From an uncultured Clostridia bacterium (lineage in GTDB: Bacteria > Bacillota > Clostridia > Oscillospirales > Acutalibacteraceae), in assembly GCA_946187325.1 (NCBI GenBank), contig CAMHQC010000007.1, forward strand, positions 1 through 64,000: a stretch of DNA of 64,000 nt, given 5' to 3'. Shown one piece after another: positions 1 to 64,000 of this stretch (the first letter of the stretch is position 1; each line of letters starts with the position of its first letter). The position numbers and the translations under genes are program-made. The notes beneath the pieces were generated by a model. The model was not told where the DNA came from, made no database searches, and was given only the letters and a program-made list of their open reading frames with translations.

Positions 1-180
1 GTTAAACCCCGCCGTTTATGAATCTTTCCGCTATATGATTTTTTTCATAGGCGGCATCGGCTCCCGGGGCTCCCGGAACTTCGAAAACTAAAGAAAAATA
101 AAAAGTTAAACCCCGCCGTTTATGAATCTTTCCGCTATATGATTTTTTTCATAGGCGGCTTTGGCTCCCGGGGCTCCCGG
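1..180. repeat. Two direct copies (1-76 and 105-180) of a 76-nt hairpin-containing repeat, period 104 nt
   Basis: gttaaaccccgccgtttatgaatctttccgctatatgatttttttcataggcgg..ggctcccggggctcccgg occurs twice with 2 mismatches; internal CCGCC(gtt)TATGAA...TTCATAGGCGG stem. Confidence 0.95.
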
Positions 181-300
181 GTTACAAATTAGTTTTTTGA
201 ATTTACATTGTATTTACTTATCTTTTTTCTTTAAGCCGATTATACTATAATTATTGTGGATAAAAAGGTGAATGCCTGCTTAAAACGGAGGAACAGCAAT

Positions 301-855
301 ATGAATAAACATACTGTTTTTGTCGCGGGAAAAAGATTTATACTCCTCAGCGACGATAAAGAAGAATATGTGGTAAAGCTTGCGGAAGAAGTGAGCAACA
401 CTATCACTAAAATCAGCTCGGAAAATCCGACGCTCGACCGACGTTCGGCGGCGCTGTTATGCGCTCTTGATTACGCCGATGATGTTTATAAGGAAAAACT
501 TAGGAACAAGAGCCTTTCCGATAAAGCCCAGCCGTTTATCGCCCAGGCGGATAAACAGGCTAAGCAGATACGCGAGCTTAAAGAAATGCTTCAGAAAAAA
601 GACGACGAAATTGAACAGCTTTCAAAAACAGTAAAACAGCTCGAGGAAAAGCTCGATAATATTCCGCGTGTTTTAGACGGGCAGGGAATGGTTAAAGAAG
701 TTACCGAGGTAAAGGCTGAATCCGATGAACCCGAAAAATCCGAGGAGAAAGACGAACCGAAATCCGAAAAACCTGTAGGCAGAAAAAAGAAGAAGAAAAA
801 TAAAGGCTATAAACCGATGAGACAGTTCTCGCTTTTCGACGATGAAGAAAATTGA
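301..855 (+). CDS. zapA: Cell division protein ZapA with charged C-terminal extension
   Basis: MNKHTVFVAGKRFILLSDDKEEYVVKLAEEVSN; RBS ggagg upstream of ATG 301; followed by U32 peptidase. Confidence 0.85.
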   Translation: MNKHTVFVAGKRFILLSDDKEEYVVKLAEEVSNTITKISSENPTLDRRSAALLCALDYADDVYKEKLRNKSLSDKAQPFIAQADKQAKQIRELKEMLQKKDDEIEQLSKTVKQLEEKLDNIPRVLDGQGMVKEVTEVKAESDEPEKSEEKDEPKSEKPVGRKKKKKNKGYKPMRQFSLFDDEEN

Positions 856-2899
856 GATACTTTCGCCTTGCGGAGGCTTTGACTCGGTAGTTGCCGCGGT
901 ACGAAGCGGAGCAGACGCGGTTTATCTCGGCGCGAAAGAGCTTTCCGCGAGAGCGGGAGCCGAAAATTTCGACGACAAAGAAATGAAAAACGCCGTCGAG
1001 TACTGCCATATCCGTGGGGTTTTGGTCTATGTTACGGTTAATACCATTGTTTTCGACAACGAAATAGAAAAAGCAAAATCGCTGATAATATCCTGCGCGA
1101 AAGCGGGAGTAGACGCGCTGATAGTTCAAAATCTGGGACTCGCTATGCTGGCTAAGAAAATCGCGCCCGAGCTGCCGCTCCACGCCTCAACCCAAATGAG
1201 CGTACATTCCCCGAGCGGAGCAAAGCTTCTTTATGAACAGGGCTTTAAGCGTGTAGTGCTTGCAAGAGAACTCAGCCGTGACGAGATTAAAGAAATCGCC
1301 GAGAGCTGTCCGATTGAGCTGGAGGTGTTTGTACACGGCGCGCTGTGTATGAGCGTGTCGGGACAGTGCTATTTCAGCGCGGTTATCGGCTCGAGAAGCG
1401 GTAACCGAGGACGCTGCGCCCAGACCTGCCGGCTTCCGTTTAGTATCGGAAAAAGTAAATACGCCCTTAGCTTGAAGGACAACAGCATTATCGACCATAT
1501 CCGTGATTTACAGGAAATCGGCGTTACTTCCGCTAAAATAGAAGGACGTTTAAAACGTCCCGAGTATGTCGCCGTCGCGACTAAGGCGTGTAAACAGTCT
1601 AGAGACGACGGATTTGTGAGCGAAGAAACGCGTTCGCAACTCGAAAATGTCTTTTCAAGAACAGGCTTTACCGACGGTTACTATACATCTAAGCGGGGTT
1701 ACGAGATGTTCGGTTATCGCCGTAAGGACGACGTGGTGTCCGCGACGGAAAAGCTGTTTAAGGAAATACGCACCGATTATAAGGACGAAACAAAAAGGGT
1801 GGATATTACCGCCGAGTTTATCGCGAAAATCGGCGGCAAAGCGAAGCTTGTACTCTCCGACGGTACGGGTTTGGTAGAGATAAACAGCGAAGAAATCTGC
1901 GAAAAAGCGTTAACCGCTCCCTTGTCCGAAGAAAAAGTACGCCGTCAGCTGTTAAAAACAGGCGGAACGCCCTATAATATAGTTGAACTCAAAATTGATT
2001 TAGAAGATAATTTGATTATAAAAATGTCCGCCCTGAATAAACTCAGGCGTGACGCGCTCGATTTGCTGAGCGAAAAACGCGCGGAAAACAGGAACTATAC
2101 TGTAAATGAAGTCGAGCTTCCGAAGATTACTCCGCATATTTCAAGTAAAAAGCTCAGATACGCGCGGTTTAACTCAACTGATATCGGTAAGGGTTTTTCC
2201 GATTTAGACCTCTGCTTTATTCCGATTGACAGCGAGATTTCAAAAGTAAAAGCTCTGACTGAAAACGGATTTAAACTCGGAATAGAAATTCCGAGAGCGA
2301 TGTTCTCGAGAGAAAAGGCGATTAAAGCCAAGCTCGCCGAGTTTAAAACCCTCGGAGTAAAGGACGCGCTGTGTAATAATCTCGCGGCGGTTTATATCGC
2401 AAAGGAATCGGGCTTAAATATCCACGGCGGCTTCGGGTTGAATTTTACAAATACGCTCGACCTGCTGTGGGCTGAAAGTATGGGTTTTGCCGATACCGAG
2501 CTGAGCTTTGAGATTAAGCTTTCCGACGCGCAAAGGCTCGGGGCCGATATCCCGAGAGGCGTTATATCCTTCGGATACCTGCCCGTTATGCTTACGAGAA
2601 ACTGCCCGAACAAGAGCGCGGATATAAAATGTCCGCGGTGTTCGGGAAAAGGAAAAATGAAGGATAGACTAGGCAAAACTTTCATTTTCTACTGTGACGG
2701 ATTCGCTACAGAGGTACTTAATAATCTTCCCGCGGAGGAGATTAACGAGGTCGAAAGAAGCGAAAACCTCGACATCTCATTTTTCCGCTTTTCTGTGGAA
2801 AACTATGTGGAAAACGTGGAAAAGTTGAGCGATTTTATCAGTGAGAGCCTAAATTCCCGCGAAAAGACCCACGGATTGTTAAAAAGGGGAGTTTTATAA
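842..2899 (+). CDS. Peptidase U32 family protein
   Basis: MKKIEILSPCGGFDSVVAAVRSGADAVYLG, CMSVSGQCYFSAVIGSRSGNRGRCAQTCRLPF motif. Confidence 0.92.
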   Translation: MKKIEILSPCGGFDSVVAAVRSGADAVYLGAKELSARAGAENFDDKEMKNAVEYCHIRGVLVYVTVNTIVFDNEIEKAKSLIISCAKAGVDALIVQNLGLAMLAKKIAPELPLHASTQMSVHSPSGAKLLYEQGFKRVVLARELSRDEIKEIAESCPIELEVFVHGALCMSVSGQCYFSAVIGSRSGNRGRCAQTCRLPFSIGKSKYALSLKDNSIIDHIRDLQEIGVTSAKIEGRLKRPEYVAVATKACKQSRDDGFVSEETRSQLENVFSRTGFTDGYYTSKRGYEMFGYRRKDDVVSATEKLFKEIRTDYKDETKRVDITAEFIAKIGGKAKLVLSDGTGLVEINSEEICEKALTAPLSEEKVRRQLLKTGGTPYNIVELKIDLEDNLIIKMSALNKLRRDALDLLSEKRAENRNYTVNEVELPKITPHISSKKLRYARFNSTDIGKGFSDLDLCFIPIDSEISKVKALTENGFKLGIEIPRAMFSREKAIKAKLAEFKTLGVKDALCNNLAAVYIAKESGLNIHGGFGLNFTNTLDLLWAESMGFADTELSFEIKLSDAQRLGADIPRGVISFGYLPVMLTRNCPNKSADIKCPRCSGKGKMKDRLGKTFIFYCDGFATEVLNNLPAEEINEVERSENLDISFFRFSVENYVENVEKLSDFISESLNSREKTHGLLKRGVL

Positions 2900-3043
2900 C
2901 CAATATTCCCCGAAGGAAATTTTGAATATTCCGATTAAGAAAATACTATTATTACAAATAAGAATATTACAAAATGTATATTTATTAATGTTTTACATAT
3001 TTGCAAGTTTGCCCTAAATTTTGCAAGTTCGGGAGATGATAAA

Positions 3044-3484
3044 ATGCAGTTAAAAATAAAAAAACTCCGGGAAACCGCGACCTTACCGACAAGGGCTACC
3101 TCGGGTTCGGCGGGAGCCGACCTTTACGCCTGTATCGACGAGAGCGTTACGATTAACCCGGGCGATTTAAAGATTATTCCGACGGGAATCGCAATCGCTC
3201 TGCCCGATAAAAACAGCGCCGCTTATCTTTACGCGCGTTCGGGACTCGGGGTAAAGCACGGTATCTGTCTTTCGAACGGCGTCGGAGTTATCGACTCGGA
3301 CTACAGGGGCGAGATTTGCGTCGGACTTTGTAACGTGAGCTCGAAGCCTTATATCGTGGAGCCTGACGAAAGAATAGCCCAGATGGTTATAGCTCCGGTG
3401 ATAATACCGGAGCAAATTGAGGTAGACGAACTTGACGAAACCGACAGAGGCGGGGGCGGATTCGGCTCTACAGGCAAAAAATGA
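3044..3484 (+). CDS. dut: dUTP diphosphatase
   Basis: SAGADLYAC, ARSGLGVKHGICLSNGVGVIDSDYRGEI, C-terminal RGGGGFGSTGK. Confidence 0.95.
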   Translation: MQLKIKKLRETATLPTRATSGSAGADLYACIDESVTINPGDLKIIPTGIAIALPDKNSAAYLYARSGLGVKHGICLSNGVGVIDSDYRGEICVGLCNVSSKPYIVEPDERIAQMVIAPVIIPEQIEVDELDETDRGGGGFGSTGKK

Positions 3485-3574
3485 CATTTTTAGGTTGATT
3501 TAACTTGACTTATAGGCTATAATAAATAAGATATGGAAAGTATATAGAAAAGTAAAATCCGAAAGGAGTACGTT

Positions 3575-4585
3575 ATGTTTTCATTTTCAAAGGATATAGG
3601 AATTGACTTAGGTACAGCGAACACACTCGTTTGTATGAAGGGTAAGGGAATTGTTATGCGCGAGCCCTCGGTTGTAGCCGTGGATATCCGTAACGATACG
3701 GTGCTTGCCGTAGGCCAGCAGGCGAGAGATATGATAGGAAGAACCCCCGGTTCAATCGTAGCTGTACGACCGCTAAAAGACGGTGTTATCGCCGACTTCG
3801 ATATTACCGCTACCATGCTCAAGCATTTTATTCGAAAAGCGGCGAAGCCTTCTCTTTTCAGCAAACCGAGAATTATAATCTGTATGCCGACAGGCGTTAC
3901 CGAGGTTGAAAGACGCGCGGTAGAGAGCGCCGCTGTTCAGGCGAGCGGAAGTAAAAATATAATGTTAATCGAAGAGCCTATGGCGGCGGCTATCGGCGCG
4001 GGACTTCCCGTGGACGAGCCGACAGGTTCGATGGTAGTAGATATCGGCGGCGGTACTTCCGAGGTAGCCGTGATTTCTCTCGGAGATATCGTTACGGCTT
4101 GTTCGGTAAGAGTCGCGGGCGATAAATTTGACGAAGCTATCGTTACTTATATTAAGAAGAAGTACAATCTCCTTATCGGCGACAGAACCGCTGAGGAAAT
4201 AAAAATCGCTATCGGCTCGGCGTATCCGTATTCTGACGAAAAAGATATGCTCATTAAGGGCAGAAGCTTAGAGTCGGGACTTCCTAAGGATATCACAATT
4301 ACCGCCGAGGAAATCCGCGAAGCGCTCAAAGATCCGCTTATGATAATTGTCGACGCTATCAAGGATACTCTCGAGAAAACTCCCCCCGAGCTTTCCGCGG
4401 ATATTATCGACCACGGAATTATGCTCACAGGCGGCGGCGCGTTACTTAGAGGACTTGACCGCCTTGTTATGCAGGAAACAGGAATGCCCGTACACGTTGC
4501 GGACAGACCGCTCGACTGCGTAGTAGCGGGAACGGCTAAGCGTATCAGCGGTGTAAGAGCCGAGTATAAACATAACCGCGAGTAA
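3575..4585 (+). CDS. mreB: Rod shape-determining protein MreB
   Basis: [29 protein letters not shown]; actin-like fold motifs; upstream of mreC/mreD. Confidence 0.96.
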
Positions 4586-4658
4586 TATAGAAAAACAGGG
4601 CTGGCTTAGAATTAGGTCAGCCCAAATAAATATTATGTGGTATAAGAAGTCTGTAGCG

Positions 4659-4752
4659 TCGTATTGAGCGAAGCGAGCGTCAGCGTAACGAAGTCAAAAT
4701 ATCTTAAAAGCTTCTTCGGCTATTTGCTGTCGCAAAGGCCGCTCAGAATGAC
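4659..4752. repeat. MITE-like palindromic element A
   Basis: Imperfect inverted ends cgtattgagcg...cgctcagaatgac. Confidence 0.6.
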
Positions 4753-4883
4753 AATGGTAACAGGTTACAGTAAATCCGCATAGATAAAATTACCCCAAGT
4801 CTCCAAAACTTCATAGGACATTAAATGTACGCGGGGTATGGTTGTAAGACAGGGAATATAAAGCTTGACGAGGAGAATTAAAG

Positions 4884-5729
4884 ATGTTGGAATTTTTTTC
4901 TGATAAAAAAGTCAAAATAATTTCAATAACGGCAGCCGTAATTATCGTGGTTATGATAATGGGCGCCGCGGGAAGCCCGATACTTTCGTCGGGAGTGAAT
5001 TTTCTGACAAAGGGGCTTTCCCAGGTAAGCGCGTCCGCCGCAGGCGAGGGCGAAAAAACCTACGACGAGCTTTTAGAGGAAAATAAGGCGCTTAAAAAAG
5101 AGTCCGCGGATTTACGAACCCAGCTCGTCGATTATTACGATATCAAGGAAGAAAACGCGCGCCTTTGGAAATATTATAAGATAAAAAAGGAAAACGCCGA
5201 CTACGAAATTATGCCCGCGTCGGTTATCCGCCGTGACGCGAGCCAGGATTTCTATTCGTTTTCGATAGACGTCGGCACATCTAACGGAGTCCATAACCAA
5301 GACCCCGTAATTACCGATTTGGGACTTATCGGTTTTATCAGCTCGGCTAACGCCGTAAGCAGCAAGGTAACAACAATTCTTTCGCCCGATTTACAGGCAG
5401 GCGCTTACGATAAGCGTACCAATGACAGCGGAATAGTGGGCGGAAGCGCGCTTTACGCCGACGACAATAAAACTACGCTGACTAAAATCGACGCTAACGC
5501 CAAGATTAAGAAGGGCGATATTATTACGACCTCGGGTATCGGCGGAATTTACCCCGAGAACCTGATTGTCGGAAAGGTTACCGATATTAACTACGATAAA
5601 TACGACGCCACAAAATACGCCGTAGTAACACCCTACGAAAACATCAAGAAGGTTACCGACGTAGTGGTGCTGACCAATTTTAAGAATAAAGGCGAAATCA
5701 AGAGAATTTCCGAAAAGGAGAAAAATTAA
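4884..5729 (+). CDS. mreC: Rod shape-determining protein MreC
   Basis: N-terminal TM, coiled coil, MreC beta domain, between mreB and mreD. Confidence 0.92.
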   Translation: MLEFFSDKKVKIISITAAVIIVVMIMGAAGSPILSSGVNFLTKGLSQVSASAAGEGEKTYDELLEENKALKKESADLRTQLVDYYDIKEENARLWKYYKIKKENADYEIMPASVIRRDASQDFYSFSIDVGTSNGVHNQDPVITDLGLIGFISSANAVSSKVTTILSPDLQAGAYDKRTNDSGIVGGSALYADDNKTTLTKIDANAKIKKGDIITTSGIGGIYPENLIVGKVTDINYDKYDATKYAVVTPYENIKKVTDVVVLTNFKNKGEIKRISEKEKN

Positions 5730-6238
5730 TGGACAGAAAATTTACCATCGTCCGTTATATCGCTTTCGGAATAGAGATACTGATTCTGTTTATATTGCAG
5801 TCTACGCCCAATCTTATTCCCGAGGTTTTCGGCGGACGGCCTCTGCTTCTGATTCCCGCGGCGATTACGATAGCGTATTTCGAACCCGAGATTCCCGCGA
5901 TGTTCTATGGAATAGCCTGCGGAATACTGCTCGACTTAGGCTATAGCGAATTTCCGGGCTTCTATACTATAATGCTCGGCGTAATATGCTTTTTGCTCGG
6001 CTGGGTTTTCAGGGATTATATGGTCGTAAGCTTCTTTAACGCCACGGCTTTTTCCGCGGTAATAATAACGGGAGTTATAGGTATTAACTTTCTGTTTTTC
6101 TATGTGTTCGCGGGTAAAGGCGAAGCGGGATTGTATTTCTTAACCCACTACGTGTCAAAAATAATCTATACGTTCTTATGCGGTATAGTTTTGTATTTTA
6201 TAAACAAAGGACTTTTCAGGAGTTTGCTTGATTATTAA
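5729..6238 (+). CDS. mreD: Rod shape-determining protein MreD
   Basis: Multi-TM protein between mreC and PBP2. Confidence 0.85.
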   Translation: MDRKFTIVRYIAFGIEILILFILQSTPNLIPEVFGGRPLLLIPAAITIAYFEPEIPAMFYGIACGILLDLGYSEFPGFYTIMLGVICFLLGWVFRDYMVVSFFNATAFSAVIITGVIGINFLFFYVFAGKGEAGLYFLTHYVSKIIYTFLCGIVLYFINKGLFRSLLDY

Positions 6239-6253
6239 GAAATGAGATAAATA

Positions 6254-8398
6254 ATGATAGTTGACGATAAAGAAAAACAAGCTGAAGAAAAACGATTTTT
6301 GAATAAAAGGGTAATTATATGTCTTATAATTATCCTCGTGATTTTCTGCGGATTTGCGTGCAAGCTGTTTATGTGGCAGATTGTCGAGGGTGAAAGCTAT
6401 TCCAAGCTCGCCGATACGTCCACCGCCTACACGGTAACCACCGACGCTACCCGCGGAGAAATTCTCGACTGTAACGGAAAAGGTCTTGCGGTAAACCGTA
6501 CAGGCTATCGAATTGTACTCGATAAGCTTTATATCGACGCCGCGAATTTAGACAATACTATTCTCTCGCTTATGAGGCTTATGAACAGCCGTAACGAGAA
6601 ATGGATAGATAACCTGCCGATTAAAATTGACGAACAGGGAGTTTACAGGTTTAAAAAGGGCAGAAGCGACGAGATTAAAGTTCTTAAATCCAAGGACTAT
6701 CTCGACCTTAAACCGTCCGACAACGCCGAAAAATGTATGAAGCTTTTAGCCGAAAGGTATGAGCTCGAGGACAAACAGCTCGCGAAGGCTACGCTGCGAA
6801 ATCTTGTGTCAGTCCATTATAATATGGAGAGAACCTGGTACTCAAACACCAACCCCTATATCTTCGCCAAGGGCATCAGCTCCGATATGCTCTCGATTGT
6901 CAGCGAAAATATGCAGAGCGTGAGCGGTGTAGAAATTCAGACCTACTTAACCCGCCATAATCCCCAGGGCAAGCTCGCTCCCCATATTCTCGGCGCGCTC
7001 GGAAGTATTAACCAGGAAGAATACGAGCAGAAGCAGTCCGAGGGTAAGGACTACGGCTTTAACGACAGTATCGGTAAATTCGGGCTTGAGCTCGCGTATG
7101 AGGACGAGCTTAAAGGCGTCGGCGGAGAGAGGATTGTGCAGAAAAACTCCGACGGTAACGTCACTAAGGTCGTGGAGTCGGTTAACGCTAAGCCCGGACA
7201 TACGCTCTATTTAACCCTCGACAGCAAGCTCCAAAAGGTCGCCAACGACTCGCTTAAAAGGCAAGTTGACGCGGCGAGAGCCTACGGCGAAAGCGACGGC
7301 GGTAACGGAGCCGATTGTAAGACAGGCGCGGTTGTTATGCTCGACGTAAACGATTTTTCGGTACTCGCGGCTTCGAGCTATCCTACCTTTAACTTAAATA
7401 AATATTCAAAATACGGCGACTACTACGTTAACCTCGTAGAAGATAAAAACGCGCCGATTTATAACCGAGCCTTTATCGGCTCGTTTGCTCCGGGTTCGGT
7501 ATTTAAACCCTGTGTAGCGGCCGCCGCTCTGCAGGAAAATGTTATCGGCGAGGGAACGTTCTTTACCTGTAACCATATTTACGACCATTACCCGACTAAC
7601 CCTGTAAAATGTATGGGAACTCACGGCTCAATCGGGCTGAGAACAGCGATTACCAAGAGCTGTAACTCCTATTTTGCCGAAACAGGACGGCTGCTCGGTA
7701 TAGATACAATGTATCTCTACGCCGAAAAATTCGGACTCGGCGAAAAGACAGGTCTCGAGGTAGAGGAGAGCAACGGTATCTTAGCGGGACGCGACAGTAA
7801 AACCTGGCAGGAAGGTAATACCGTCCAGGCGGCTATCGGTCAGTCGGACAACGCGTTTACGCCGGTACAGCTCGCGACCTATACCGCGACTATCGCTAAC
7901 GGCGGAAAACGCTACAGAACCCATCTTGTAAAGGAAATCAGAAATTATAAACGCACAAAGACTGTTTATAAATACAATACCAAAAAGCCCGAGGTTGAGG
8001 ACACCTGCGGTGTGTCGGCGTATAATCTCTCGATAGTCCAAAACGCTATGCGAAACGTAGTCGCCGACCCCGGCGGTACAGCGTACTCGGTATTCGGAAA
8101 CTACAGCATACCCGTCGCGGCTAAGACAGGTACCGCCGAAAACGCGGGCTCCGACCATACGGTATTTATCTGCTACGCTCCTTTCGATAAACCGAAGGTA
8201 GCCGTGGCGGTAGTTTTGGAGCACGGCGCTCACGGACAGTTCAGTATGAATGTAGCTAAATCGCTCCTCGACGAATATTTCGGACTAAACAAACCGCAAA
8301 AAACTTCCGATAACTCCGAAAATACCGAGAACTCAGATACCTCGGATAATTCCGATAACAATTACTCCGACGAAGATACAGAATACTATGACGAATAA
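6254..8398 (+). CDS. mrdA: Penicillin-binding protein 2 (transpeptidase)
   Basis: SxxK-type motif GSFAPGSVFKP, KTGTAENAG; mre operon context. Confidence 0.92.
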   Translation: MIVDDKEKQAEEKRFLNKRVIICLIIILVIFCGFACKLFMWQIVEGESYSKLADTSTAYTVTTDATRGEILDCNGKGLAVNRTGYRIVLDKLYIDAANLDNTILSLMRLMNSRNEKWIDNLPIKIDEQGVYRFKKGRSDEIKVLKSKDYLDLKPSDNAEKCMKLLAERYELEDKQLAKATLRNLVSVHYNMERTWYSNTNPYIFAKGISSDMLSIVSENMQSVSGVEIQTYLTRHNPQGKLAPHILGALGSINQEEYEQKQSEGKDYGFNDSIGKFGLELAYEDELKGVGGERIVQKNSDGNVTKVVESVNAKPGHTLYLTLDSKLQKVANDSLKRQVDAARAYGESDGGNGADCKTGAVVMLDVNDFSVLAASSYPTFNLNKYSKYGDYYVNLVEDKNAPIYNRAFIGSFAPGSVFKPCVAAAALQENVIGEGTFFTCNHIYDHYPTNPVKCMGTHGSIGLRTAITKSCNSYFAETGRLLGIDTMYLYAEKFGLGEKTGLEVEESNGILAGRDSKTWQEGNTVQAAIGQSDNAFTPVQLATYTATIANGGKRYRTHLVKEIRNYKRTKTVYKYNTKKPEVEDTCGVSAYNLSIVQNAMRNVVADPGGTAYSVFGNYSIPVAAKTGTAENAGSDHTVFICYAPFDKPKVAVAVVLEHGAHGQFSMNVAKSLLDEYFGLNKPQKTSDNSENTENSDTSDNSDNNYSDEDTEYYDE

Positions 8399-8401
8399 AA
8401 T

Positions 8402-8435
8402 AACGGGATGATTCAAAAGCGAATCATCCCGTTTT
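8402..8435. terminator. Bidirectional intrinsic terminator
   Basis: AACGGGATGATTC...GAATCATCCCGTTtt between convergent genes. Confidence 0.85.
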
Positions 8436-8450
8436 ATATATCAAGTTTTA

Positions 8451-9311
8451 TCAGGTTTTCGCAAGCTTCCTTTTTCTATGCAGGACAGCAGTCATATAGA
8501 TAAACAAAGCCGGTATAACTAAAACCGCAAACATTCGTAATGTAGAAATCATAATATATTTGGGTAGTTGAGCCGTGCCGATATAGCCGATAAGATTGTA
8601 TATGTATGATGCCGAGTTAATAAATATCTCAAGACCCGCGACTATATATATAGGCAGCGGCATTCCGGGTTTATCAAAGCGAAAATACAGAATCGTAAAG
8701 ACAATAAAAACGATATCAATAATCCCGAAAAACACAAGTGAAATTATGCTGTTTGCATTAAGGTTGTTATTTTGTGCGTTCAGTATGTTAACCGTAAGTT
8801 GATTTATTAAGTCAAAACCGACAATTATTGTAATAATTTTTACCGATACCTGCGGTGTCATATCATCGCGAATAGATTTTATAACACCGTATAATAACGC
8901 AAAGGTTATTACCGCGAAAAGAACTAAGCCTACAAGATAAGCCGCGGTGTCCCACTCGTTTATTAAACGTGGATAATCAATCATATAAAACCCGAATTTC
9001 CATATTAAAAGTATCAGATTTACGGAAAAAGCAGAGGCAAATAATGCTGTCAGAATACGTTTGTTGACAGGATATTCTATTACGGGATTAACCTCAGCGT
9101 AAGTTTGCATATTGTCGTTTTCGAGTAAATCGTCAAGCTTAACCCCGAGCTGTGCCGCAAGCTTATTCGCTGTTAAAAGGTCAGGGTAGCGGGAACCGTT
9201 TTCCCATCTGGAAACCGCTTGTCTGGTGACGTATAGTGAATCAGCGAGCGTTTGTTGTGTTATACCTAATTCCTCTCTCTTTTGCTTAATGTTTTCTCCA
9301 AATTCGGCCAT
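8451..9311 (-). CDS. XRE-family HTH regulator with C-terminal multi-TM domain
   Basis: IKQKREELGITQQTLADSLYVTRQAVSRWENGSRYPD, followed by about 6 hydrophobic segments. Confidence 0.88.
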   Translation of the reverse strand: MAEFGENIKQKREELGITQQTLADSLYVTRQAVSRWENGSRYPDLLTANKLAAQLGVKLDDLLENDNMQTYAEVNPVIEYPVNKRILTALFASAFSVNLILLIWKFGFYMIDYPRLINEWDTAAYLVGLVLFAVITFALLYGVIKSIRDDMTPQVSVKIITIIVGFDLINQLTVNILNAQNNNLNANSIISLVFFGIIDIVFIVFTILYFRFDKPGMPLPIYIVAGLEIFINSASYIYNLIGYIGTAQLPKYIMISTLRMFAVLVIPALFIYMTAVLHRKRKLAKT

Positions 9312-9498
9312 AATTGCTATTTCTCCTTTTTTATAAAGATTTTTTATAAAGACTTGTCTTTACAAAATGAAATTTTGAACAAAAATGTTTTTCAGAAACT
9401 ATGAATATCTTTTCGTATATGTTGCCCTCATAATACGTCATACGTAAATAAAAAGCAAGCACCACCGCTTTTTAATATGTTGACAGAATGGTGCGTCC

Positions 9499-9583
9499 TG
9501 TTCGAGCCTGCCTATAATCTCTGAATAGTAATAAAAAAGAGGCACTCCGTGTGGAGTACCTCTTTTCTATGGAGCTGATAGGC
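9499..9583. repeat. tRNA-3'-end module, degenerate copy: inverted tRNA end + hairpin + acceptor/CCA end
   Basis: tgttcgagcctgcctataatctctg (9499-9523), hairpin 9533-9566, tggagctgataggc (9570-9583). Confidence 0.85.
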
Positions 9584-9704
9584 TTGTCGTCGTTTGCTCT
9601 GTTCACTGCGATTAAAGTATTAATCGCGACGTGAACGCCGCAACTCCTCCTCTTCCCAACGGGATTTCATCCCGTCGGGAGCCCTGCTCGCTTCGCTCGC
9701 TTAT

Positions 9705-9773
9705 TGTTCGAGCCTGCCTATAATCTCTGTAACGTAGAAAAAAGCAGTGCAGTCTGATGACTACACTGCTTTT
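9705..9773. repeat. Second tRNA-3'-end module: inverted tRNA end + terminator hairpin next to the tRNA gene
   Basis: Identical 25-nt tgttcgagcctgcctataatctctg (9705-9729) then hairpin 9738-9773. Confidence 0.85.
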
Positions 9774-9774
9774 A

Positions 9775-9850
<76 letters not shown>

Positions 9851-10113
9851 TTATTGGATTTTCAGTCCGTCATCTATAATAACACATTCAAAACTTAATT
9901 TCAATAGTTTTATTGTTTTTCCGAAAACTAATTTTTTCGGCGCGGCTGATAGTTTTACTAACAGTCCGTTTAAAACGCTTATAAAAACTCGGACATCAGT
10001 CCTTTTAACAGCGTAAATAAAAGCCTGATTAATGTCGATTATAAGACGATTTGGAAACACTAAAAGCAGTTATATACGTTAAAAATTTGCCGAAAAGATT
10101 TAATAGTTACAGC

Positions 10114-10809
10114 TTAATGGCTGTACTTATAGGTTATATCGGTAACAATATTGTTCTCATACGAGAAAGTGAGCGTACGCGAGCCCGAGCCGTACACATA
10201 TTCGGTTTCGGTCAGCTTACGCGGGTCGCCGTAAAGGCGTTTTAGTTTTGAGGCGTACATTCCGATTTTAGCGTCCTTTGAGGCGGAAACGCCCTCACCG
10301 ATAATCTCTATAGTGTCAATTCTCTCGACATCATCCTCCTTATAAGTCGTGAGAATAAAGTCGTCGTATTCGTACTCGGTACGCTTTTTTGACAGTATGC
10401 CGATGGAGTTGTCGTCGCCGATAAGCTTGAACACAGACTCGATTTTCTGATTGAGCTTAATCTGATTTTTCTTATATGTAAACACAAGGTCGCTCGATGA
10501 GAAGCTTCCTTTCGGCGCTTGAGTTACCGCCACGTGAGTATTGGGGCGTGTTTTACCCTGGGTAGGAGGCAAAGTCGTGGGCTTGGTAGGTTTTTTAGGC
10601 TTTTTCTCCTTTTTTTCGGTAGGCTTGGTTGTAACTTTTACTGTATGTTTAGCGGTTGAGGGCTGAGTTGTAACGGCTGAAATCGTAGTGGCAGGTGTAG
10701 TTTTAGATGTAGCTGACGCGGGTGTTGTTTTTTTTACCGGTTTATTTGAGCAGGCGGTTATCGCCGATAAGACGATTGCCAAAAGCAATATTAAGCTGAG
10801 TTTTTTCAT
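10114..10809 (-). CDS. Lipoprotein with Thr/Pro/Lys-rich linker
   Basis: Lipobox-like LSAITAC after signal peptide; low-complexity TKPTEKKEKKPKKPTKPTT linker. Confidence 0.75.
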   Translation of the reverse strand: MKKLSLILLLAIVLSAITACSNKPVKKTTPASATSKTTPATTISAVTTQPSTAKHTVKVTTKPTEKKEKKPKKPTKPTTLPPTQGKTRPNTHVAVTQAPKGSFSSSDLVFTYKKNQIKLNQKIESVFKLIGDDNSIGILSKKRTEYEYDDFILTTYKEDDVERIDTIEIIGEGVSASKDAKIGMYASKLKRLYGDPRKLTETEYVYGSGSRTLTFSYENNIVTDITYKYSH

Positions 10810-10944
10810 ATCTGTATCTCCCTGAAATTCTTATCGTATTATATCATACCGCGCGGTATTTAACAATATTTAATTAACTTAAATCTTGAAATAAAGGTTT
10901 TAAAATAGTATAATGAGATATACGCGGAATTTGGAGGTATAGAT

Positions 10945-11667
10945 TTGGTTAAGAATATATTTTTTGATTTAGACGGAACAATGCTTCCGATGGATCAGGA
11001 TTATTTTATAAAGATATATTTTACCGAATTGAGCAAGCGTTTTGGTCCGATACTTAATCTTGAGAGCGAACAGCTCATAAAGGCTGTCTGGAAAAGTACC
11101 AACTCGATGATAAAAAACGACGGCAGTAAGCCGAACAAAGAGGCTTTCTGGACTACGTTTGCGAGAATTTACGGTAAGGAAATTTTAAAATACGAGAGCG
11201 ATTTCGACGATTTTTATACAAACGAGTTCAACGAGTGCAAGGTTGCGGTTAAGTACAACCCGATTATGCCCGAAATTATTAAAACGCTGAAGAATAAGGG
11301 GTACACGCTCGTAGCGGCGACTAATCCGCTTTTTCCCGCGGTAGCTACCGAAAACCGAATTAGCTGGGCGGGAGTCAGCCCGAGGGATTTTAAACATATC
11401 ACGACTTACGAAAATTCCTCGACCTGTAAGCCGAACCCGATGTATTTTTCCGAGATTGCGGAAAAAATAAAAGCAGAGCCCGAGGAATGTTTTATGGTTG
11501 GAAACGATATGGACGAGGATATTCTCTCGAGCGAAAAGGTCGGAATCGACAGCTTTCTTGTTACAGACTGTTTAATTAACCGCTCCGAGAGCGATTTTTC
11601 GGATTACAAAAACGGAAGTATGAGGGATTTACTCGACTACGTGAGGAAGCTTCCCGACGTCAGATAG
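10945..11667 (+). CDS. HAD-family hydrolase
   Basis: FFDLDGTMLPMD, ATNPLFP, GNDMDEDI; TTG start after ggagg. Confidence 0.88.
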   Translation: MVKNIFFDLDGTMLPMDQDYFIKIYFTELSKRFGPILNLESEQLIKAVWKSTNSMIKNDGSKPNKEAFWTTFARIYGKEILKYESDFDDFYTNEFNECKVAVKYNPIMPEIIKTLKNKGYTLVAATNPLFPAVATENRISWAGVSPRDFKHITTYENSSTCKPNPMYFSEIAEKIKAEPEECFMVGNDMDEDILSSEKVGIDSFLVTDCLINRSESDFSDYKNGSMRDLLDYVRKLPDVR

Positions 11668-11683
11668 TTTTCAGGAGTTTTGA

Positions 11684-12112
11684 ATGAAAAATATTATAAA
11701 AAGATATCTGCCCTTTGCCGTCGTTATAGCCTTGATTTACCTGGTTATGCCGATATTCTTTCAGGGCGAAAATTATAAATACGACGCTATAGAGTACCAG
11801 TTTGTGTTCCCGGGAACAGCGCTGTTATCAGGATTTATCTATTCGTGGAAACGCGGAGTTGACTTTACGTTTCCGCTTATCGCGCCGATTATATACATCG
11901 GAAGCGTGCTTATCTACAGCCACTATTACCACTGGGCGATTTACGTTTTTATTTACCTTATAGTAGGTATGCTCGGAAGCTTTATCGGCGATATGGTTTA
12001 TAAAAATAATCTCCGTGAAAAAGAGCGTAAAAAACGCGCCGATGATAATTACAAAATCAAAATCAGCAATATTACCGTAGAAAAAGAAGCTGAAAATAAA
12101 GATAAAAATTAA
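11684..12112 (+). CDS. Hypothetical membrane protein
   Basis: ORF with RBS and multiple TM segments. Confidence 0.65.
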   Translation: MKNIIKRYLPFAVVIALIYLVMPIFFQGENYKYDAIEYQFVFPGTALLSGFIYSWKRGVDFTFPLIAPIIYIGSVLIYSHYYHWAIYVFIYLIVGMLGSFIGDMVYKNNLREKERKKRADDNYKIKISNITVEKEAENKDKN

Positions 12113-12120
12113 CGCTGAAA

Positions 12121-12147
12121 AGCCCGAAACGATTAACGTTTCGGGCT
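12121..12147. terminator. Intrinsic terminator hairpin
   Basis: AGCCCGAAACG-attaa-CGTTTCGGGCT. Confidence 0.85.
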
Positions 12148-12163
12148 TAACTTTTATATTGTA

Positions 12164-12964
12164 TTAAGGCTTCATAGCCTGGGTTAAATTATCAATAAAC
12201 GAGTAAGCGAAGTTCGATAAAATAATCGGAGAAATCACAACCATTGTGATAATTACCGTAACAGCCGATACGATAATCAGCATCAAAAAGAAACTCCAAA
12301 GCGGTTTTTTTCCGCCGATTTGAGCGCTGATTCCCGAGAATAACATCATATACATCGCAAGCGTAGCGAGCTGAGTAAGCGGTGTAATAATAAACGAGAG
12401 AGTGCCGCCCGTTATGATATTTAAAAGATAGAACATCGTAATCGGGATTATTACCGCGGAGTAAAGATTGGCGCTGTTGGCAAAATGACCGTCGCCTTTA
12501 TGGAACTTGATAAAAGCTCGTATTCCGAGTATAAAAACCAGCGAGGTTACGATAGACGTCGCTAAAGTTATAAAGAAAACCTCGCCCGCGCCGAAATCGG
12601 CTTTCGGGAAAGCGCCGTTTAAAACGAGCGACGTATCTCTTGTCGAGTTAAAAGTAGCGGTCGCGCTCGCCGCTCCCAGCAGAACATAGGCGGGCAGAAG
12701 TATCGCCCAAATCGGATACGCCGAGTTGTACTGCGAAGCCATACAATCTACAATATTTTTAGAGAAAAAGCCTTTAATAACCGTCCAGACCTGCTTTACC
12801 GTAAGGGCGAACTTGGTATTCTGTTCGTTTTCGGGAGCGGCCGGCTTAGGGTTAACTGATTTAGTATTAGTTTCAGCCTTTTCGGTTTTTACCTCAGGCT
12901 CGGCAGGCTTAACTTCTTCGGGAACAGGTGTGGTATCGGGTATTTTATTTTCCATATTTTCCAT
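12164..12964 (-). CDS. Multi-TM membrane protein (Yip1-like), function unknown
   Basis: Pro/Glu/Lys-rich N-terminus then about 5 TM segments. Confidence 0.6.
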   Translation of the reverse strand: MENMENKIPDTTPVPEEVKPAEPEVKTEKAETNTKSVNPKPAAPENEQNTKFALTVKQVWTVIKGFFSKNIVDCMASQYNSAYPIWAILLPAYVLLGAASATATFNSTRDTSLVLNGAFPKADFGAGEVFFITLATSIVTSLVFILGIRAFIKFHKGDGHFANSANLYSAVIIPITMFYLLNIITGGTLSFIITPLTQLATLAMYMMLFSGISAQIGGKKPLWSFFLMLIIVSAVTVIITMVVISPIILSNFAYSFIDNLTQAMKP

Positions 12965-13054
12965 AGTATTACCTCCATTAGCATTGTAACACCGTATTAA
13001 AAATAATACAATAATATTCCGCTAAAATTCAGGAGAATTTCAGGTGTTTATCAC

Positions 13055-13651
13055 TTAATAATTCCTTACGAGCGAGATAACCTTGCCCAATAAAATCACG
13101 TCATCTACAATAATCGGCTCGAAGTCGTCGTTTTCGGGCTGAAGGCGGAAATGTCCGTTTTCCTTATAAAAGCGTTTAACGGTAGCGCTGTCCTCTACCA
13201 GAGCGACAACAATTTCGCCGTTTTCGGCTACGGGAGTACGATGAACAATAAGGATATCGTCGGGTAAAATTCCCGCGTTAATCATACTTTCGCCCTGAAC
13301 TCTGAGCGCGAAAAGCTCCTTACCGCGCGAGAGGTTTTTGTCTACCGTTACGTAGGATTCGATATCCTCGATAGCGACTATAGGATTACCCGCGGCAACG
13401 TTGCCGAGCACGGGAACGCTCTGAGCGGTAGTTTCGCCGACAATGCGGATACAGCGGTTAAGCCCCGCGTCACGCTCGATAAGACCGTGTTCCTCCAAGG
13501 CTTTGAGGTAAAGATGAGCCGTAGAAGTGGATTTAAGACCTACGTCCTTACATATCTCGCGAACCGAGGGAACCCGGCTCTCTCTGGAACATTCTACAAG
13601 ATAGTCGTAAACAGCCTGCTGTTTTTTAGTAATGGGCTTTTGCTTTTTCAT
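13055..13651 (-). CDS. lexA: LexA repressor
   Basis: MKKQKPITKKQQAVYDYL; cleavage region GNVAAGNPI; GESMINAGILPDD and VKRFYKE. Confidence 0.93.
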   Translation of the reverse strand: MKKQKPITKKQQAVYDYLVECSRESRVPSVREICKDVGLKSTSTAHLYLKALEEHGLIERDAGLNRCIRIVGETTAQSVPVLGNVAAGNPIVAIEDIESYVTVDKNLSRGKELFALRVQGESMINAGILPDDILIVHRTPVAENGEIVVALVEDSATVKRFYKENGHFRLQPENDDFEPIIVDDVILLGKVISLVRNY

Positions 13652-13821
13652 AAGGATACCTCCTATTATAGATAAAACAATGATATCATAAAAACCGCAC
13701 TGTGTCAAACGTTTGTTTATATTTTTTACATATAAATTTTATACGGAAAGATTGTTAAATTTTCAACACACTTTCAGGACGTTTTCACAAAACCGTCATA
13801 TTTACATGTTTTAATATAAGC

Positions 13822-13953
13822 GTACTCAATAGCAGAACCGCAACTGCTGAGTACAGTTCTACCCCTCCTTGTAAGTCGACTTAGAGACTTACATTTTTGT
13901 ACCCCTCATTTTCTTTTTTTAGAACAAGAAAGGCACGCTTTTAGCGTGCCTTT
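13822..13953 (+). ncRNA. Candidate small regulatory RNA with two C-rich motifs and intrinsic terminator
   Basis: Hairpin 13822-13854, ACCCCTCC 13861-13868, hairpin 13870-13893, ACCCCTCA 13901-13908, terminator 13929-13953; no ORF. Confidence 0.55.
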
Positions 13954-13984
13954 CGCTTTTTGCGGTGTGTTATAATGTCAGGCT

Positions 13985-14064
13985 GTCATTCTGAGCGGAG
14001 CGAATTCGAAGAATCTTGTACCCCTTATTAAAGGGAACGAGATTATTCCTTCGCTCAATATGAC
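13985..14064. repeat. MITE-like palindromic element B
   Basis: gtcattctgagcg...cgctcaatatgac inverted ends. Confidence 0.75.
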
Positions 14065-14126
14065 AAGCTGCCTACCGTTTCGCCGTTGGCGAAAGGATAG
14101 TGCAAATACAATAATATAGTTGCATC

Positions 14127-14320
14127 GGAACGGCACGGAGACCGTTCCCTACTATGTCGAAGTAAGTATCTGCTGAAAACTGACTGCTGTTTCAGAGTCA
14201 CCTTAATATCGTAGGGAATGGGAGACTCCTCCGTTGGAGGAGATGTCGCGAATGCGACAGAGGAGGTGCCGTCTCCGGCTGAGGAACTGTCCCATTCCGG
14301 GCCGAGTTGTCCTATAAAGC
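14127..14320. repeat. Composite nested inverted-repeat element
   Basis: cggaacggcacggagaccgttccctac opposed to gtagggaatgggagac...gtctcc...tcccattccgg, with internal TCCTCCgttGGAGGA and TGTCGCgaatGCGACA hairpins. Confidence 0.65.
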
Positions 14321-14521
14321 AGAACTGTCCTTACGCCAACGGCGTAAATACCAAAGGCAAGTTTTCCGAAGAATTATAATAATTTTTCGACCGCGCTCAA
14401 TATGACAAGTTTCAGACTGCAGATTTTTCTTACTAAAAAATGCGGATTTGATATTGGCTAAACGCTTAATTTATAGTATAATAAATACGTATGTATAAAT
14501 ATAAGCGAATTGGAGGTAATT

Positions 14522-15838
14522 ATGAGATTAAAAACAGTAAAAGTACCTCATAAAAAGAATACCGCCGGCAAAAAGCCCGAAAGGCTCCCTCTGCCTAAAG
14601 AGGTCACAATTCCTATGTCTATGCACATAGGACGTCCCGCCAAGGTTATCGTAAAGAGGGGAGATACGGTCAAGGTCGGTCAGCCTATCGGAGAAGCCGA
14701 CAGCTACGTTTCGGCGAAAGTTCACTCGAGCGTATCGGGTACGGTTAAAAAAATCGACGAGATTACTATGTCGTTCGGGGCGAAAGTTCCCGCCGTAGTA
14801 ATCGAAAGCGACTTTAAACAGGAGCTTTTCGAGGAGATTAAACCGCCCGAGGTAAACGACTTCGAAAGCTTCACCAAGGCGGTCAATGACAGCGGAATCG
14901 TCGGCTTGGGCGGAGCGGGTTTCCCGACTTTCGTAAAGCTGAACGTAAAGGATTTAAGCCTGATTGACGTTGTGGTTATCAACGCCGCGGAGTGCGAGCC
15001 GTACATCACCGCCGATACCAGAACTATGCTCGACCGTACCGAGGCGATTCAAAAGGGTATAGAGGCTGTAAAAAAATATCTTAACGTTAATCGGTTTATT
15101 ATCGGCATTGAGGATAATAAGCCCGAGTGCGTAAAAAAGATTAAAGAGCAGTTTAAAAACGACCGCTCGGTCGAGATAAAAGAGCTCCCCGCGCGATATC
15201 CCCAGGGCGGCGAGAAGGTCTTAGTGTATAACACTATCGGGAAAATGATTCCCAAGGGCGGGCTTCCGCTCGACGTCGGAGCCGTGGTAATAAACGTATC
15301 TACTATAGCGTTTATCGGCGAGTACCTCGAAACAGGTATTCCGCTTATCGAGAAATGCGTTACCGTGGACGGTTCGGCGGTTAAAGAGCCGAAAAACATT
15401 ATCGCTCCTATCGGAACTCCCGTAAAAGAGCTGTTCGAGTTCGCGGGAGGCTTTAAAGAGGAACCGTATAAGGCGATATACGGCGGCCCTATGATGGGAA
15501 TAGCCGTTCCCGATTTAGACGCGCCTGTGCTTAAAATGACCAACGCGGTTTTGGCTATGGGCAAAAAGGAAGCCGCTCCCTACGATACGACCGCTTGTAT
15601 TAACTGCGGAAGATGCTTAAACAGTTGTCCGCTGAAGCTCGACCCGAGGGCTATTTCCAAAGCCTACGCGTTAAACTCGGGCGGTGATTTGGAAAAGCTC
15701 TGCGTGGATTTGTGTATGGAATGCGGATGCTGTTCGTATGTATGTCCCGCGAAAAGACCGCTTGTCCAGACCAACAAGCTCTCAAAAATTGTACTCAGAA
15801 ATTATCTGTCAAAGAAAGAGGAGGAAAAAAATGAATAA
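14522..15838 (+). CDS. rnfC: Rnf electron transport complex subunit C
   Basis: SSVSGTVKKI, GGAGFPTFVKL, two 4Fe-4S motifs near C-terminus. Confidence 0.95.
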   Translation: MRLKTVKVPHKKNTAGKKPERLPLPKEVTIPMSMHIGRPAKVIVKRGDTVKVGQPIGEADSYVSAKVHSSVSGTVKKIDEITMSFGAKVPAVVIESDFKQELFEEIKPPEVNDFESFTKAVNDSGIVGLGGAGFPTFVKLNVKDLSLIDVVVINAAECEPYITADTRTMLDRTEAIQKGIEAVKKYLNVNRFIIGIEDNKPECVKKIKEQFKNDRSVEIKELPARYPQGGEKVLVYNTIGKMIPKGGLPLDVGAVVINVSTIAFIGEYLETGIPLIEKCVTVDGSAVKEPKNIIAPIGTPVKELFEFAGGFKEEPYKAIYGGPMMGIAVPDLDAPVLKMTNAVLAMGKKEAAPYDTTACINCGRCLNSCPLKLDPRAISKAYALNSGGDLEKLCVDLCMECGCCSYVCPAKRPLVQTNKLSKIVLRNYLSKKEEEKNE

Positions 15839-16751
15839 ATTAATCTCCTCCGTTTCACCTCATTTCAGCAGTAATATAACGACCGCAAAAATTATGCTCG
15901 ACGTAATTATCGCGCTGATGCCCGCGGCTATAGCCTCGGTGGTGATTTTCGGGTTAAGAAGCTTACTCGTAATCGGTGTTTGCGTGGCGGTATGTATATT
16001 TGCCGAATGGGGATTTGAGAAAATCTGTAAGAAAAAGAACACGATTACCGACCTTTCGGCAGTCGTTACGGGAATGATACTGGCGTTTAACCTGCCTGTT
16101 TCTATTCCGCTGTGGCAGGCGGCTTTCGGCTCGGTTGTAGCGATTGTCGTTGTAAAACAGCTTTTCGGCGGTATCGGTCAGAACTTCGCCAACCCCGCTA
16201 TTACCGCGAGAATCGTTATGATGACGGCGTTCTCGGGTACGATGACGAGCTGGGTATTCCCCGACGCTTCGTCGAGCGCTACTCCGCTCGCGCTTATTGC
16301 TAAAGGCCAGACCGAGGGCTTGCCCTCGTATCTCAATATGTTCCTCGGTATGCGCGGGGGATGCTTGGGTGAAACCTGCGCCTTAGCGCTTCTGCTCGGC
16401 GGAATTTACCTTATCGTAAGAAGGGTTATAAGCTGGCACACACCCGTCGCGTTTATAGGAACTGTCGCGGTTATGTCGCTTATCTGCGGTAAAGATGTAT
16501 TGTATCAGCTTATGGCGGGCGGACTGTTGCTCGGAGCGATTTTTATGGCTACCGACTATTCCTCTACTCCCGCGACTAAATCGGGAAAGCTTATTTTCGG
16601 CATCGGCTGCGGACTGATTACCGTGCTGATAAGATTTTGGGGTAACTTCCCCGAGGGTGTAAGCTTCTCGATACTGATTATGAATATACTGACTCCGTAT
16701 ATCGAAAGGCTCACACGGGCTAAACCTCTCGTTGGAGGTGATAAGGCGTGA
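15831..16751 (+). CDS. rnfD: Rnf electron transport complex subunit D
   Basis: MNKLISSVSPHFSSNITTAKIMLDVIIALMP; FMATDYSSTPATKSGKLIFG flavinylation-type region. Confidence 0.94.
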   Translation: MNKLISSVSPHFSSNITTAKIMLDVIIALMPAAIASVVIFGLRSLLVIGVCVAVCIFAEWGFEKICKKKNTITDLSAVVTGMILAFNLPVSIPLWQAAFGSVVAIVVVKQLFGGIGQNFANPAITARIVMMTAFSGTMTSWVFPDASSSATPLALIAKGQTEGLPSYLNMFLGMRGGCLGETCALALLLGGIYLIVRRVISWHTPVAFIGTVAVMSLICGKDVLYQLMAGGLLLGAIFMATDYSSTPATKSGKLIFGIGCGLITVLIRFWGNFPEGVSFSILIMNILTPYIERLTRAKPLVGGDKA

Positions 16752-17272
16752 AAAACGACGTTATAAAGCCTATAGCGGTGCTCGTTTGTATATGCCTTGT
16801 CGTAACGGCGATGCTCGCTTACATAAACTCGGTTACCGCTCCGATTATAAAAGCGGCTGACGAAAAGGCTGCCGCTCAGGCGAGGACTGAGGTTCTTCCG
16901 AAAGCCGACGGCTTTAAGCTTATGAATCTGAAAAAACTGCCCGAATGTGTCGAGGCGGTTTATGAAGCCAAAAACGGCGCGGGCTATGTATTTATGCTCA
17001 AGGTCAAGGGCTACGGCGGCGATATGTACCTTATCTGCGGAATTAATTCCGACGGAACTATCGAACAGAGTAAAACGCTCACCCATTCGGAAACAAGCGG
17101 ACTCGGTTCTAAAACCGCGGAAGACCCGTACAGAAAGCAGTATTCGGGTAAAACCGAAAAAACTCTCGGCGAGGTAGACGCTATTTCGGGAGCGACAATT
17201 TCCTCGACCGCTTATAAAAAAGCCGTGACCGACGCGTTCAAGGCGTACGATATGATAAAGGAGGCGGAGTGA
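16748..17272 (+). CDS. rnfG: Rnf electron transport complex subunit G
   Basis: FMN-binding motif DAISGATISSTAYKKAV; gene order. Confidence 0.94.
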   Translation: MKNDVIKPIAVLVCICLVVTAMLAYINSVTAPIIKAADEKAAAQARTEVLPKADGFKLMNLKKLPECVEAVYEAKNGAGYVFMLKVKGYGGDMYLICGINSDGTIEQSKTLTHSETSGLGSKTAEDPYRKQYSGKTEKTLGEVDAISGATISSTAYKKAVTDAFKAYDMIKEAE

Positions 17273-17949
17273 TGACTAAACTACAGAATTTTTCAAAAGG
17301 TCTTATTAAAGAAAACCCCGTTCTCGTACTGGTTTTAGGAACCTGTCCCACTCTCGCGACATCTACAAACGTTATGAGCGCTCTCGGAATGGGCGCGGCT
17401 ACAACGGCTGTTCTTTTATGCTCGAATATCGTTATCTCGGCGCTGAGAAAAATTATTCCCGATAAGGTCAGAATCCCCTGTTTTATCGTATTAATCGCGG
17501 GATTTGTAACTATGGTGCAAATGCTCGTTAAGGCGTTCGCTCCTGTACTCGACCAGGCGCTCGGAATTTACCTGCCGCTCATAGTAGTTAACTGTATTAT
17601 CTTAGGCAGAGCCGAGATGTTCGCCCAGAAAAACAGCGTTATCGACTCCGCTATAGACGGACTCGGAATGGGCGCGGGCTTTACGCTTACGCTCGTTATG
17701 ATGGGTACGATAAGGGAAGTTTTCGGCAGCGGTACCTGGCTCGGATTCCCGATACCCGTACTCGCCGATAACAATATTTCGATAATGACGATGGCTCCGG
17801 GAGGATTCTTCGTATTCGGACTGCTTATCGCGATTGTAAATAAGCTCAGCGGCGATAAACCTAAGAAAAAGGAGTTCGGCTGCGCGGGTTGTCCGTCCGC
17901 CGAGCTTTGCGGAAAGCTTAATAAAGAGGAGGTAAAGGCTGATGACTAA
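17272..17949 (+). CDS. rnfE: Rnf electron transport complex subunit E
   Basis: FSKGLIKENPVLVLVLGTCPTLATSTNVMSALGMG. Confidence 0.94.
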   Translation: MTKLQNFSKGLIKENPVLVLVLGTCPTLATSTNVMSALGMGAATTAVLLCSNIVISALRKIIPDKVRIPCFIVLIAGFVTMVQMLVKAFAPVLDQALGIYLPLIVVNCIILGRAEMFAQKNSVIDSAIDGLGMGAGFTLTLVMMGTIREVFGSGTWLGFPIPVLADNNISIMTMAPGGFFVFGLLIAIVNKLSGDKPKKKEFGCAGCPSAELCGKLNKEEVKADD

Positions 17950-18532
17950 CCTTATTATTATCCTCTTTTCCGCGATATTTATAAACAACTATATACTGTC
18001 GCGTTTCCTCGGAATATGTCCGTTTTTAGGCGTTAGTAAAAAGCTCAACTCCGCTGTCGGAATGAGCTTAGCCGTAATCTTCGTTATGCTTATCGCTACG
18101 GCTGTTACCTGGCCTATACAGATGTTCCTGTTGAATCCGCAAAACTTGGGATATCTACAGACTATCGTATTTATACTCGTAATCGCGGCGCTCGTACAGC
18201 TCGTCGAGATTACGCTTAAAAGATATATCCCGTCGCTGTATAAATCGCTCGGCGTTTATCTTCCGCTTATTACCACAAACTGCGCTATTTTAGGCGTTAC
18301 TATCTTAAATATCGACGAGGGATATACCTTCGTCGAGGCGATGGTAAATTCGCTCGGCTCGGGCTTAGGCTTTATGCTCGCTATGGTTATGTTCTCGGGC
18401 GTAAGAAGCAAGCTCGAGGGCGCCGATATACCGAAGTCATTTAAAGGACTTCCTATTACGTTAATCGCGGCTTCAATTACTTCGCTGTCGTTTATGGGCT
18501 TCGGCGGAGTAATCGAAAACCTGTTTAAATAG
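17942..18532 (+). CDS. rnfA: Rnf electron transport complex subunit A
   Basis: FINNYILSRFLGICPFLGVSKKL. Confidence 0.94.
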   Translation: MTNLIIILFSAIFINNYILSRFLGICPFLGVSKKLNSAVGMSLAVIFVMLIATAVTWPIQMFLLNPQNLGYLQTIVFILVIAALVQLVEITLKRYIPSLYKSLGVYLPLITTNCAILGVTILNIDEGYTFVEAMVNSLGSGLGFMLAMVMFSGVRSKLEGADIPKSFKGLPITLIAASITSLSFMGFGGVIENLFK

Positions 18533-18543
18533 GGGGTAAGGAT

Positions 18544-19338
18544 ATGAATGTAATTCTTATGGCTGTTATCCCCGTAGTGATTATCGGGTTTATTTGCGCG
18601 GTTGTACTCGTCGCCGCGTCTAAAATTATGGCGGTAAAAGAGGACGAGAGGTTTCCCAAGGTCAGAGATTGTCTGCCCGGCGCTAACTGCGGAGCGTGCG
18701 GATTCGCGGGTTGCGACGGTTACGCTAAGGCGCTCGTCGAAAAGGACGGCACTCCTACTAACCTCTGTATCCCCGGGGCTGACGCTGTATCTCAGCAGTT
18801 AAGCGAAATTCTCGGCGTAGAGTTCGAGGATGTCGAGGAACAAATCGCCGTGGTTCACTGCTCGGGAGATTGCTTTAATACCGAGGATAACGTCGATTAC
18901 CGCGGTATAGAAAGCTGCGCCGCCGCTAAGCTTCTTTTCGGCGGAAAGGGTAAATGTACCTACGGCTGTATCGGCTTCGGCGACTGTAAAAACGCCTGTC
19001 CCAACGACGCTATCGTTATCGAGAACGGTATCGCGCGAATTTGCCGTCCCGACTGCGTAGGCTGCGGAATCTGCGTAAAAGAATGTCCGAACGGCATTAT
19101 CTCGCTTATGCCCGCGGTTAAGCGTACCGCGGTGCTGTGCAGTAATAAGGACAAGGGCGCTGTTACAAGAAAGGTTTGTAAGAGCGGTTGTATCGGATGC
19201 AGAAAATGCGAGAAGGTTTGTCCGAGCGAGGCGATTAAGGTTGTAAACAACGTTGCCGTAATCGACTACGAAAAATGCGTTGACTGCGGCGCCTGCGCGG
19301 AAAATTGTACCACAAAGTGCATTACAGTTAATAGTTAA
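18544..19338 (+). CDS. rnfB: Rnf electron transport complex subunit B (ferredoxin domains)
   Basis: CLPGANCGACGFAGCDGYA and multiple CxxCxxCxxxC clusters. Confidence 0.95.
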   Translation: MNVILMAVIPVVIIGFICAVVLVAASKIMAVKEDERFPKVRDCLPGANCGACGFAGCDGYAKALVEKDGTPTNLCIPGADAVSQQLSEILGVEFEDVEEQIAVVHCSGDCFNTEDNVDYRGIESCAAAKLLFGGKGKCTYGCIGFGDCKNACPNDAIVIENGIARICRPDCVGCGICVKECPNGIISLMPAVKRTAVLCSNKDKGAVTRKVCKSGCIGCRKCEKVCPSEAIKVVNNVAVIDYEKCVDCGACAENCTTKCITVNS

Positions 19339-19360
19339 CAGGTAATAGTTAATGGTTACG
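19326..19360. repeat. Heptad tandem array overlapping the rnfB stop codon
   Basis: agttaat|agttaac|aggtaat|agttaat|ggttacg. Confidence 0.8.
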
Positions 19361-19452
19361 GTCGGGAATATTGCTCGCGAATGGATAGAGCTTCTGTTCC
19401 CGGCCGTATTTATATGTTTTTTAAAATTGTCGGAAAAGTTTGACATAAATGC

Positions 19453-19481
19453 TTGACAAAGTGTTAACAATGTCATATAAT
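19453..19481 (+). promoter_or_regulatory. Consensus sigma-A promoter for the feo operon
   Basis: TTGACA (19453-19458), 17-nt spacer, TATAAT (19476-19481). Confidence 0.9.
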
Positions 19482-19489
19482 AATATAGC

Positions 19490-19541
19490 AAGTTAGCGGA
19501 AGCTAACTTTTGTTAAGGGAAATAGGTTAGTAACAACTAAC
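19490..19541. promoter_or_regulatory. Two operator-like palindromes upstream of feoA
   Basis: AAGTTAGC-ggaa-GCTAACTT and GTTAGT-aaca-ACTAAC. Confidence 0.6.
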
Positions 19542-19554
19542 ACATAAGGAGAGT

Positions 19555-19773
19555 ATGGATATGATGCCTCTTGTGTTGGCTAACGTGAACGAGAGTAACA
19601 TAATCAAAAAGGTAGGCGGATTGCCCGAAACCAAAAAGCACCTCGAGAACCTCGGCTTTGTCGTGGGCGGAGATGTTACGGTTATTTCGACAATCGGCGG
19701 AAACGTTATTGTTAACGTAAAAGAATCGAGAGTCGCTATCAGCAAAGAGATGGCGATGAAAATTATGATATGA
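19555..19773 (+). CDS. feoA: Ferrous iron transport protein A
   Basis: Small SH3-like protein, adjacent to second feoA and feoB. Confidence 0.88.
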   Translation: MDMMPLVLANVNESNIIKKVGGLPETKKHLENLGFVVGGDVTVISTIGGNVIVNVKESRVAISKEMAMKIMI

Positions 19774-19784
19774 GGGGGAAAATT

Positions 19785-20006
19785 ATGAAAACTCTTAGAG
19801 ACGCTAAAATCGGCGATACCGTAAAGGTAGTTAAGCTTCACGGCGAGGGCGCTGTTAAGCGCAGAATTATGGATATGGGTATCACCAAAAACGTTGAAAT
19901 TACTGTGAGAAAGGTCGCTCCCTTAGGCGATCCCGTAGAAATAACAGTTCGCGGCTACGAGCTTTCGCTTAGAAAAGCCGACGCCGCAATGATAGAAGTA
20001 GAATAG
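19785..20006 (+). CDS. feoA: Ferrous iron transport protein A (second copy)
   Basis: GEGAVKRRIMDMGITKNVEITVRKVAPLGDPVEITVRGYELSLRKADA. Confidence 0.93.
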   Translation: MKTLRDAKIGDTVKVVKLHGEGAVKRRIMDMGITKNVEITVRKVAPLGDPVEITVRGYELSLRKADAAMIEVE

Positions 20007-20020
20007 GAGAGAGGTTATTA

Positions 20021-22450
20021 ATGAGTATTAGAATTGCTCTCGCGGGAAACCCGAACAGCGGTAAAACCACGCTGTTTAACGCCTTAACGGGTTCTAACCA
20101 GTTTGTCGGAAACTGGCCCGGCGTTACCGTCGAGAAAAAAGAAGGCAAGCTAAAAAAACACAGCGACGTAATTATCACCGACCTTCCGGGAATTTACTCG
20201 CTGTCGCCGTATACGCTCGAGGAGGTCGTAGCTCGTAATTATCTTATCGACGAGCGTCCCGACGTTATTCTTAATATTATCGACGGAACGAACTTAGAGC
20301 GTAACCTTTACCTTACAACCCAGCTAACCGAGCTCGGAATCCCCGTAGTTGTAGCGGTAAATATGATGGACGTTGTCCGTAAAAACGGCGATAAAATTAA
20401 TAAAGACGAGCTCTCGCGCCAGCTCGGTTGCCACGTTGTAGAGATTTCCGCTCTTAAAAACACAGGCATTACCGAAGCGGCGGAGGTCGCTATCGCGGCG
20501 GCTGAGGAAGAAAAAACCGTTCCTCAGCACAGCTTCAGCGGAGCCGTAGAACACGCTCTCGCTCATATTGAGGAGGGAACCTTCCTACACGATATGCCCG
20601 AGGAACAGCAGCGCTGGTACGCTATTAAGATTTTTGAGCGTGACGAAAAGGTGCTTGAAAAGTTAAATATTCCCGAGGATAAGCTCAAGCATATCGAAAA
20701 GGATATTAACGCGGCTGAAAAGGAGCTTGACGACGACTCGGAAAGTATTATCACTAACGAGAGATATGTATACATAGCTTCGGTGATTAAGGCTTGTTAT
20801 AAAAAGCAGAACCGAGGCAGTCTTACCACCTCCGATAAAATTGATAAGGTAGTTACAAACCGCTTCTTAGCGCTTCCGATATTCGCGCTGATTATGTGTA
20901 TCGTTTACTATATTTCGGTTACTACCGTCGGAACAGTCCTTACCGACTGGATGAACGACGGTGTGTTCGGCGACGGATGGCACTTGTTCGGAATCGGTGA
21001 CAGCGCTTACAACGAGGCTGTCGATAAATGGGCAGAAAAGAATGTATTTAACAACGAAGATTTAGACAAGCTGTTAACCGCGGCGTCTAATGACAGCAAT
21101 ATCAAGGGCGCTTCCGACTTAAAGGACGCTTACGACGAAAAGGATTTCGGCGCGTTCGAGGAAGCCTACGGCTCGTATGTAGACGAGTTCTATCAGGGCG
21201 AGGAAAACTCAAAGATAAAGGTTTACGATATTAATAAATATCTGCCGCTCGACGACGAGGGCGAGTTCGATAACCCCGTTGACCCCGCCGAGTACGGAGT
21301 TTGGATTCCGGGTATTCCCGTACTTGTAGAAAACGGACTTAACGCCGTTAACTGCGCGGATTGGCTCCAGAGCTTAATCCTCGACGGTATCGTAGCGGGC
21401 GTAGGCGCGGTGCTCGGATTTGTACCTCAAATTCTCGTACTGTTTATATTCCTGGCGTTCCTCGAGAGCTGCGGATATATGGCTCGTATCGCGTTCGTTA
21501 TGGATAGAATTTTCCGTAAATTCGGACTTTCGGGTAAGAGCTTTATCCCGATGTTAATCGGTACGGGCTGCGGCGTTCCGGGTATTATGGCTTCGCGAAC
21601 GATTGAAAACGAGCGCGACCGCCGTATGACGATTATGACTACAACGTTTATCCCCTGCGGAGCTAAGCTCCCGATTATCGCTATGATCGCGACAGCGCTG
21701 TTCGGCGGCGCTTGGTGGGTAGCTCCGAGCGCATACTTCTTAGGAATGGCGGCTATCGTGGTTTCGGGTATTATGCTCAAGAAAACCAAGATGTTCGCGG
21801 GCGATCCCGCTCCGTTTGTTATGGAGCTTCCCGCGTACCACCTCCCGACAGTTTCCAACGTTCTCCGCTCGATGTGGGAGAGAGGCTGGAGCTTTATCAA
21901 GAAAGCGGGTACTATTATCCTTCTTGCCTCTATCGCAATCTGGGCAGGCTCGGTGTTCGGCTGGTACGGCACATCGTTCGGCTTCAACCCCGATATTCCG
22001 ATTGAAAACAGTATCTTAGGCGCTATCGGTAACGGTATCCAGTGGATATTCGCTCCCTTAGGCTTCGCCGATATCAAGGCGGCTATCGCTACAATTATGG
22101 GACTTGTCGCTAAAGAGGAAGTTGTCGGAGTATTCGGCGTACTCGACTTCGGCGGACTTACACCGCTCGCGGCGTACAGCTTCTTAGCGTTCAACTTACT
22201 CTGCGCTCCGTGCTTCGCGGCTATCGGCGCTATCAGACGTGAGATGAACTCGGCTAAATGGACAGCGTTCGCTATCGCTTACCAGTGTATCTTCGCCTAC
22301 GCGGTATCGCTCGTAATATTCCAGGTTGGTTCGATATTTACAGGCGGACTTAACGTAATCGGATTAATATTCGCTATAGCGGTAATCGCTTTCGTAATCT
22401 ATATGCTCGCTAGACCTTATAAAGAGTCTACACGTTTAAGCGTAAGATAA
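20021..22450 (+). CDS. feoB: Ferrous iron transport protein B
   Basis: G1 GNPNSGKTTLFN, DLPGIYSLSPYTLEE, gate motifs and C-terminal TM domain. Confidence 0.97.
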   Translation: MSIRIALAGNPNSGKTTLFNALTGSNQFVGNWPGVTVEKKEGKLKKHSDVIITDLPGIYSLSPYTLEEVVARNYLIDERPDVILNIIDGTNLERNLYLTTQLTELGIPVVVAVNMMDVVRKNGDKINKDELSRQLGCHVVEISALKNTGITEAAEVAIAAAEEEKTVPQHSFSGAVEHALAHIEEGTFLHDMPEEQQRWYAIKIFERDEKVLEKLNIPEDKLKHIEKDINAAEKELDDDSESIITNERYVYIASVIKACYKKQNRGSLTTSDKIDKVVTNRFLALPIFALIMCIVYYISVTTVGTVLTDWMNDGVFGDGWHLFGIGDSAYNEAVDKWAEKNVFNNEDLDKLLTAASNDSNIKGASDLKDAYDEKDFGAFEEAYGSYVDEFYQGEENSKIKVYDINKYLPLDDEGEFDNPVDPAEYGVWIPGIPVLVENGLNAVNCADWLQSLILDGIVAGVGAVLGFVPQILVLFIFLAFLESCGYMARIAFVMDRIFRKFGLSGKSFIPMLIGTGCGVPGIMASRTIENERDRRMTIMTTTFIPCGAKLPIIAMIATALFGGAWWVAPSAYFLGMAAIVVSGIMLKKTKMFAGDPAPFVMELPAYHLPTVSNVLRSMWERGWSFIKKAGTIILLASIAIWAGSVFGWYGTSFGFNPDIPIENSILGAIGNGIQWIFAPLGFADIKAAIATIMGLVAKEEVVGVFGVLDFGGLTPLAAYSFLAFNLLCAPCFAAIGAIRREMNSAKWTAFAIAYQCIFAYAVSLVIFQVGSIFTGGLNVIGLIFAIAVIAFVIYMLARPYKESTRLSVR

Positions 22451-22481
22451 ATACATATAATAATCAGAAAGGGAGGACTTT

Positions 22482-22643
22482 ATGAACTGGCTGACCGCTA
22501 ATCTCGGAACAATTGTTATCGCGATAATAGTCGCGGGACTTGTCGGGGCTGTAATATTTAACAGCCTGCGGAAAAGAAAGCAGGGTAAATCCTCCTGTTC
22601 CTGCGGATGCGCTGATTGTCCGATGAAAAATAAATGTCATTAA
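22482..22643 (+). CDS. FeoB-associated Cys-rich membrane protein (53 aa, not in ORF track)
   Basis: MNWLTANLGTIVIAIIVAGLVGAVIFNSLRKRKQGKSSCSCGCADCPMKNKCH*; RBS ggagg; downstream of feoB. Confidence 0.9.
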   Translation: MNWLTANLGTIVIAIIVAGLVGAVIFNSLRKRKQGKSSCSCGCADCPMKNKCH

Positions 22644-22646
22644 ATA

Positions 22647-22673
22647 ATCGGGTCGGTTTAATGCCGACCCGAT
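22647..22673. terminator. Intrinsic terminator of the feo operon
   Basis: ATCGGGTCGG-tttaatg-CCGACCCGAT then T-rich. Confidence 0.85.
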
Positions 22674-22690
22674 CTTATTAGTATATAGTA

Positions 22691-22773
22691 TTCAGTTCTC
22701 AGTAATCAGTATTTTTATTGACCTTGCCGCGCACTTCGGCATTATTCGTTAAATCTGGATACTGAGAACTGAA
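22691..22773. repeat. Intergenic element with 14-bp perfect terminal inverted repeats
   Basis: TTCAGTTCTCAGTA (22691-22704) / TACTGAGAACTGAA (22760-22773). Confidence 0.8.
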
Positions 22774-22844
22774 AAAAACCCTTTTCTAAATTAAAAACTT
22801 GTGTTATAATAAATATCACGCGTTTAGCGGAAAGGAATGGTAAT

Positions 22845-23582
22845 ATGCTGAAAATTGAAAACTTATCGTTTAATGTTAATTCAGGCGAAAAAGAAATTAT
22901 AAAAAACATCAGCCTCGAAATCCCCGACGGAAAGTTAATTGTCGTAACAGGCCCCAACGGCGGCGGAAAATCCACGCTCGCCAAGCTTATCGCGGGACTT
23001 GAAAAGCCTTCGGCGGGTAAAATTTTCTTTAAGGGCGAGGACATAACCGATATGAGCATAACCGACAGGGCTAAACTCGGTATCGCGTTCGCCTTTCAGC
23101 AGCCCGTCAAGTTTAAGGGTATAAGGGTTATAGACCTTATCCGTCTTTCCGCGGGAAAGGAGCTTTCTATCGCCGAGGCATGCGAGTATTTATCTTTAGT
23201 GGGTTTGTGCGCTAGGGAATATATCGACCGCGAGGTTAACGCGAGCCTATCGGGCGGAGAGTTAAAGAGAATCGAGATAGCTATTGTTCTCGCAAGAAAA
23301 TCTCTGCTCACCGTATTCGACGAACCCGAGGCGGGAATAGATTTATGGAGCTTCAGCAACCTTATCGACGTTTTCCGTCAGCAGCGCGAGGAAATTAAAG
23401 ACAGGTCTATTTTAATAATCTCTCACCAGGAGAGAATTTTAAATATCGCCGACGAAATTGTAGTTCTTAACAACGGCGAAATCGAAAAACACGGTAAAAA
23501 GGACGAGCTTCTCCCCGAGTTAATCGGAACCTCGGCGGCGGTAGCTAAATGTAAGGGAATAAAAAAGGAGTTGGATGACTGA
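22845..23582 (+). CDS. sufC: Fe-S cluster assembly ATPase SufC
   Basis: GPNGGGKSTLAKLIAG, LSGGELKRIEIA; adjacent SufB-like. Confidence 0.93.
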   Translation: MLKIENLSFNVNSGEKEIIKNISLEIPDGKLIVVTGPNGGGKSTLAKLIAGLEKPSAGKIFFKGEDITDMSITDRAKLGIAFAFQQPVKFKGIRVIDLIRLSAGKELSIAEACEYLSLVGLCAREYIDREVNASLSGGELKRIEIAIVLARKSLLTVFDEPEAGIDLWSFSNLIDVFRQQREEIKDRSILIISHQERILNIADEIVVLNNGEIEKHGKKDELLPELIGTSAAVAKCKGIKKELDD

Positions 23583-24505
23583 TGAAGCTTGATAAAATAC
23601 AGCAGTATTTATTAAAAGAAATCGCGGATTTGACCGATGTGCCCGCGGGCGCTTATAATATCCGTTCCAACAGCCAGTCTATCGGCAGACAGTCGTCCGC
23701 GAATATTTCGATTACTCCGAAAACGGACGTCAGCGGAATTGATATCCGTATTAAAGACGGTACTAAAAACGAGAGCGTTCATATTCCCGTAGTTATGACC
23801 GAAAGCGGTCTTAAAGAGGAGGTTTATAACGACTTTTACGTAGGCGATAACGCCGATGTAGAGATAGTCGCGGGTTGCGGAATTGACAACTGCGGCAATC
23901 ACGACTCCGAGCACGACGGTATACACAGATTTTTCGTAGGTAAAAATTCCAAGGTTAAATATGTCGAAAAGCATTTCGGCTCGGGCGAGGGCTCGGGTAA
24001 AAGAATTTTAAATCCCGTAACCGAGGTTTATATGGAAGAAAACAGCTCCGTCGAGATGGAAATGGTTCAGATTAAGGGCGTTGACGATACTGTACGTACG
24101 ACTATCGCCGAGCTTAAAGAGGGCGCGAGCTTAGTTGTAAGAGAGCGGCTTATGACGCATAACGAGCAGAAAGCCTACAGTATCTATACCGTAAGCCTTA
24201 ACGGCAAAAACTCTACCGCCGACGTTGTTTCGAGGGCTGTCGCGAGGGATAACTCCTACCAGAAATTCGAGGCGAAAATCGTCGGTAACGCCGAATGTAA
24301 GGGTCATACCGAGTGCGACTCGATTATTATGGATAACGGACAGATTTTAGCTGTTCCCGCGCTCGAGGCTAATAACGTAGACGCGTCGCTCGTACATGAG
24401 GCGGCTATAGGAAAAATCGCGGGCGAGCAGATAGACAAGCTTATGACCTTGGGCTTAACCGAAGCCGAAGCCGAGCAGGAGATTATCAACGGATTTTTAA
24501 GATAG
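23582..24505 (+). CDS. sufB: SufB/SufD-family Fe-S scaffold protein
   Basis: SufBD beta-helix-type sequence (GHTECDSIIMDNGQILAVPALEANNVDASLVHEAAIGKI). Confidence 0.92.
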   Translation: MKLDKIQQYLLKEIADLTDVPAGAYNIRSNSQSIGRQSSANISITPKTDVSGIDIRIKDGTKNESVHIPVVMTESGLKEEVYNDFYVGDNADVEIVAGCGIDNCGNHDSEHDGIHRFFVGKNSKVKYVEKHFGSGEGSGKRILNPVTEVYMEENSSVEMEMVQIKGVDDTVRTTIAELKEGASLVVRERLMTHNEQKAYSIYTVSLNGKNSTADVVSRAVARDNSYQKFEAKIVGNAECKGHTECDSIIMDNGQILAVPALEANNVDASLVHEAAIGKIAGEQIDKLMTLGLTEAEAEQEIINGFLR

Positions 24506-24526
24506 TTAAAACTTAATAGAAAAAAG

Positions 24527-24560
24527 TTTCGGTCGGATAGAATTTTCTATCCGACCGAAA
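24527..24560. terminator. Terminator hairpin, copy 1 of a sequence shared with 36974-37007
   Basis: TTTCGGTCGGATAGA-attt-TCTATCCGACCGAAA. Confidence 0.9.
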
Positions 24561-24574
24561 TCTTTAGCTGTTAA

Positions 24575-24820
24575 CTATTTAAACAGTCCCTTTTTCTCGT
24601 AGGGCTCGATATCATAGGAAACGAGCTTATAGCCTGTTTCCTCAATCGCTTTGTCGAGGGCTTCCTTAGATATTTCCTCCTTAGCGATAATTACCGTTTC
24701 GTTTTTTGAGTGGGACGAATTTACCTTTTTTACCTTAAAGCTCTTTCTGATTTGGTCGTTGACGTGAGCTTCGCACATTCCGCACATCATACCGTCTACG
24801 CCGAGTGTAATTTTGTACAT
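24575..24820 (-). CDS. Heavy-metal-associated (HMA) domain protein
   Basis: ITLGVDGMMCGMCEAHVNDQIRK, CxxC ferredoxin-like fold. Confidence 0.85.
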   Translation of the reverse strand: MYKITLGVDGMMCGMCEAHVNDQIRKSFKVKKVNSSHSKNETVIIAKEEISKEALDKAIEETGYKLVSYDIEPYEKKGLFK

Positions 24821-24860
24821 AATAAAATCCTTTCTTTATTGTTTTCAGCACACAGTTATC

Positions 24861-25781
24861 TTAACAAGTTGGCTTCTCCTCAAGGAGAAGGCGAACCGCT
24901 GTTTTTCCGTTTTTTTGTATTTCTTTTTTCAGCTCGTCTAAGCTGTCGAATTTCTTTTCGGGGCGGATAAATTCCTTTAGCCTTACGTCAACGGTTTTAC
25001 CGTATAAATCTCCGCCCGAGTATTCGGGAAGCCAGGTTTCGCAGTTCGGGAGATTGCGGCTACCGACCGTGGGCTTTACGCCGATATTGGTAACGCCGAT
25101 ATATTCCCCGCCGTCTATAGTGACCTTGGACGCGTAAACTCCGAACCTGGGCAGGATAATTCCGTCCGCAAACCGTAGGTTTATAGTCGGAGTGCCCATT
25201 TTAGAGCCGATATGGTTGCCCTTTACCGACTTGCTTTTAAGTCCGAAGTCGTAGCCTAAAAGCGCGTTAGCCTTTTTAATATCGCCCTTTTTAAGAGCGT
25301 TTCTAATCTCGGTAGAACTCACTACAGTATCGCCCAGCCTTACCGGGTCACATACCCTAACGCCGATATTTTCCTCTTTACAGAGCTTTTTCAGCGTATC
25401 GGTATCGCCTGCGCCGAGCCTGCCGAAATGATAGTTAAATCCGCAGAAAACCTCCTCGGCGTTAAAAACATTTTTTATTATTTCCCGCACAAAGCTTTCG
25501 GGGCTTTTGTCCTTTAGCTTTTCGAAATCGAGAATATATAAAATTTCTATTCCGAGATTTTCGAGCATAGCGACTTTCTCGTCATAGGTTAACAGCTGAG
25601 AGTTTTTGTCCTTGGACTTCGGGGTTGACGAAAATGTAAAGGCTGCCGGCACAAGTCCTCTGCTCTTAGCCTCTAAAGCGAGGTTTAATACCGCCTTGTG
25701 TCCGAGGTGTATTCCGTCGAAATATCCGAGCGCGGCGGCTGTCTTTTTATCGCTGGGAGTTAAATCCCTGAAAACACGCAT
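24861..25781 (-). CDS. ribF: Bifunctional riboflavin kinase / FAD synthetase
   Basis: ALGYFDGIHLGHKAVL, STEIRNALKKGDI, KGNHIGSKMGTPTINL. Confidence 0.95.
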   Translation of the reverse strand: MRVFRDLTPSDKKTAAALGYFDGIHLGHKAVLNLALEAKSRGLVPAAFTFSSTPKSKDKNSQLLTYDEKVAMLENLGIEILYILDFEKLKDKSPESFVREIIKNVFNAEEVFCGFNYHFGRLGAGDTDTLKKLCKEENIGVRVCDPVRLGDTVVSSTEIRNALKKGDIKKANALLGYDFGLKSKSVKGNHIGSKMGTPTINLRFADGIILPRFGVYASKVTIDGGEYIGVTNIGVKPTVGSRNLPNCETWLPEYSGGDLYGKTVDVRLKEFIRPEKKFDSLDELKKEIQKNGKTAVRLLLEEKPTC

Positions 25782-25798
25782 AGGCGCGCTCCTTTCGT

Positions 25799-26347
25799 TT
25801 AGATTTTGCCCGAATCCAATAGCATTTTAAGCTTTAGTATCGTAATCTGGGTTTTAGCGTCGGGAATTTGGTTGTTAAGCACCATCTCGACTGCCTTGTT
25901 GAGCGGTATTTTCTCGACGTTTAAGAACTCGTCCTCGTCGGGACTCTGCTCGCCTACGGACTTTACCCTGCACGCGAAAAGATGGATTATCTCGTCGGTA
26001 TAGCCTGTGCTCGGGTACATAGCTCCGAGGGTTATAAAGCTGTAGCCCTCACAGCCCGTTTCTTCTTTTAGCTCGCGTTTTCCGTTTTCGAGTACGGTTT
26101 CGCCCTTTTCGAGCTTGCCCGCGGGTAACTCGAGCGTTACCTCCATATACGGATACCTGAACTGCCTTACGAAGTAGAGGTTTTTATCCTCGTCCATAGC
26201 GGCGATACATACTCCGCCTTGGTGGTGAACTACCTCGCGAGAAGCCGTGTTGCCGTCGGGAAGCTCAACCTCGTCGAGTTTAATATGTAAGATTTTCCCG
26301 TCAAATACAGTCTTGCTGTTTAACGTTTTTTCTGTTAAGTTTTTCAT
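25799..26347 (-). CDS. nudF: NUDIX hydrolase (ADP-ribose pyrophosphatase-like)
   Basis: Nudix box GKLEKGETVLENGKRELKEETG. Confidence 0.9.
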   Translation of the reverse strand: MKNLTEKTLNSKTVFDGKILHIKLDEVELPDGNTASREVVHHQGGVCIAAMDEDKNLYFVRQFRYPYMEVTLELPAGKLEKGETVLENGKRELKEETGCEGYSFITLGAMYPSTGYTDEIIHLFACRVKSVGEQSPDEDEFLNVEKIPLNKAVEMVLNNQIPDAKTQITILKLKMLLDSGKI

Positions 26348-26382
26348 AACTATCCACTATCAACTCTCAACTATCAACTGTT
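26348..26382. repeat. Heptad tandem array filling the asnB-nudF spacer
   Basis: aactatc|cactatc|aactctc|aactatc|aactgtt. Confidence 0.9.
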
Positions 26383-28701
26383 CTTAATGTCGTCCATATC
26401 GCTGATAATGCTGTCGATAACGTCGTCGAGGATAATTCCGTTGTCGTCGGTGATTTCGGACTGCTTGGTTATGTCGATTAGCTCCTCCTGGGGCTCGGTT
26501 TCTTCGTAGTCGGAGCTTTCCTCGATAATATGCTCGTCGTCCTCGTCCTCATCCTCATCCTCCATCTCCATAGCGACCTGCTCGGCTTGCTGGAGCGGAG
26601 TAAGATTTTCGCTCGGGAGCGAGCCGACTACTCTTTCCTGCAGGTTTTGGAATTTCGAGGCGAGCTTATCATCGTCGTCAAACGCTTCCTCTACGTTATC
26701 GATAGCGTTCTCTGCGTAACCGTCGTCGCCCAAGCCCTCCTGAGAAGCTAGCTCAGCCTGAACCTTGGCGATTGCGGCTTTCTGCTTGGCGAGCTTGCGC
26801 TGAGCCTCCGCCTTAGCCTTTAGCTCGACTAAGTGGTTTTGCGGTTTAGTTACCTTCTTATCGTTCTCGTTAAAGTAGATGTTATACCACACGATAAAGA
26901 TGTAAATAGTCCAGATTTTACGGCTGTTATCCTCAATCTGATTGTAATGCCGGTCGAGCCAGCCTACGAGGATATCGCTGTTGAAGAACTTCTGAGCCGT
27001 TTCGCTCTCGAAGGCTTCCTTAACTATATTGTAATAGCGCTCGTCCTTAAGCCATTCTCTGGTCGGTACAGGGAAGCCGAGTTTTTCTTTTTCGGCGGTT
27101 TCCTGAGGGAGATGTCGCTGAGCGGCTCTGCGCATAGCGTATTTTGTGTTGTATTTATTAACTCTGAATTTAGTCGGGAGCTTTGAGGCTACCTTGAACA
27201 CCTCTTTGTCGAGGAAAGGTACTCGTAGCTCTAAGGAGTTCGCCATAGACATTCTGTCGGCTTTGAGCAGTATATCTCCGACCATCCAAAGATTGATGTC
27301 GAGAGTCTGCATTTTGGTGACGTCATCGTGACGTCGGGAGCGGTTGTAGATACGGCGAAGCGAATTTAGTTTAAGCGGGTCTGTCGCGATAGACGGGTCG
27401 CGCAGAAGCTCGCGCTTTTGGTCGTAATCGTACATAAACGCGTTGCCTATATAACGTTTTTCGAGCGGATGAGTAGCTCTTATGATATAATCTCTGCCCT
27501 TGATATCGGGGAGCTTCTTAGCGAGCTTACACAGAGCGCGTCTTAGGCAGTAGGGAACTACCGTCTGATAAATTTTAAATACTCTCGGGTCGTTGTAGCA
27601 GGTATAACCGCCGAAAAGCTCGTCGGCTCCCTCGCCCGAAAGCACAACCTTAACGTACTCGCTCGCGAGCCTCGATACAAAGTAAAGCGCGATACAGCTC
27701 GGGTCGGCTAACGGCTGATCCATATGGTACTGAACCGTCGGAACAGCGTCCCAGAACTCCTCGCTGGAGATGAGGTGGGTATGATGTTCCACGCCGATTT
27801 CCTTGGAAAGATTGCTCGCCCAGGAGATTTCGTTGTATCTCTGACCGAAATCGAATCCCACGGTAAAGGTTTTCTGGTCGGCGAAATAAGTTGAAACGTA
27901 GCTCGAATCGACTCCGCTCGACAGGAAACAGCCGACCTCTACGTCGGCGATTTTATGGGCGTTAACCGAGTTCTCGAAAACTTTCTCGATTTTATCGACC
28001 GCCTCGTCCTCGGTCATCTTTTCGTCGGGCTTAAACTTAGCTTCCCAGTAGCGAATAGTCTCGAGCTCGCCGTTTTTAAAAGTCATATAGTGACCCGGAA
28101 GCAGGCAGTAAACTCCCTCGAAGAAGGTCTCGGGCGGTACGGCGTACTGGAACGAAAGATATGTGTCTAAAGCTTTCGTGTTAAATTTTTTTTCGTATTT
28201 AGGATGTTCAAGTATGCTTTTAATCTCGCTGGCGTAGATTAAATCCCTGCCGTTTATCAGGGTATAGTGCATAGGCTTAATGCCGAAAAAGTCGCGCGCG
28301 ATAAACAGGCTCTTGTCCTTGGTATTATAAATCGCGAAGCCGAACATACCGCGAAGTCTTAACAGCATATCCTCGCGCCATTCCTCGTAGCCGTGCACGA
28401 GAACCTCGCTGTCGGCGTCGGTGGCGAAGGTATGGCCCGCCTGTTTGAGCTCCTCTCTGAGCTCCTTGTAGTTATAAATCTCGCCGTTAAAGGTGAGGAC
28501 TAAGGTCTTATCCTCGTTATAGATAGGCTGATGCCCGGCGTCAAGGTCGATAATGCTGAGCCTTCTAAAGCCCATACTGATGTAATCGTCCTGGAAAAAT
28601 CCGTCGGAATCGGGGCCCCGGTGGGTGATAACCTCGGTCATATTATGAATAGTTTTCTCGCGGTCAAGCACCTCGCCCGTAAATCCGCATATACCGCACA
28701 T
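26374..28701 (-). CDS. asnB: Asparagine synthase (glutamine-hydrolysing) with long acidic C-terminal extension
   Basis: MCGICGFTG N-terminal nucleophile Cys; SSGVDSSYVS PP-loop; start re-assigned to 28701 (RBS ggaagg). Confidence 0.94.
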   Translation of the reverse strand: MCGICGFTGEVLDREKTIHNMTEVITHRGPDSDGFFQDDYISMGFRRLSIIDLDAGHQPIYNEDKTLVLTFNGEIYNYKELREELKQAGHTFATDADSEVLVHGYEEWREDMLLRLRGMFGFAIYNTKDKSLFIARDFFGIKPMHYTLINGRDLIYASEIKSILEHPKYEKKFNTKALDTYLSFQYAVPPETFFEGVYCLLPGHYMTFKNGELETIRYWEAKFKPDEKMTEDEAVDKIEKVFENSVNAHKIADVEVGCFLSSGVDSSYVSTYFADQKTFTVGFDFGQRYNEISWASNLSKEIGVEHHTHLISSEEFWDAVPTVQYHMDQPLADPSCIALYFVSRLASEYVKVVLSGEGADELFGGYTCYNDPRVFKIYQTVVPYCLRRALCKLAKKLPDIKGRDYIIRATHPLEKRYIGNAFMYDYDQKRELLRDPSIATDPLKLNSLRRIYNRSRRHDDVTKMQTLDINLWMVGDILLKADRMSMANSLELRVPFLDKEVFKVASKLPTKFRVNKYNTKYAMRRAAQRHLPQETAEKEKLGFPVPTREWLKDERYYNIVKEAFESETAQKFFNSDILVGWLDRHYNQIEDNSRKIWTIYIFIVWYNIYFNENDKKVTKPQNHLVELKAKAEAQRKLAKQKAAIAKVQAELASQEGLGDDGYAENAIDNVEEAFDDDDKLASKFQNLQERVVGSLPSENLTPLQQAEQVAMEMEDEDEDEDDEHIIEESSDYEETEPQEELIDITKQSEITDDNGIILDDVIDSIISDMDDIKNS

Positions 28702-28828
28702 ACTTAAAACTCCTTCCAAGTTTGAATATAACAATACATAATAATTGTATCACAATTACACCCGCCTTGCAATTACAATTGAATTACAAATGTGAAATTT
28801 TAGATAAAATTAGAAAAAGACGAGCCTG

Positions 28829-29152
28829 TTACAGCTCGTCAAATAAATACTCAATATCTCTGCGGTTATTGATAACGCTGATGATATGTACACGGTGTTT
28901 CTTTTCGTCCGCGAAATAAATAACGGAATAGTTCTTAACAATTAATCGTCTGAGATTTATATCCTTATATCTTTCCCTTAAGATTATCGGAGTTCTAAGC
29001 GGAAATTGCTCCAAGGATTCAAAGGCTCCGCTTATAGCTTCAATCAAATTTTTAGCGGTTTCGGTTTCAAAAAGAGAGTTGGAAATGTAATCAAAGATAT
29101 TATATAAATCCTCCTCGGCTGCCGCCTCTACAATTACTTCGTATTTACTCAA
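28829..29152 (-). CDS. RelE/ParE-family toxin
   Basis: VIVEAAAEEDLYNIFDYISN...RLIVKNYSVIYFADEKKHRVHIISVINNRRD. Confidence 0.88.
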   Translation of the reverse strand: MSKYEVIVEAAAEEDLYNIFDYISNSLFETETAKNLIEAISGAFESLEQFPLRTPIILRERYKDINLRRLIVKNYSVIYFADEKKHRVHIISVINNRRDIEYLFDEL

Positions 29153-29411
29153 GGTTAAACTCCTTCGCGATATCTGCTAAAACCTCTTTAGCGGGTCTGC
29201 CTGAAGTTTTACTCATACGGTTTAAACTGCTGTCGATTTTATTGAAAAGGTATTCTCTTCCGCAAAGTCGTTCGTAAACTTCGTTGGAAATAATTACAAC
29301 ATCACCTGTGCCGTTTTTAGTTATAAACACAGGCTCCTGAGTTTTATGGCAAAATTCGGAAATCTCGTTGTAATGGTTTCTTAAATCCGAGCTCGGTCTG
29401 ATTTTCGGCAT
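29145..29411 (-). CDS. Phd/YefM-family antitoxin
   Basis: PSSDLRNHYNEISEFCHKTQEPVFITKNGTGDVVIIS; overlaps toxin start. Confidence 0.88.
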   Translation of the reverse strand: MPKIRPSSDLRNHYNEISEFCHKTQEPVFITKNGTGDVVIISNEVYERLCGREYLFNKIDSSLNRMSKTSGRPAKEVLADIAKEFNLE

Positions 29412-29446
29412 AAAAACAACTCCTTTATCTATATTATATACAAATT

Positions 29447-29464
29447 ATATCAAAATATTGATAT
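29447..29464. promoter_or_regulatory. Operator-like palindrome upstream of TA pair
   Basis: ATATCAA-aata-TTGATAT perfect 7-bp inverted repeat. Confidence 0.45.
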
Positions 29465-29569
29465 AAAATCAATACAAAAAATTATTTTTTTGAAAAATAA
29501 AAATATCTTGCAACACTTTTGGAAATATTTTACACTATATATATGAACGACGTCGTTGGAGGTGAGGTT

Positions 29570-30073
29570 ATGGACGAGATAAAACTAATAAATATGGCTA
29601 AAAAAGGCGACAAAGACGCGTTTTTGAAGCTGTTTTTAATTTATAAGGACAAGCTGTACAGGTACGCTTATTTTAAAGTCGGCGAAGATGACGCGTACGA
29701 CGCGGTTATGGACTGCGTCACGCAGGCGTGGGAGAATATTTATACTCTTAAAAGCGAAAAGGCTTTTTTATCGTGGATATTCCGTATATTATACCGCAGT
29801 TGTTCGGCGTATATCAGGGAACAGATTAAGCGGAAAGAGTCGGGCGATATCGACGAGCTTAACATAGCCTCATATACTGACTTTAAATCTGTCGAGCTTA
29901 AAGAAGCGCTGGAAATTCTAAGTCCCGAGGAAAAGGATATAGTTCTTCTTTCGGCGGAAGCGGGTTTAAACAGTAAGGAAATCGGAAAGCTGTTAGGACT
30001 TCGGGCAACAACAGTACGCTCTAAGCTCAGCCGAGGTCTCGCTAAAATGCGGGAGTTTTTAGAGGTGACGTGA
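29570..30073 (+). CDS. ECF-type RNA polymerase sigma factor
   Basis: Region 2/4 architecture; AWENIYTLKSEKAFLSWIFRI, GLNSKEIGKLLGLRATTVRSKLSRGLAKMR; start re-assigned to ATG after ggaggtgag. Confidence 0.9.
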   Translation: MDEIKLINMAKKGDKDAFLKLFLIYKDKLYRYAYFKVGEDDAYDAVMDCVTQAWENIYTLKSEKAFLSWIFRILYRSCSAYIREQIKRKESGDIDELNIASYTDFKSVELKEALEILSPEEKDIVLLSAEAGLNSKEIGKLLGLRATTVRSKLSRGLAKMREFLEVT

Positions 30074-31983
30074 TGAATAATTTAGATTTTATTAAAGCTA
30101 AGTTCGAGGACAGCGGAATTTCCGCTCCCGAGGACTTAAATAAAGAAAACATCTTAGAAAAAGTTAATAATGTAAAACCGAAAAAGAAAAGCGGAAAGAG
30201 AATATATATTTCCGTCGCGGCTTGTATTGCCGTACTGATTGCCGCTTTGGTATCGGTAAATGTAATTTACGGTAATTTCACCGCCCGGGTAAAGCCCGAT
30301 AATTTTGCAAATATAACGCAAAAGGAAGTCAGCGGTATAAAGAGTTTCAGCTCAAGAAAGCAAATTGTTTCCGAGGTCGCGAAGATTAAAAAAATGAAAA
30401 ATGAGCTGGAAAAAATGGACCGCGACGGCAACGGGTTCTCTTACGTGTCAAAAAAAGTATCTTATTCGGGTAATTCTTCGGGTAATTCGGATTATAAGGG
30501 AACGTATCTGCAATACGAAAATGTTGACGAAGAAGATACCGTAAAGACCGATGGAAAATATATTTACAAAACAGCTATTTCAAACGAAGAGGTTGAGGTA
30601 TATTCCGCTCAGGGAAAGAACTCAAGGTTGATTAAAAAAATCGTTCCGTTTAGAAAGAATAAAAAAGGAGAAAGGTTTATTAACCAAATTAACGGTCTTT
30701 ATGTGTATAAAGGTAAGCTGGTAGTAATCTGTACATTTTACGACGAGGATATGGAATATGAGTTGACCGCCGCCGAGCTTTATGATGTTACGGATATAGA
30801 CAACGTAAAGCTTACGGATGATTTTTACCAGAGCGGTACGGATGTTTCCTCGAGGATAATAGGCTCTAAGCTGTATCTTATAACCGAGCAATTTTCCTGG
30901 GATAAAAACGACTTGCCGAAGGTTATTAATACCGAGTCAACCGCCGACGAGGTAAAAGAAAAACAGCTTTCGGCAAAAGATATTTTCTCGATTGATAAGC
31001 CTGCCTACGAGTCCTTTGTTGTAATAAGCGCGATTAACTTAAATAATATGAAGAACAGCGTTACAAGAGCGATACTCGGATGTTCCGATGAGGTTTATTG
31101 TAACGAAAACAACCTGTATATTCTCGGCGCGGACGGGCTGTCGGAGTATAAGAATTGGGGATGTTACGCGGCGTACAGGGAATTGAGCAAAAAGACAGTG
31201 ATTATAAAAATATCGCTTAAGGACGCTCCTATAATTACAGCCTGTACTCGAGTAAAAGGCAAAGTCAATAATCAGTATTCGCTTGACGAGAAAGACGGAA
31301 ATCTCAGAATCGCTACATCTTCCTATAAGGAAAACGGCGATTTTAAAAACAACAACCTCTTTGTACTCGACAGCAATCTTAACGAGATAGGCAGAGTTGC
31401 TAATTTCGCTAAAGGCGAGGAAATAAAGGCGGTTCGATATGTAAAGAACACGGCGTACGTTATTACCTATAAAGATACAGACCCGCTTTTTGTGATAGAT
31501 TTAAGTAATTCGAATAATCCAAAAATAAGAGGAAGTGTAAAAATCAGCGGATTTTCAACAATGTTGGTTCCTGTTGACGAAAACACGCTCCTCGGTATAG
31601 GCTATCATACCACCGGCGATGAAGAGGACGGGTTAAAGCTCGCGGTATTTGACGTAAGCGGTAAGCCCAAGGTTACGGATAAAAAGAGCTTTAAGTATTA
31701 TTATTCGGAAGCTATGGACGATCCAAAAGCTTTGCTGGTTAACGAGAAACAAGGTGTTTATTCGGTGCCGTATGAACACAGTGACGGCTATTATTTTTCC
31801 ATATACCCGATTGAGAGTTACGGCGGAGTTCTCAACTTTAAGGTTAAGGACGGTAAGTTGGTTCAGCTTAGGGATGTCCGTTCCAAAAAGCTCGAGGAAG
31901 TCTACCGATGTGTTTATATTGACGATACAATATATATGCTCGGATTGTATGACGACGATCCCGACTGTGTAAAATATAAATAA
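30073..31983 (+). CDS. Membrane-anchored C-terminal beta-propeller protein, possible anti-sigma partner
   Basis: Short cytosolic N-terminus, single TM (IYISVAACIAVLIAALVSVNVIY), large exported domain; coupled to sigma gene by ATGA-type overlap. Confidence 0.82.
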   Translation: MNNLDFIKAKFEDSGISAPEDLNKENILEKVNNVKPKKKSGKRIYISVAACIAVLIAALVSVNVIYGNFTARVKPDNFANITQKEVSGIKSFSSRKQIVSEVAKIKKMKNELEKMDRDGNGFSYVSKKVSYSGNSSGNSDYKGTYLQYENVDEEDTVKTDGKYIYKTAISNEEVEVYSAQGKNSRLIKKIVPFRKNKKGERFINQINGLYVYKGKLVVICTFYDEDMEYELTAAELYDVTDIDNVKLTDDFYQSGTDVSSRIIGSKLYLITEQFSWDKNDLPKVINTESTADEVKEKQLSAKDIFSIDKPAYESFVVISAINLNNMKNSVTRAILGCSDEVYCNENNLYILGADGLSEYKNWGCYAAYRELSKKTVIIKISLKDAPIITACTRVKGKVNNQYSLDEKDGNLRIATSSYKENGDFKNNNLFVLDSNLNEIGRVANFAKGEEIKAVRYVKNTAYVITYKDTDPLFVIDLSNSNNPKIRGSVKISGFSTMLVPVDENTLLGIGYHTTGDEEDGLKLAVFDVSGKPKVTDKKSFKYYYSEAMDDPKALLVNEKQGVYSVPYEHSDGYYFSIYPIESYGGVLNFKVKDGKLVQLRDVRSKKLEEVYRCVYIDDTIYMLGLYDDDPDCVKYK

Positions 31984-32016
31984 AGGTTGTAAAACATAGT
32001 AAATCGGTATATAATG

Positions 32017-32212
32017 ACAGTTGATAGTTCTCAGCAGGCAACTATGTCATCTTGAGCGGTCGCGAAACGGATTTCGCTTTGGCGAAATAGTCGATGAGGT
32101 ATTATCCAAATTTTTAATTTGGGGAATAATACCCATACCCTGCGTTAAGATCTTTTAAGATTCCTCGACAAACTCGGAATGACACGACCAAAACTCTCAA
32201 CTCTCAACTGAA
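32017..32212. repeat. Composite element: heptad array, MITE-like element D (32046-32183), inverted heptad array
   Basis: agttgat|agttctc...; gtcatcttgagcg...ctcggaatgac; aactctc|aactctc|aactgaa. Confidence 0.75.
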
Positions 32213-32229
32213 AAGAAAGGATTTTTACT

Positions 32230-32952
32230 GTGTTCGGACTTTTAGGCACGGCGGTTAACGTCGTAACGGTGCTTATCGGCAGCGGTATCGGAATAATTTT
32301 TAATAAAAAAATCCCGAAAAGGCTCACTGACAGCCTGTTTAAAGCGCTCGGGCTGGCGACAATTTTTATCGGGGTGAGCGGCTGCCTATGCGGTCACAGT
32401 GCGATTTTAATTATAGTTTCGCTGATTTTGGGTACGCTTATCGGCGAGCTTTTAAATCTCGATAAACGAATAAATACTTTGGGAAGCTTTCTCGAGAAAA
32501 AAATCGACAAAAATAACCCCGAGTCAAAGCTCGCCCAAGGCTTCGTCAGCGCGTCGATACTCTTTTGTATAGGCTCGATGACGATAGTCGGCTGTCTTAA
32601 CGCGGGGCTTAAAGGCGACCTCTCGGTGCTGTTCGCCAAGTCGGCGCTCGATTTATGCTCGTCGATGATATTCGCCAGCACAATGGGAGTAGGCGTAATG
32701 TTCGCCGCGGGCTTTGTGCTCGTGTATCAGGGGCTCTTAACGGTGCTCGCCGTGGTTATAAGCCCGTATCTCAGCGCGCTCGTAATCGACGAAATGAGCT
32801 GCGTCGGTTATATCGTGATTATCGGGCTTGGAATTACAATGATTTCGAATGTAAAGCTGAAGCTTACGAATATGGTGCCGTCGATGTTTATGCCGATAGC
32901 CTTGGTACCGCTCGGCGCGTGGATTGTAGAGCTTCTGCCGTTTTTGAAGTAG
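32230..32952 (+). CDS. DUF554-family membrane protein
   Basis: GLLGTAVNVVTVLIGSGIGIIFNKKIPKR; GTG start. Confidence 0.85.
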   Translation: MFGLLGTAVNVVTVLIGSGIGIIFNKKIPKRLTDSLFKALGLATIFIGVSGCLCGHSAILIIVSLILGTLIGELLNLDKRINTLGSFLEKKIDKNNPESKLAQGFVSASILFCIGSMTIVGCLNAGLKGDLSVLFAKSALDLCSSMIFASTMGVGVMFAAGFVLVYQGLLTVLAVVISPYLSALVIDEMSCVGYIVIIGLGITMISNVKLKLTNMVPSMFMPIALVPLGAWIVELLPFLK

Positions 32953-32982
32953 AAGGGCAAAGGGCTTAGGATTTAGTAACTT

Positions 32983-33032
32983 GTACCCCTTTTTAAGGAA
33001 TACAACTCTTGTGTCCCTTTGAAAAGGGGTAC
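32983..33032. repeat. Inverted repeat module GTACCCCTTTT/AAAAGGGGTAC
   Basis: 11-bp perfect arms at 32983-32993 and 33022-33032. Confidence 0.8.
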
Positions 33033-33176
33033 GAGATTGTTCTCCGCCGACTGCTGAGAACTGCGTACTAATTACTGTTTTTAATTCTTATATTTAAACA
33101 TAAAGCGGCGGTATTATGGTAAAATAAAATGTAATTTTATGTGCATATAACTTTGCTTTAAAACGGAGGAATCATT

Positions 33177-36100
33177 ATGGCTGAAGTAATCAGACTTTTT
33201 GTTGAAAAACGCGAGGCGATGAATGTTGTTGCCGAGCAGACTAAATGGGATTTGCGTCATAATCTCGGAATCCGCGCTATCGAGGAGCTTCGCTTCTTAA
33301 ACCGCTACGATATAGAGGGTATGACACGCGAGGAGTTCGATAAGGCTAAGAATATTATCCTCTCCGAGCCTAACCAGGATATTATCTACGAGGAGAATTT
33401 ACCCGTAGAGGACGGATACAGAGTTTTCGCTATGGAGTATCTCCCTGGTCAGTACGACCAGCGCGCCGACTCAGCCGAGCAGTGCGTTCAGCTCTTAACT
33501 CAGGGCGAGCGCCCCAATATCCTCACGGCGAGGGTTGTCTGCGTTAAGGGCGATATTACCGACGACGAGTTTAAGAAAATTCAGGATTATATGATTAACC
33601 CCGTCGAGAGCCGTTTAGCTTCTCTCGACAAGCCCGAGTCGCTTGAAATGCCTCTCGATGTACCCGAAAACGTTAAGCGGATTGAGGGCTTTATCGAGTG
33701 GAACGACGACGAAATGCGGGAGTTTTTCGACTCGATGGGCTTCGCTATGACGCTTGCGGACTTAAAGTTTACCCGAGATTATTTCCGCGATACCGAGAAG
33801 CGCGACCCTACGGTTACAGAGCTTCGGGTTATCGACACCTATTGGTCTGACCACTGCCGTCATACCACATTCCTCACCAAATTAAACAAAGTTGAAATAG
33901 AAAAATCCGCCCTCAGCGAGACTATCGAAAACGCCCTGCAGGCGTACTACGATACCCGCGATGAGGTCTACGGAAAGGATACCGACAGAAACGTAAGCCT
34001 TATGGATATGGCTCTTATCGGTATGAAATCGCTCAAAAAGAAAGGGCTTATTCCCGACCTCGACGAGAGCGAGGAGATTAACGCCTGTTCTATAGAAGTT
34101 CCCGTTACTATCGACGGAAAAACTGAAAAATGGCTCGTTCAGTTTAAGAACGAAACCCATAACCATCCGACAGAAATCGAGCCCTTCGGCGGAGCGGCTA
34201 CCTGTCTCGGCGGAGCTATAAGAGATCCGCTTTCGGGCAGAGCTTATATCTACCAGGCAATGCGAGTTACAGGCTCGGGCGACCCGACCGTTGCGTTTAA
34301 GGACACTATGGAGGGCAAGCTTCCCAGCCGTAAAATTACCACAGGCGCGGCTCAGGGTTACTCCTCCTACGGCAACCAGATCGGTCTTGCCACAGGTCAG
34401 GTCGTAGAGCTTTACGACCAGGGCTACGTAGCTAAGAGAATGGAAATCGGCGCGGTAATCGGCGCTTCTCCCAAGGAAAATGTTATCAGAGAGGTTCCCG
34501 CTCCCGACGATGTAATCGTGCTTCTCGGCGGACGTACAGGACGCGACGGCTGCGGCGGAGCGACAGGCTCCTCTAAGGCTCATACCACAAGCTCTATCGA
34601 AACCTGCGGAGCAGAGGTTCAGAAAGGTAATCCGCCTACAGAGCGTAAAATCCAACGCCTTTTCCGCAACCCCGAGGTTGCAAAGATGATAAAGCGCTGT
34701 AACGACTTCGGCGCGGGCGGAGTATGCGTAGCTATCGGCGAGCTCGCCGACGGACTGAAGGTTGACCTCGACAAAGTTACCAAAAAGTACGAGGGCTTAG
34801 ACGGCACGGAGCTTGCTATCTCCGAAAGCCAGGAGAGAATGGCTGTTGTACTTAACAAGGGCGATGTAGATAAATTTATAAAGCTCTCCGAAACCGAAAA
34901 CTTAGAGGCTACAGCCGTCGCGGTTGTAACCGAAAATCCCCGCCTCACTATGAATTGGCGCGGAGATACTATCGTTGATATCAGCCGTGAGTTTCTAAAC
35001 ACAAACGGCGTTACCCAGACCTCGGACGCGTATATTAAAGCGCCCGACGAGAATAATTGTTACAGAACCTCCTGCCCCGAAAGCTTAAAAGGTCTTTCTA
35101 CGGCAGAAGCGTTTACAAAGAATATGGCTCGTTTAGAGGTATGCTCACAGATTGGACTTTCCGAGCGTTTCGACGCGAGTATCGGCGCGGGTACGGTTAT
35201 TATGCCGTTCGGCGGTAAAACCCAGCTCACTCCCCAGGAAGCTATGGCGGCTAAAATTCCGCTCCTTAAGGGCGAGACCGACGACGCTACCGCTATGAGC
35301 TATGGCTTTATCCCCGGAGTTTCACGCTGGAGTCCGTTCCACGGCTCAGCCTACGCGGTTGTCGAGTCGCTGTCGAAAATTTTGGCAATCGGAGCGTATC
35401 CGCTTAAAGCGAGACTCACCTTCCAGGAGTATTTCGAAAAGCTTATGGACAAGCCTGAGCGTTGGGGTAAGCCCGCGGCGGCATTACTCGGAGCTATGCA
35501 GGCTCAGCTCAACTTAGGTATTCCGTCTATCGGCGGTAAGGATTCTATGAGCGGTACTTTCGAGCAGATTGACGTTCCGCCGACCTTAGTTTCTTTCGCC
35601 GTGGCTATGACTAAGGCGAGCAAGACTATTTCCGCCGAGTTCAAGAAAGCCGGCTCTAAGGTAATTTACGTTCCCGTTCCCGAGGATAAGAAGTCGCTTA
35701 TGCCGAAATGGGAAGAGCTAAAGGCTATGTATAACGCGGTCTACGAGCTTATGGATAAGGGCGAGGTTCTCTCGGCTAGTGTAGTTAAGGAGGGCGGCGC
35801 GGCGGCGTCGGTATGTAAGGCTTGCTTCGGCAACAAGCTCGGCTTTAAATTTACCAACGAGCTTAATTTCGACGAGCTTTTCGCTCCTCTTTCGGGTTCG
35901 CTTATACTCGAGTTAAAGGGAGATAAAACTCTCCCCGATAATATAACTTACTATCCTCTCGGCGAGGTACAGGAAAATGAAGAAATCGAAATCAATGGCG
36001 AGAAAATTGAAATTGATAAAATTATCAGTGAATGGAGCGCTCCTCTTGAAAAAGTATTCCCAACAAAGGCGCAATGCCCGAAAATGGGAAGAAGCGCAGA

Positions 36101-36944
36101 ACTCTTTACGCAAAGAAATACTAAAGCACCTCTGATAAAAACCGCTAAGCCCAAGGTGTTTATCCCTGTGTTCCCGGGTACCAACTGCGAGGTTGATACC
36201 GCGAGAGCGTTCGAAAAGGCGGGCGCCGAGGCTGAGCTTCTTATAGTTAAAAACTTAAAGCCCTCCGATATCGAGGACACTATCTTGAAGATGGAGAGCA
36301 TTATTAAAGAGAGCCAGATGATTATGTTCCCGGGCGGATTCTCGGGCGGCGACGAGCCTGACGGATCGGGTAAGTTTATCGCGACTACGTTTAGAAATCC
36401 GAGAATCAAAGAGGCTGTAAACGAGCTTCTCAACAAACGCGACGGACTTATGCTCGGTATCTGTAACGGCTTCCAGGCGCTTATCAAGCTGGGTCTTGTG
36501 CCTTACGGCGAAATCCGCGATATTAAGGAGACCGATCCCACTCTTACATTCAATACCGTAGGTCGTCATATCTCGCATATGGCTTATACGAGGGTTACCT
36601 CGGTTAAATCTCCGTGGTTCTCGCAGGTTCAGGCGGGCGATGTGTTCGCGGTACCCGTATCTCACGGCGAGGGCAGATTTATGGCTGACGACGAGACGGT
36701 TAAGCGTCTTATCGAAAACGGTCAGGTCGCTACTCAGTATGTGGACTTAAACGGAAATCCGAGTGGGGATATCGCTTATAACGTAAACGGCTCGGTATGC
36801 GCTATCGAGGGTATCACAAGCCCCGACGGACGTATTCTCGGTAAAATGGGACACAGTGAGCGTAAGGGCGATAACCTCTACGCTAACGTTCCGTTTAATA
36901 AAGACCAGAAGATTTTCGAAAGCGGAGTTGCTTACTTTAAATAA
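33177..36944 (+). CDS. purL: Phosphoribosylformylglycinamidine synthase (fused PurL-PurQ)
   Basis: YWSDHCRHTTF, FKNETHNHPTEIEPFGGAATCLGG; C-terminal GATase FPGTNCEVDTARAF, GICNGFQ. Confidence 0.97.
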   Translation: MAEVIRLFVEKREAMNVVAEQTKWDLRHNLGIRAIEELRFLNRYDIEGMTREEFDKAKNIILSEPNQDIIYEENLPVEDGYRVFAMEYLPGQYDQRADSAEQCVQLLTQGERPNILTARVVCVKGDITDDEFKKIQDYMINPVESRLASLDKPESLEMPLDVPENVKRIEGFIEWNDDEMREFFDSMGFAMTLADLKFTRDYFRDTEKRDPTVTELRVIDTYWSDHCRHTTFLTKLNKVEIEKSALSETIENALQAYYDTRDEVYGKDTDRNVSLMDMALIGMKSLKKKGLIPDLDESEEINACSIEVPVTIDGKTEKWLVQFKNETHNHPTEIEPFGGAATCLGGAIRDPLSGRAYIYQAMRVTGSGDPTVAFKDTMEGKLPSRKITTGAAQGYSSYGNQIGLATGQVVELYDQGYVAKRMEIGAVIGASPKENVIREVPAPDDVIVLLGGRTGRDGCGGATGSSKAHTTSSIETCGAEVQKGNPPTERKIQRLFRNPEVAKMIKRCNDFGAGGVCVAIGELADGLKVDLDKVTKKYEGLDGTELAISESQERMAVVLNKGDVDKFIKLSETENLEATAVAVVTENPRLTMNWRGDTIVDISREFLNTNGVTQTSDAYIKAPDENNCYRTSCPESLKGLSTAEAFTKNMARLEVCSQIGLSERFDASIGAGTVIMPFGGKTQLTPQEAMAAKIPLLKGETDDATAMSYGFIPGVSRWSPFHGSAYAVVESLSKILAIGAYPLKARLTFQEYFEKLMDKPERWGKPAAALLGAMQAQLNLGIPSIGGKDSMSGTFEQIDVPPTLVSFAVAMTKASKTISAEFKKAGSKVIYVPVPEDKKSLMPKWEELKAMYNAVYELMDKGEVLSASVVKEGGAAASVCKACFGNKLGFKFTNELNFDELFAPLSGSLILELKGDKTLPDNITYYPLGEVQENEEIEINGEKIEIDKIISEWSAPLEKVFPTKAQCPKMGRSAELFTQRNTKAPLIKTAKPKVFIPVFPGTNCEVDTARAFEKAGAEAELLIVKNLKPSDIEDTILKMESIIKESQMIMFPGGFSGGDEPDGSGKFIATTFRNPRIKEAVNELLNKRDGLMLGICNGFQALIKLGLVPYGEIRDIKETDPTLTFNTVGRHISHMAYTRVTSVKSPWFSQVQAGDVFAVPVSHGEGRFMADDETVKRLIENGQVATQYVDLNGNPSGDIAYNVNGSVCAIEGITSPDGRILGKMGHSERKGDNLYANVPFNKDQKIFESGVAYFK

Positions 36945-36973
36945 AGTCTGGATAACAGTTTACAGATAAAAAT

Positions 36974-37007
36974 TTCGGTCGGATAGATTTAATTCTATCC
37001 GACCGAA
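36974..37007. terminator. Terminator hairpin, copy 2 of shared sequence
   Basis: TTCGGTCGGATAGA-tttaat-TCTATCCGACCGAA. Confidence 0.9.
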
Positions 37008-37020
37008 TTTAATATTATAC

Positions 37021-37041
37021 AACTATTAACTTTTAACTGTT
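37021..37041. repeat. Heptad array overlapping the GNAT gene stop codon
   Basis: aactatt|aactttt|aactgtt. Confidence 0.75.
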
Positions 37042-37479
37042 TTTCCACTTATCTATAACCATCTGCAAATAAGGCAGAAGCTCGAAGCCCATACGCTCGT
37101 ACAGGCGTTTCGCGCCCTCGTTATAGTCCTCGACCTCGATCCTGAGGCGTTTAATCTCGTCTATGCCCTTTAAATACTCGAAAAACTCGGTCGCGAGACC
37201 TCGTCCGCGGTACTTCTCGTCGATGTAGATTTCCTCAATTGTTACCGAGATTCCGCCCGCTTCCTGAGAAAAGCTTTTCGAGAGCAGTACAAATCCGCAC
37301 GCTTCGCCCTCACACTCGAAGATATAGCATTTTAAGTAGTCGTCCGAGCGCATAAGCTCGTTGAATGTTGATTCGTAATTTTCCTTAGGTACAGGTGATA
37401 CCACCACGTCGGTGTGATAGAAAATATCGACGTATTTAAGGTAAAGCTCCTTGTCGGAGCGGGTTAATTCTCTGAACAT
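37033..37479 (-). CDS. GNAT-family N-acetyltransferase
   Basis: IDEKYRGRGLATEFFEYLK, EGAKRLYERMGFE. Confidence 0.88.
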   Translation of the reverse strand: MFRELTRSDKELYLKYVDIFYHTDVVVSPVPKENYESTFNELMRSDDYLKCYIFECEGEACGFVLLSKSFSQEAGGISVTIEEIYIDEKYRGRGLATEFFEYLKGIDEIKRLRIEVEDYNEGAKRLYERMGFELLPYLQMVIDKWKNS

Positions 37480-37506
37480 TTTTACTCCTTTTTAAATATA
37501 AAAAAT

Positions 37507-37635
37507 GTCATCTTGAGCGCAACGCCTAGGCGTTGCAGTCGAAAGATCTCCTTTTCATTAATCAAAGTCATAAACAGGAAGGAGATTCTTCGGCTAAATG
37601 CTTCGCATTTCGGCTTCGCCGCCGCTCAGAATGAC
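37507..37635. repeat. MITE-like palindromic element E
   Basis: gtcatcttgagcg...cgctcagaatgac inverted ends. Confidence 0.85.
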
Positions 37636-37644
37636 ATCTCAATT

Positions 37645-38457
37645 TTATTTCTTATCAAAAAATCTTGTTGATTTAAACGTGCATACGTAGTTCTGAGTTT
37701 CGTGGAACTCGGAATCAACATACGCCGTGTCGTACATATAAATTATGCGGTGCTGAACCGCGGACTTGTCCATATCGAATATGTAAGTAACCGCGTCCTT
37801 AATCGTTTTGCCCGCGGGGATATCGGTTCGACCGTCGTAGCTGAGGCTTTTTATAACCTCCTTGACGCTCCCTATACCAAAGGTGTTCATAGCGTCCTTG
37901 ACCGACTGAGCCACTAAAGCGGCTCCCGTGAATCCGCCGTCGCCGAATTCTCCGTAACAGAGCCTCTCGAGTAAATCCCTGTCGAGATCCGAAAGCTCTA
38001 CGTGGGCGGGGCGGTAGCTTTTGTCGGGGTTATCTATAGCGACTAAATATCCCGCGTTCCACTGAGCCGTGTAGCTTACGCCCGGCTGCTTGGGAGCTGT
38101 CGCGTAGGAAAAGTTAGGTTTGGATTTTTTCTTGAAATTATCCGTTTTTTTTACCTTTTTTTCGGATTTACTGTTTTTTTTTACCTTTTTAACGGTTTTT
38201 TCGTTTTTTTTTGACGCCTTAGCCTTGGCTTTAGGCTCGATATTTACTTTTTTGGTAACAATTTTAAGCTCGGTAGGCGCTTCGGTTACCTCTATCTCGG
38301 TTTCGGCTTGGGTAGTCGAAACTACCGTTTCAATTTCAGCTTCCGAGGTACGCGTCTGGATAGTGTTTACAGACAACGGAATAACAACCGCGATTAACGC
38401 GATTATCACTACACCCATAATTATTAAATTGAGCCGTTTTTCGAGTAATTCTTTCAA
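37645..38457 (-). CDS. Membrane-anchored protein with Lys-rich linker and cell wall hydrolase (SleB)-like C-terminus
   Basis: N-terminal TM, KKNEKTVKKVKKNSKSEKKVKK linker, LERLCYGEFGDGGFTGAALVAQSVKDAM. Confidence 0.65.
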   Translation of the reverse strand: MKELLEKRLNLIIMGVVIIALIAVVIPLSVNTIQTRTSEAEIETVVSTTQAETEIEVTEAPTELKIVTKKVNIEPKAKAKASKKNEKTVKKVKKNSKSEKKVKKTDNFKKKSKPNFSYATAPKQPGVSYTAQWNAGYLVAIDNPDKSYRPAHVELSDLDRDLLERLCYGEFGDGGFTGAALVAQSVKDAMNTFGIGSVKEVIKSLSYDGRTDIPAGKTIKDAVTYIFDMDKSAVQHRIIYMYDTAYVDSEFHETQNYVCTFKSTRFFDKK

Positions 38458-38470
38458 AATTATAAGCCTC

Positions 38471-39682
38471 TTAAATCATACTGTCGTAAACTTTAAGGAA
38501 TGTATCAATTACGTACTGAGCGTCGTCGTCCGATATAGTTGAGTTCATCGGAAGAGTAAGCTGGTTTTTGTGCATATTATAAGCGTAGGGGAAATCCTTA
38601 ATATCAAAGCCCTTGTTCTTATAAGCCGAAAGCATAGGAAGCGGTTTAAAGTGTACGTTACACATTACGCCGTTATCAGCCATACGGTTGTAGAATTCGT
38701 TTCTGAACTCGGCATCTTTACCGAGGAAACGGACAAAGTAGAGGTGACCGTTACTGCGGTGATTTTCGCCTGTATGCTCTAAAAGCTGAACGTCTAAATT
38801 CTTAAACGCCTCGTCGTAACGCTTGATAAGCTCGTGCCTGCGGTCGAGCATTTTCTCGTAGCGGTCGAGCTGAGCTAAGCCTACCGCCGCCAAAATATCG
38901 GGCATATTACACTTGTACTGAGCGTTTACTACGTCGTACTCCCAGCTCGCCGAGGTGTTCTTGGCAAGCGCGTCCTTAGTCTGTCCGTGAAGCGACCAGA
39001 GCATATACTGCTTATAAACCTTTTCCTCGTCGATACGCGTTCTGAGTCTATGTACAGCCGCTCCGCCCTCGGCGGTAGTCATATTCTTAACGGCGTGAAA
39101 GCTGAAGTTGGTGAAATCCGCGATTTCTCCGCACATTTTTCCGTGCCATCTTGAGCCGAAAGCGTGCGCTCCGTCAGCCATAATCACTACTCGTCCGATA
39201 AGCTGCTGGATTTTGTTATTCGGATTAGGGCGGAATTTATCCCGCTGATTTCTGACAGCCTCGTAAATCCTGTCGTAATCACACACGATACCCGCTAAGT
39301 CAACGGGGATAATAACCTTGGTGTGTTCGTTTATAGCGGCTTCCATTTTGTCGTAGTCCATCTCGAACGTGCCGGGTTTACAGTCAATCATAACGGGCGT
39401 AGCGCCTACGTGATAAACTACCGAAGCGGTAGCCGTGTACGTATAGGCGGGTAAAATAACCTCGTCCTGAGGGCCTACTCCGAGAATACGAAGCGTCATC
39501 TCGGCGCAGGAAGTCTGCGAAGATAAGCATACCGCCTGACCTGTGTGGCAGTATTCACCTATTCTTTTCTCTAAAAGCTTAGTCTTGGGGCCGGTGGTAA
39601 TCCAGCCCGACTTTAAAACCTCTACGACCGCGTCAATTTCATCTTGTCCCAAATCGGGAGGGGAAAAAGGTATAGTTCTCAT
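38471..39682 (-). CDS. DegT/DnrJ/EryC1/StrS-family PLP aminotransferase
   Basis: IPFSPPDLGQDEIDAVVEVLKSGWITTGPKT; DGAHAFGSRWHGK, NFSFHAVKNMTTAEGG. Confidence 0.93.
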   Translation of the reverse strand: MRTIPFSPPDLGQDEIDAVVEVLKSGWITTGPKTKLLEKRIGEYCHTGQAVCLSSQTSCAEMTLRILGVGPQDEVILPAYTYTATASVVYHVGATPVMIDCKPGTFEMDYDKMEAAINEHTKVIIPVDLAGIVCDYDRIYEAVRNQRDKFRPNPNNKIQQLIGRVVIMADGAHAFGSRWHGKMCGEIADFTNFSFHAVKNMTTAEGGAAVHRLRTRIDEEKVYKQYMLWSLHGQTKDALAKNTSASWEYDVVNAQYKCNMPDILAAVGLAQLDRYEKMLDRRHELIKRYDEAFKNLDVQLLEHTGENHRSNGHLYFVRFLGKDAEFRNEFYNRMADNGVMCNVHFKPLPMLSAYKNKGFDIKDFPYAYNMHKNQLTLPMNSTISDDDAQYVIDTFLKVYDSMI

Positions 39683-39793
39683 AATTACAAGATCCTCTCA
39701 ACCCAAAATTTCTTTAAGAACATACGTAAAAAATTACGTAAAAATGCAATCTATATTATACAACCATAAAATTAAAAAGTCAACACATTGTGA

Positions 39794-39817
39794 GGGGAAA
39801 GGGCAAAGGGGAAAGGG
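39794..39817 (+). repeat. G-rich heptad array with potential G-quadruplex
   Basis: GGGGAAAGGGCAAAGGGGAAAGGG. Confidence 0.75.
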
Positions 39818-39829
39818 TGTAGGTTGCGG

Positions 39830-41653
39830 TCAATTCTCAAACTGGCTGTTGTAGAGCTGGGAATAAAAGCCCTGTTTTTCAAGCAGTTCGGTATGGGTAC
39901 CCTGTTCGATAATATCTCCGTCCTTCATAACGAGGATTAAATCCGCGTCCTTTATCGTCGATAATCTGTGGGCGATAATAAAGCTTGTTCTGCCTTTCAT
40001 AAGGTTGTTCATCGCTCTTTGGATTCGCGACTCGGTTCGGGTGTCTACCGAGGAAGTCGCTTCGTCGAGGATGAGTATCGGGTTGTCCGCGAGGATTGCC
40101 CGAGCGATAGTGAGGAGCTGTTTTTGTCCCTGGCTTACGTTGCCCGCGTCCTCGTTAAGCTCCATCTTGTAGCCGCCCGGGAGAGTTTTTATAAATCGGT
40201 CGGCGTGAGCCGCTTTAGCCGCGGCGACAACCTCCTCGTCCGTAGCGTCGAGCCGTCCGTAGCGGATGTTTTCCATAATAGTTCCGTTGAACAGCCAAGT
40301 GTCCTGAAGCACCATTGAGAGCGCGTCCCGAAGCTCTCGACGGTTGAAGTCCTTTATGTTATGACCGTCTATTTTAATAGCGCCGCTGTTAACGTCGTAA
40401 AAACGCATTAAGAGTTTTACTATAGTGGTTTTACCCGCGCCTGTCGGACCTACAATCGCTATACGCTGACCTCTCGAAATTTTCGCCGAGAAGTCGTTAA
40501 TGATAATTTTATTCTCGTTATAGCCGAACCTAACATGGTCGAACTCGACGTCTCCCTTAACGGTTTTAACGTCAACGGGATTTTCGACGGTTTGGGATTC
40601 TTCCTCCTCGTTCAAGAACTCGAAAACTCTCTCCGCCGCCGCGGTCATACTCTGAATCTGGTTAATGACCTGGGAAATCTGCTGTATAGGCTGGGTAAAG
40701 TTTCGCACATACTGGATAAACGCCTGAATATCGCCTATGAGGATTACGCCGTTTATCGCGAGCATAGCGCCCGAAATTGCCACAGCTACGTACCCGAGGT
40801 TGCCCACGAACATCATAAGAGGCATCATCATTCCCGATAAGAACTGGGATTTCCAGGCGCTCTTGTAGAGAACGTCGTTCGACTTCTCAAAGTCATCTAA
40901 GGTTTCTTTTTCCTTGTTGAACGCCTTGATTATAAGGTGTCCGCCAAAGCTTTCCTCGACCGTACCGTTTATAACGCCGAGGTATTCCTGCTGGTTTCTG
41001 AAATGCTTTTGCGAAAATTTAACGATAAAGCTGATGAGGAAAATGGAAATCGGGAGTATCGCGATAGAAATAAGCGTCATCAAAGGCGATATAACGAGCA
41101 TCATAATCAGAGTTCCGAGAATAGTACAGACCGAGGTTATAATCTGGGTTATACTCTGGTTAAGTCCCATTCCGAAAGTATCGACGTCGTTGGTTATTCT
41201 CGAGAGAACCTCGCCGTAGGTACGGCTTTCGAAGTATTTTAGAGGCATTCGGTTAATTTTTTTCGAAATATCACGCCTCATTTTGTAGCACATTTTTTGT
41301 GTAACGCCGGTCATTATCCAACCCTGAATAAACATAAACGCCGCGCTTACCGCGTAGAGCAACAGAGCTATGAGCAGAATTGAACCAACCGCGCCCATAT
41401 CTATCGAGCCTGTACCCGAGATTTGTTTCATAAGCCCGCTCGCGAGCTCAGATGTAGCGTTACCGAGGATTTTCGGGCCTATAACGGAGAAAATAGTCGA
41501 AGCCGCGGCGCAGAACATTACGAATAAAATCGCCGCCTTAAATTTGCCCGCGTATTTTATAAGGGCTTTCATCGTGCCTTTAAAATCTTTGGCTTTTTCT
41601 ACGGGCGCCATTCTTCCGCCCGCTCTGCCGTGAGGTCTTTTTGGTTCAGCCAT
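39830..41653 (-). CDS. ABC exporter, ATP-binding/permease subunit with canonical Walker B Glu
   Basis: GPTGAGKTT, NVSQGQKQLLTIARA, ILILDEATSSVDT. Confidence 0.94.
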   Translation of the reverse strand: MAEPKRPHGRAGGRMAPVEKAKDFKGTMKALIKYAGKFKAAILFVMFCAAASTIFSVIGPKILGNATSELASGLMKQISGTGSIDMGAVGSILLIALLLYAVSAAFMFIQGWIMTGVTQKMCYKMRRDISKKINRMPLKYFESRTYGEVLSRITNDVDTFGMGLNQSITQIITSVCTILGTLIMMLVISPLMTLISIAILPISIFLISFIVKFSQKHFRNQQEYLGVINGTVEESFGGHLIIKAFNKEKETLDDFEKSNDVLYKSAWKSQFLSGMMMPLMMFVGNLGYVAVAISGAMLAINGVILIGDIQAFIQYVRNFTQPIQQISQVINQIQSMTAAAERVFEFLNEEEESQTVENPVDVKTVKGDVEFDHVRFGYNENKIIINDFSAKISRGQRIAIVGPTGAGKTTIVKLLMRFYDVNSGAIKIDGHNIKDFNRRELRDALSMVLQDTWLFNGTIMENIRYGRLDATDEEVVAAAKAAHADRFIKTLPGGYKMELNEDAGNVSQGQKQLLTIARAILADNPILILDEATSSVDTRTESRIQRAMNNLMKGRTSFIIAHRLSTIKDADLILVMKDGDIIEQGTHTELLEKQGFYSQLYNSQFEN

Positions 41654-41654
41654 A

Positions 41655-44021
41655 TTATTCGACCTCCTTTATACCGAGTTCCTTTTCGGATAACTGGGAT
41701 TTAGCGATTTCGAGATAAGCGGGACAGCTTTCGAGAAGCTGAGAGTGGGTTCCGATACCCGCGATTTTGCCCTCGTCGAGCACGATAATCTGCTCGGCTT
41801 TGAGGATAGTAGAAATACGCTGGGCTACGATAATAACCGTTTTGTCCTTTGTTTTTTCCGAAAGAGCCTGACGCAATTCTTTATCGGTTTTCATATCTAA
41901 AGCGGAGAAGCTGTCGTCGAAAATATAGATTTTCGGGTCTTTTACGATAGCCCGAGCTATCGAAAGACGCTGTTTCTGTCCGCCCGATACGTTGGTACCG
42001 CCCTGAGAAATGGCGCTGTCAAAGCGGTCGCGCTTGCTGTCGATAAACTCGCTCGCTTTAGCTATATCCGCCGCTTCCTGTATTTCTTCGGCGGAAGCGT
42101 TTTGGTTGCCGAATTTTAAGTTTGAGTTAATTGTACCGCTGAAAAGGATACCCTTCTGCGGTACATAGCCTATCTGCTCCCTCAGAGAGCTCAGGGTAAC
42201 GTCCCTTATATCCTTGCCGTAAATATCAATCTCGCCGCTTGTAACGTCGTAGAGCCTGAGTATAAGGTTTACGAGGGTTGACTTTCCGCTTCCCGTAGAG
42301 CCGATAATCGCGGTGGTTTCACCGGGCTTAGCCGTAAAGCTGATAGAGTTTAACACATCCTCGTCAGCCCCCGGGTACCTGAAGTTTACGTTTTTAAACT
42401 CGACCGTCGGGTTGCTTCCGCGGAGTTCTTCGGCGTTTTCGCGGTCAACTACCGAGGACTCGGTTTTAATTACCTCGTCGATTCGTCCCGCGGCTACGGC
42501 GGCTCTCGGCAGGAATATCGACATCATAGTGAGCATTAGGAAGCTTATAATAATCTGCATAGAATAGGTGATAAACGCCGTCATCTCGCCGACCTGCATA
42601 TTGCCCTCGCTGATATGTCCCGAGGCTACCCACACTATAAGTACCGACACAAAGTTCATAAGTATCATCATCATCGGCATCATAAATGTCATAACTCGGT
42701 TAGTAAAGAGCATAGTTTTAGTCAGTTCGACGTTAGCCTCGTCGAAGCGTTCTTCCTCCTTATCCTCCCGGCTGAACGCTCTTATTACGGGGATACCCGT
42801 GAGTATTTCACGTGAAATAAGGTTAACGCGGTCGATAAGCTTCTGCATAAGCTTGAACTTAGGCATAGCAATCGCCGTAAGCGAGAATACTAGTGCCATA
42901 ATAGTTCCGACAGCGAGCGCGATTACCCACCACATACTTGCGCCTGTGCTGATAACCTTTATAACGCCGCCGATACCGATAATCGGAGCGTAAAGTACCA
43001 TTCTGAGCAGCAGTACCGATACCATCTGTACCTGTTGGATATCGTTTGTGGTACGTGTTATGAGCGAGGCTGTGGAAAACTTATCAATCTCGGCGTTAGA
43101 GAAGCCGATTACGTTTTTAAATACACGGCTTCTGAGCTCCTTACCGATTTTCGAGCCGACTATCGCGGCGAATAAGCCCGCCAAAATCGCGGCGGCTGAA
43201 AGTATAAGCGATACTATAAGCATCTTTATTCCAGTAAGCCACAGGTAATCGGTCTGAATTTTGTTTACATCAACGCCCGCTTCTTTATCGCATTTAACCG
43301 CGAACGCGATAGCCGAGTTTTTGAGGGTATCGCTGCCTAAGGCTTTCAGCGAGCTGTCAAAGGCTTGTCTTGTTTGGATAAGGTCGTTTTTTTCTAGCTT
43401 TATAGTTGTTTTCAGCGACGGCAGTATGGGGATACCCGTCTTGATATTGATTTCTTTTCCGTCGATAAGCATTTTTATAAGCGGGCGGGCGTCTACGCAT
43501 TTCTCGGTAACGGGCTCGCCGTTTTCGTCAGTGCTTGTGTTGTCGAAAGTAGGAAGCTTAACCCCGAAAAACTTCTCGATTTGTTCGAGAGTTATGGTAG
43601 AAAGCGTGATATCCTTGAGAGTTTTGTTGATATTCTGCTTCACCAGCTCCGTAAGACGCGCTGTCGATAAAGTTGCCATACTGTAATCCGTCATTATCGG
43701 GAGCAGGAGCTTATCGTCGAGCTTTTGGAGAGTTTTGCTGTCGTTTACGGTACGCGAGTAAAGCTTGCCGTCCTTTTTATACGACGAGGTGAAAAGCTTG
43801 TTCTCGGAATCCGTCATAAACATAACCGCGTAGTCGTATTCCTTAGCCGTCATTTTCTCGGGCAGAATATGCTCTACGCCTTTATTCTGAATACCTGTGT
43901 CTATTATGCCCGAGGTGAACTGAGGCAGAGCCAGGTCGCACGAAGCCTGTACCACGAGGAGCAGGATTATAAGCAGTACCGTCCATTTATGCGGTAAAAA
44001 GTTTTTAAAAATCTTTCCCAA
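41655..44021 (-). CDS. ABC exporter, ATP-binding/permease subunit with large TM1-TM2 insertion
   Basis: GSTGSGKST, NVSGGQKQRLSIARA, IYIFDDSFSALD; about 200 aa between first two TM segments. Confidence 0.93.
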   Translation of the reverse strand: MGKIFKNFLPHKWTVLLIILLLVVQASCDLALPQFTSGIIDTGIQNKGVEHILPEKMTAKEYDYAVMFMTDSENKLFTSSYKKDGKLYSRTVNDSKTLQKLDDKLLLPIMTDYSMATLSTARLTELVKQNINKTLKDITLSTITLEQIEKFFGVKLPTFDNTSTDENGEPVTEKCVDARPLIKMLIDGKEINIKTGIPILPSLKTTIKLEKNDLIQTRQAFDSSLKALGSDTLKNSAIAFAVKCDKEAGVDVNKIQTDYLWLTGIKMLIVSLILSAAAILAGLFAAIVGSKIGKELRSRVFKNVIGFSNAEIDKFSTASLITRTTNDIQQVQMVSVLLLRMVLYAPIIGIGGVIKVISTGASMWWVIALAVGTIMALVFSLTAIAMPKFKLMQKLIDRVNLISREILTGIPVIRAFSREDKEEERFDEANVELTKTMLFTNRVMTFMMPMMMILMNFVSVLIVWVASGHISEGNMQVGEMTAFITYSMQIIISFLMLTMMSIFLPRAAVAAGRIDEVIKTESSVVDRENAEELRGSNPTVEFKNVNFRYPGADEDVLNSISFTAKPGETTAIIGSTGSGKSTLVNLILRLYDVTSGEIDIYGKDIRDVTLSSLREQIGYVPQKGILFSGTINSNLKFGNQNASAEEIQEAADIAKASEFIDSKRDRFDSAISQGGTNVSGGQKQRLSIARAIVKDPKIYIFDDSFSALDMKTDKELRQALSEKTKDKTVIIVAQRISTILKAEQIIVLDEGKIAGIGTHSQLLESCPAYLEIAKSQLSEKELGIKEVE

Positions 44022-44137
44022 ATTAATTCCTCCCGTTAATCCGAGTTTGTAATTTAACGGTTAATAAATACTCTAAAATTATCTTACATACCTTTATTAA
44101 TGTCAAGAAAAAGTTTGTCTGAAAATAGTTAAAAAAA

Positions 44138-44674
44138 CTAAAATGTATATTCGCTGAGAATCCTCATCATCATATTGCTGGTTGTATCTATTAATACGTC
44201 CTTGTCGATGTTGATGTTGCGTATATATGTACGAAACGAACCTTGTATAAAGAACGTGAAAAGTATATTATTTTCGCTGTTGTTCTTAATCCGCGGGAAA
44301 GTTGAAAAAATGTAGGATTTAAGGCTTATCTCGAGGTGGTCTATAAACTGGTTGTTTTCGTAACCCGAGAAAAGCGTTTCTATATAGTCCTTGTTTTTAA
44401 GGATAGAACGGCTCAGGGTTTCGGCGAACCATTTAAAATTTTCCTTGGTGAAGTTTATGTTGTGGACATCCGAGATAATTCTCTCGATAAGCTCGTTTTC
44501 CAGCGTGTCCGAAAGCTCGTAAATATCCCGGTAATGGAGATAGAAGGTCGCCTTGTTTATCATAGCAAGCTCGCTTAATTCCTTAACGCTGATTTTGTCG
44601 AGGCTTTTCTTTTTCCTCAGTTCAAAAAAAGCGTCTTTTATGTTTTTTTGCGTTCTTTTAACTCTTAAATCCAT
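44138..44674 (-). CDS. TetR-family transcriptional regulator
   Basis: MDLRVKRTQKNIKDAFFELRKKKSLDKISVKELSELAMINKATFYLHY. Confidence 0.9.
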   Translation of the reverse strand: MDLRVKRTQKNIKDAFFELRKKKSLDKISVKELSELAMINKATFYLHYRDIYELSDTLENELIERIISDVHNINFTKENFKWFAETLSRSILKNKDYIETLFSGYENNQFIDHLEISLKSYIFSTFPRIKNNSENNILFTFFIQGSFRTYIRNINIDKDVLIDTTSNMMMRILSEYTF

Positions 44675-44870
44675 ATATATTTCTCCTGTTAATAGACATT
44701 TTTGTTATTATAGTAGCATAAACGACTAAATTAATCAAGTGACTATAGAAAAATATATAAAATTATTATATAATTTGTGTATAAATATAGTAAAATGCAC
44801 TAGGTGGCTGGTGAGTTAGGCTTGTGCAGTATATTATATCTTAATTTAAAAGAAGAAATGAGGCTTGGTT

Positions 44871-47348
44871 ATGGAAATTGATTACAATATGAGAAAGCTT
44901 TTTAACGAAGAATATCTCACACAGGTTGCGTATATGTATAACAATATGCCGCGCGGCCTTTTGGGACCGCATTTTACGGAATACGGTCTCAGAATCGCGG
45001 TTTACCTTCCGCAGTGCAACTCCGTTGAATTTGTAAATAAGGATAACGGAGAGATTCACCGCGCCTTTTTGGTACACGAGAAAGGTATTTTCGCCGCTAA
45101 TGTACATACCGATAGAGTCTTTGATTATTATTACCGTGCTTGGGACGAGGAAGGCAATTACTACGAGAGTGAAGACAGTAACTATTTCCCCGTTCAGTTC
45201 AGCGAGGTTGACGGATATCTTTTCGGACAGGGTACTCACTATAATCTTTACGATAAGCTCGGCGCTCACAAGAAAACTATAAACGGCGTCGAGGGCGTAC
45301 TCTTTAACGTATGGGCTCCTAACGCCCAGCGTGTTTCGGTTATCGGTAACTTCAATAACTGGGACCCCGCTATGCATATGATGAGCAAGGTAAGCCAGGT
45401 AGGCGTTCACGAGATTTTTATTCCGAGAATCTCCGAGAACGAAATGTATAAATTCCAGGTTAAGACCGTGGACGGCTTCTGTGTAGATAAGACCGACCCG
45501 TTCGGATATACACAGCAGATGCGTCCCGAAACCGCTTCTATCGTAACCGACCTCAATTCTTATGAGTGGGAGGACGAGAAGTGGATTGAGGAGCGTAAAA
45601 AGGGCGGCTACGAGAGCAAGCCGATGTCTATTTACGAGGTTCACCTCGGTTCCTGGAGACAGCACGAGGACGGCTCCTTCTACAGCTATAGAGAGGTTGC
45701 CGACCTGCTCGCCGATTATGTAAAGGATATGGGCTATACCCACATCGAGCTTATGGGTATCTTGGAGCATCCCTTCGACGGAAGCTGGGGTTATCAGGTA
45801 ACGGGCTACTTCGCTCCGACCTCACGTTTCGGAACTCCTCAGGACTTTATGTACTTTATCGACCGTATGCACGCTAATGGAATCGGCGTATTCTTAGACT
45901 GGGTACCCGCTCACTTCCCGAAGGATAGCCACGGCTTAGGCCGTTTCGACGGAACCTGCCTTTATGAGCATCCCGACCCGCGCCGCGGCGAGCATCCCGA
46001 CTGGGGTACATTTATCTTTAACTATGAGAGAAATGAAGTTCGCAACTTCCTTATCGCGAGCGGACTTTATTGGCTTAATAAATTCCATATCGACGGCTTA
46101 CGCGTAGACGCGGTTGCTTCTATGCTTTACCTCGATTATGGTAAGAGCGACGGTCAGTGGCTCCCGAATATCTACGGCGGACGTGAGAACTTCGACGCTG
46201 TCGAGTTCTTTAAACACCTCAACTCTATGGTAGAGCAGTACGCTCCCGGTACACTCGTAATCGCTGAGGAGAGTACGGCGTGGCCAGGCGTTACCAAGGA
46301 CGTTAAACAGGACGGCCTCGGCTTCTCGCTTAAATGGAATATGGGTTGGATGAACGATTTCCTCGAGTATATGTCAAAGGATCCCGTTTACCGCCAGTAT
46401 GAACACGGCAAGCTCACATTCTCGATGATTTACGCTTATACCGAGAAATTTATCCAGGTTCTTTCCCACGACGAAGTTGTTTACGGAAAGTGCTCGATGA
46501 TAAATAAAATGCCCGGCGACGATTGGCAGAAATTCGCTAATCTGAGAACAGCTTACGGCTTTATGTACGCTCACCCCGGCAAAAAGCTTCTCTTTATGGG
46601 ACAGGATTTCGCTCAGTACGACGAGTGGAACGCCGAGGTAGGACTGCAGTGGTTCTTAATCGACGATAACGAAAACAACGCCAATATGCAGAAATATTTC
46701 CGCGCTTTACAGCATTTCTATCTCGACCATCCCGCTATGTATGAGCAGGATTTCGACCCCAACGGCTTCGAGTGGATGAGCTGCGACGACGCTCAGAGTT
46801 CCATCGTAAGTATGGTTCGTAAGACTAAGAGCGGTAAGAAATCCGTACTCTTTATCTGCAACTTTACTCCCGTACCCCGTGAGGATTACAGAGTAGGTGT
46901 TCCGAACCTCGGCAACTACAAGGCTGTATTTAACAGCGACGATGCTGAGTTCGGCGGTACAGGCGACTTCCCGCAGACCGACAAGAAAGCTACGAGAGTT
47001 CCCTGGAACTATAAGAAACAGAGTATCAAGGTAACTGTTCCTCCGCTTTCGATGATTGCGTTCGAGTATAACCACACTTTACCCAAGGACGAAACCGCCG
47101 CTAAGAAAAAGACAGTTAAGAAAACAGCGGTTAAAAAGCCCGTAGCTAAGAAGATGGCTAAAGCGGCTAAAAAGAGCGACACAGCCAAGGCGGCTGAAAA
47201 AGCTCCAGCCAAAAAGGCAGCGGCTAAAGCTCCCGCTAAGAAAACCGCGGCTAAGACAGCGGCTAAGAAGCCGGCGGCTAAAAAAGCCGAGTCCGCCAAG
47301 AAGGCAGAACCCGCAAAAAAGGAAGCTCCCAAGGCGGATAAAAAATAA
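44871..47348 (+). CDS. glgB: 1,4-alpha-glucan branching enzyme with Lys/Ala-rich (histone H1-like) C-terminal tail
   Basis: FNVWAPNAQRVSVIGNFNNWD, DGLRVDAVASMLYLDY; tail AKKPAAKKAESAKKAEPAKKEAPKADKK. Confidence 0.95.
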   Translation: MEIDYNMRKLFNEEYLTQVAYMYNNMPRGLLGPHFTEYGLRIAVYLPQCNSVEFVNKDNGEIHRAFLVHEKGIFAANVHTDRVFDYYYRAWDEEGNYYESEDSNYFPVQFSEVDGYLFGQGTHYNLYDKLGAHKKTINGVEGVLFNVWAPNAQRVSVIGNFNNWDPAMHMMSKVSQVGVHEIFIPRISENEMYKFQVKTVDGFCVDKTDPFGYTQQMRPETASIVTDLNSYEWEDEKWIEERKKGGYESKPMSIYEVHLGSWRQHEDGSFYSYREVADLLADYVKDMGYTHIELMGILEHPFDGSWGYQVTGYFAPTSRFGTPQDFMYFIDRMHANGIGVFLDWVPAHFPKDSHGLGRFDGTCLYEHPDPRRGEHPDWGTFIFNYERNEVRNFLIASGLYWLNKFHIDGLRVDAVASMLYLDYGKSDGQWLPNIYGGRENFDAVEFFKHLNSMVEQYAPGTLVIAEESTAWPGVTKDVKQDGLGFSLKWNMGWMNDFLEYMSKDPVYRQYEHGKLTFSMIYAYTEKFIQVLSHDEVVYGKCSMINKMPGDDWQKFANLRTAYGFMYAHPGKKLLFMGQDFAQYDEWNAEVGLQWFLIDDNENNANMQKYFRALQHFYLDHPAMYEQDFDPNGFEWMSCDDAQSSIVSMVRKTKSGKKSVLFICNFTPVPREDYRVGVPNLGNYKAVFNSDDAEFGGTGDFPQTDKKATRVPWNYKKQSIKVTVPPLSMIAFEYNHTLPKDETAAKKKTVKKTAVKKPVAKKMAKAAKKSDTAKAAEKAPAKKAAAKAPAKKTAAKTAAKKPAAKKAESAKKAEPAKKEAPKADKK

Positions 47349-47364
47349 TCAGATTTTAAATAAC

Positions 47365-47392
47365 AAACGCCGGCGTAAAAACGCCGGCGTTT
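47365..47392. terminator. Bidirectional intrinsic terminator
   Basis: AAACGCCGGCGT-aaaa-ACGCCGGCGTTT. Confidence 0.9.
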
Positions 47393-47404
47393 CCGTGTCC
47401 CGAA

Positions 47405-48097
47405 TTAGTCGGGAAGTTCCTTTGTAAGATACTCGATATCTCGTTCGATAGCGTCCTTGCTCTTGCCGAAATCTTTACCGCGGTTGCGGTAATCGAACAT
47501 TGAGCAGAAGTATGAGGTATCTTCCTTGAGTTCGCTGAGGTAGTTTTTGGTAAGGTTGTAAGTATCCTCGGCGAAGGGCTTCACGAATTTGCCCTTAACA
47601 CTGCGCTTGCCCGAAGCGGCTTTCATAATATAAGCGTAGTGGTTAAGACATATAAACGGCTGTTCGCGGTAGAGGGTTCTGAATTCCCCGGAGTTTTGGT
47701 ATTCCTTAAAAACAGTCGCCAAAAGATGAAGTATATCGCGCTCGATTCTGTCGCATACATAACAGGATTTATCGAGAGCTTCTATCTTGCTTATAACCTT
47801 TTTATCGGGCTTGGACGGAGCTTTCTCGGGAAGAATATTCTCGATAACCGACTTTAAATGCGACTCTAAGATAAGCGCGTTCGGGAGCTTCTGCCCGGCG
47901 CTGAACATTTTGGAAAAATGACGGTGACAAAATCCCTTTTCGTTCGTTTCAATTCGGATATTCGGCTCCATCATCGCGTCGCCTACGACAAACTCGACGT
48001 AGGTTTCCTCGAGCATTTCTTCCATTCGGCATATCGGACAGCGGTCTTTCGGCTTAAATAAATCGTTTATGGGTATTGTGCAAATATTCTCTTTCAT
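47405..48097 (-). CDS. DUF6062-like Cys-containing protein
   Basis: CPICRMEE...GFCHRHF...CYVCDRIERD. Confidence 0.65.
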   Translation of the reverse strand: MKENICTIPINDLFKPKDRCPICRMEEMLEETYVEFVVGDAMMEPNIRIETNEKGFCHRHFSKMFSAGQKLPNALILESHLKSVIENILPEKAPSKPDKKVISKIEALDKSCYVCDRIERDILHLLATVFKEYQNSGEFRTLYREQPFICLNHYAYIMKAASGKRSVKGKFVKPFAEDTYNLTKNYLSELKEDTSYFCSMFDYRNRGKDFGKSKDAIERDIEYLTKELPD

Positions 48098-48196
48098 AAC
48101 GCACCTCGAAATTTTAGTAATTTTATTGTACCATAAGTTCGGGAAATATGGTATACTTATTTCAGATTAAGTATAATAAAAGTTGGAGATTAGATA

Positions 48197-49027
48197 ATGG
48201 AAGTTATAACAAGAGATAACGGCGTAAGGGTTAAGGGCGTAAAAGACCTCGATTTAGCGCAAACTCTCGATTGCGGACAGAGCTTCCGTTGGGTAGAAAA
48301 TGACGGTAAATTCAGCGGAGTCGCTTACGGTAAAAAGCTCGATGTTTATTTTGACGGCGATGACCTCTGTCTTGATAATACTACCGCCGAGGATTTCGAG
48401 AATATTTGGAAAAATTACCTCGACCTCGACCTCGATTACGGAAAAATCCGTACCGAAATAAGCGGGCTTCATCCCGTCTTAAAGGAAGCCTGCGCCTATG
48501 CCCCGGGAATAAGAATACTCCGCCAGGAGCCGTGGGAGGCGCTTTGTACGTTCATTATTTCCCAGAATAACAATATTAAAAGGATAAAGGGAATAGTCGA
48601 GAGGTTGTGCGGGAGCTTCGGCGAAAAATTCGACGACTACTATACCTTTCCGTCCGCCGAAAGGCTCGCCGAGTTATCGCCCGACGATTTAGCCCCGATT
48701 CGCGCGGGCTTTCGCAATAAATACATAATCGACGCCGCGAAAAAGGTGAGCGGCGGCGAGGTTGAACTCGAAAAATGCCGAACCCTCGAGTACGAAGAAG
48801 CGAGAGCGGAGCTTATGAAAATTAAGGGCGTGGGCGTTAAGGTCGCCGACTGTACGCTTCTTTTCGGATTGCACAGAGTAGAGGCTTTCCCCGTGGACGT
48901 ATGGATGAAACGCGCTATGGAAAAGCTGTTCCCCGATATGACCGAGAAAGACTTCGGCGATTACGCGGGAATTGCTCAGCAGTATATTTTCCATTACAGC
49001 CGTATGCACCCCGAACTTTTTGAGTAA
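48197..49027 (+). CDS. ogg: 8-oxoguanine DNA glycosylase / HhH-GPD protein
   Basis: LDCGQSFRW, ISQNNNIKRIKGIVERLC, MKIKGVGVKVADCTLLFG...FPVDVWMKR. Confidence 0.93.
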   Translation: MEVITRDNGVRVKGVKDLDLAQTLDCGQSFRWVENDGKFSGVAYGKKLDVYFDGDDLCLDNTTAEDFENIWKNYLDLDLDYGKIRTEISGLHPVLKEACAYAPGIRILRQEPWEALCTFIISQNNNIKRIKGIVERLCGSFGEKFDDYYTFPSAERLAELSPDDLAPIRAGFRNKYIIDAAKKVSGGEVELEKCRTLEYEEARAELMKIKGVGVKVADCTLLFGLHRVEAFPVDVWMKRAMEKLFPDMTEKDFGDYAGIAQQYIFHYSRMHPELFE

Positions 49028-49095
49028 AAATTATTGAAAAATCTATTTATATAGTGTATTATAGGAGTGGATATACCTTGTCAGGAGGATAGCTT

Positions 49096-50703
49096 ATGAA
49101 ATCACGTGGATTAAAACTTATATCAATAGTTTTGGCGTTGGCGCTTATTATATCGGCGCTGTGTTCTATCGGATACGCTTCCGCCGCCGAAGCTGAAACC
49201 ATTACTTATAAGTATATAATTAACTGCGACAGCGTAATTAACGGACTCGACGGCGAGATTACTTATCCCGATACTCTGAGCGTTAAAACCGTTACCGACG
49301 AATACGGCGACGAGGTTCCCTCGATTGTCGTGTACAGCGAGGACAGCTCCGCTTACGCGGCGGTTAAAAACGGTAAAATCCTGTTTAACGCTTCCGGTAT
49401 AGATGATAAAACTACCGATATAGATGGATCGTTCGATTTCTCGGACGGTAAGGCTTTAGTTACGGTAGAGTTTATCGTTAACGGCGAGTATAACCCCGGC
49501 GATATTAAAACTACGCTTTCCGAGTTTTACTCGACCGATGTAATTTATGACGGAAACATTCCGTATAAATACGAGAATACGGTTGACGACGAGCTTGTTT
49601 CCCGAGGTTATGTTGACCTCGACCATCCGGACGGCAGCTATGAATATTATATAGTGACTTTCGATAATGACGGCGATAAAAATACCGTGGAGGTTGAGAG
49701 TAACACCGTTATGAACGAGCCGAATACTCCCGCTAAGGACGGATATGTGTTCGACGGCTGGTATAACGGCGATACTAAATTTGACTTTACTACCCCGATT
49801 ACTTCCGATTTGACACTAACTGCTAAATGGAAGGAAAAAGACTCGCTTTATAAGGGCAACACCGTTTCGTTTAAGGACAACCTTACCCTTAACTTCCTCG
49901 CGACTATCGCGGACGAGAACGTAGACGGCGCTTATGTAAAGTTTACATACACCCACTACGGCGAGGAAAAGACCGTTAAGGTAAACGCGAACAAAAACGA
50001 TAAGCTTCAGAAATACTACCGCTTCCGCTGTGAGCTCACCGCTTCCGAGATGGCGATTGACGTAAAAGCCGAGCTTTATCTGGAAAATTCGGACGAGCCT
50101 GTTTCGACTTATACGAGAAGTATAAGAGATTATTGTATAGCGGGACTTGAGGACGATAATACTCCCGCGGCTGAAAAGGCATTACTTCGAGCCGCGCTAA
50201 ACTACGGCGGTTATACTCAGGAGCGTTTTAAATATAACGGCAAGCCCTACGCTAACGAGGGTTATAAGGACGATGTTTCGAGCGTTAATGTAAAAAGCTC
50301 AATCACAGAGGACAGACCGACAGGCGTCAGCGAGGGTATCGAGTACATAGGTTCTTCGGTATTTTTCAGAAACGCACCGTTTGTAAGATATTACTTTAAG
50401 CCTGCCGAGGGCAGCGCCATAGATGATTACAGCTTTACTCTCGACGGAAACGAGGTAACTGTTAAAAAGAACGGCAGCTATTATTACTTTGACGCGCCGT
50501 CCGCGCTTGCGTATAAGCTCGACGACGCTCAGAATGTTGTAGTTATGAAGGGCGGTAATACAGCGTTTAACTTTAATTACAGCGTAATTAAATGGGCGGA
50601 GCTCGCTTCAAAGGATACGGAAAATCCCGACGATACAGATGCCGCGAAAGCAATGTTTAAATATTTTAAATCCGCTCAGGCTTATGTAAACGGAGGTAAT
50701 TAA
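49096..50703 (+). CDS. Secreted protein with InlB B-repeat (Listeria-Bacteroides repeat) domain
   Basis: Signal peptide; EPNTPAKDGYVFDGWYNGDTKFDFTTPITSDLTLTAKW. Confidence 0.85.
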   Translation: MKSRGLKLISIVLALALIISALCSIGYASAAEAETITYKYIINCDSVINGLDGEITYPDTLSVKTVTDEYGDEVPSIVVYSEDSSAYAAVKNGKILFNASGIDDKTTDIDGSFDFSDGKALVTVEFIVNGEYNPGDIKTTLSEFYSTDVIYDGNIPYKYENTVDDELVSRGYVDLDHPDGSYEYYIVTFDNDGDKNTVEVESNTVMNEPNTPAKDGYVFDGWYNGDTKFDFTTPITSDLTLTAKWKEKDSLYKGNTVSFKDNLTLNFLATIADENVDGAYVKFTYTHYGEEKTVKVNANKNDKLQKYYRFRCELTASEMAIDVKAELYLENSDEPVSTYTRSIRDYCIAGLEDDNTPAAEKALLRAALNYGGYTQERFKYNGKPYANEGYKDDVSSVNVKSSITEDRPTGVSEGIEYIGSSVFFRNAPFVRYYFKPAEGSAIDDYSFTLDGNEVTVKKNGSYYYFDAPSALAYKLDDAQNVVVMKGGNTAFNFNYSVIKWAELASKDTENPDDTDAAKAMFKYFKSAQAYVNGGN

Positions 50704-50704
50704 A

Positions 50705-50827
50705 TTGGAAAAAAAGAAGTATATTCCCGCTGAGTTCGAAGAGGTTAAGTACGAGGTAGACGAGGCTCTTTTAAATACAGGAGAGCAGCTTCCCACACAG
50801 GAACCCGACGAAGGCGGAATACACTAA
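50705..50827 (+). CDS. Small acidic 40-aa peptide, TTG start (not in ORF track)
   Basis: MEKKKYIPAEFEEVKYEVDEALLNTGEQLPTQEPDEGGIH*; GGAGG 50692-50696 with 8-nt spacing; begins 1 nt after preceding stop. Confidence 0.7.
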   Translation: MEKKKYIPAEFEEVKYEVDEALLNTGEQLPTQEPDEGGIH

Positions 50828-50890
50828 AATTAACGCGCCGATTCAACGTGTGTTGAGTCGGCGCTTAGTTGTAAGTGGTAAGTTGGATTT

Positions 50891-51388
50891 TTAGCTTTTA
50901 ACCTCTATAAAATACGGCACAATATCGACATACCCGCCGTCCTTGTTTAAGAACCCTCCCGGGATTGTGCCGAGCGGAGTAAAGCCGAGATTTTCGTACA
51001 GCTTCCGCGCGGGCAAATTGCTTTTTACTACGGCGTTAAACTGTAAAATCCTGAAGCCGTTTTCTTTAGCTTGGTTTATGCTGTCGAGTACAAGCTTTTC
51101 GCCTATATGAAGTCCTCTCAGCCCCTTTTTAACGGCGTAGCTCGCGTTCGATATATGACCGCAGCGGCCGACGTTGTTCGGGTGCAGAATATATAACCCG
51201 AGAAGATTTTTCGTGTCGGTATCTACCGCTACAGAACAGGTAGTCTGGCTGTCGAAAAACTCTTTTCCGCTTTTAGAGTTAAGAAGCTCGGTCTGAGGGA
51301 ACGCTTCGCCGTCCTCGACAACTTCGTTCCAGACTTCGACCATTTTATCAATATCGCTTTCTTCGTATTTTCTCACAATTATATTCAT
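50891..51388 (-). CDS. GNAT-family N-acetyltransferase
   Basis: YAVKKGLRGLHIGEKLVLDSI, KLYENLGFTPLGTIPGGF. Confidence 0.88.
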   Translation of the reverse strand: MNIIVRKYEESDIDKMVEVWNEVVEDGEAFPQTELLNSKSGKEFFDSQTTCSVAVDTDTKNLLGLYILHPNNVGRCGHISNASYAVKKGLRGLHIGEKLVLDSINQAKENGFRILQFNAVVKSNLPARKLYENLGFTPLGTIPGGFLNKDGGYVDIVPYFIEVKS

Positions 51389-51389
51389 A

Positions 51390-51914
51390 TTATCTCTCGT
51401 AAACGTCGTTGCCCTCGCTGTCGATAGCGACTACACAGGGGAAATCCTCGACGTAATATCTCCTTATAGATTCCGTGCCTAAATCCTCGTAGCAGATAGG
51501 CTCGGTCTTTTTTATGCTTTTCGCTATAAGAGCCGCCGCTCCGCCGATAGCCGCGAAATATACGGCGTGGTTGCGAACGATGGCTTTTTTTACTTCGTCG
51601 TTTCGACGGCCTTTTCCTATCATAGCCTTTAGTCCCATATCCAAGAGCTTCGGCGTGTATTTGTCCATTCGATAGCTCGAGGTCGGGCCCGCGGGGCCTA
51701 CGGCACAGCCCGGTTTCGCGGGAGCGGGGCCTACGTAATAGATAGTTTCTCCGTCAATATTTACGGGTAAAGCCTCTCCTTTTTCTGCGAGTTCAAAGAG
51801 ACGTTTGTGCGCGGCGTCGCGGCCTGTAATCATTGTACCCGTGAGAAGTACGCTTTCGCCCGCCTTTAAGCCGTTAATCTGTTCGTCGGTCAGGGGTAAA
51901 GTCAGTTTCTTCAT
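51390..51914 (-). CDS. Fumarate hydratase / class I Fe-S hydro-lyase beta subunit
   Basis: LKAGESVLLTGTMITGRDAAHKR, GPTSSYRMDKYTPKLLDMG. Confidence 0.93.
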   Translation of the reverse strand: MKKLTLPLTDEQINGLKAGESVLLTGTMITGRDAAHKRLFELAEKGEALPVNIDGETIYYVGPAPAKPGCAVGPAGPTSSYRMDKYTPKLLDMGLKAMIGKGRRNDEVKKAIVRNHAVYFAAIGGAAALIAKSIKKTEPICYEDLGTESIRRYYVEDFPCVVAIDSEGNDVYER

Positions 51915-51926
51915 AGCTGCGCCTCC

Positions 51927-52775
51927 TTAAATTTTCGCGGACTTATGTCTTGCCGCGTGACAGCAAATATTAACCGCTACGGGCATACCCGCGATATGAG
52001 TCGGCGAGGTTTCGATATTTACGCCGAGAGCGCAGGTCTTTCCGCCTAAGCCCGCGGGACCGAAGCCCATTTTGTTGATTTCTTCGAGAAGCTCTTTTTC
52101 GAGTTCGGCGTAGCGCTCGTCGGGATTATCGGTATCTATGCTCCTGAACGTCGCCTTTTTGGCGAGCTGAGCCGCTCTCTCGAAGGTTCCGCCGATACCT
52201 ACCCCGACTACAATCGGAGGACAGGGGTTAGGCCCCGCCGATTTTACGGTATCGAGTATAAACTGCTTAACGCCCTCTACTCCGTATGAGGGAGTGAGCA
52301 TTTTTATCGCGGACATATTTTCGCTTCCGAAGCCTTTACCGCCCGCGGTAATTTTTATAGTATCTCCGCCGACGATTTTTGTGTGAATAATCGCGGGAGT
52401 GTTATCCTTGGTATTAATTCTGTCGAATACAGGGTCGCTTACTACGCTTTTTCTGAGATAGCCCTCGTCGTAAGCCTCGCGGACGCCCTGATGTACGGCT
52501 TTTTCAAAATCTCCGTCTATAACGACCTTGTCGCCGTATTCGATAAACAGTACCGCCATACCCGTGTCCTGACACATCGGGATTTTTTCTTCGGCGGCTA
52601 TTTCATCGTTCTCGATAATCTGAGACAAAACGCTTTTCGCCGTATCGCTTTCTTCGTTATCACGGGCGGTTTTAAGTGCGTTCATTATATCTTCGCCGAT
52701 AAAATAGTTGCAATCCATAAACAGCTTTTTTACTGTTTCGGTTATTTTGTTCGCTTTAATAATTCTGGGTTCCAT
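51927..52775 (-). CDS. Fumarate hydratase / class I Fe-S hydro-lyase alpha subunit
   Basis: [39 protein letters not shown]; start re-assigned to ATG after aaggag. Confidence 0.93.
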
Positions 52776-52951
52776 ATGCTGCTCCTTAACAAAACTGATT
52801 TTATTATAGAACAAATCCCGCTTTAAATCAAATTAATCTTTTAAAAACCTTGCAAATATGGTATATTAATCATATATATTTAAAAAATCCGACATATAGT
52901 TTTCACATTAGGATTTTAAAATTGTCTTATAATCAACCGGGAGGGGACAAT

Positions 52952-53629
52952 ATGAGTAAACTTTTAGTAGTAGACGACGAGGTGAGAATCCGCGAGCTTA
53001 TCCGCAAGTACGCGGAATTTGAGGGACATACCGTAGAGGAAGCGGGCGACGGTATGCAGGCTATCGAAGTATGCCGTAAAAACACCTACGATTTAATTAT
53101 AATGGACGTTATGATGCCCGAGCTGGACGGATTTTCGGCGTGCCGCGAGATTAGAAAATTCTCCGATACTCCAGTAATTATGCTCTCGGCGAGAGGCGAG
53201 GAGTACGATAAAATCCACGGCTTCGAGCTCGGCTCGGACGACTACGTTGTAAAGCCTTTCTCCCCGAAAGAGCTTATGATGAGGGTGAACGCCGTTATCA
53301 AACGCTCCGAGGGTAAAAACGCTCAGGCGGAAAAGGATGTATTCACCTATGAGGGACTTACCGTAGATTTTTCCGCCAGAATCGTTACTATCGACGGCAA
53401 ACGCGCCGAAATGACCCCGAAGGAGTACGAGCTGTTCTTCTATATGGTTAAGAATAAGGGCTTGGCGCTTACGAGAGAAAAGCTTATCTCTGAGGTGTGG
53501 GGATACGATTTCTTCGGCGACGAGCGCACGCTCGATACCCATATTAAGCTTCTCAGAAAATCGCTCGGCGATTACAGTAAATGTATAGTTACGCTTCGAG
53601 GGGTAGGTTATCGTTTTGAGACAAACTGA
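52952..53629 (+). CDS. OmpR/PhoB-family response regulator
   Basis: LLVVDDEVRIRELI, DLIIMDVMMPELDG, winged-helix C-terminus. Confidence 0.95.
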   Translation: MSKLLVVDDEVRIRELIRKYAEFEGHTVEEAGDGMQAIEVCRKNTYDLIIMDVMMPELDGFSACREIRKFSDTPVIMLSARGEEYDKIHGFELGSDDYVVKPFSPKELMMRVNAVIKRSEGKNAQAEKDVFTYEGLTVDFSARIVTIDGKRAEMTPKEYELFFYMVKNKGLALTREKLISEVWGYDFFGDERTLDTHIKLLRKSLGDYSKCIVTLRGVGYRFETN

Positions 53630-55136
53630 TAAAATCTCACGCTGGAGAAGCCTTCCGCTAAGGTACAAGCTGAGTATTTATTTTATCGCGTTTTCCGCGG
53701 TTATGCTCGTGTTTTTGTGGATATTCCAGATAGCGTTTCTCGATACCTGCTATACGCTTATACGACAGGCTCAGGTTCAGCGCTGCGCTTCACAGATTAC
53801 CTCGAGCATAAAGAGCGGCGAGAATGTCGATTCGGCTATTAGCAGTATCTCCCGCGAGAATGAGATGAGCGTATTTGTATACGACTCGAGCGACGAAATT
53901 ATGACGAAGGAATACGGAAGCGAGTTTAACAACCCGTCGGGACTTCGTGATATAAATATGCACAACGTGTATTCGTATTATAAGCTCGCCGAGGATAACG
54001 GCGGTCAGTATATAACCACCTCGTCCGTTAATGAGGAAAAGGTGGTTTTTTCCGACGTGGATAATGTCGAGGCTTCCGCGGACGAGCTTTCGGAGTTTCA
54101 TCCCGACTTTAAAATGAAGGAACATCATAAACACGCCCAGAATCTCATCTACGCCGAGATTTTAAAGCTTAATAGCGGTAACGAGCGATTTGTACTCGTA
54201 ACGGCTCTGATTACGCCTGTCGATTCGGTAATAAATACAATCCGGGTTCAGCTTATACTCGTGAGCTTTGTGTTTATTATTTTCGCTATTATTCTCGCGT
54301 TTATCGTATCGCGGCGTATTTCAAGACCGCTGGTCGAGGTTAACACGACGATTAAACAGCTCGCCCGCAGAAATTATAACGTAGAGTTCAACAGCCGGGG
54401 CTACCTCGAGGTTAACGAGCTCAGCGATACGCTGAATATAACCCGCCGTGAGCTTCAGAAAACCGATAATCTCCGCCAGGAGCTTATCGCGAATATTTCC
54501 CACGATCTGAGAACTCCGCTGACTATGATTACGGGCTACGGCGAGGTAATGCGCGACCTTCCGGGTGAGAACACTCCCGAAAACGTCCAGGTTATTATCG
54601 ACGAGGCTAACAGGCTTACGAACCTCGTAAACGATATGCTCGATTTATCTAAGCTCCATTCGGGAGCTATAGAGCTCGAAACCGAGCAGTTCAGCTTAAC
54701 CGACGAGATTAACGATATTTTCCAAAGATACACCAAGCTCAGAGAGCAAGAGGGTTACAGTATAACCTTTAAGTACGATAAAAACGTGTATGTAAACGCC
54801 GACCGAATTAAGCTCGGGCAGGTTATCTATAACTTTATCAACAACGCGATTAACCATTGCGGAGAGGATAAGACCGTTATTGTTACTCAGAAATCTACCG
54901 ATAAGCGTGTGCGTATCGAGGTAGAGGATCACGGCGAGGGTATCCCCGAGGATAAGCTCGAGTATATATGGGATAGATACTACAAGGTCGATAAAGAGCA
55001 TAAACGCGGAGTTATCGGCACAGGTCTCGGACTTTCGATTGTAAAGAATATTCTCGACCTCCACGGCGCGCGCTACGGAGTAAAGAGTAAAGTCGGCTCG
55101 GGTTCGACATTCTGGTTCGAGATGGATAGAATTTAA
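53616..55136 (+). CDS. Sensor histidine kinase
   Basis: ELIANISHDLRTPLTMITGYGEVMRD, GTGLGLSIVKNILDLHG. Confidence 0.95.
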   Translation: MRQTDKISRWRSLPLRYKLSIYFIAFSAVMLVFLWIFQIAFLDTCYTLIRQAQVQRCASQITSSIKSGENVDSAISSISRENEMSVFVYDSSDEIMTKEYGSEFNNPSGLRDINMHNVYSYYKLAEDNGGQYITTSSVNEEKVVFSDVDNVEASADELSEFHPDFKMKEHHKHAQNLIYAEILKLNSGNERFVLVTALITPVDSVINTIRVQLILVSFVFIIFAIILAFIVSRRISRPLVEVNTTIKQLARRNYNVEFNSRGYLEVNELSDTLNITRRELQKTDNLRQELIANISHDLRTPLTMITGYGEVMRDLPGENTPENVQVIIDEANRLTNLVNDMLDLSKLHSGAIELETEQFSLTDEINDIFQRYTKLREQEGYSITFKYDKNVYVNADRIKLGQVIYNFINNAINHCGEDKTVIVTQKSTDKRVRIEVEDHGEGIPEDKLEYIWDRYYKVDKEHKRGVIGTGLGLSIVKNILDLHGARYGVKSKVGSGSTFWFEMDRI

Positions 55137-55149
55137 TATTAGACAAAAT

Positions 55150-55178
55150 AAGAGGACAGCTAAATTGCCGTCCTCTTT
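55150..55178. terminator. Bidirectional intrinsic terminator
   Basis: AAGAGGACaGC...GCcGTCCTCTTttt. Confidence 0.8.
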
Positions 55179-55195
55179 TTGTCATTATAAAGCTT

Positions 55196-56896
55196 TTACA
55201 CTATACCTTTTAAGTAATCTACAATCTCTGCTTCGGTGGACATAGCCATAACCGTTTCCGCCACCTTGTCGGCTTCTTCCTTAGTCCATTTAGAAATGTT
55301 CTTGCGAACCTTTAATACCGACGGAGCCGATACGCTGAACTCGGTTAAACCGAATGAGATTAACAGAGGAATCATCATCGGATTTGCCGCCGCTTCTCCG
55401 CACATTCCCACGGGGATACCCGCTTCGTTAGCGCACTTTATAATACGTCTTATCATCATAAGTACGCTCGGCTGGAACGGTGAGTAGAGGTAGGCTACGT
55501 CGCCGTTGCCCCTGTCGGCCGCCATAGTGTAGCCTGTTAAATCGTTGGTGCCTATGCTGAAGAAATCGGCTTCCTTAGCCAGCATATGAGCGATTACGCC
55601 TGACGCGGCGGTTTCGGTCATAACGCCGACCTTGATGTTCTCGTCGAACTCAATTTTCGAAGCTCTTAAATCCGACTTGGCTTCTTCTACTAATTCCTTG
55701 CCCGCTCTCAGTTCCTCAACCGCTGTGATTAGCGGGAACATAATTCTTATATCGCCGAACGCGCTCGCTCTTAAAATCGCCTTAATCTGAGATTTAAAGA
55801 GGTCGCGGTTTTTAAGGCAGTAACGAATCGCTCTGAATCCCATGAACGGATTTTCCTCTTTCTCCAGTCCGAGATAGGGGATTTCCTTGTCGCCGCCGAT
55901 ATCGAGAGTACGGATAATAAGTCCCTTGCCCTTTAAAACGAGAGCCGCCTGTTTATAAGCCTCGAACTGCTCGTCTTCGGTCGGGAGAGCGTTTCTGTCC
56001 ATAAACAAGAACTCGGTTCTGAATAGTCCTACGCCCTCGCCGTCGGCTTCCATAGCCTTTGCCGCGTCCTTGGGAGTTCCGATATTACAGAAAAGCTCGT
56101 ACTCGTCGCCGCTCGCGGAAACAGTCTTTTTGCCGCGGTAGTTTTCCAGCTCTCTCTTTTCGCGCAGGAACGCGTCGCGCTTAGCCGAGTATTCGTTTAT
56201 CTGATCTTCGCTCGGAGCGGTCATAACCTCGCCCGCGCTTCCGTCTACGATAACCTGCTCGCCCGAGGAGAGAGTTGTTGTAGAATTTTCTACGCTGAGT
56301 ACAGCGGGGATTTCGAGCGCTCTCGCCAAGATAGCGGAGTGGGAAGTCTGGCTTCCTGTTTCGGTAATAATACCTACGATGTTTTCTTTATTTATACCCG
56401 CTGTCATCGACGGGGTAACTTCCTTAGCTACTAAAACGGTGCCCTTGGGAGCGTCGCTGATTTTAACGACTTTAACGCCTAAGAGGATTGCGAGCATTGC
56501 CGCTTTGATATCCTTGACGTCCGCGGCGCGCTGTTGGGTCATTTCGTCCTCAACCTGAGAGAACATATCAATAAACATATTGCACTGCTGGTCGAGCGCG
56601 GCTTCGGCGCACTGACCTGATTCGATTAGGTTCTCGATAGAACCGCCCATAAACGGGTCTTTAATCATCTGGATATGGCCCATTAAAATCTCGGCTTCTT
56701 TATCGCCTGTGGATTTTCTGAGGGCTTTTGCCTGTTCTTCGGTTTCCGCGCAGAACTTCTCCACCGCGTCCTTATAACGCTCGAGCTCCGCCGCGGTATC
56801 CGTTACGGTTTTCGGGGTGTAATCGAGGGATGTTTCCTCGATTATCATAACTTTACCGATTCCGATTCCCTCGGAAGCGGCTATACCTTTTAACAT
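55196..56896 (-). CDS. ptsI: Phosphoenolpyruvate-protein phosphotransferase (Enzyme I)
   Basis: TGSQTSHSAILARALEIPAV, GVGLFRTEFLFMDR, GMCGEAAANP. Confidence 0.96.
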   Translation of the reverse strand: MLKGIAASEGIGIGKVMIIEETSLDYTPKTVTDTAAELERYKDAVEKFCAETEEQAKALRKSTGDKEAEILMGHIQMIKDPFMGGSIENLIESGQCAEAALDQQCNMFIDMFSQVEDEMTQQRAADVKDIKAAMLAILLGVKVVKISDAPKGTVLVAKEVTPSMTAGINKENIVGIITETGSQTSHSAILARALEIPAVLSVENSTTTLSSGEQVIVDGSAGEVMTAPSEDQINEYSAKRDAFLREKRELENYRGKKTVSASGDEYELFCNIGTPKDAAKAMEADGEGVGLFRTEFLFMDRNALPTEDEQFEAYKQAALVLKGKGLIIRTLDIGGDKEIPYLGLEKEENPFMGFRAIRYCLKNRDLFKSQIKAILRASAFGDIRIMFPLITAVEELRAGKELVEEAKSDLRASKIEFDENIKVGVMTETAASGVIAHMLAKEADFFSIGTNDLTGYTMAADRGNGDVAYLYSPFQPSVLMMIRRIIKCANEAGIPVGMCGEAAANPMMIPLLISFGLTEFSVSAPSVLKVRKNISKWTKEEADKVAETVMAMSTEAEIVDYLKGIV

Positions 56897-56969
56897 ATAA
56901 TCACATCCTTTTTAATAAGTAATAAGCGGTAAGTGATAACTATCTAAACTTACCGCTTTTTAATTTACA

Positions 56970-57233
56970 TTATTCGCCGAATCCGCTTTCTACCATCTTT
57001 ACGGCTTCGTCTAAAGCCGCGGCTTCGTCAGCGCCGTCAGCTACGATTTCGATTTCGTTACCGCATTTAATGCAAGCCGCGATAATATTCATAAGGCTTT
57101 TAGCGTTAACGTCGTTGCCGTTATGCTTGATAGTAACGTCGCAAGCGTATTTGCCCATAGCTGTCGCGAATGTTGAAGCGGGGCGCATATGGAAACCCTG
57201 CGCGTTTACGATAGTTAATTTTTTAGATACCAT
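56970..57233 (-). CDS. ptsH: HPr phosphocarrier protein
   Basis: VNAQGFHMRPASTFATAM; NAKSLMNIIAA. Confidence 0.95.
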   Translation of the reverse strand: MVSKKLTIVNAQGFHMRPASTFATAMGKYACDVTIKHNGNDVNAKSLMNIIAACIKCGNEIEIVADGADEAAALDEAVKMVESGFGE

Positions 57234-57266
57234 TGTGTTATTTCTCCTTTTATATTAATCGATTTA

Positions 57267-59234
57267 TTATGCCTTTTTCTTCATAAGAATAGCGAGAAGC
57301 AACATACCCGCTATAGAACCGATAATGAGAGCTAAGAAGTACATCAGAGCGTTTCCGATAGTCGGGAGTACGAAGATACCGCCGTGGGGAGCTCTTAAAG
57401 TGCACTGGAATAACGCGGAAAGAGCGCCGGCGCAAGCGGAGCCTACGATACAGCTCGGGATAACCTGAAGCGGATGTCCGGCAGCGTAAGGAATAGCGCC
57501 TTCTGTAATAAATGATAAGCCCATAATATAGTTAACGGGGCCGCTCTTTCTCTCTTCGGGAGTCCATCTGTTACGGAAGATTGTTGTTGAAAGAGCGATT
57601 GCGATAGGAGGTACCATACCGCCGATCATAACAGCAGCCATAATCATCTGGCTTGCGCTATCGTTAGGATTGTTAGCGAGTAAGCCTGCCGCTGTAACAT
57701 AAGCCGCCTTGTTGAACGGACCGCCCATATCAATCGCCATCATACCCGCGAGCAGAGCGCAGAGAGGAACGATTAAAGCGGGGTTCTTGGACATTGCTGT
57801 AACGCCGTTTGTCATCGCTGTGTTGATGATACCCATAAACGGGTTTACGGCGCACATCATTACGCCTACTATACCTAAACCTGCAAGCGGGAAGATAAGT
57901 ACCGGTTTAATACCTTCTAAAGCACGCGGTAGTTTTTCGCAGCCTTTCATAACCATCTTTAAGAGCCAGCCTGCGATAAAGCCCGCGAGTAACGCGCCTA
58001 AGAAGCCTGAGGGAACAGCCGCTTCAACGTGAGCAGCGGCTGCGGCGTCTCCTGTTAACGCGGCGGGGTTTGCGAAAGTCGAGCCTGTAGCGGCGAGAGA
58101 ACCGCCGACAATACCTACGAGCAAGCCCGGACGGTCAGCTATAGACCTTGCGATAAAGCCCGCGAGTACGGGAAGCATAAAGTTAAACGCTACTCCGCCT
58201 ATGTTTTTAAACCACGCGGAAACAGGTGTACCTGTACCGAAGTTACCGTCCTGAGCAACGCCTGAGAACGAGTCGATTAAGAACGCGATAGCGATAAAGA
58301 TACCGCCCGCTACTACGAACGGAAGCATATGAGATACGCCGTTCATAAGGTGTTTATAAAGCTTTCTTCCGATGCCTTCGCCTCCGTCGGACGAAGCGGC
58401 CTCGGCTTTCTTATCGGAGTGGAATACGGGAGCCTCTCCGTTTACAATCTTGTTGATAAGTTCCTCGGGCTTATGAATACCGTCGGCAACCTTGGTTGAG
58501 TATACGGGCTTTCCGTCGAAGCGGGCTGTCTCAACGCTCTTGTCAGCCGCGATGATGATACCGTCGCAGTTAGCGATTTCTTCGGCGGTAAGAACGTTCT
58601 TTGCTCCGCCGGAGCCGTTGGTCTCAACTTTAATTGTGATACCCATATCTTCGCCTGCTTTAGCTAAAGCCTCGGCAGCCATATAGGTGTGAGCAATACC
58701 TGTGGGACAAGCTGTAACAGCGAGTACACGGTAGCCGTCCTTAGCGGACTGAGCGGGTGCGGCGGTTTCCTCGGGGAATTTCTCAGCTTCCTTAGCGTCG
58801 ATAATCTTTAAGAACTCGTCCGCTGTTTTAGCCGCTTTGAGCTGAGATGTGAACTCGGTGTCCATTAACATCTGCATAAGTCTTGCGAGAACCTCGAGAT
58901 GAACGTCGCCGTCGAGAGTAGCCGCTATCATAAAGATAAGCTTACAGTCGGCGCCGTCGGGAGCGTCGTAGTTAACGCCGCCGGGAACGGTGATAGCCGA
59001 AAGAGCGGGAGCTTTAACGGCTGCGCTCTTAGCATGGGGGATAGCAACCTCCATACCTATAGCGGTAGTGCCCATTTCTTCTCTTTTGAGAATACCTTCT
59101 TTGTACTCGCCCGCGTCTTTTAAGTTACCGCATTTTTCATGCAACGCTACGAGTTGGTCGATCGCGTCGCTCTTGTCTTTTGCCGATACACCAAGAGCGA
59201 TGCCTTGCTTTTTAAGCAAATCAGTAATACGCAT
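57267..59234 (-). CDS. fruA: PTS fructose transporter EIIABC
   Basis: EIIA GMEVAIPHAKS, EIIB TACPTGIAHTYMAAEAL, EIIC TM domain. Confidence 0.95.
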   Translation of the reverse strand: MRITDLLKKQGIALGVSAKDKSDAIDQLVALHEKCGNLKDAGEYKEGILKREEMGTTAIGMEVAIPHAKSAAVKAPALSAITVPGGVNYDAPDGADCKLIFMIAATLDGDVHLEVLARLMQMLMDTEFTSQLKAAKTADEFLKIIDAKEAEKFPEETAAPAQSAKDGYRVLAVTACPTGIAHTYMAAEALAKAGEDMGITIKVETNGSGGAKNVLTAEEIANCDGIIIAADKSVETARFDGKPVYSTKVADGIHKPEELINKIVNGEAPVFHSDKKAEAASSDGGEGIGRKLYKHLMNGVSHMLPFVVAGGIFIAIAFLIDSFSGVAQDGNFGTGTPVSAWFKNIGGVAFNFMLPVLAGFIARSIADRPGLLVGIVGGSLAATGSTFANPAALTGDAAAAAHVEAAVPSGFLGALLAGFIAGWLLKMVMKGCEKLPRALEGIKPVLIFPLAGLGIVGVMMCAVNPFMGIINTAMTNGVTAMSKNPALIVPLCALLAGMMAIDMGGPFNKAAYVTAAGLLANNPNDSASQMIMAAVMIGGMVPPIAIALSTTIFRNRWTPEERKSGPVNYIMGLSFITEGAIPYAAGHPLQVIPSCIVGSACAGALSALFQCTLRAPHGGIFVLPTIGNALMYFLALIIGSIAGMLLLAILMKKKA

Positions 59235-59246
59235 AAATGCCTCCTT

Positions 59247-60149
59247 CTAAAGTTTGTTTAAAATATCTTTTATTTTTTCTTTTGTGGCTAGTCCCGGTAA
59301 AAACGCCGTGGCGTTTCCGCAGGCACTGCCCAGTTTCAGTGCGTAAGGGTAGCTTTTTTCTTTTTCATATCCCGCGACGAATCCCGCTACCATGGAATCG
59401 CCCGAGCCTACGGTATTTATAACCTTTTCTTTAACTACGCCCATTTTATGCACGTTTCCATATTCGTCAATCAGCATCGCGCCGTCGCCGCCGAGAGAAA
59501 TAAGCACATTCTGAGCGCCCATTTCCATAAGCTTTCGGGCATATTTTTCGGTATCCTCCTCGCTTTCGACCTCGACGTCGAAGATTTCGGAAATTTCCTG
59601 ACGGTTGGGTTTAATAAGGAAAGGCTTGTATTTTAAGGAATTTACGAGAAGCTTTTTGGTTGCGTCTACGACAATTCTGATTTTCCTGTCCTTTAACCTT
59701 TCGAGCATCCTTTCATACACATCATCGGGGAGGGTGTTCGGTATGCTTCCCGCTAAAATGAGAGTGTCGCCGTCTTGGATACGGTCGAGCTTCTCGATAA
59801 GGCGGTTGAGCTCGTCGTCGGTTATATGCGGCCCCTGGCCGTTGATTTCTGTTTCCTCGCCCGCTTTAATCTTTATGTTGATTCTCGAGATTCCTCCGCC
59901 CAGTTTTATGAAATCGGTAGTAATCCGGTCGTTGCGGATTCCGTCCTCTATAGCGTCGCCCGTGAATCCCGCGATAAAGCCTAAAGCTGTGCTGTCTAAA
60001 TCGAGCTCGGCAAGTACACACGATACATTTATACCCTTACCGCCGAAGTAGTATTCCTCGCTCGTGGTGCGGTTGGTGATTCCCGTCGTAAGTCCGTCTA
60101 AACGCACAACATAATCAATTGAAGGGTTTAAGGTTACGGTGTATATCAT
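59247..60149 (-). CDS. fruK: 1-phosphofructokinase
   Basis: MIYTVTLNPSIDYVV, GGKGINVSCVL, NTVGSGDSMVAGF. Confidence 0.95.
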   Translation of the reverse strand: MIYTVTLNPSIDYVVRLDGLTTGITNRTTSEEYYFGGKGINVSCVLAELDLDSTALGFIAGFTGDAIEDGIRNDRITTDFIKLGGGISRINIKIKAGEETEINGQGPHITDDELNRLIEKLDRIQDGDTLILAGSIPNTLPDDVYERMLERLKDRKIRIVVDATKKLLVNSLKYKPFLIKPNRQEISEIFDVEVESEEDTEKYARKLMEMGAQNVLISLGGDGAMLIDEYGNVHKMGVVKEKVINTVGSGDSMVAGFVAGYEKEKSYPYALKLGSACGNATAFLPGLATKEKIKDILNKL

Positions 60150-60895
60150 ATAGATACCTCCTTTACTATAGTTTCTTTACTGAATCTATCATCAGGTAAA
60201 GAGTCTGTAATAACGCAACATTTATTCAGCTCGGAAAATGTTACGGGAAAGACCCTCCCGAATTTCGAGTTGTCCGCGAGTACAAACGCGGTGTAGCTTT
60301 TCTCGATAGCTGTCTGTTTTATCAGCGCTTCCTCAATATCGGGAGTGCTGAAGCCCGCTTGTAAATCTATTCCGTTCGTTCCGATAAACGCCTTTGAGAA
60401 GTTAAAGCTTCTTAAACTTGCTACACCCTCGGTGCCGATAATCGCTTCGGTGGTTTCTTTGATCCTGCCGCCGACAATATAGACCTTAAAGCCTCTGTGA
60501 ATAAGCTTTCTGCCGTGGGTAATGCCGTTTGTGACGTAGGTTGCTTTATCATTAGTGATAAAGTCGATAAGCCTCGAGGTAGTAGTACCCGCGTCTATAT
60601 AAACAAAGTCGCTGTCGTTGATGAGCGTCGCGACGTATTTCGCGATTTTGGTTTTTTCTTCGTGCATCTGAGTTTCACGAACGCTTACCTTATCTTCGAA
60701 AAAACCCTCGTTCTGTCGTATTGACGCCGCGCCTCCGAAGAACTTTCTAATCTTGCCTAACCGGTCTAAAGCGGTGAGGTCGCGTCTTATGGTGGACTCC
60801 GAGGTATCGAGTTCCGAGGATAGTTCAGCGACAGTTACGGTATTTCTGTCATTAATAATATCAAGTATTAGTTTATATCGCTCTTGGCTGAGCAT
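60146..60895 (-). CDS. fruR: DeoR-family transcriptional regulator of fructose operon
   Basis: VTVAELSSELDTSESTIRRDLTALDRLGKIRKFFGGA. Confidence 0.92.
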   Translation of the reverse strand: MLSQERYKLILDIINDRNTVTVAELSSELDTSESTIRRDLTALDRLGKIRKFFGGAASIRQNEGFFEDKVSVRETQMHEEKTKIAKYVATLINDSDFVYIDAGTTTSRLIDFITNDKATYVTNGITHGRKLIHRGFKVYIVGGRIKETTEAIIGTEGVASLRSFNFSKAFIGTNGIDLQAGFSTPDIEEALIKQTAIEKSYTAFVLADNSKFGRVFPVTFSELNKCCVITDSLPDDRFSKETIVKEVSI

Positions 60896-61209
60896 ATTTA
60901 GTCACCTCTGATTGTATTATACCACTCTCGATCATAAAGTCAATACAAAATGCTCAAAAATTTATTAATTTTTTGAAAAAATTTCGCCATAATTGCAACA
61001 ATAACGATATTTTTAGAATTCATATGATTAAAGTTAGTCATTTTTAAGCGAATAATTTGTCAAATTACTATATTAATTATTATAAATACCTTAAAACGAG
61101 AAAAATGTTTTGAAAAGTATCACTTTATAAAAAGTTTTTGTTGTAAATTCATATAAGAGTATGCTATACTATAGGTGCTTATTAATCAAAATTCACAAGG
61201 AGGCGTTTT

Positions 61210-63000
61210 ATGTTTATTTCAAATGATATTAAGTACGTAGGAGTTAACGACCATAAGATCGATTTATTCGAAGGTCAGTATATCGTTCCCAACGGAATGG
61301 CGTACAACTCTTATGTTATTCTTGATAAGAAGGTTGCGGTTATGGATACCGTTGACCGTAATTTTACTCACGAATGGCTCAACAACCTCGAGGAAGCTCT
61401 CGACGGCAGAAAGCCCGATTATCTCGTAGTTCAGCATATGGAGCCTGACCACAGCGCGAATATCAAAAACTTTATGAACAACTATCCCGAGGCTGTTATC
61501 GTATCGAGCCAGAAGGCTTTTAATATGATGCAGAACTTCTTCGGAACTCAGTTCGAGGACAGACGAGTAGTTGTAAAAGAGGGAGATACTCTCGAGCTCG
61601 GAGAGCATACCCTTAACTTCGTAGGCGCTCCGATGGTTCACTGGCCCGAGGTTATCGTTACTTACGACAGCAAGGATAAGGTTCTTTTCTCGGCTGACGG
61701 CTTCGGTAAGTTCGGCGCTCTCGACGTTGACGAGGACTGGGCTTGCGAGGCAAGACGCTATTATATAGGTATAGTAGGTAAGTACGGCGCTCAGGTTCAG
61801 GCGCTTTTAAAGAAAGCCGCTACTTTAGATATTCAGACTATCTGTCCGCTTCACGGTCCGATTCTTTCCGAAAACCTCGGATATTACCTCGACCTCTATA
61901 ACACATGGTCGAGCTACGGCGTAGAAACCGACGGAATTATGATTGCCTATACTTCCGTTTACGGCAACACCAAGAAAGCTGTTGAAATCCTCGCCGAGAA
62001 GCTCAGGGTTAAAGGCTGTCCCAAGGTTGTTGTTAACGACCTCGCGCGTGAGGATATGGCGGAGTGCGTCGAGGACGCTTTCCGTTACGGCAGAATTGTT
62101 CTCGCGACTACTACCTATAACGCAGAGATTTTCCCGTTTATGCGTGAGTTTATTAACCACCTCACCGAGCGCAACTTCCAGAATAAGACTATCGGTCTTA
62201 TCGAGAACGGCTCGTGGGCTCCGCTCGCGGCTAAAACTATGAAGAAAATGCTCGAGGGCTGTAAGAATATTGAGTACACCGATACTACGGTTAAAATTAT
62301 GTCGGCTCTTAACGACGAAAGCTCAGAACAGCTCGAGAAGCTCGCCGACGAGCTCTGTAAGGACTATATGGCTCAGAACGACGAGACTGCCGATAAGAAC
62401 GATATGACCGCTCTGTTTAACATCGGCTACGGACTTTATGTAGTTACCTCTAACGATGGCAAAAAGGATAACGGACTTATTGTAAACACTGTTACTCAGG
62501 TGACAAATTCCCCGAACCGTGTCGCTGTTTGTATAAATAAGCAGAATTACTCTCACCACGTTATCAAGGAAACAGGCAAGATGAACGTTAACTGTCTTTC
62601 GGTTGAGGCTCCGTTTAAGGTGTTCGAGACCTTCGGATTCCAGAGCGGAAGAAACACCGATAAGTTTAAGGATTGCGAAAAGCTTTATTCCGATAACGGA
62701 CTTGTATTCCTGCCGAAATACATCAACTCCTTTATGTCATTAAAGGTAGAGGATTATATCGACCTCGATACTCACGGAATGTTTATTTGCAGCGTTACCG
62801 AGGCGCGCGTAACCTCCGACAAGGAAACTATGACCTATACTTATTATCAGAACAACGTTAAGCCCAAGCCCGAGACCGACGGTAAAAAAGGCTGGGTATG
62901 TAAGGTATGCGGTTATGTTTACGAGGGAGAGGAGCTTCCCGACGACTTTATCTGTCCGCTTTGTAAACACGGCGCGGCTGACTTCGAGCCTATCGAGTAA
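61210..63000 (+). CDS. Flavodiiron protein fused to flavin reductase and C-terminal rubredoxin
   Basis: VQHMEPDHSANI, flavodoxin SVYGNTKKA, flavin reductase-like, CKVCGYVYEGEELPDDFICPLCKHG. Confidence 0.93.
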   Translation: MFISNDIKYVGVNDHKIDLFEGQYIVPNGMAYNSYVILDKKVAVMDTVDRNFTHEWLNNLEEALDGRKPDYLVVQHMEPDHSANIKNFMNNYPEAVIVSSQKAFNMMQNFFGTQFEDRRVVVKEGDTLELGEHTLNFVGAPMVHWPEVIVTYDSKDKVLFSADGFGKFGALDVDEDWACEARRYYIGIVGKYGAQVQALLKKAATLDIQTICPLHGPILSENLGYYLDLYNTWSSYGVETDGIMIAYTSVYGNTKKAVEILAEKLRVKGCPKVVVNDLAREDMAECVEDAFRYGRIVLATTTYNAEIFPFMREFINHLTERNFQNKTIGLIENGSWAPLAAKTMKKMLEGCKNIEYTDTTVKIMSALNDESSEQLEKLADELCKDYMAQNDETADKNDMTALFNIGYGLYVVTSNDGKKDNGLIVNTVTQVTNSPNRVAVCINKQNYSHHVIKETGKMNVNCLSVEAPFKVFETFGFQSGRNTDKFKDCEKLYSDNGLVFLPKYINSFMSLKVEDYIDLDTHGMFICSVTEARVTSDKETMTYTYYQNNVKPKPETDGKKGWVCKVCGYVYEGEELPDDFICPLCKHGAADFEPIE

Positions 63001-63023
63001 TACACTATATATAGTATAACTAC

Positions 63024-63053
63024 GGAGTATGTGTAGATTTCTACGCATACTCC
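63024..63053. terminator. Intrinsic terminator after the flavodiiron gene
   Basis: GGAGTATGtGTAG-attt-CTACgCATACTCC then T-rich. Confidence 0.8.
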
Positions 63054-63093
63054 TGATTTTTGTCAATTTTATTGTACAATTTAGTAAAATTTA

Positions 63094-63122
63094 TTGCAAA
63101 TTAAGCAAAACTGTTGTATAAT
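63094..63122 (+). promoter_or_regulatory. Promoter of alpha-amylase gene
   Basis: TTGCAA-N17-TATAAT. Confidence 0.75.
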
Positions 63123-63220
63123 TACTATAAACACGCGCTTGAGTTGGGCGGTTTAACCATTCGGCGCATTTAGTTTCGATTGATAATTCGAGAAAAAACT
63201 TAGATTTAGGAGGAATTTTG

Positions 63221-64000
63221 ATGAAAAAATCAACAAAAGTACTTTCTTTACTATTGAGCTTGGCTTTGGTTATAAGCTGTTTCGCGGGAATGTCCGTGAG
63301 CACTGTATTCGCTGCGGGCAACTCTAAGTACAGCAAAGAGGAAGTTATTCTTCACTGCTGGAACTGGCCTGTAAGCACAATCCGGAAGAATCTCCAGAAA
63401 ATCGCGGAGTCGGGCTATACCGCTATTCAGACATCTCCGATAAACGGAATCATCGGCAGCGGTAATAATACTTCGGACAATACCGTTACTAACTGGTATC
63501 AGTTCTATCAGCCGAAGAACTATTCTATCGGCAACAAGATTTGTACCGAAAGCGAGTTTGAGACCTTATGTACCGAAGCTCACGCTCTCGGACTTAAAGT
63601 TATTGTTGACGTAGCCTTAAACCATACTACCGACCAGAAATCTTATGTATCGGGTATTACTCAGGATTATCATAATCAGGGCGGTATCTCTAACTGGGAT
63701 GACCGTTGGCAGCAGACTCAAAAGGATATTACCGATATGCCGGACCTTAATACTAATAACACGACGCTTCAATCCCAGGCAAAAACGCTTCTTCAAAACA
63801 TAATTGCCGCCGGAGCGGACGGCTTCCGTTTTGACGCGGCTAAGCATATCGAGCTTCCCTCGGACGATGAAATAAGCGGTTGCCCGACCTCGAACTACTG
63901 GCCGACAGTTTTAAACGGTCTCGGTGATAAGTTCTCTTACGGCGAGGTTCTTGCGGGACAGAATTGTCCGCTTACGGGATACTCAAAATATATGAACGTT
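63221..64000 (+). CDS. Secreted GH13 alpha-amylase, truncated by window end (not in ORF track)
   Basis: MKKSTKVLSLLLSLALVISCFAGMSVSTVFA signal peptide; VIVDVALNHT, GADGFRFDAAKHIE. Confidence 0.92.
   Translation, partial: MKKSTKVLSLLLSLALVISCFAGMSVSTVFAAGNSKYSKEEVILHCWNWPVSTIRKNLQKIAESGYTAIQTSPINGIIGSGNNTSDNTVTNWYQFYQPKNYSIGNKICTESEFETLCTEAHALGLKVIVDVALNHTTDQKSYVSGITQDYHNQGGISNWDDRWQQTQKDITDMPDLNTNNTTLQSQAKTLLQNIIAAGADGFRFDAAKHIELPSDDEISGCPTSNYWPTVLNGLGDKFSYGEVLAGQNCPLTGYSKYMNV

Follow-up and report, generated by a model that had tools for sequence, protein, structure and literature searches.

We have identified an sRNA family of the Acutalibacteraceae that is undescribed, is not in Rfam and is of a known functional kind. 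Its member in the window (the whole 64,000-nucleotide stretch of DNA analyzed here) lies at 13822-13961 on the forward strand and has in its promoter a repeat array that, in the same genome, also precedes the gene of an HtrA/Do-family protease. This promoter switch common to the sRNA and HtrA makes it probable that the sRNA acts in a stress response by keeping mRNAs of other genes from being translated. Our overall reading, to which we assign a probability of roughly 0.68, is that of an htrA-linked secretion or envelope-stress sRNA with an OmpR-type activator, whose linkers would block translation of several mRNAs.

The Ruminococcus bromii group includes important gut starch degraders, and no described sRNA of this group was found in the libraries and literature searched. 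The sRNA is found almost throughout the genus, and with it we can name a candidate regulator, a likely co-regulated gene and linkers that lend themselves to testing. It would carry over to the Oscillospirales the combination of htrA control with anti-Shine-Dalgarno (anti-SD) sRNAs known from streptococcal CiaRH, and it suggests a recurrent design in which protein quality control is coupled to a translational brake.

Anatomy of the sRNA gene

We regard it as almost certain that window positions 13822-13961 (+) are a real RNA gene. The layout consists of three hairpins, the last being the terminator at the end, with two unpaired C-rich linkers between them. Its predicted fold has an energy of -46.5 kcal/mol, as against -22.4 +/- 3.4 kcal/mol for 200 shuffled sequences, none of which equaled it (z = -7.0). 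The gene and its surroundings comprise the following features:

13055..13651 (-), lexA, the divergent neighbor (TIGR00498 above cut-off)
13822..13961 (+), sRNA gene, predicted transcript of ~140 nt (covariance model and fold z of -7.0)
13822..13854 (+), hairpin 1, the 5' stem (GTACTC...GAGTAC) with conserved loop ACCGCAA (fold and covariation)
13856..13869 (+), C-rich linker 1, GTTCTACCCCTCCT / GUUCUACCCCUCCU, anti-SD; family consensus GUUCUACCCUCCUC
13870..13893 (+), hairpin 2, stem arms TGTAAGTC/GACTTACA, limited to the window's genus and absent in other genera
13897..13912 (+), C-rich linker 2, TTGTACCCCTCATTTT / UUGUACCCCUCAUUUU, near-invariant in relatives
13928..13961 (+), intrinsic terminator, 12-bp stem (13928-13954) and T-rich tail; stem letters vary, pairing is kept

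The first-pass annotation had placed the hairpins, linkers and terminator where we find them, and its statement that the stretch lacks an ORF holds at a threshold of 60 amino acids; the 10 bp that it gave for the terminator stem were corrected to 12. No Rfam family matched the sRNA stretch or six distant homologues at the gathering score, only chance-level matches appeared for the sRNA at E values up to 5, and BLAST of the stretch against phage gave no match. A long-range GUUCUA/UAGAAC helix in the fold of the window was rejected, as it displays zero covariation and fails in many relatives. Intergenic repeats (CGCTCAATATGACAAG, TTGTACCCCTTATT) are located 3' of the sRNA at window positions 14000-14420 and also near 32981.

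Conservation and covariation

When 35 other species of the genus were searched by BLAST, 19 proved to have the sRNA stretch. We sampled 100 genomes from GTDB Ruminococcus_E, which is the R. bromii group; covariance model R1 matched 94 of them and also more than 10 other genera of the family. A sequence-only core model, run against 396 genomes of the order, matched 33 of them, with rare members coming from two further families, and its matches in a class-wide sample were confined to the window's family; order-level matches L076-L088 were discarded as chance terminator matches. Relatives of the sRNA are spread through the Acutalibacteraceae, with sporadic occurrences in two other Oscillospirales families. 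Named contigs of the group are those of Ruminococcus bromii, Ruminococcus sp. FMBCY1, Clostridium sporosphaeroides, Anaeromassilibacillus, Pseudoruminococcus and Faecalispora, and we take the group with the sRNA to be the Acutalibacteraceae of GTDB.

Chance structure is ruled out because homologues conserve the pairing: in 20 homologues, 96.3% of cells in the named structure are paired, compared to only 24-42% when the partner is slid by 1-3 columns. Both sides have changed in 21 of 31 pairs, and the covariation score of these 20 sequences is 0.525 versus 0.267 in shuffles. Compensatory changes are clearest in hairpin 2 (8/8 pairs), followed by hairpin 3, the terminator (10/12). On the + strand, 48 G-U cells stand against 8 A-C cells, as expected if this strand is the RNA. 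RNAalifold missed hairpin 1 because its stem length varies among relatives, and model R2 therefore scores sequence only; single-sequence folds recover the hairpin, and of 40 sequences folded, nearly all give the family-wide form a similar structure.

In the alignment of relatives, the promoter is conserved, the stems are variable and the linkers are almost invariant. Linker 1 contains GTTCTACCCTCCT in 138 of 157 distinct members, with the window form GTTCTACCCCTCC in 10, while ACCCCTCA of linker 2 occurs in 139 of 157. Family members have in common a 5' hairpin whose loop is CCGCA, a terminator and the core GUUCUACCCUCCUC..ACCCCUCA. In other genera only a few nucleotides separate the two C-rich motifs; in the window's genus, hairpin 2 intervenes. 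A core of CAU-GUUCUA-CCCUCC, which would complement a start codon together with an SD sequence, is present in 35 of the 67 members without hairpin 2; a CAU 5' of the anti-SD occurs in 3 of the 85 with hairpin 2 and is absent from the window. The first-pass proposal of a free-standing sRNA, to be checked with a covariance model of relatives, is thereby strongly supported: hairpins and C-rich motifs are conserved in related genomes, and the gene has its own promoter and terminator, covariation from genus to family, changing downstream genes and + strand G-U pairs.

A promoter array common to the sRNA and htrA

The start of transcription is predicted at about 13822, and two elements precede it:

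13761..13804 (+), four 11-bp direct repeats (TTTCAACACAC TTTCAGGACGT TTTCACAAAAC CGTCATATTTA), in register in 18 aligned relatives
13810..13815 (+), -10 element TTTAAT; the last TTTCA repeat begins 16 nt upstream of it; GTTTAATA is nearly invariant

The TTTCA repeats form a putative binding array for an OmpR-type response regulator, with a CssR-like box. The reported CssR box of Bacillus is TTTTCACA, and CssRS controls htrA/htrB there (PMC6749698). When the whole own genome was searched with up to two mismatches to the sRNA box, only the promoters of the sRNA and of the HtrA/Do-family protease were found, and htrA emerged unsought from this genome-wide search. The array is located before htrA in 11 of 11 genus orthologues tested, at a spacing to the -10 element equal to that of the sRNA promoter; none of the second htrA paralogues retrieved from the genus has it. 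A matrix of the sRNA promoter, run over 3.2 million positions, yielded 13 non-sRNA matches, 12 of which are htrA promoters. Conversely, a matrix of the htrA promoter scoring above 13 in 2.58 Mb found only htrA, the sRNA, a two-component promoter at 52.9 kb of the window and a second sRNA-like gene; about 0.5 Mb from the own genome and 0.4 Mb from another genus were chosen blind to the box, while the remainder was picked for htrA or the sRNA; the 2.58 Mb are composed of these parts and are thus enriched in both loci by selection. Shared control of the sRNA and htrA in the window's genus is, in our judgment, very likely. The box shared with htrA, as in CssRS-type regulation, was found in the window's genus only: outside it, the sRNA promoter carries TTCATA-N5-TTAACA at a greater distance from the -10 element, and htrA there is without such a box.

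The second sRNA-like gene with an htrA-type box lies on contig C1 of the own genome at ~113365-113546 (L352:13365-13546; G000:C1:113365). It has a hairpin (AGTAAAG-AGAA-CTTTACT), a CU-rich TTTTCCTTCCTAT, a strong terminator and a fold z of -6.1, and is without an ORF. A related TTTCA array occurs in one relative between lexA and the membrane-protein gene on the divergent side (L131:2920-2980), and a weaker form of this lexA-side array is visible at window positions 13024-13058.

A candidate two-component regulator

The sRNA promoter points to an OmpR-type, htrA-linked regulator, which the first-pass annotation had missed. The window contains a candidate operon:

52868..52922 (+), two-component operon promoter with a degenerate box copy, GACATATAGTTTTCACATTAGG (htrA-matrix match)
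52952..53629 (+), OmpR-family response regulator, candidate activator (Pfam Response_reg and Trans_reg_C)
53616..55136 (+), sensor histidine kinase encoded in this operon, with an uncertain start codon (Pfam HisKA and HATPase_c)

When an htrA matrix derived solely from relatives was run on 492 kb of the own genome, the operon's promoter came second. In several relatives an orthologue of the regulator is located no more than ~8 kb from the sRNA, and the two-component system is near the sRNA in at least five. NCBIfam yielded only sub-cut-off OmpR-family matches for the regulator, establishing no orthology to CssR or CiaR. Judged by these sequence features, the regulator at 52952-53629 is somewhat more probable than not as the activator of the sRNA.

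Proposed mode of action and targets

We propose that misfolded exported proteins or envelope damage would be the signal. An OmpR-type regulator, most likely that at 52952-53629 with its kinase, would bind the four 11-bp TTTCA repeats upstream of the -10 element and switch on htrA, its own operon and the sRNA. The 5' hairpin and the terminator would protect the ~140-nt RNA, and the exposed C-rich linkers could pair with the SD regions of several mRNAs, blocking translation initiation and so lowering the load of new protein.

From the anatomy of the sRNA and by analogy with known Gram-positive sRNAs, anti-SD pairing is the most likely mode in which the linkers act, with odds of some three to one in its favor; both are near-invariant and complementary to SD sequences. 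The translational block is something we infer, because a duplex target screen of 381 genes did not clearly outperform shuffled linkers and no perfect linker-complement site away from the sRNA was found in 24 genomes. In this screen, linker 1 formed duplexes of -14 kcal/mol or lower with 8.4% of start regions (shuffled mean 6.5%, maximum 8.4%), and linker 2 fell below its own shuffles. The full complement of SD plus start codon in another genus likewise displayed no enrichment over shuffled spacers. The start regions of the kinase and the regulator (window 53616 and 52952) rank 4th and 7th of the 381 linker 1 duplexes, which suggests, as a lead only, feedback of the sRNA on their mRNA; this pairing is not kept in relatives.

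On a more speculative note, the data are compatible with a CiaRH-like regulon of gut clostridia, in which one two-component system would drive its own expression along with htrA and two or more unrelated anti-SD sRNAs, and in which the main sRNA, with two anti-SD motifs that are adjacent in sister genera and split by a hairpin in the R. bromii group, would also repress its own regulator/kinase mRNA. We consider this fuller scheme doubtful.

Alternative explanations

The linkers of an htrA-co-regulated RNA might instead bind a protein, such as an RNA-binding regulator or a ribosomal protein, with the RNA serving as a sponge or scaffold. Such a role would suit the conservation of linker 2, whose 16 bases are identical in 65 distinct members and exceed the needs of an anti-SD seed, as well as the lack of an enriched target and the restriction of full linker complements to the sRNA locus. 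We nonetheless think it unlikely, given that both linkers are SD complements like those of LhrC, RsaE and FsrA (PMC4132741). The start codon plus SD complement in about half of the members without hairpin 2 also speaks for mRNA pairing. Control by PhoP, as part of the phosphate-starvation response, is less probable still, and for the window's genus we discarded it. It would draw on the 11-bp TTCATA-N5-TTAACA repeats of promoters outside the genus, which resemble Gram-positive PhoP boxes. In the genus, PstS occurs in 9 of 24 genomes, and its promoters, where seen, carry 11-bp repeats of TTTTACA, not TTTCAYA; the own genome has no PstS match, yet its sRNA box is intact, and the genus box is common to the sRNA and htrA.

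The first-pass annotation had also raised a possible SOS dependence, which would come through the neighbor lexA. Among the 140 distinct loci whose flanks were long enough, the sRNA is indeed divergent from lexA at 105 (median gap 246 nt); the other 35 were not scored as divergent, some of them solely because our script placed the gene elsewhere. A conserved LexA-type palindrome (AACAAATGTTTG in relatives, CAAACGTTTG in the window) sits at the lexA -35 element (13706-13715), and a search of the sRNA promoter for a LexA-type box found none, leaving the SOS link unsupported and very improbable. Least credible, to the point of being negligible, is a cis-acting leader of the downstream gene or an artefact derived from a repeat or small ORF. 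Although rnfC is downstream in the window, it is not conserved at this place in relatives, whose downstream genes differ in family and strand, and the terminator is strong. In other genera AUGUUCUACCC could begin a short ORF, but most members in the genus lack the AUG, and small indels put the frame out of register. The concern that one C-rich motif might stem from a repeat, since TTGTACCCCT recurs in two repeats outside the sRNA (14016 and 32981), is answered by TACCCCTCA, which occurs once in the window, and by the 16-mer TTGTACCCCTCATTTT, which is identical in the 65 distinct relatives.

Relation to known systems

With its own promoter and terminator, its free-standing position and its conserved unpaired SD-complementary motifs, the gene resembles C-rich anti-SD trans-acting sRNAs. 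By comparison, it is best read as working like the csRNAs of streptococci or LhrC of Listeria, which are anti-SD sRNAs under two-component control (PMC3091779, PMC4132741), while belonging to neither. The csRNAs (CiaRH) are under OmpR-family two-component control, as predicted for the sRNA here, with 11-bp direct repeats that likewise lie ~16 nt upstream of the -10 element, and their regulon includes htrA, as is likely here. They also share with it an unpaired anti-SD stretch between stem-loops followed by a terminator, and they sometimes occur in several copies (PMC3091779). They differ in their box (TTTAAG-N5-TTTAAG rather than TTTCAYA, at the same 11-bp period) and in the nonamer [A/C]UCCUAAA[A/C], which is absent from our sRNA alignments, whereas the sRNA here has two C-rich motifs; the CAU 5' of the csRNA anti-SD is present in the sRNA of other genera, not in the window.

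LhrC1-5 (LisRK) are similar in their envelope-stress two-component control, which is proposed for the sRNA here, and in UCCC motifs that pair with the SD (PMC4132741). Their motifs are also in loops, whereas those of the sRNA here are in linkers between hairpins, and Rfam searches gave no sequence relation between the two. RsaE/RoxS, FsrA and CsfG likewise have C-rich unpaired anti-SD motifs but differ in that the sRNA here has no Rfam match to them, and their regulators differ from the candidate here. The CssRS regulon of Bacillus has TTTTCACA-type boxes before htrA and an autoregulated two-component system (PMC6749698); no sRNA member of it was found in the literature searched. LhrC is multicopy in some strains (PMC4132741), and tandem copies of the sRNA occur in one relative here: a single-contig 2.44-Mb genome of the genus contains two full copies and one degenerate copy within ~2.3 kb (~1080836-1083167), recalling the multicopy csRNAs and LhrC.
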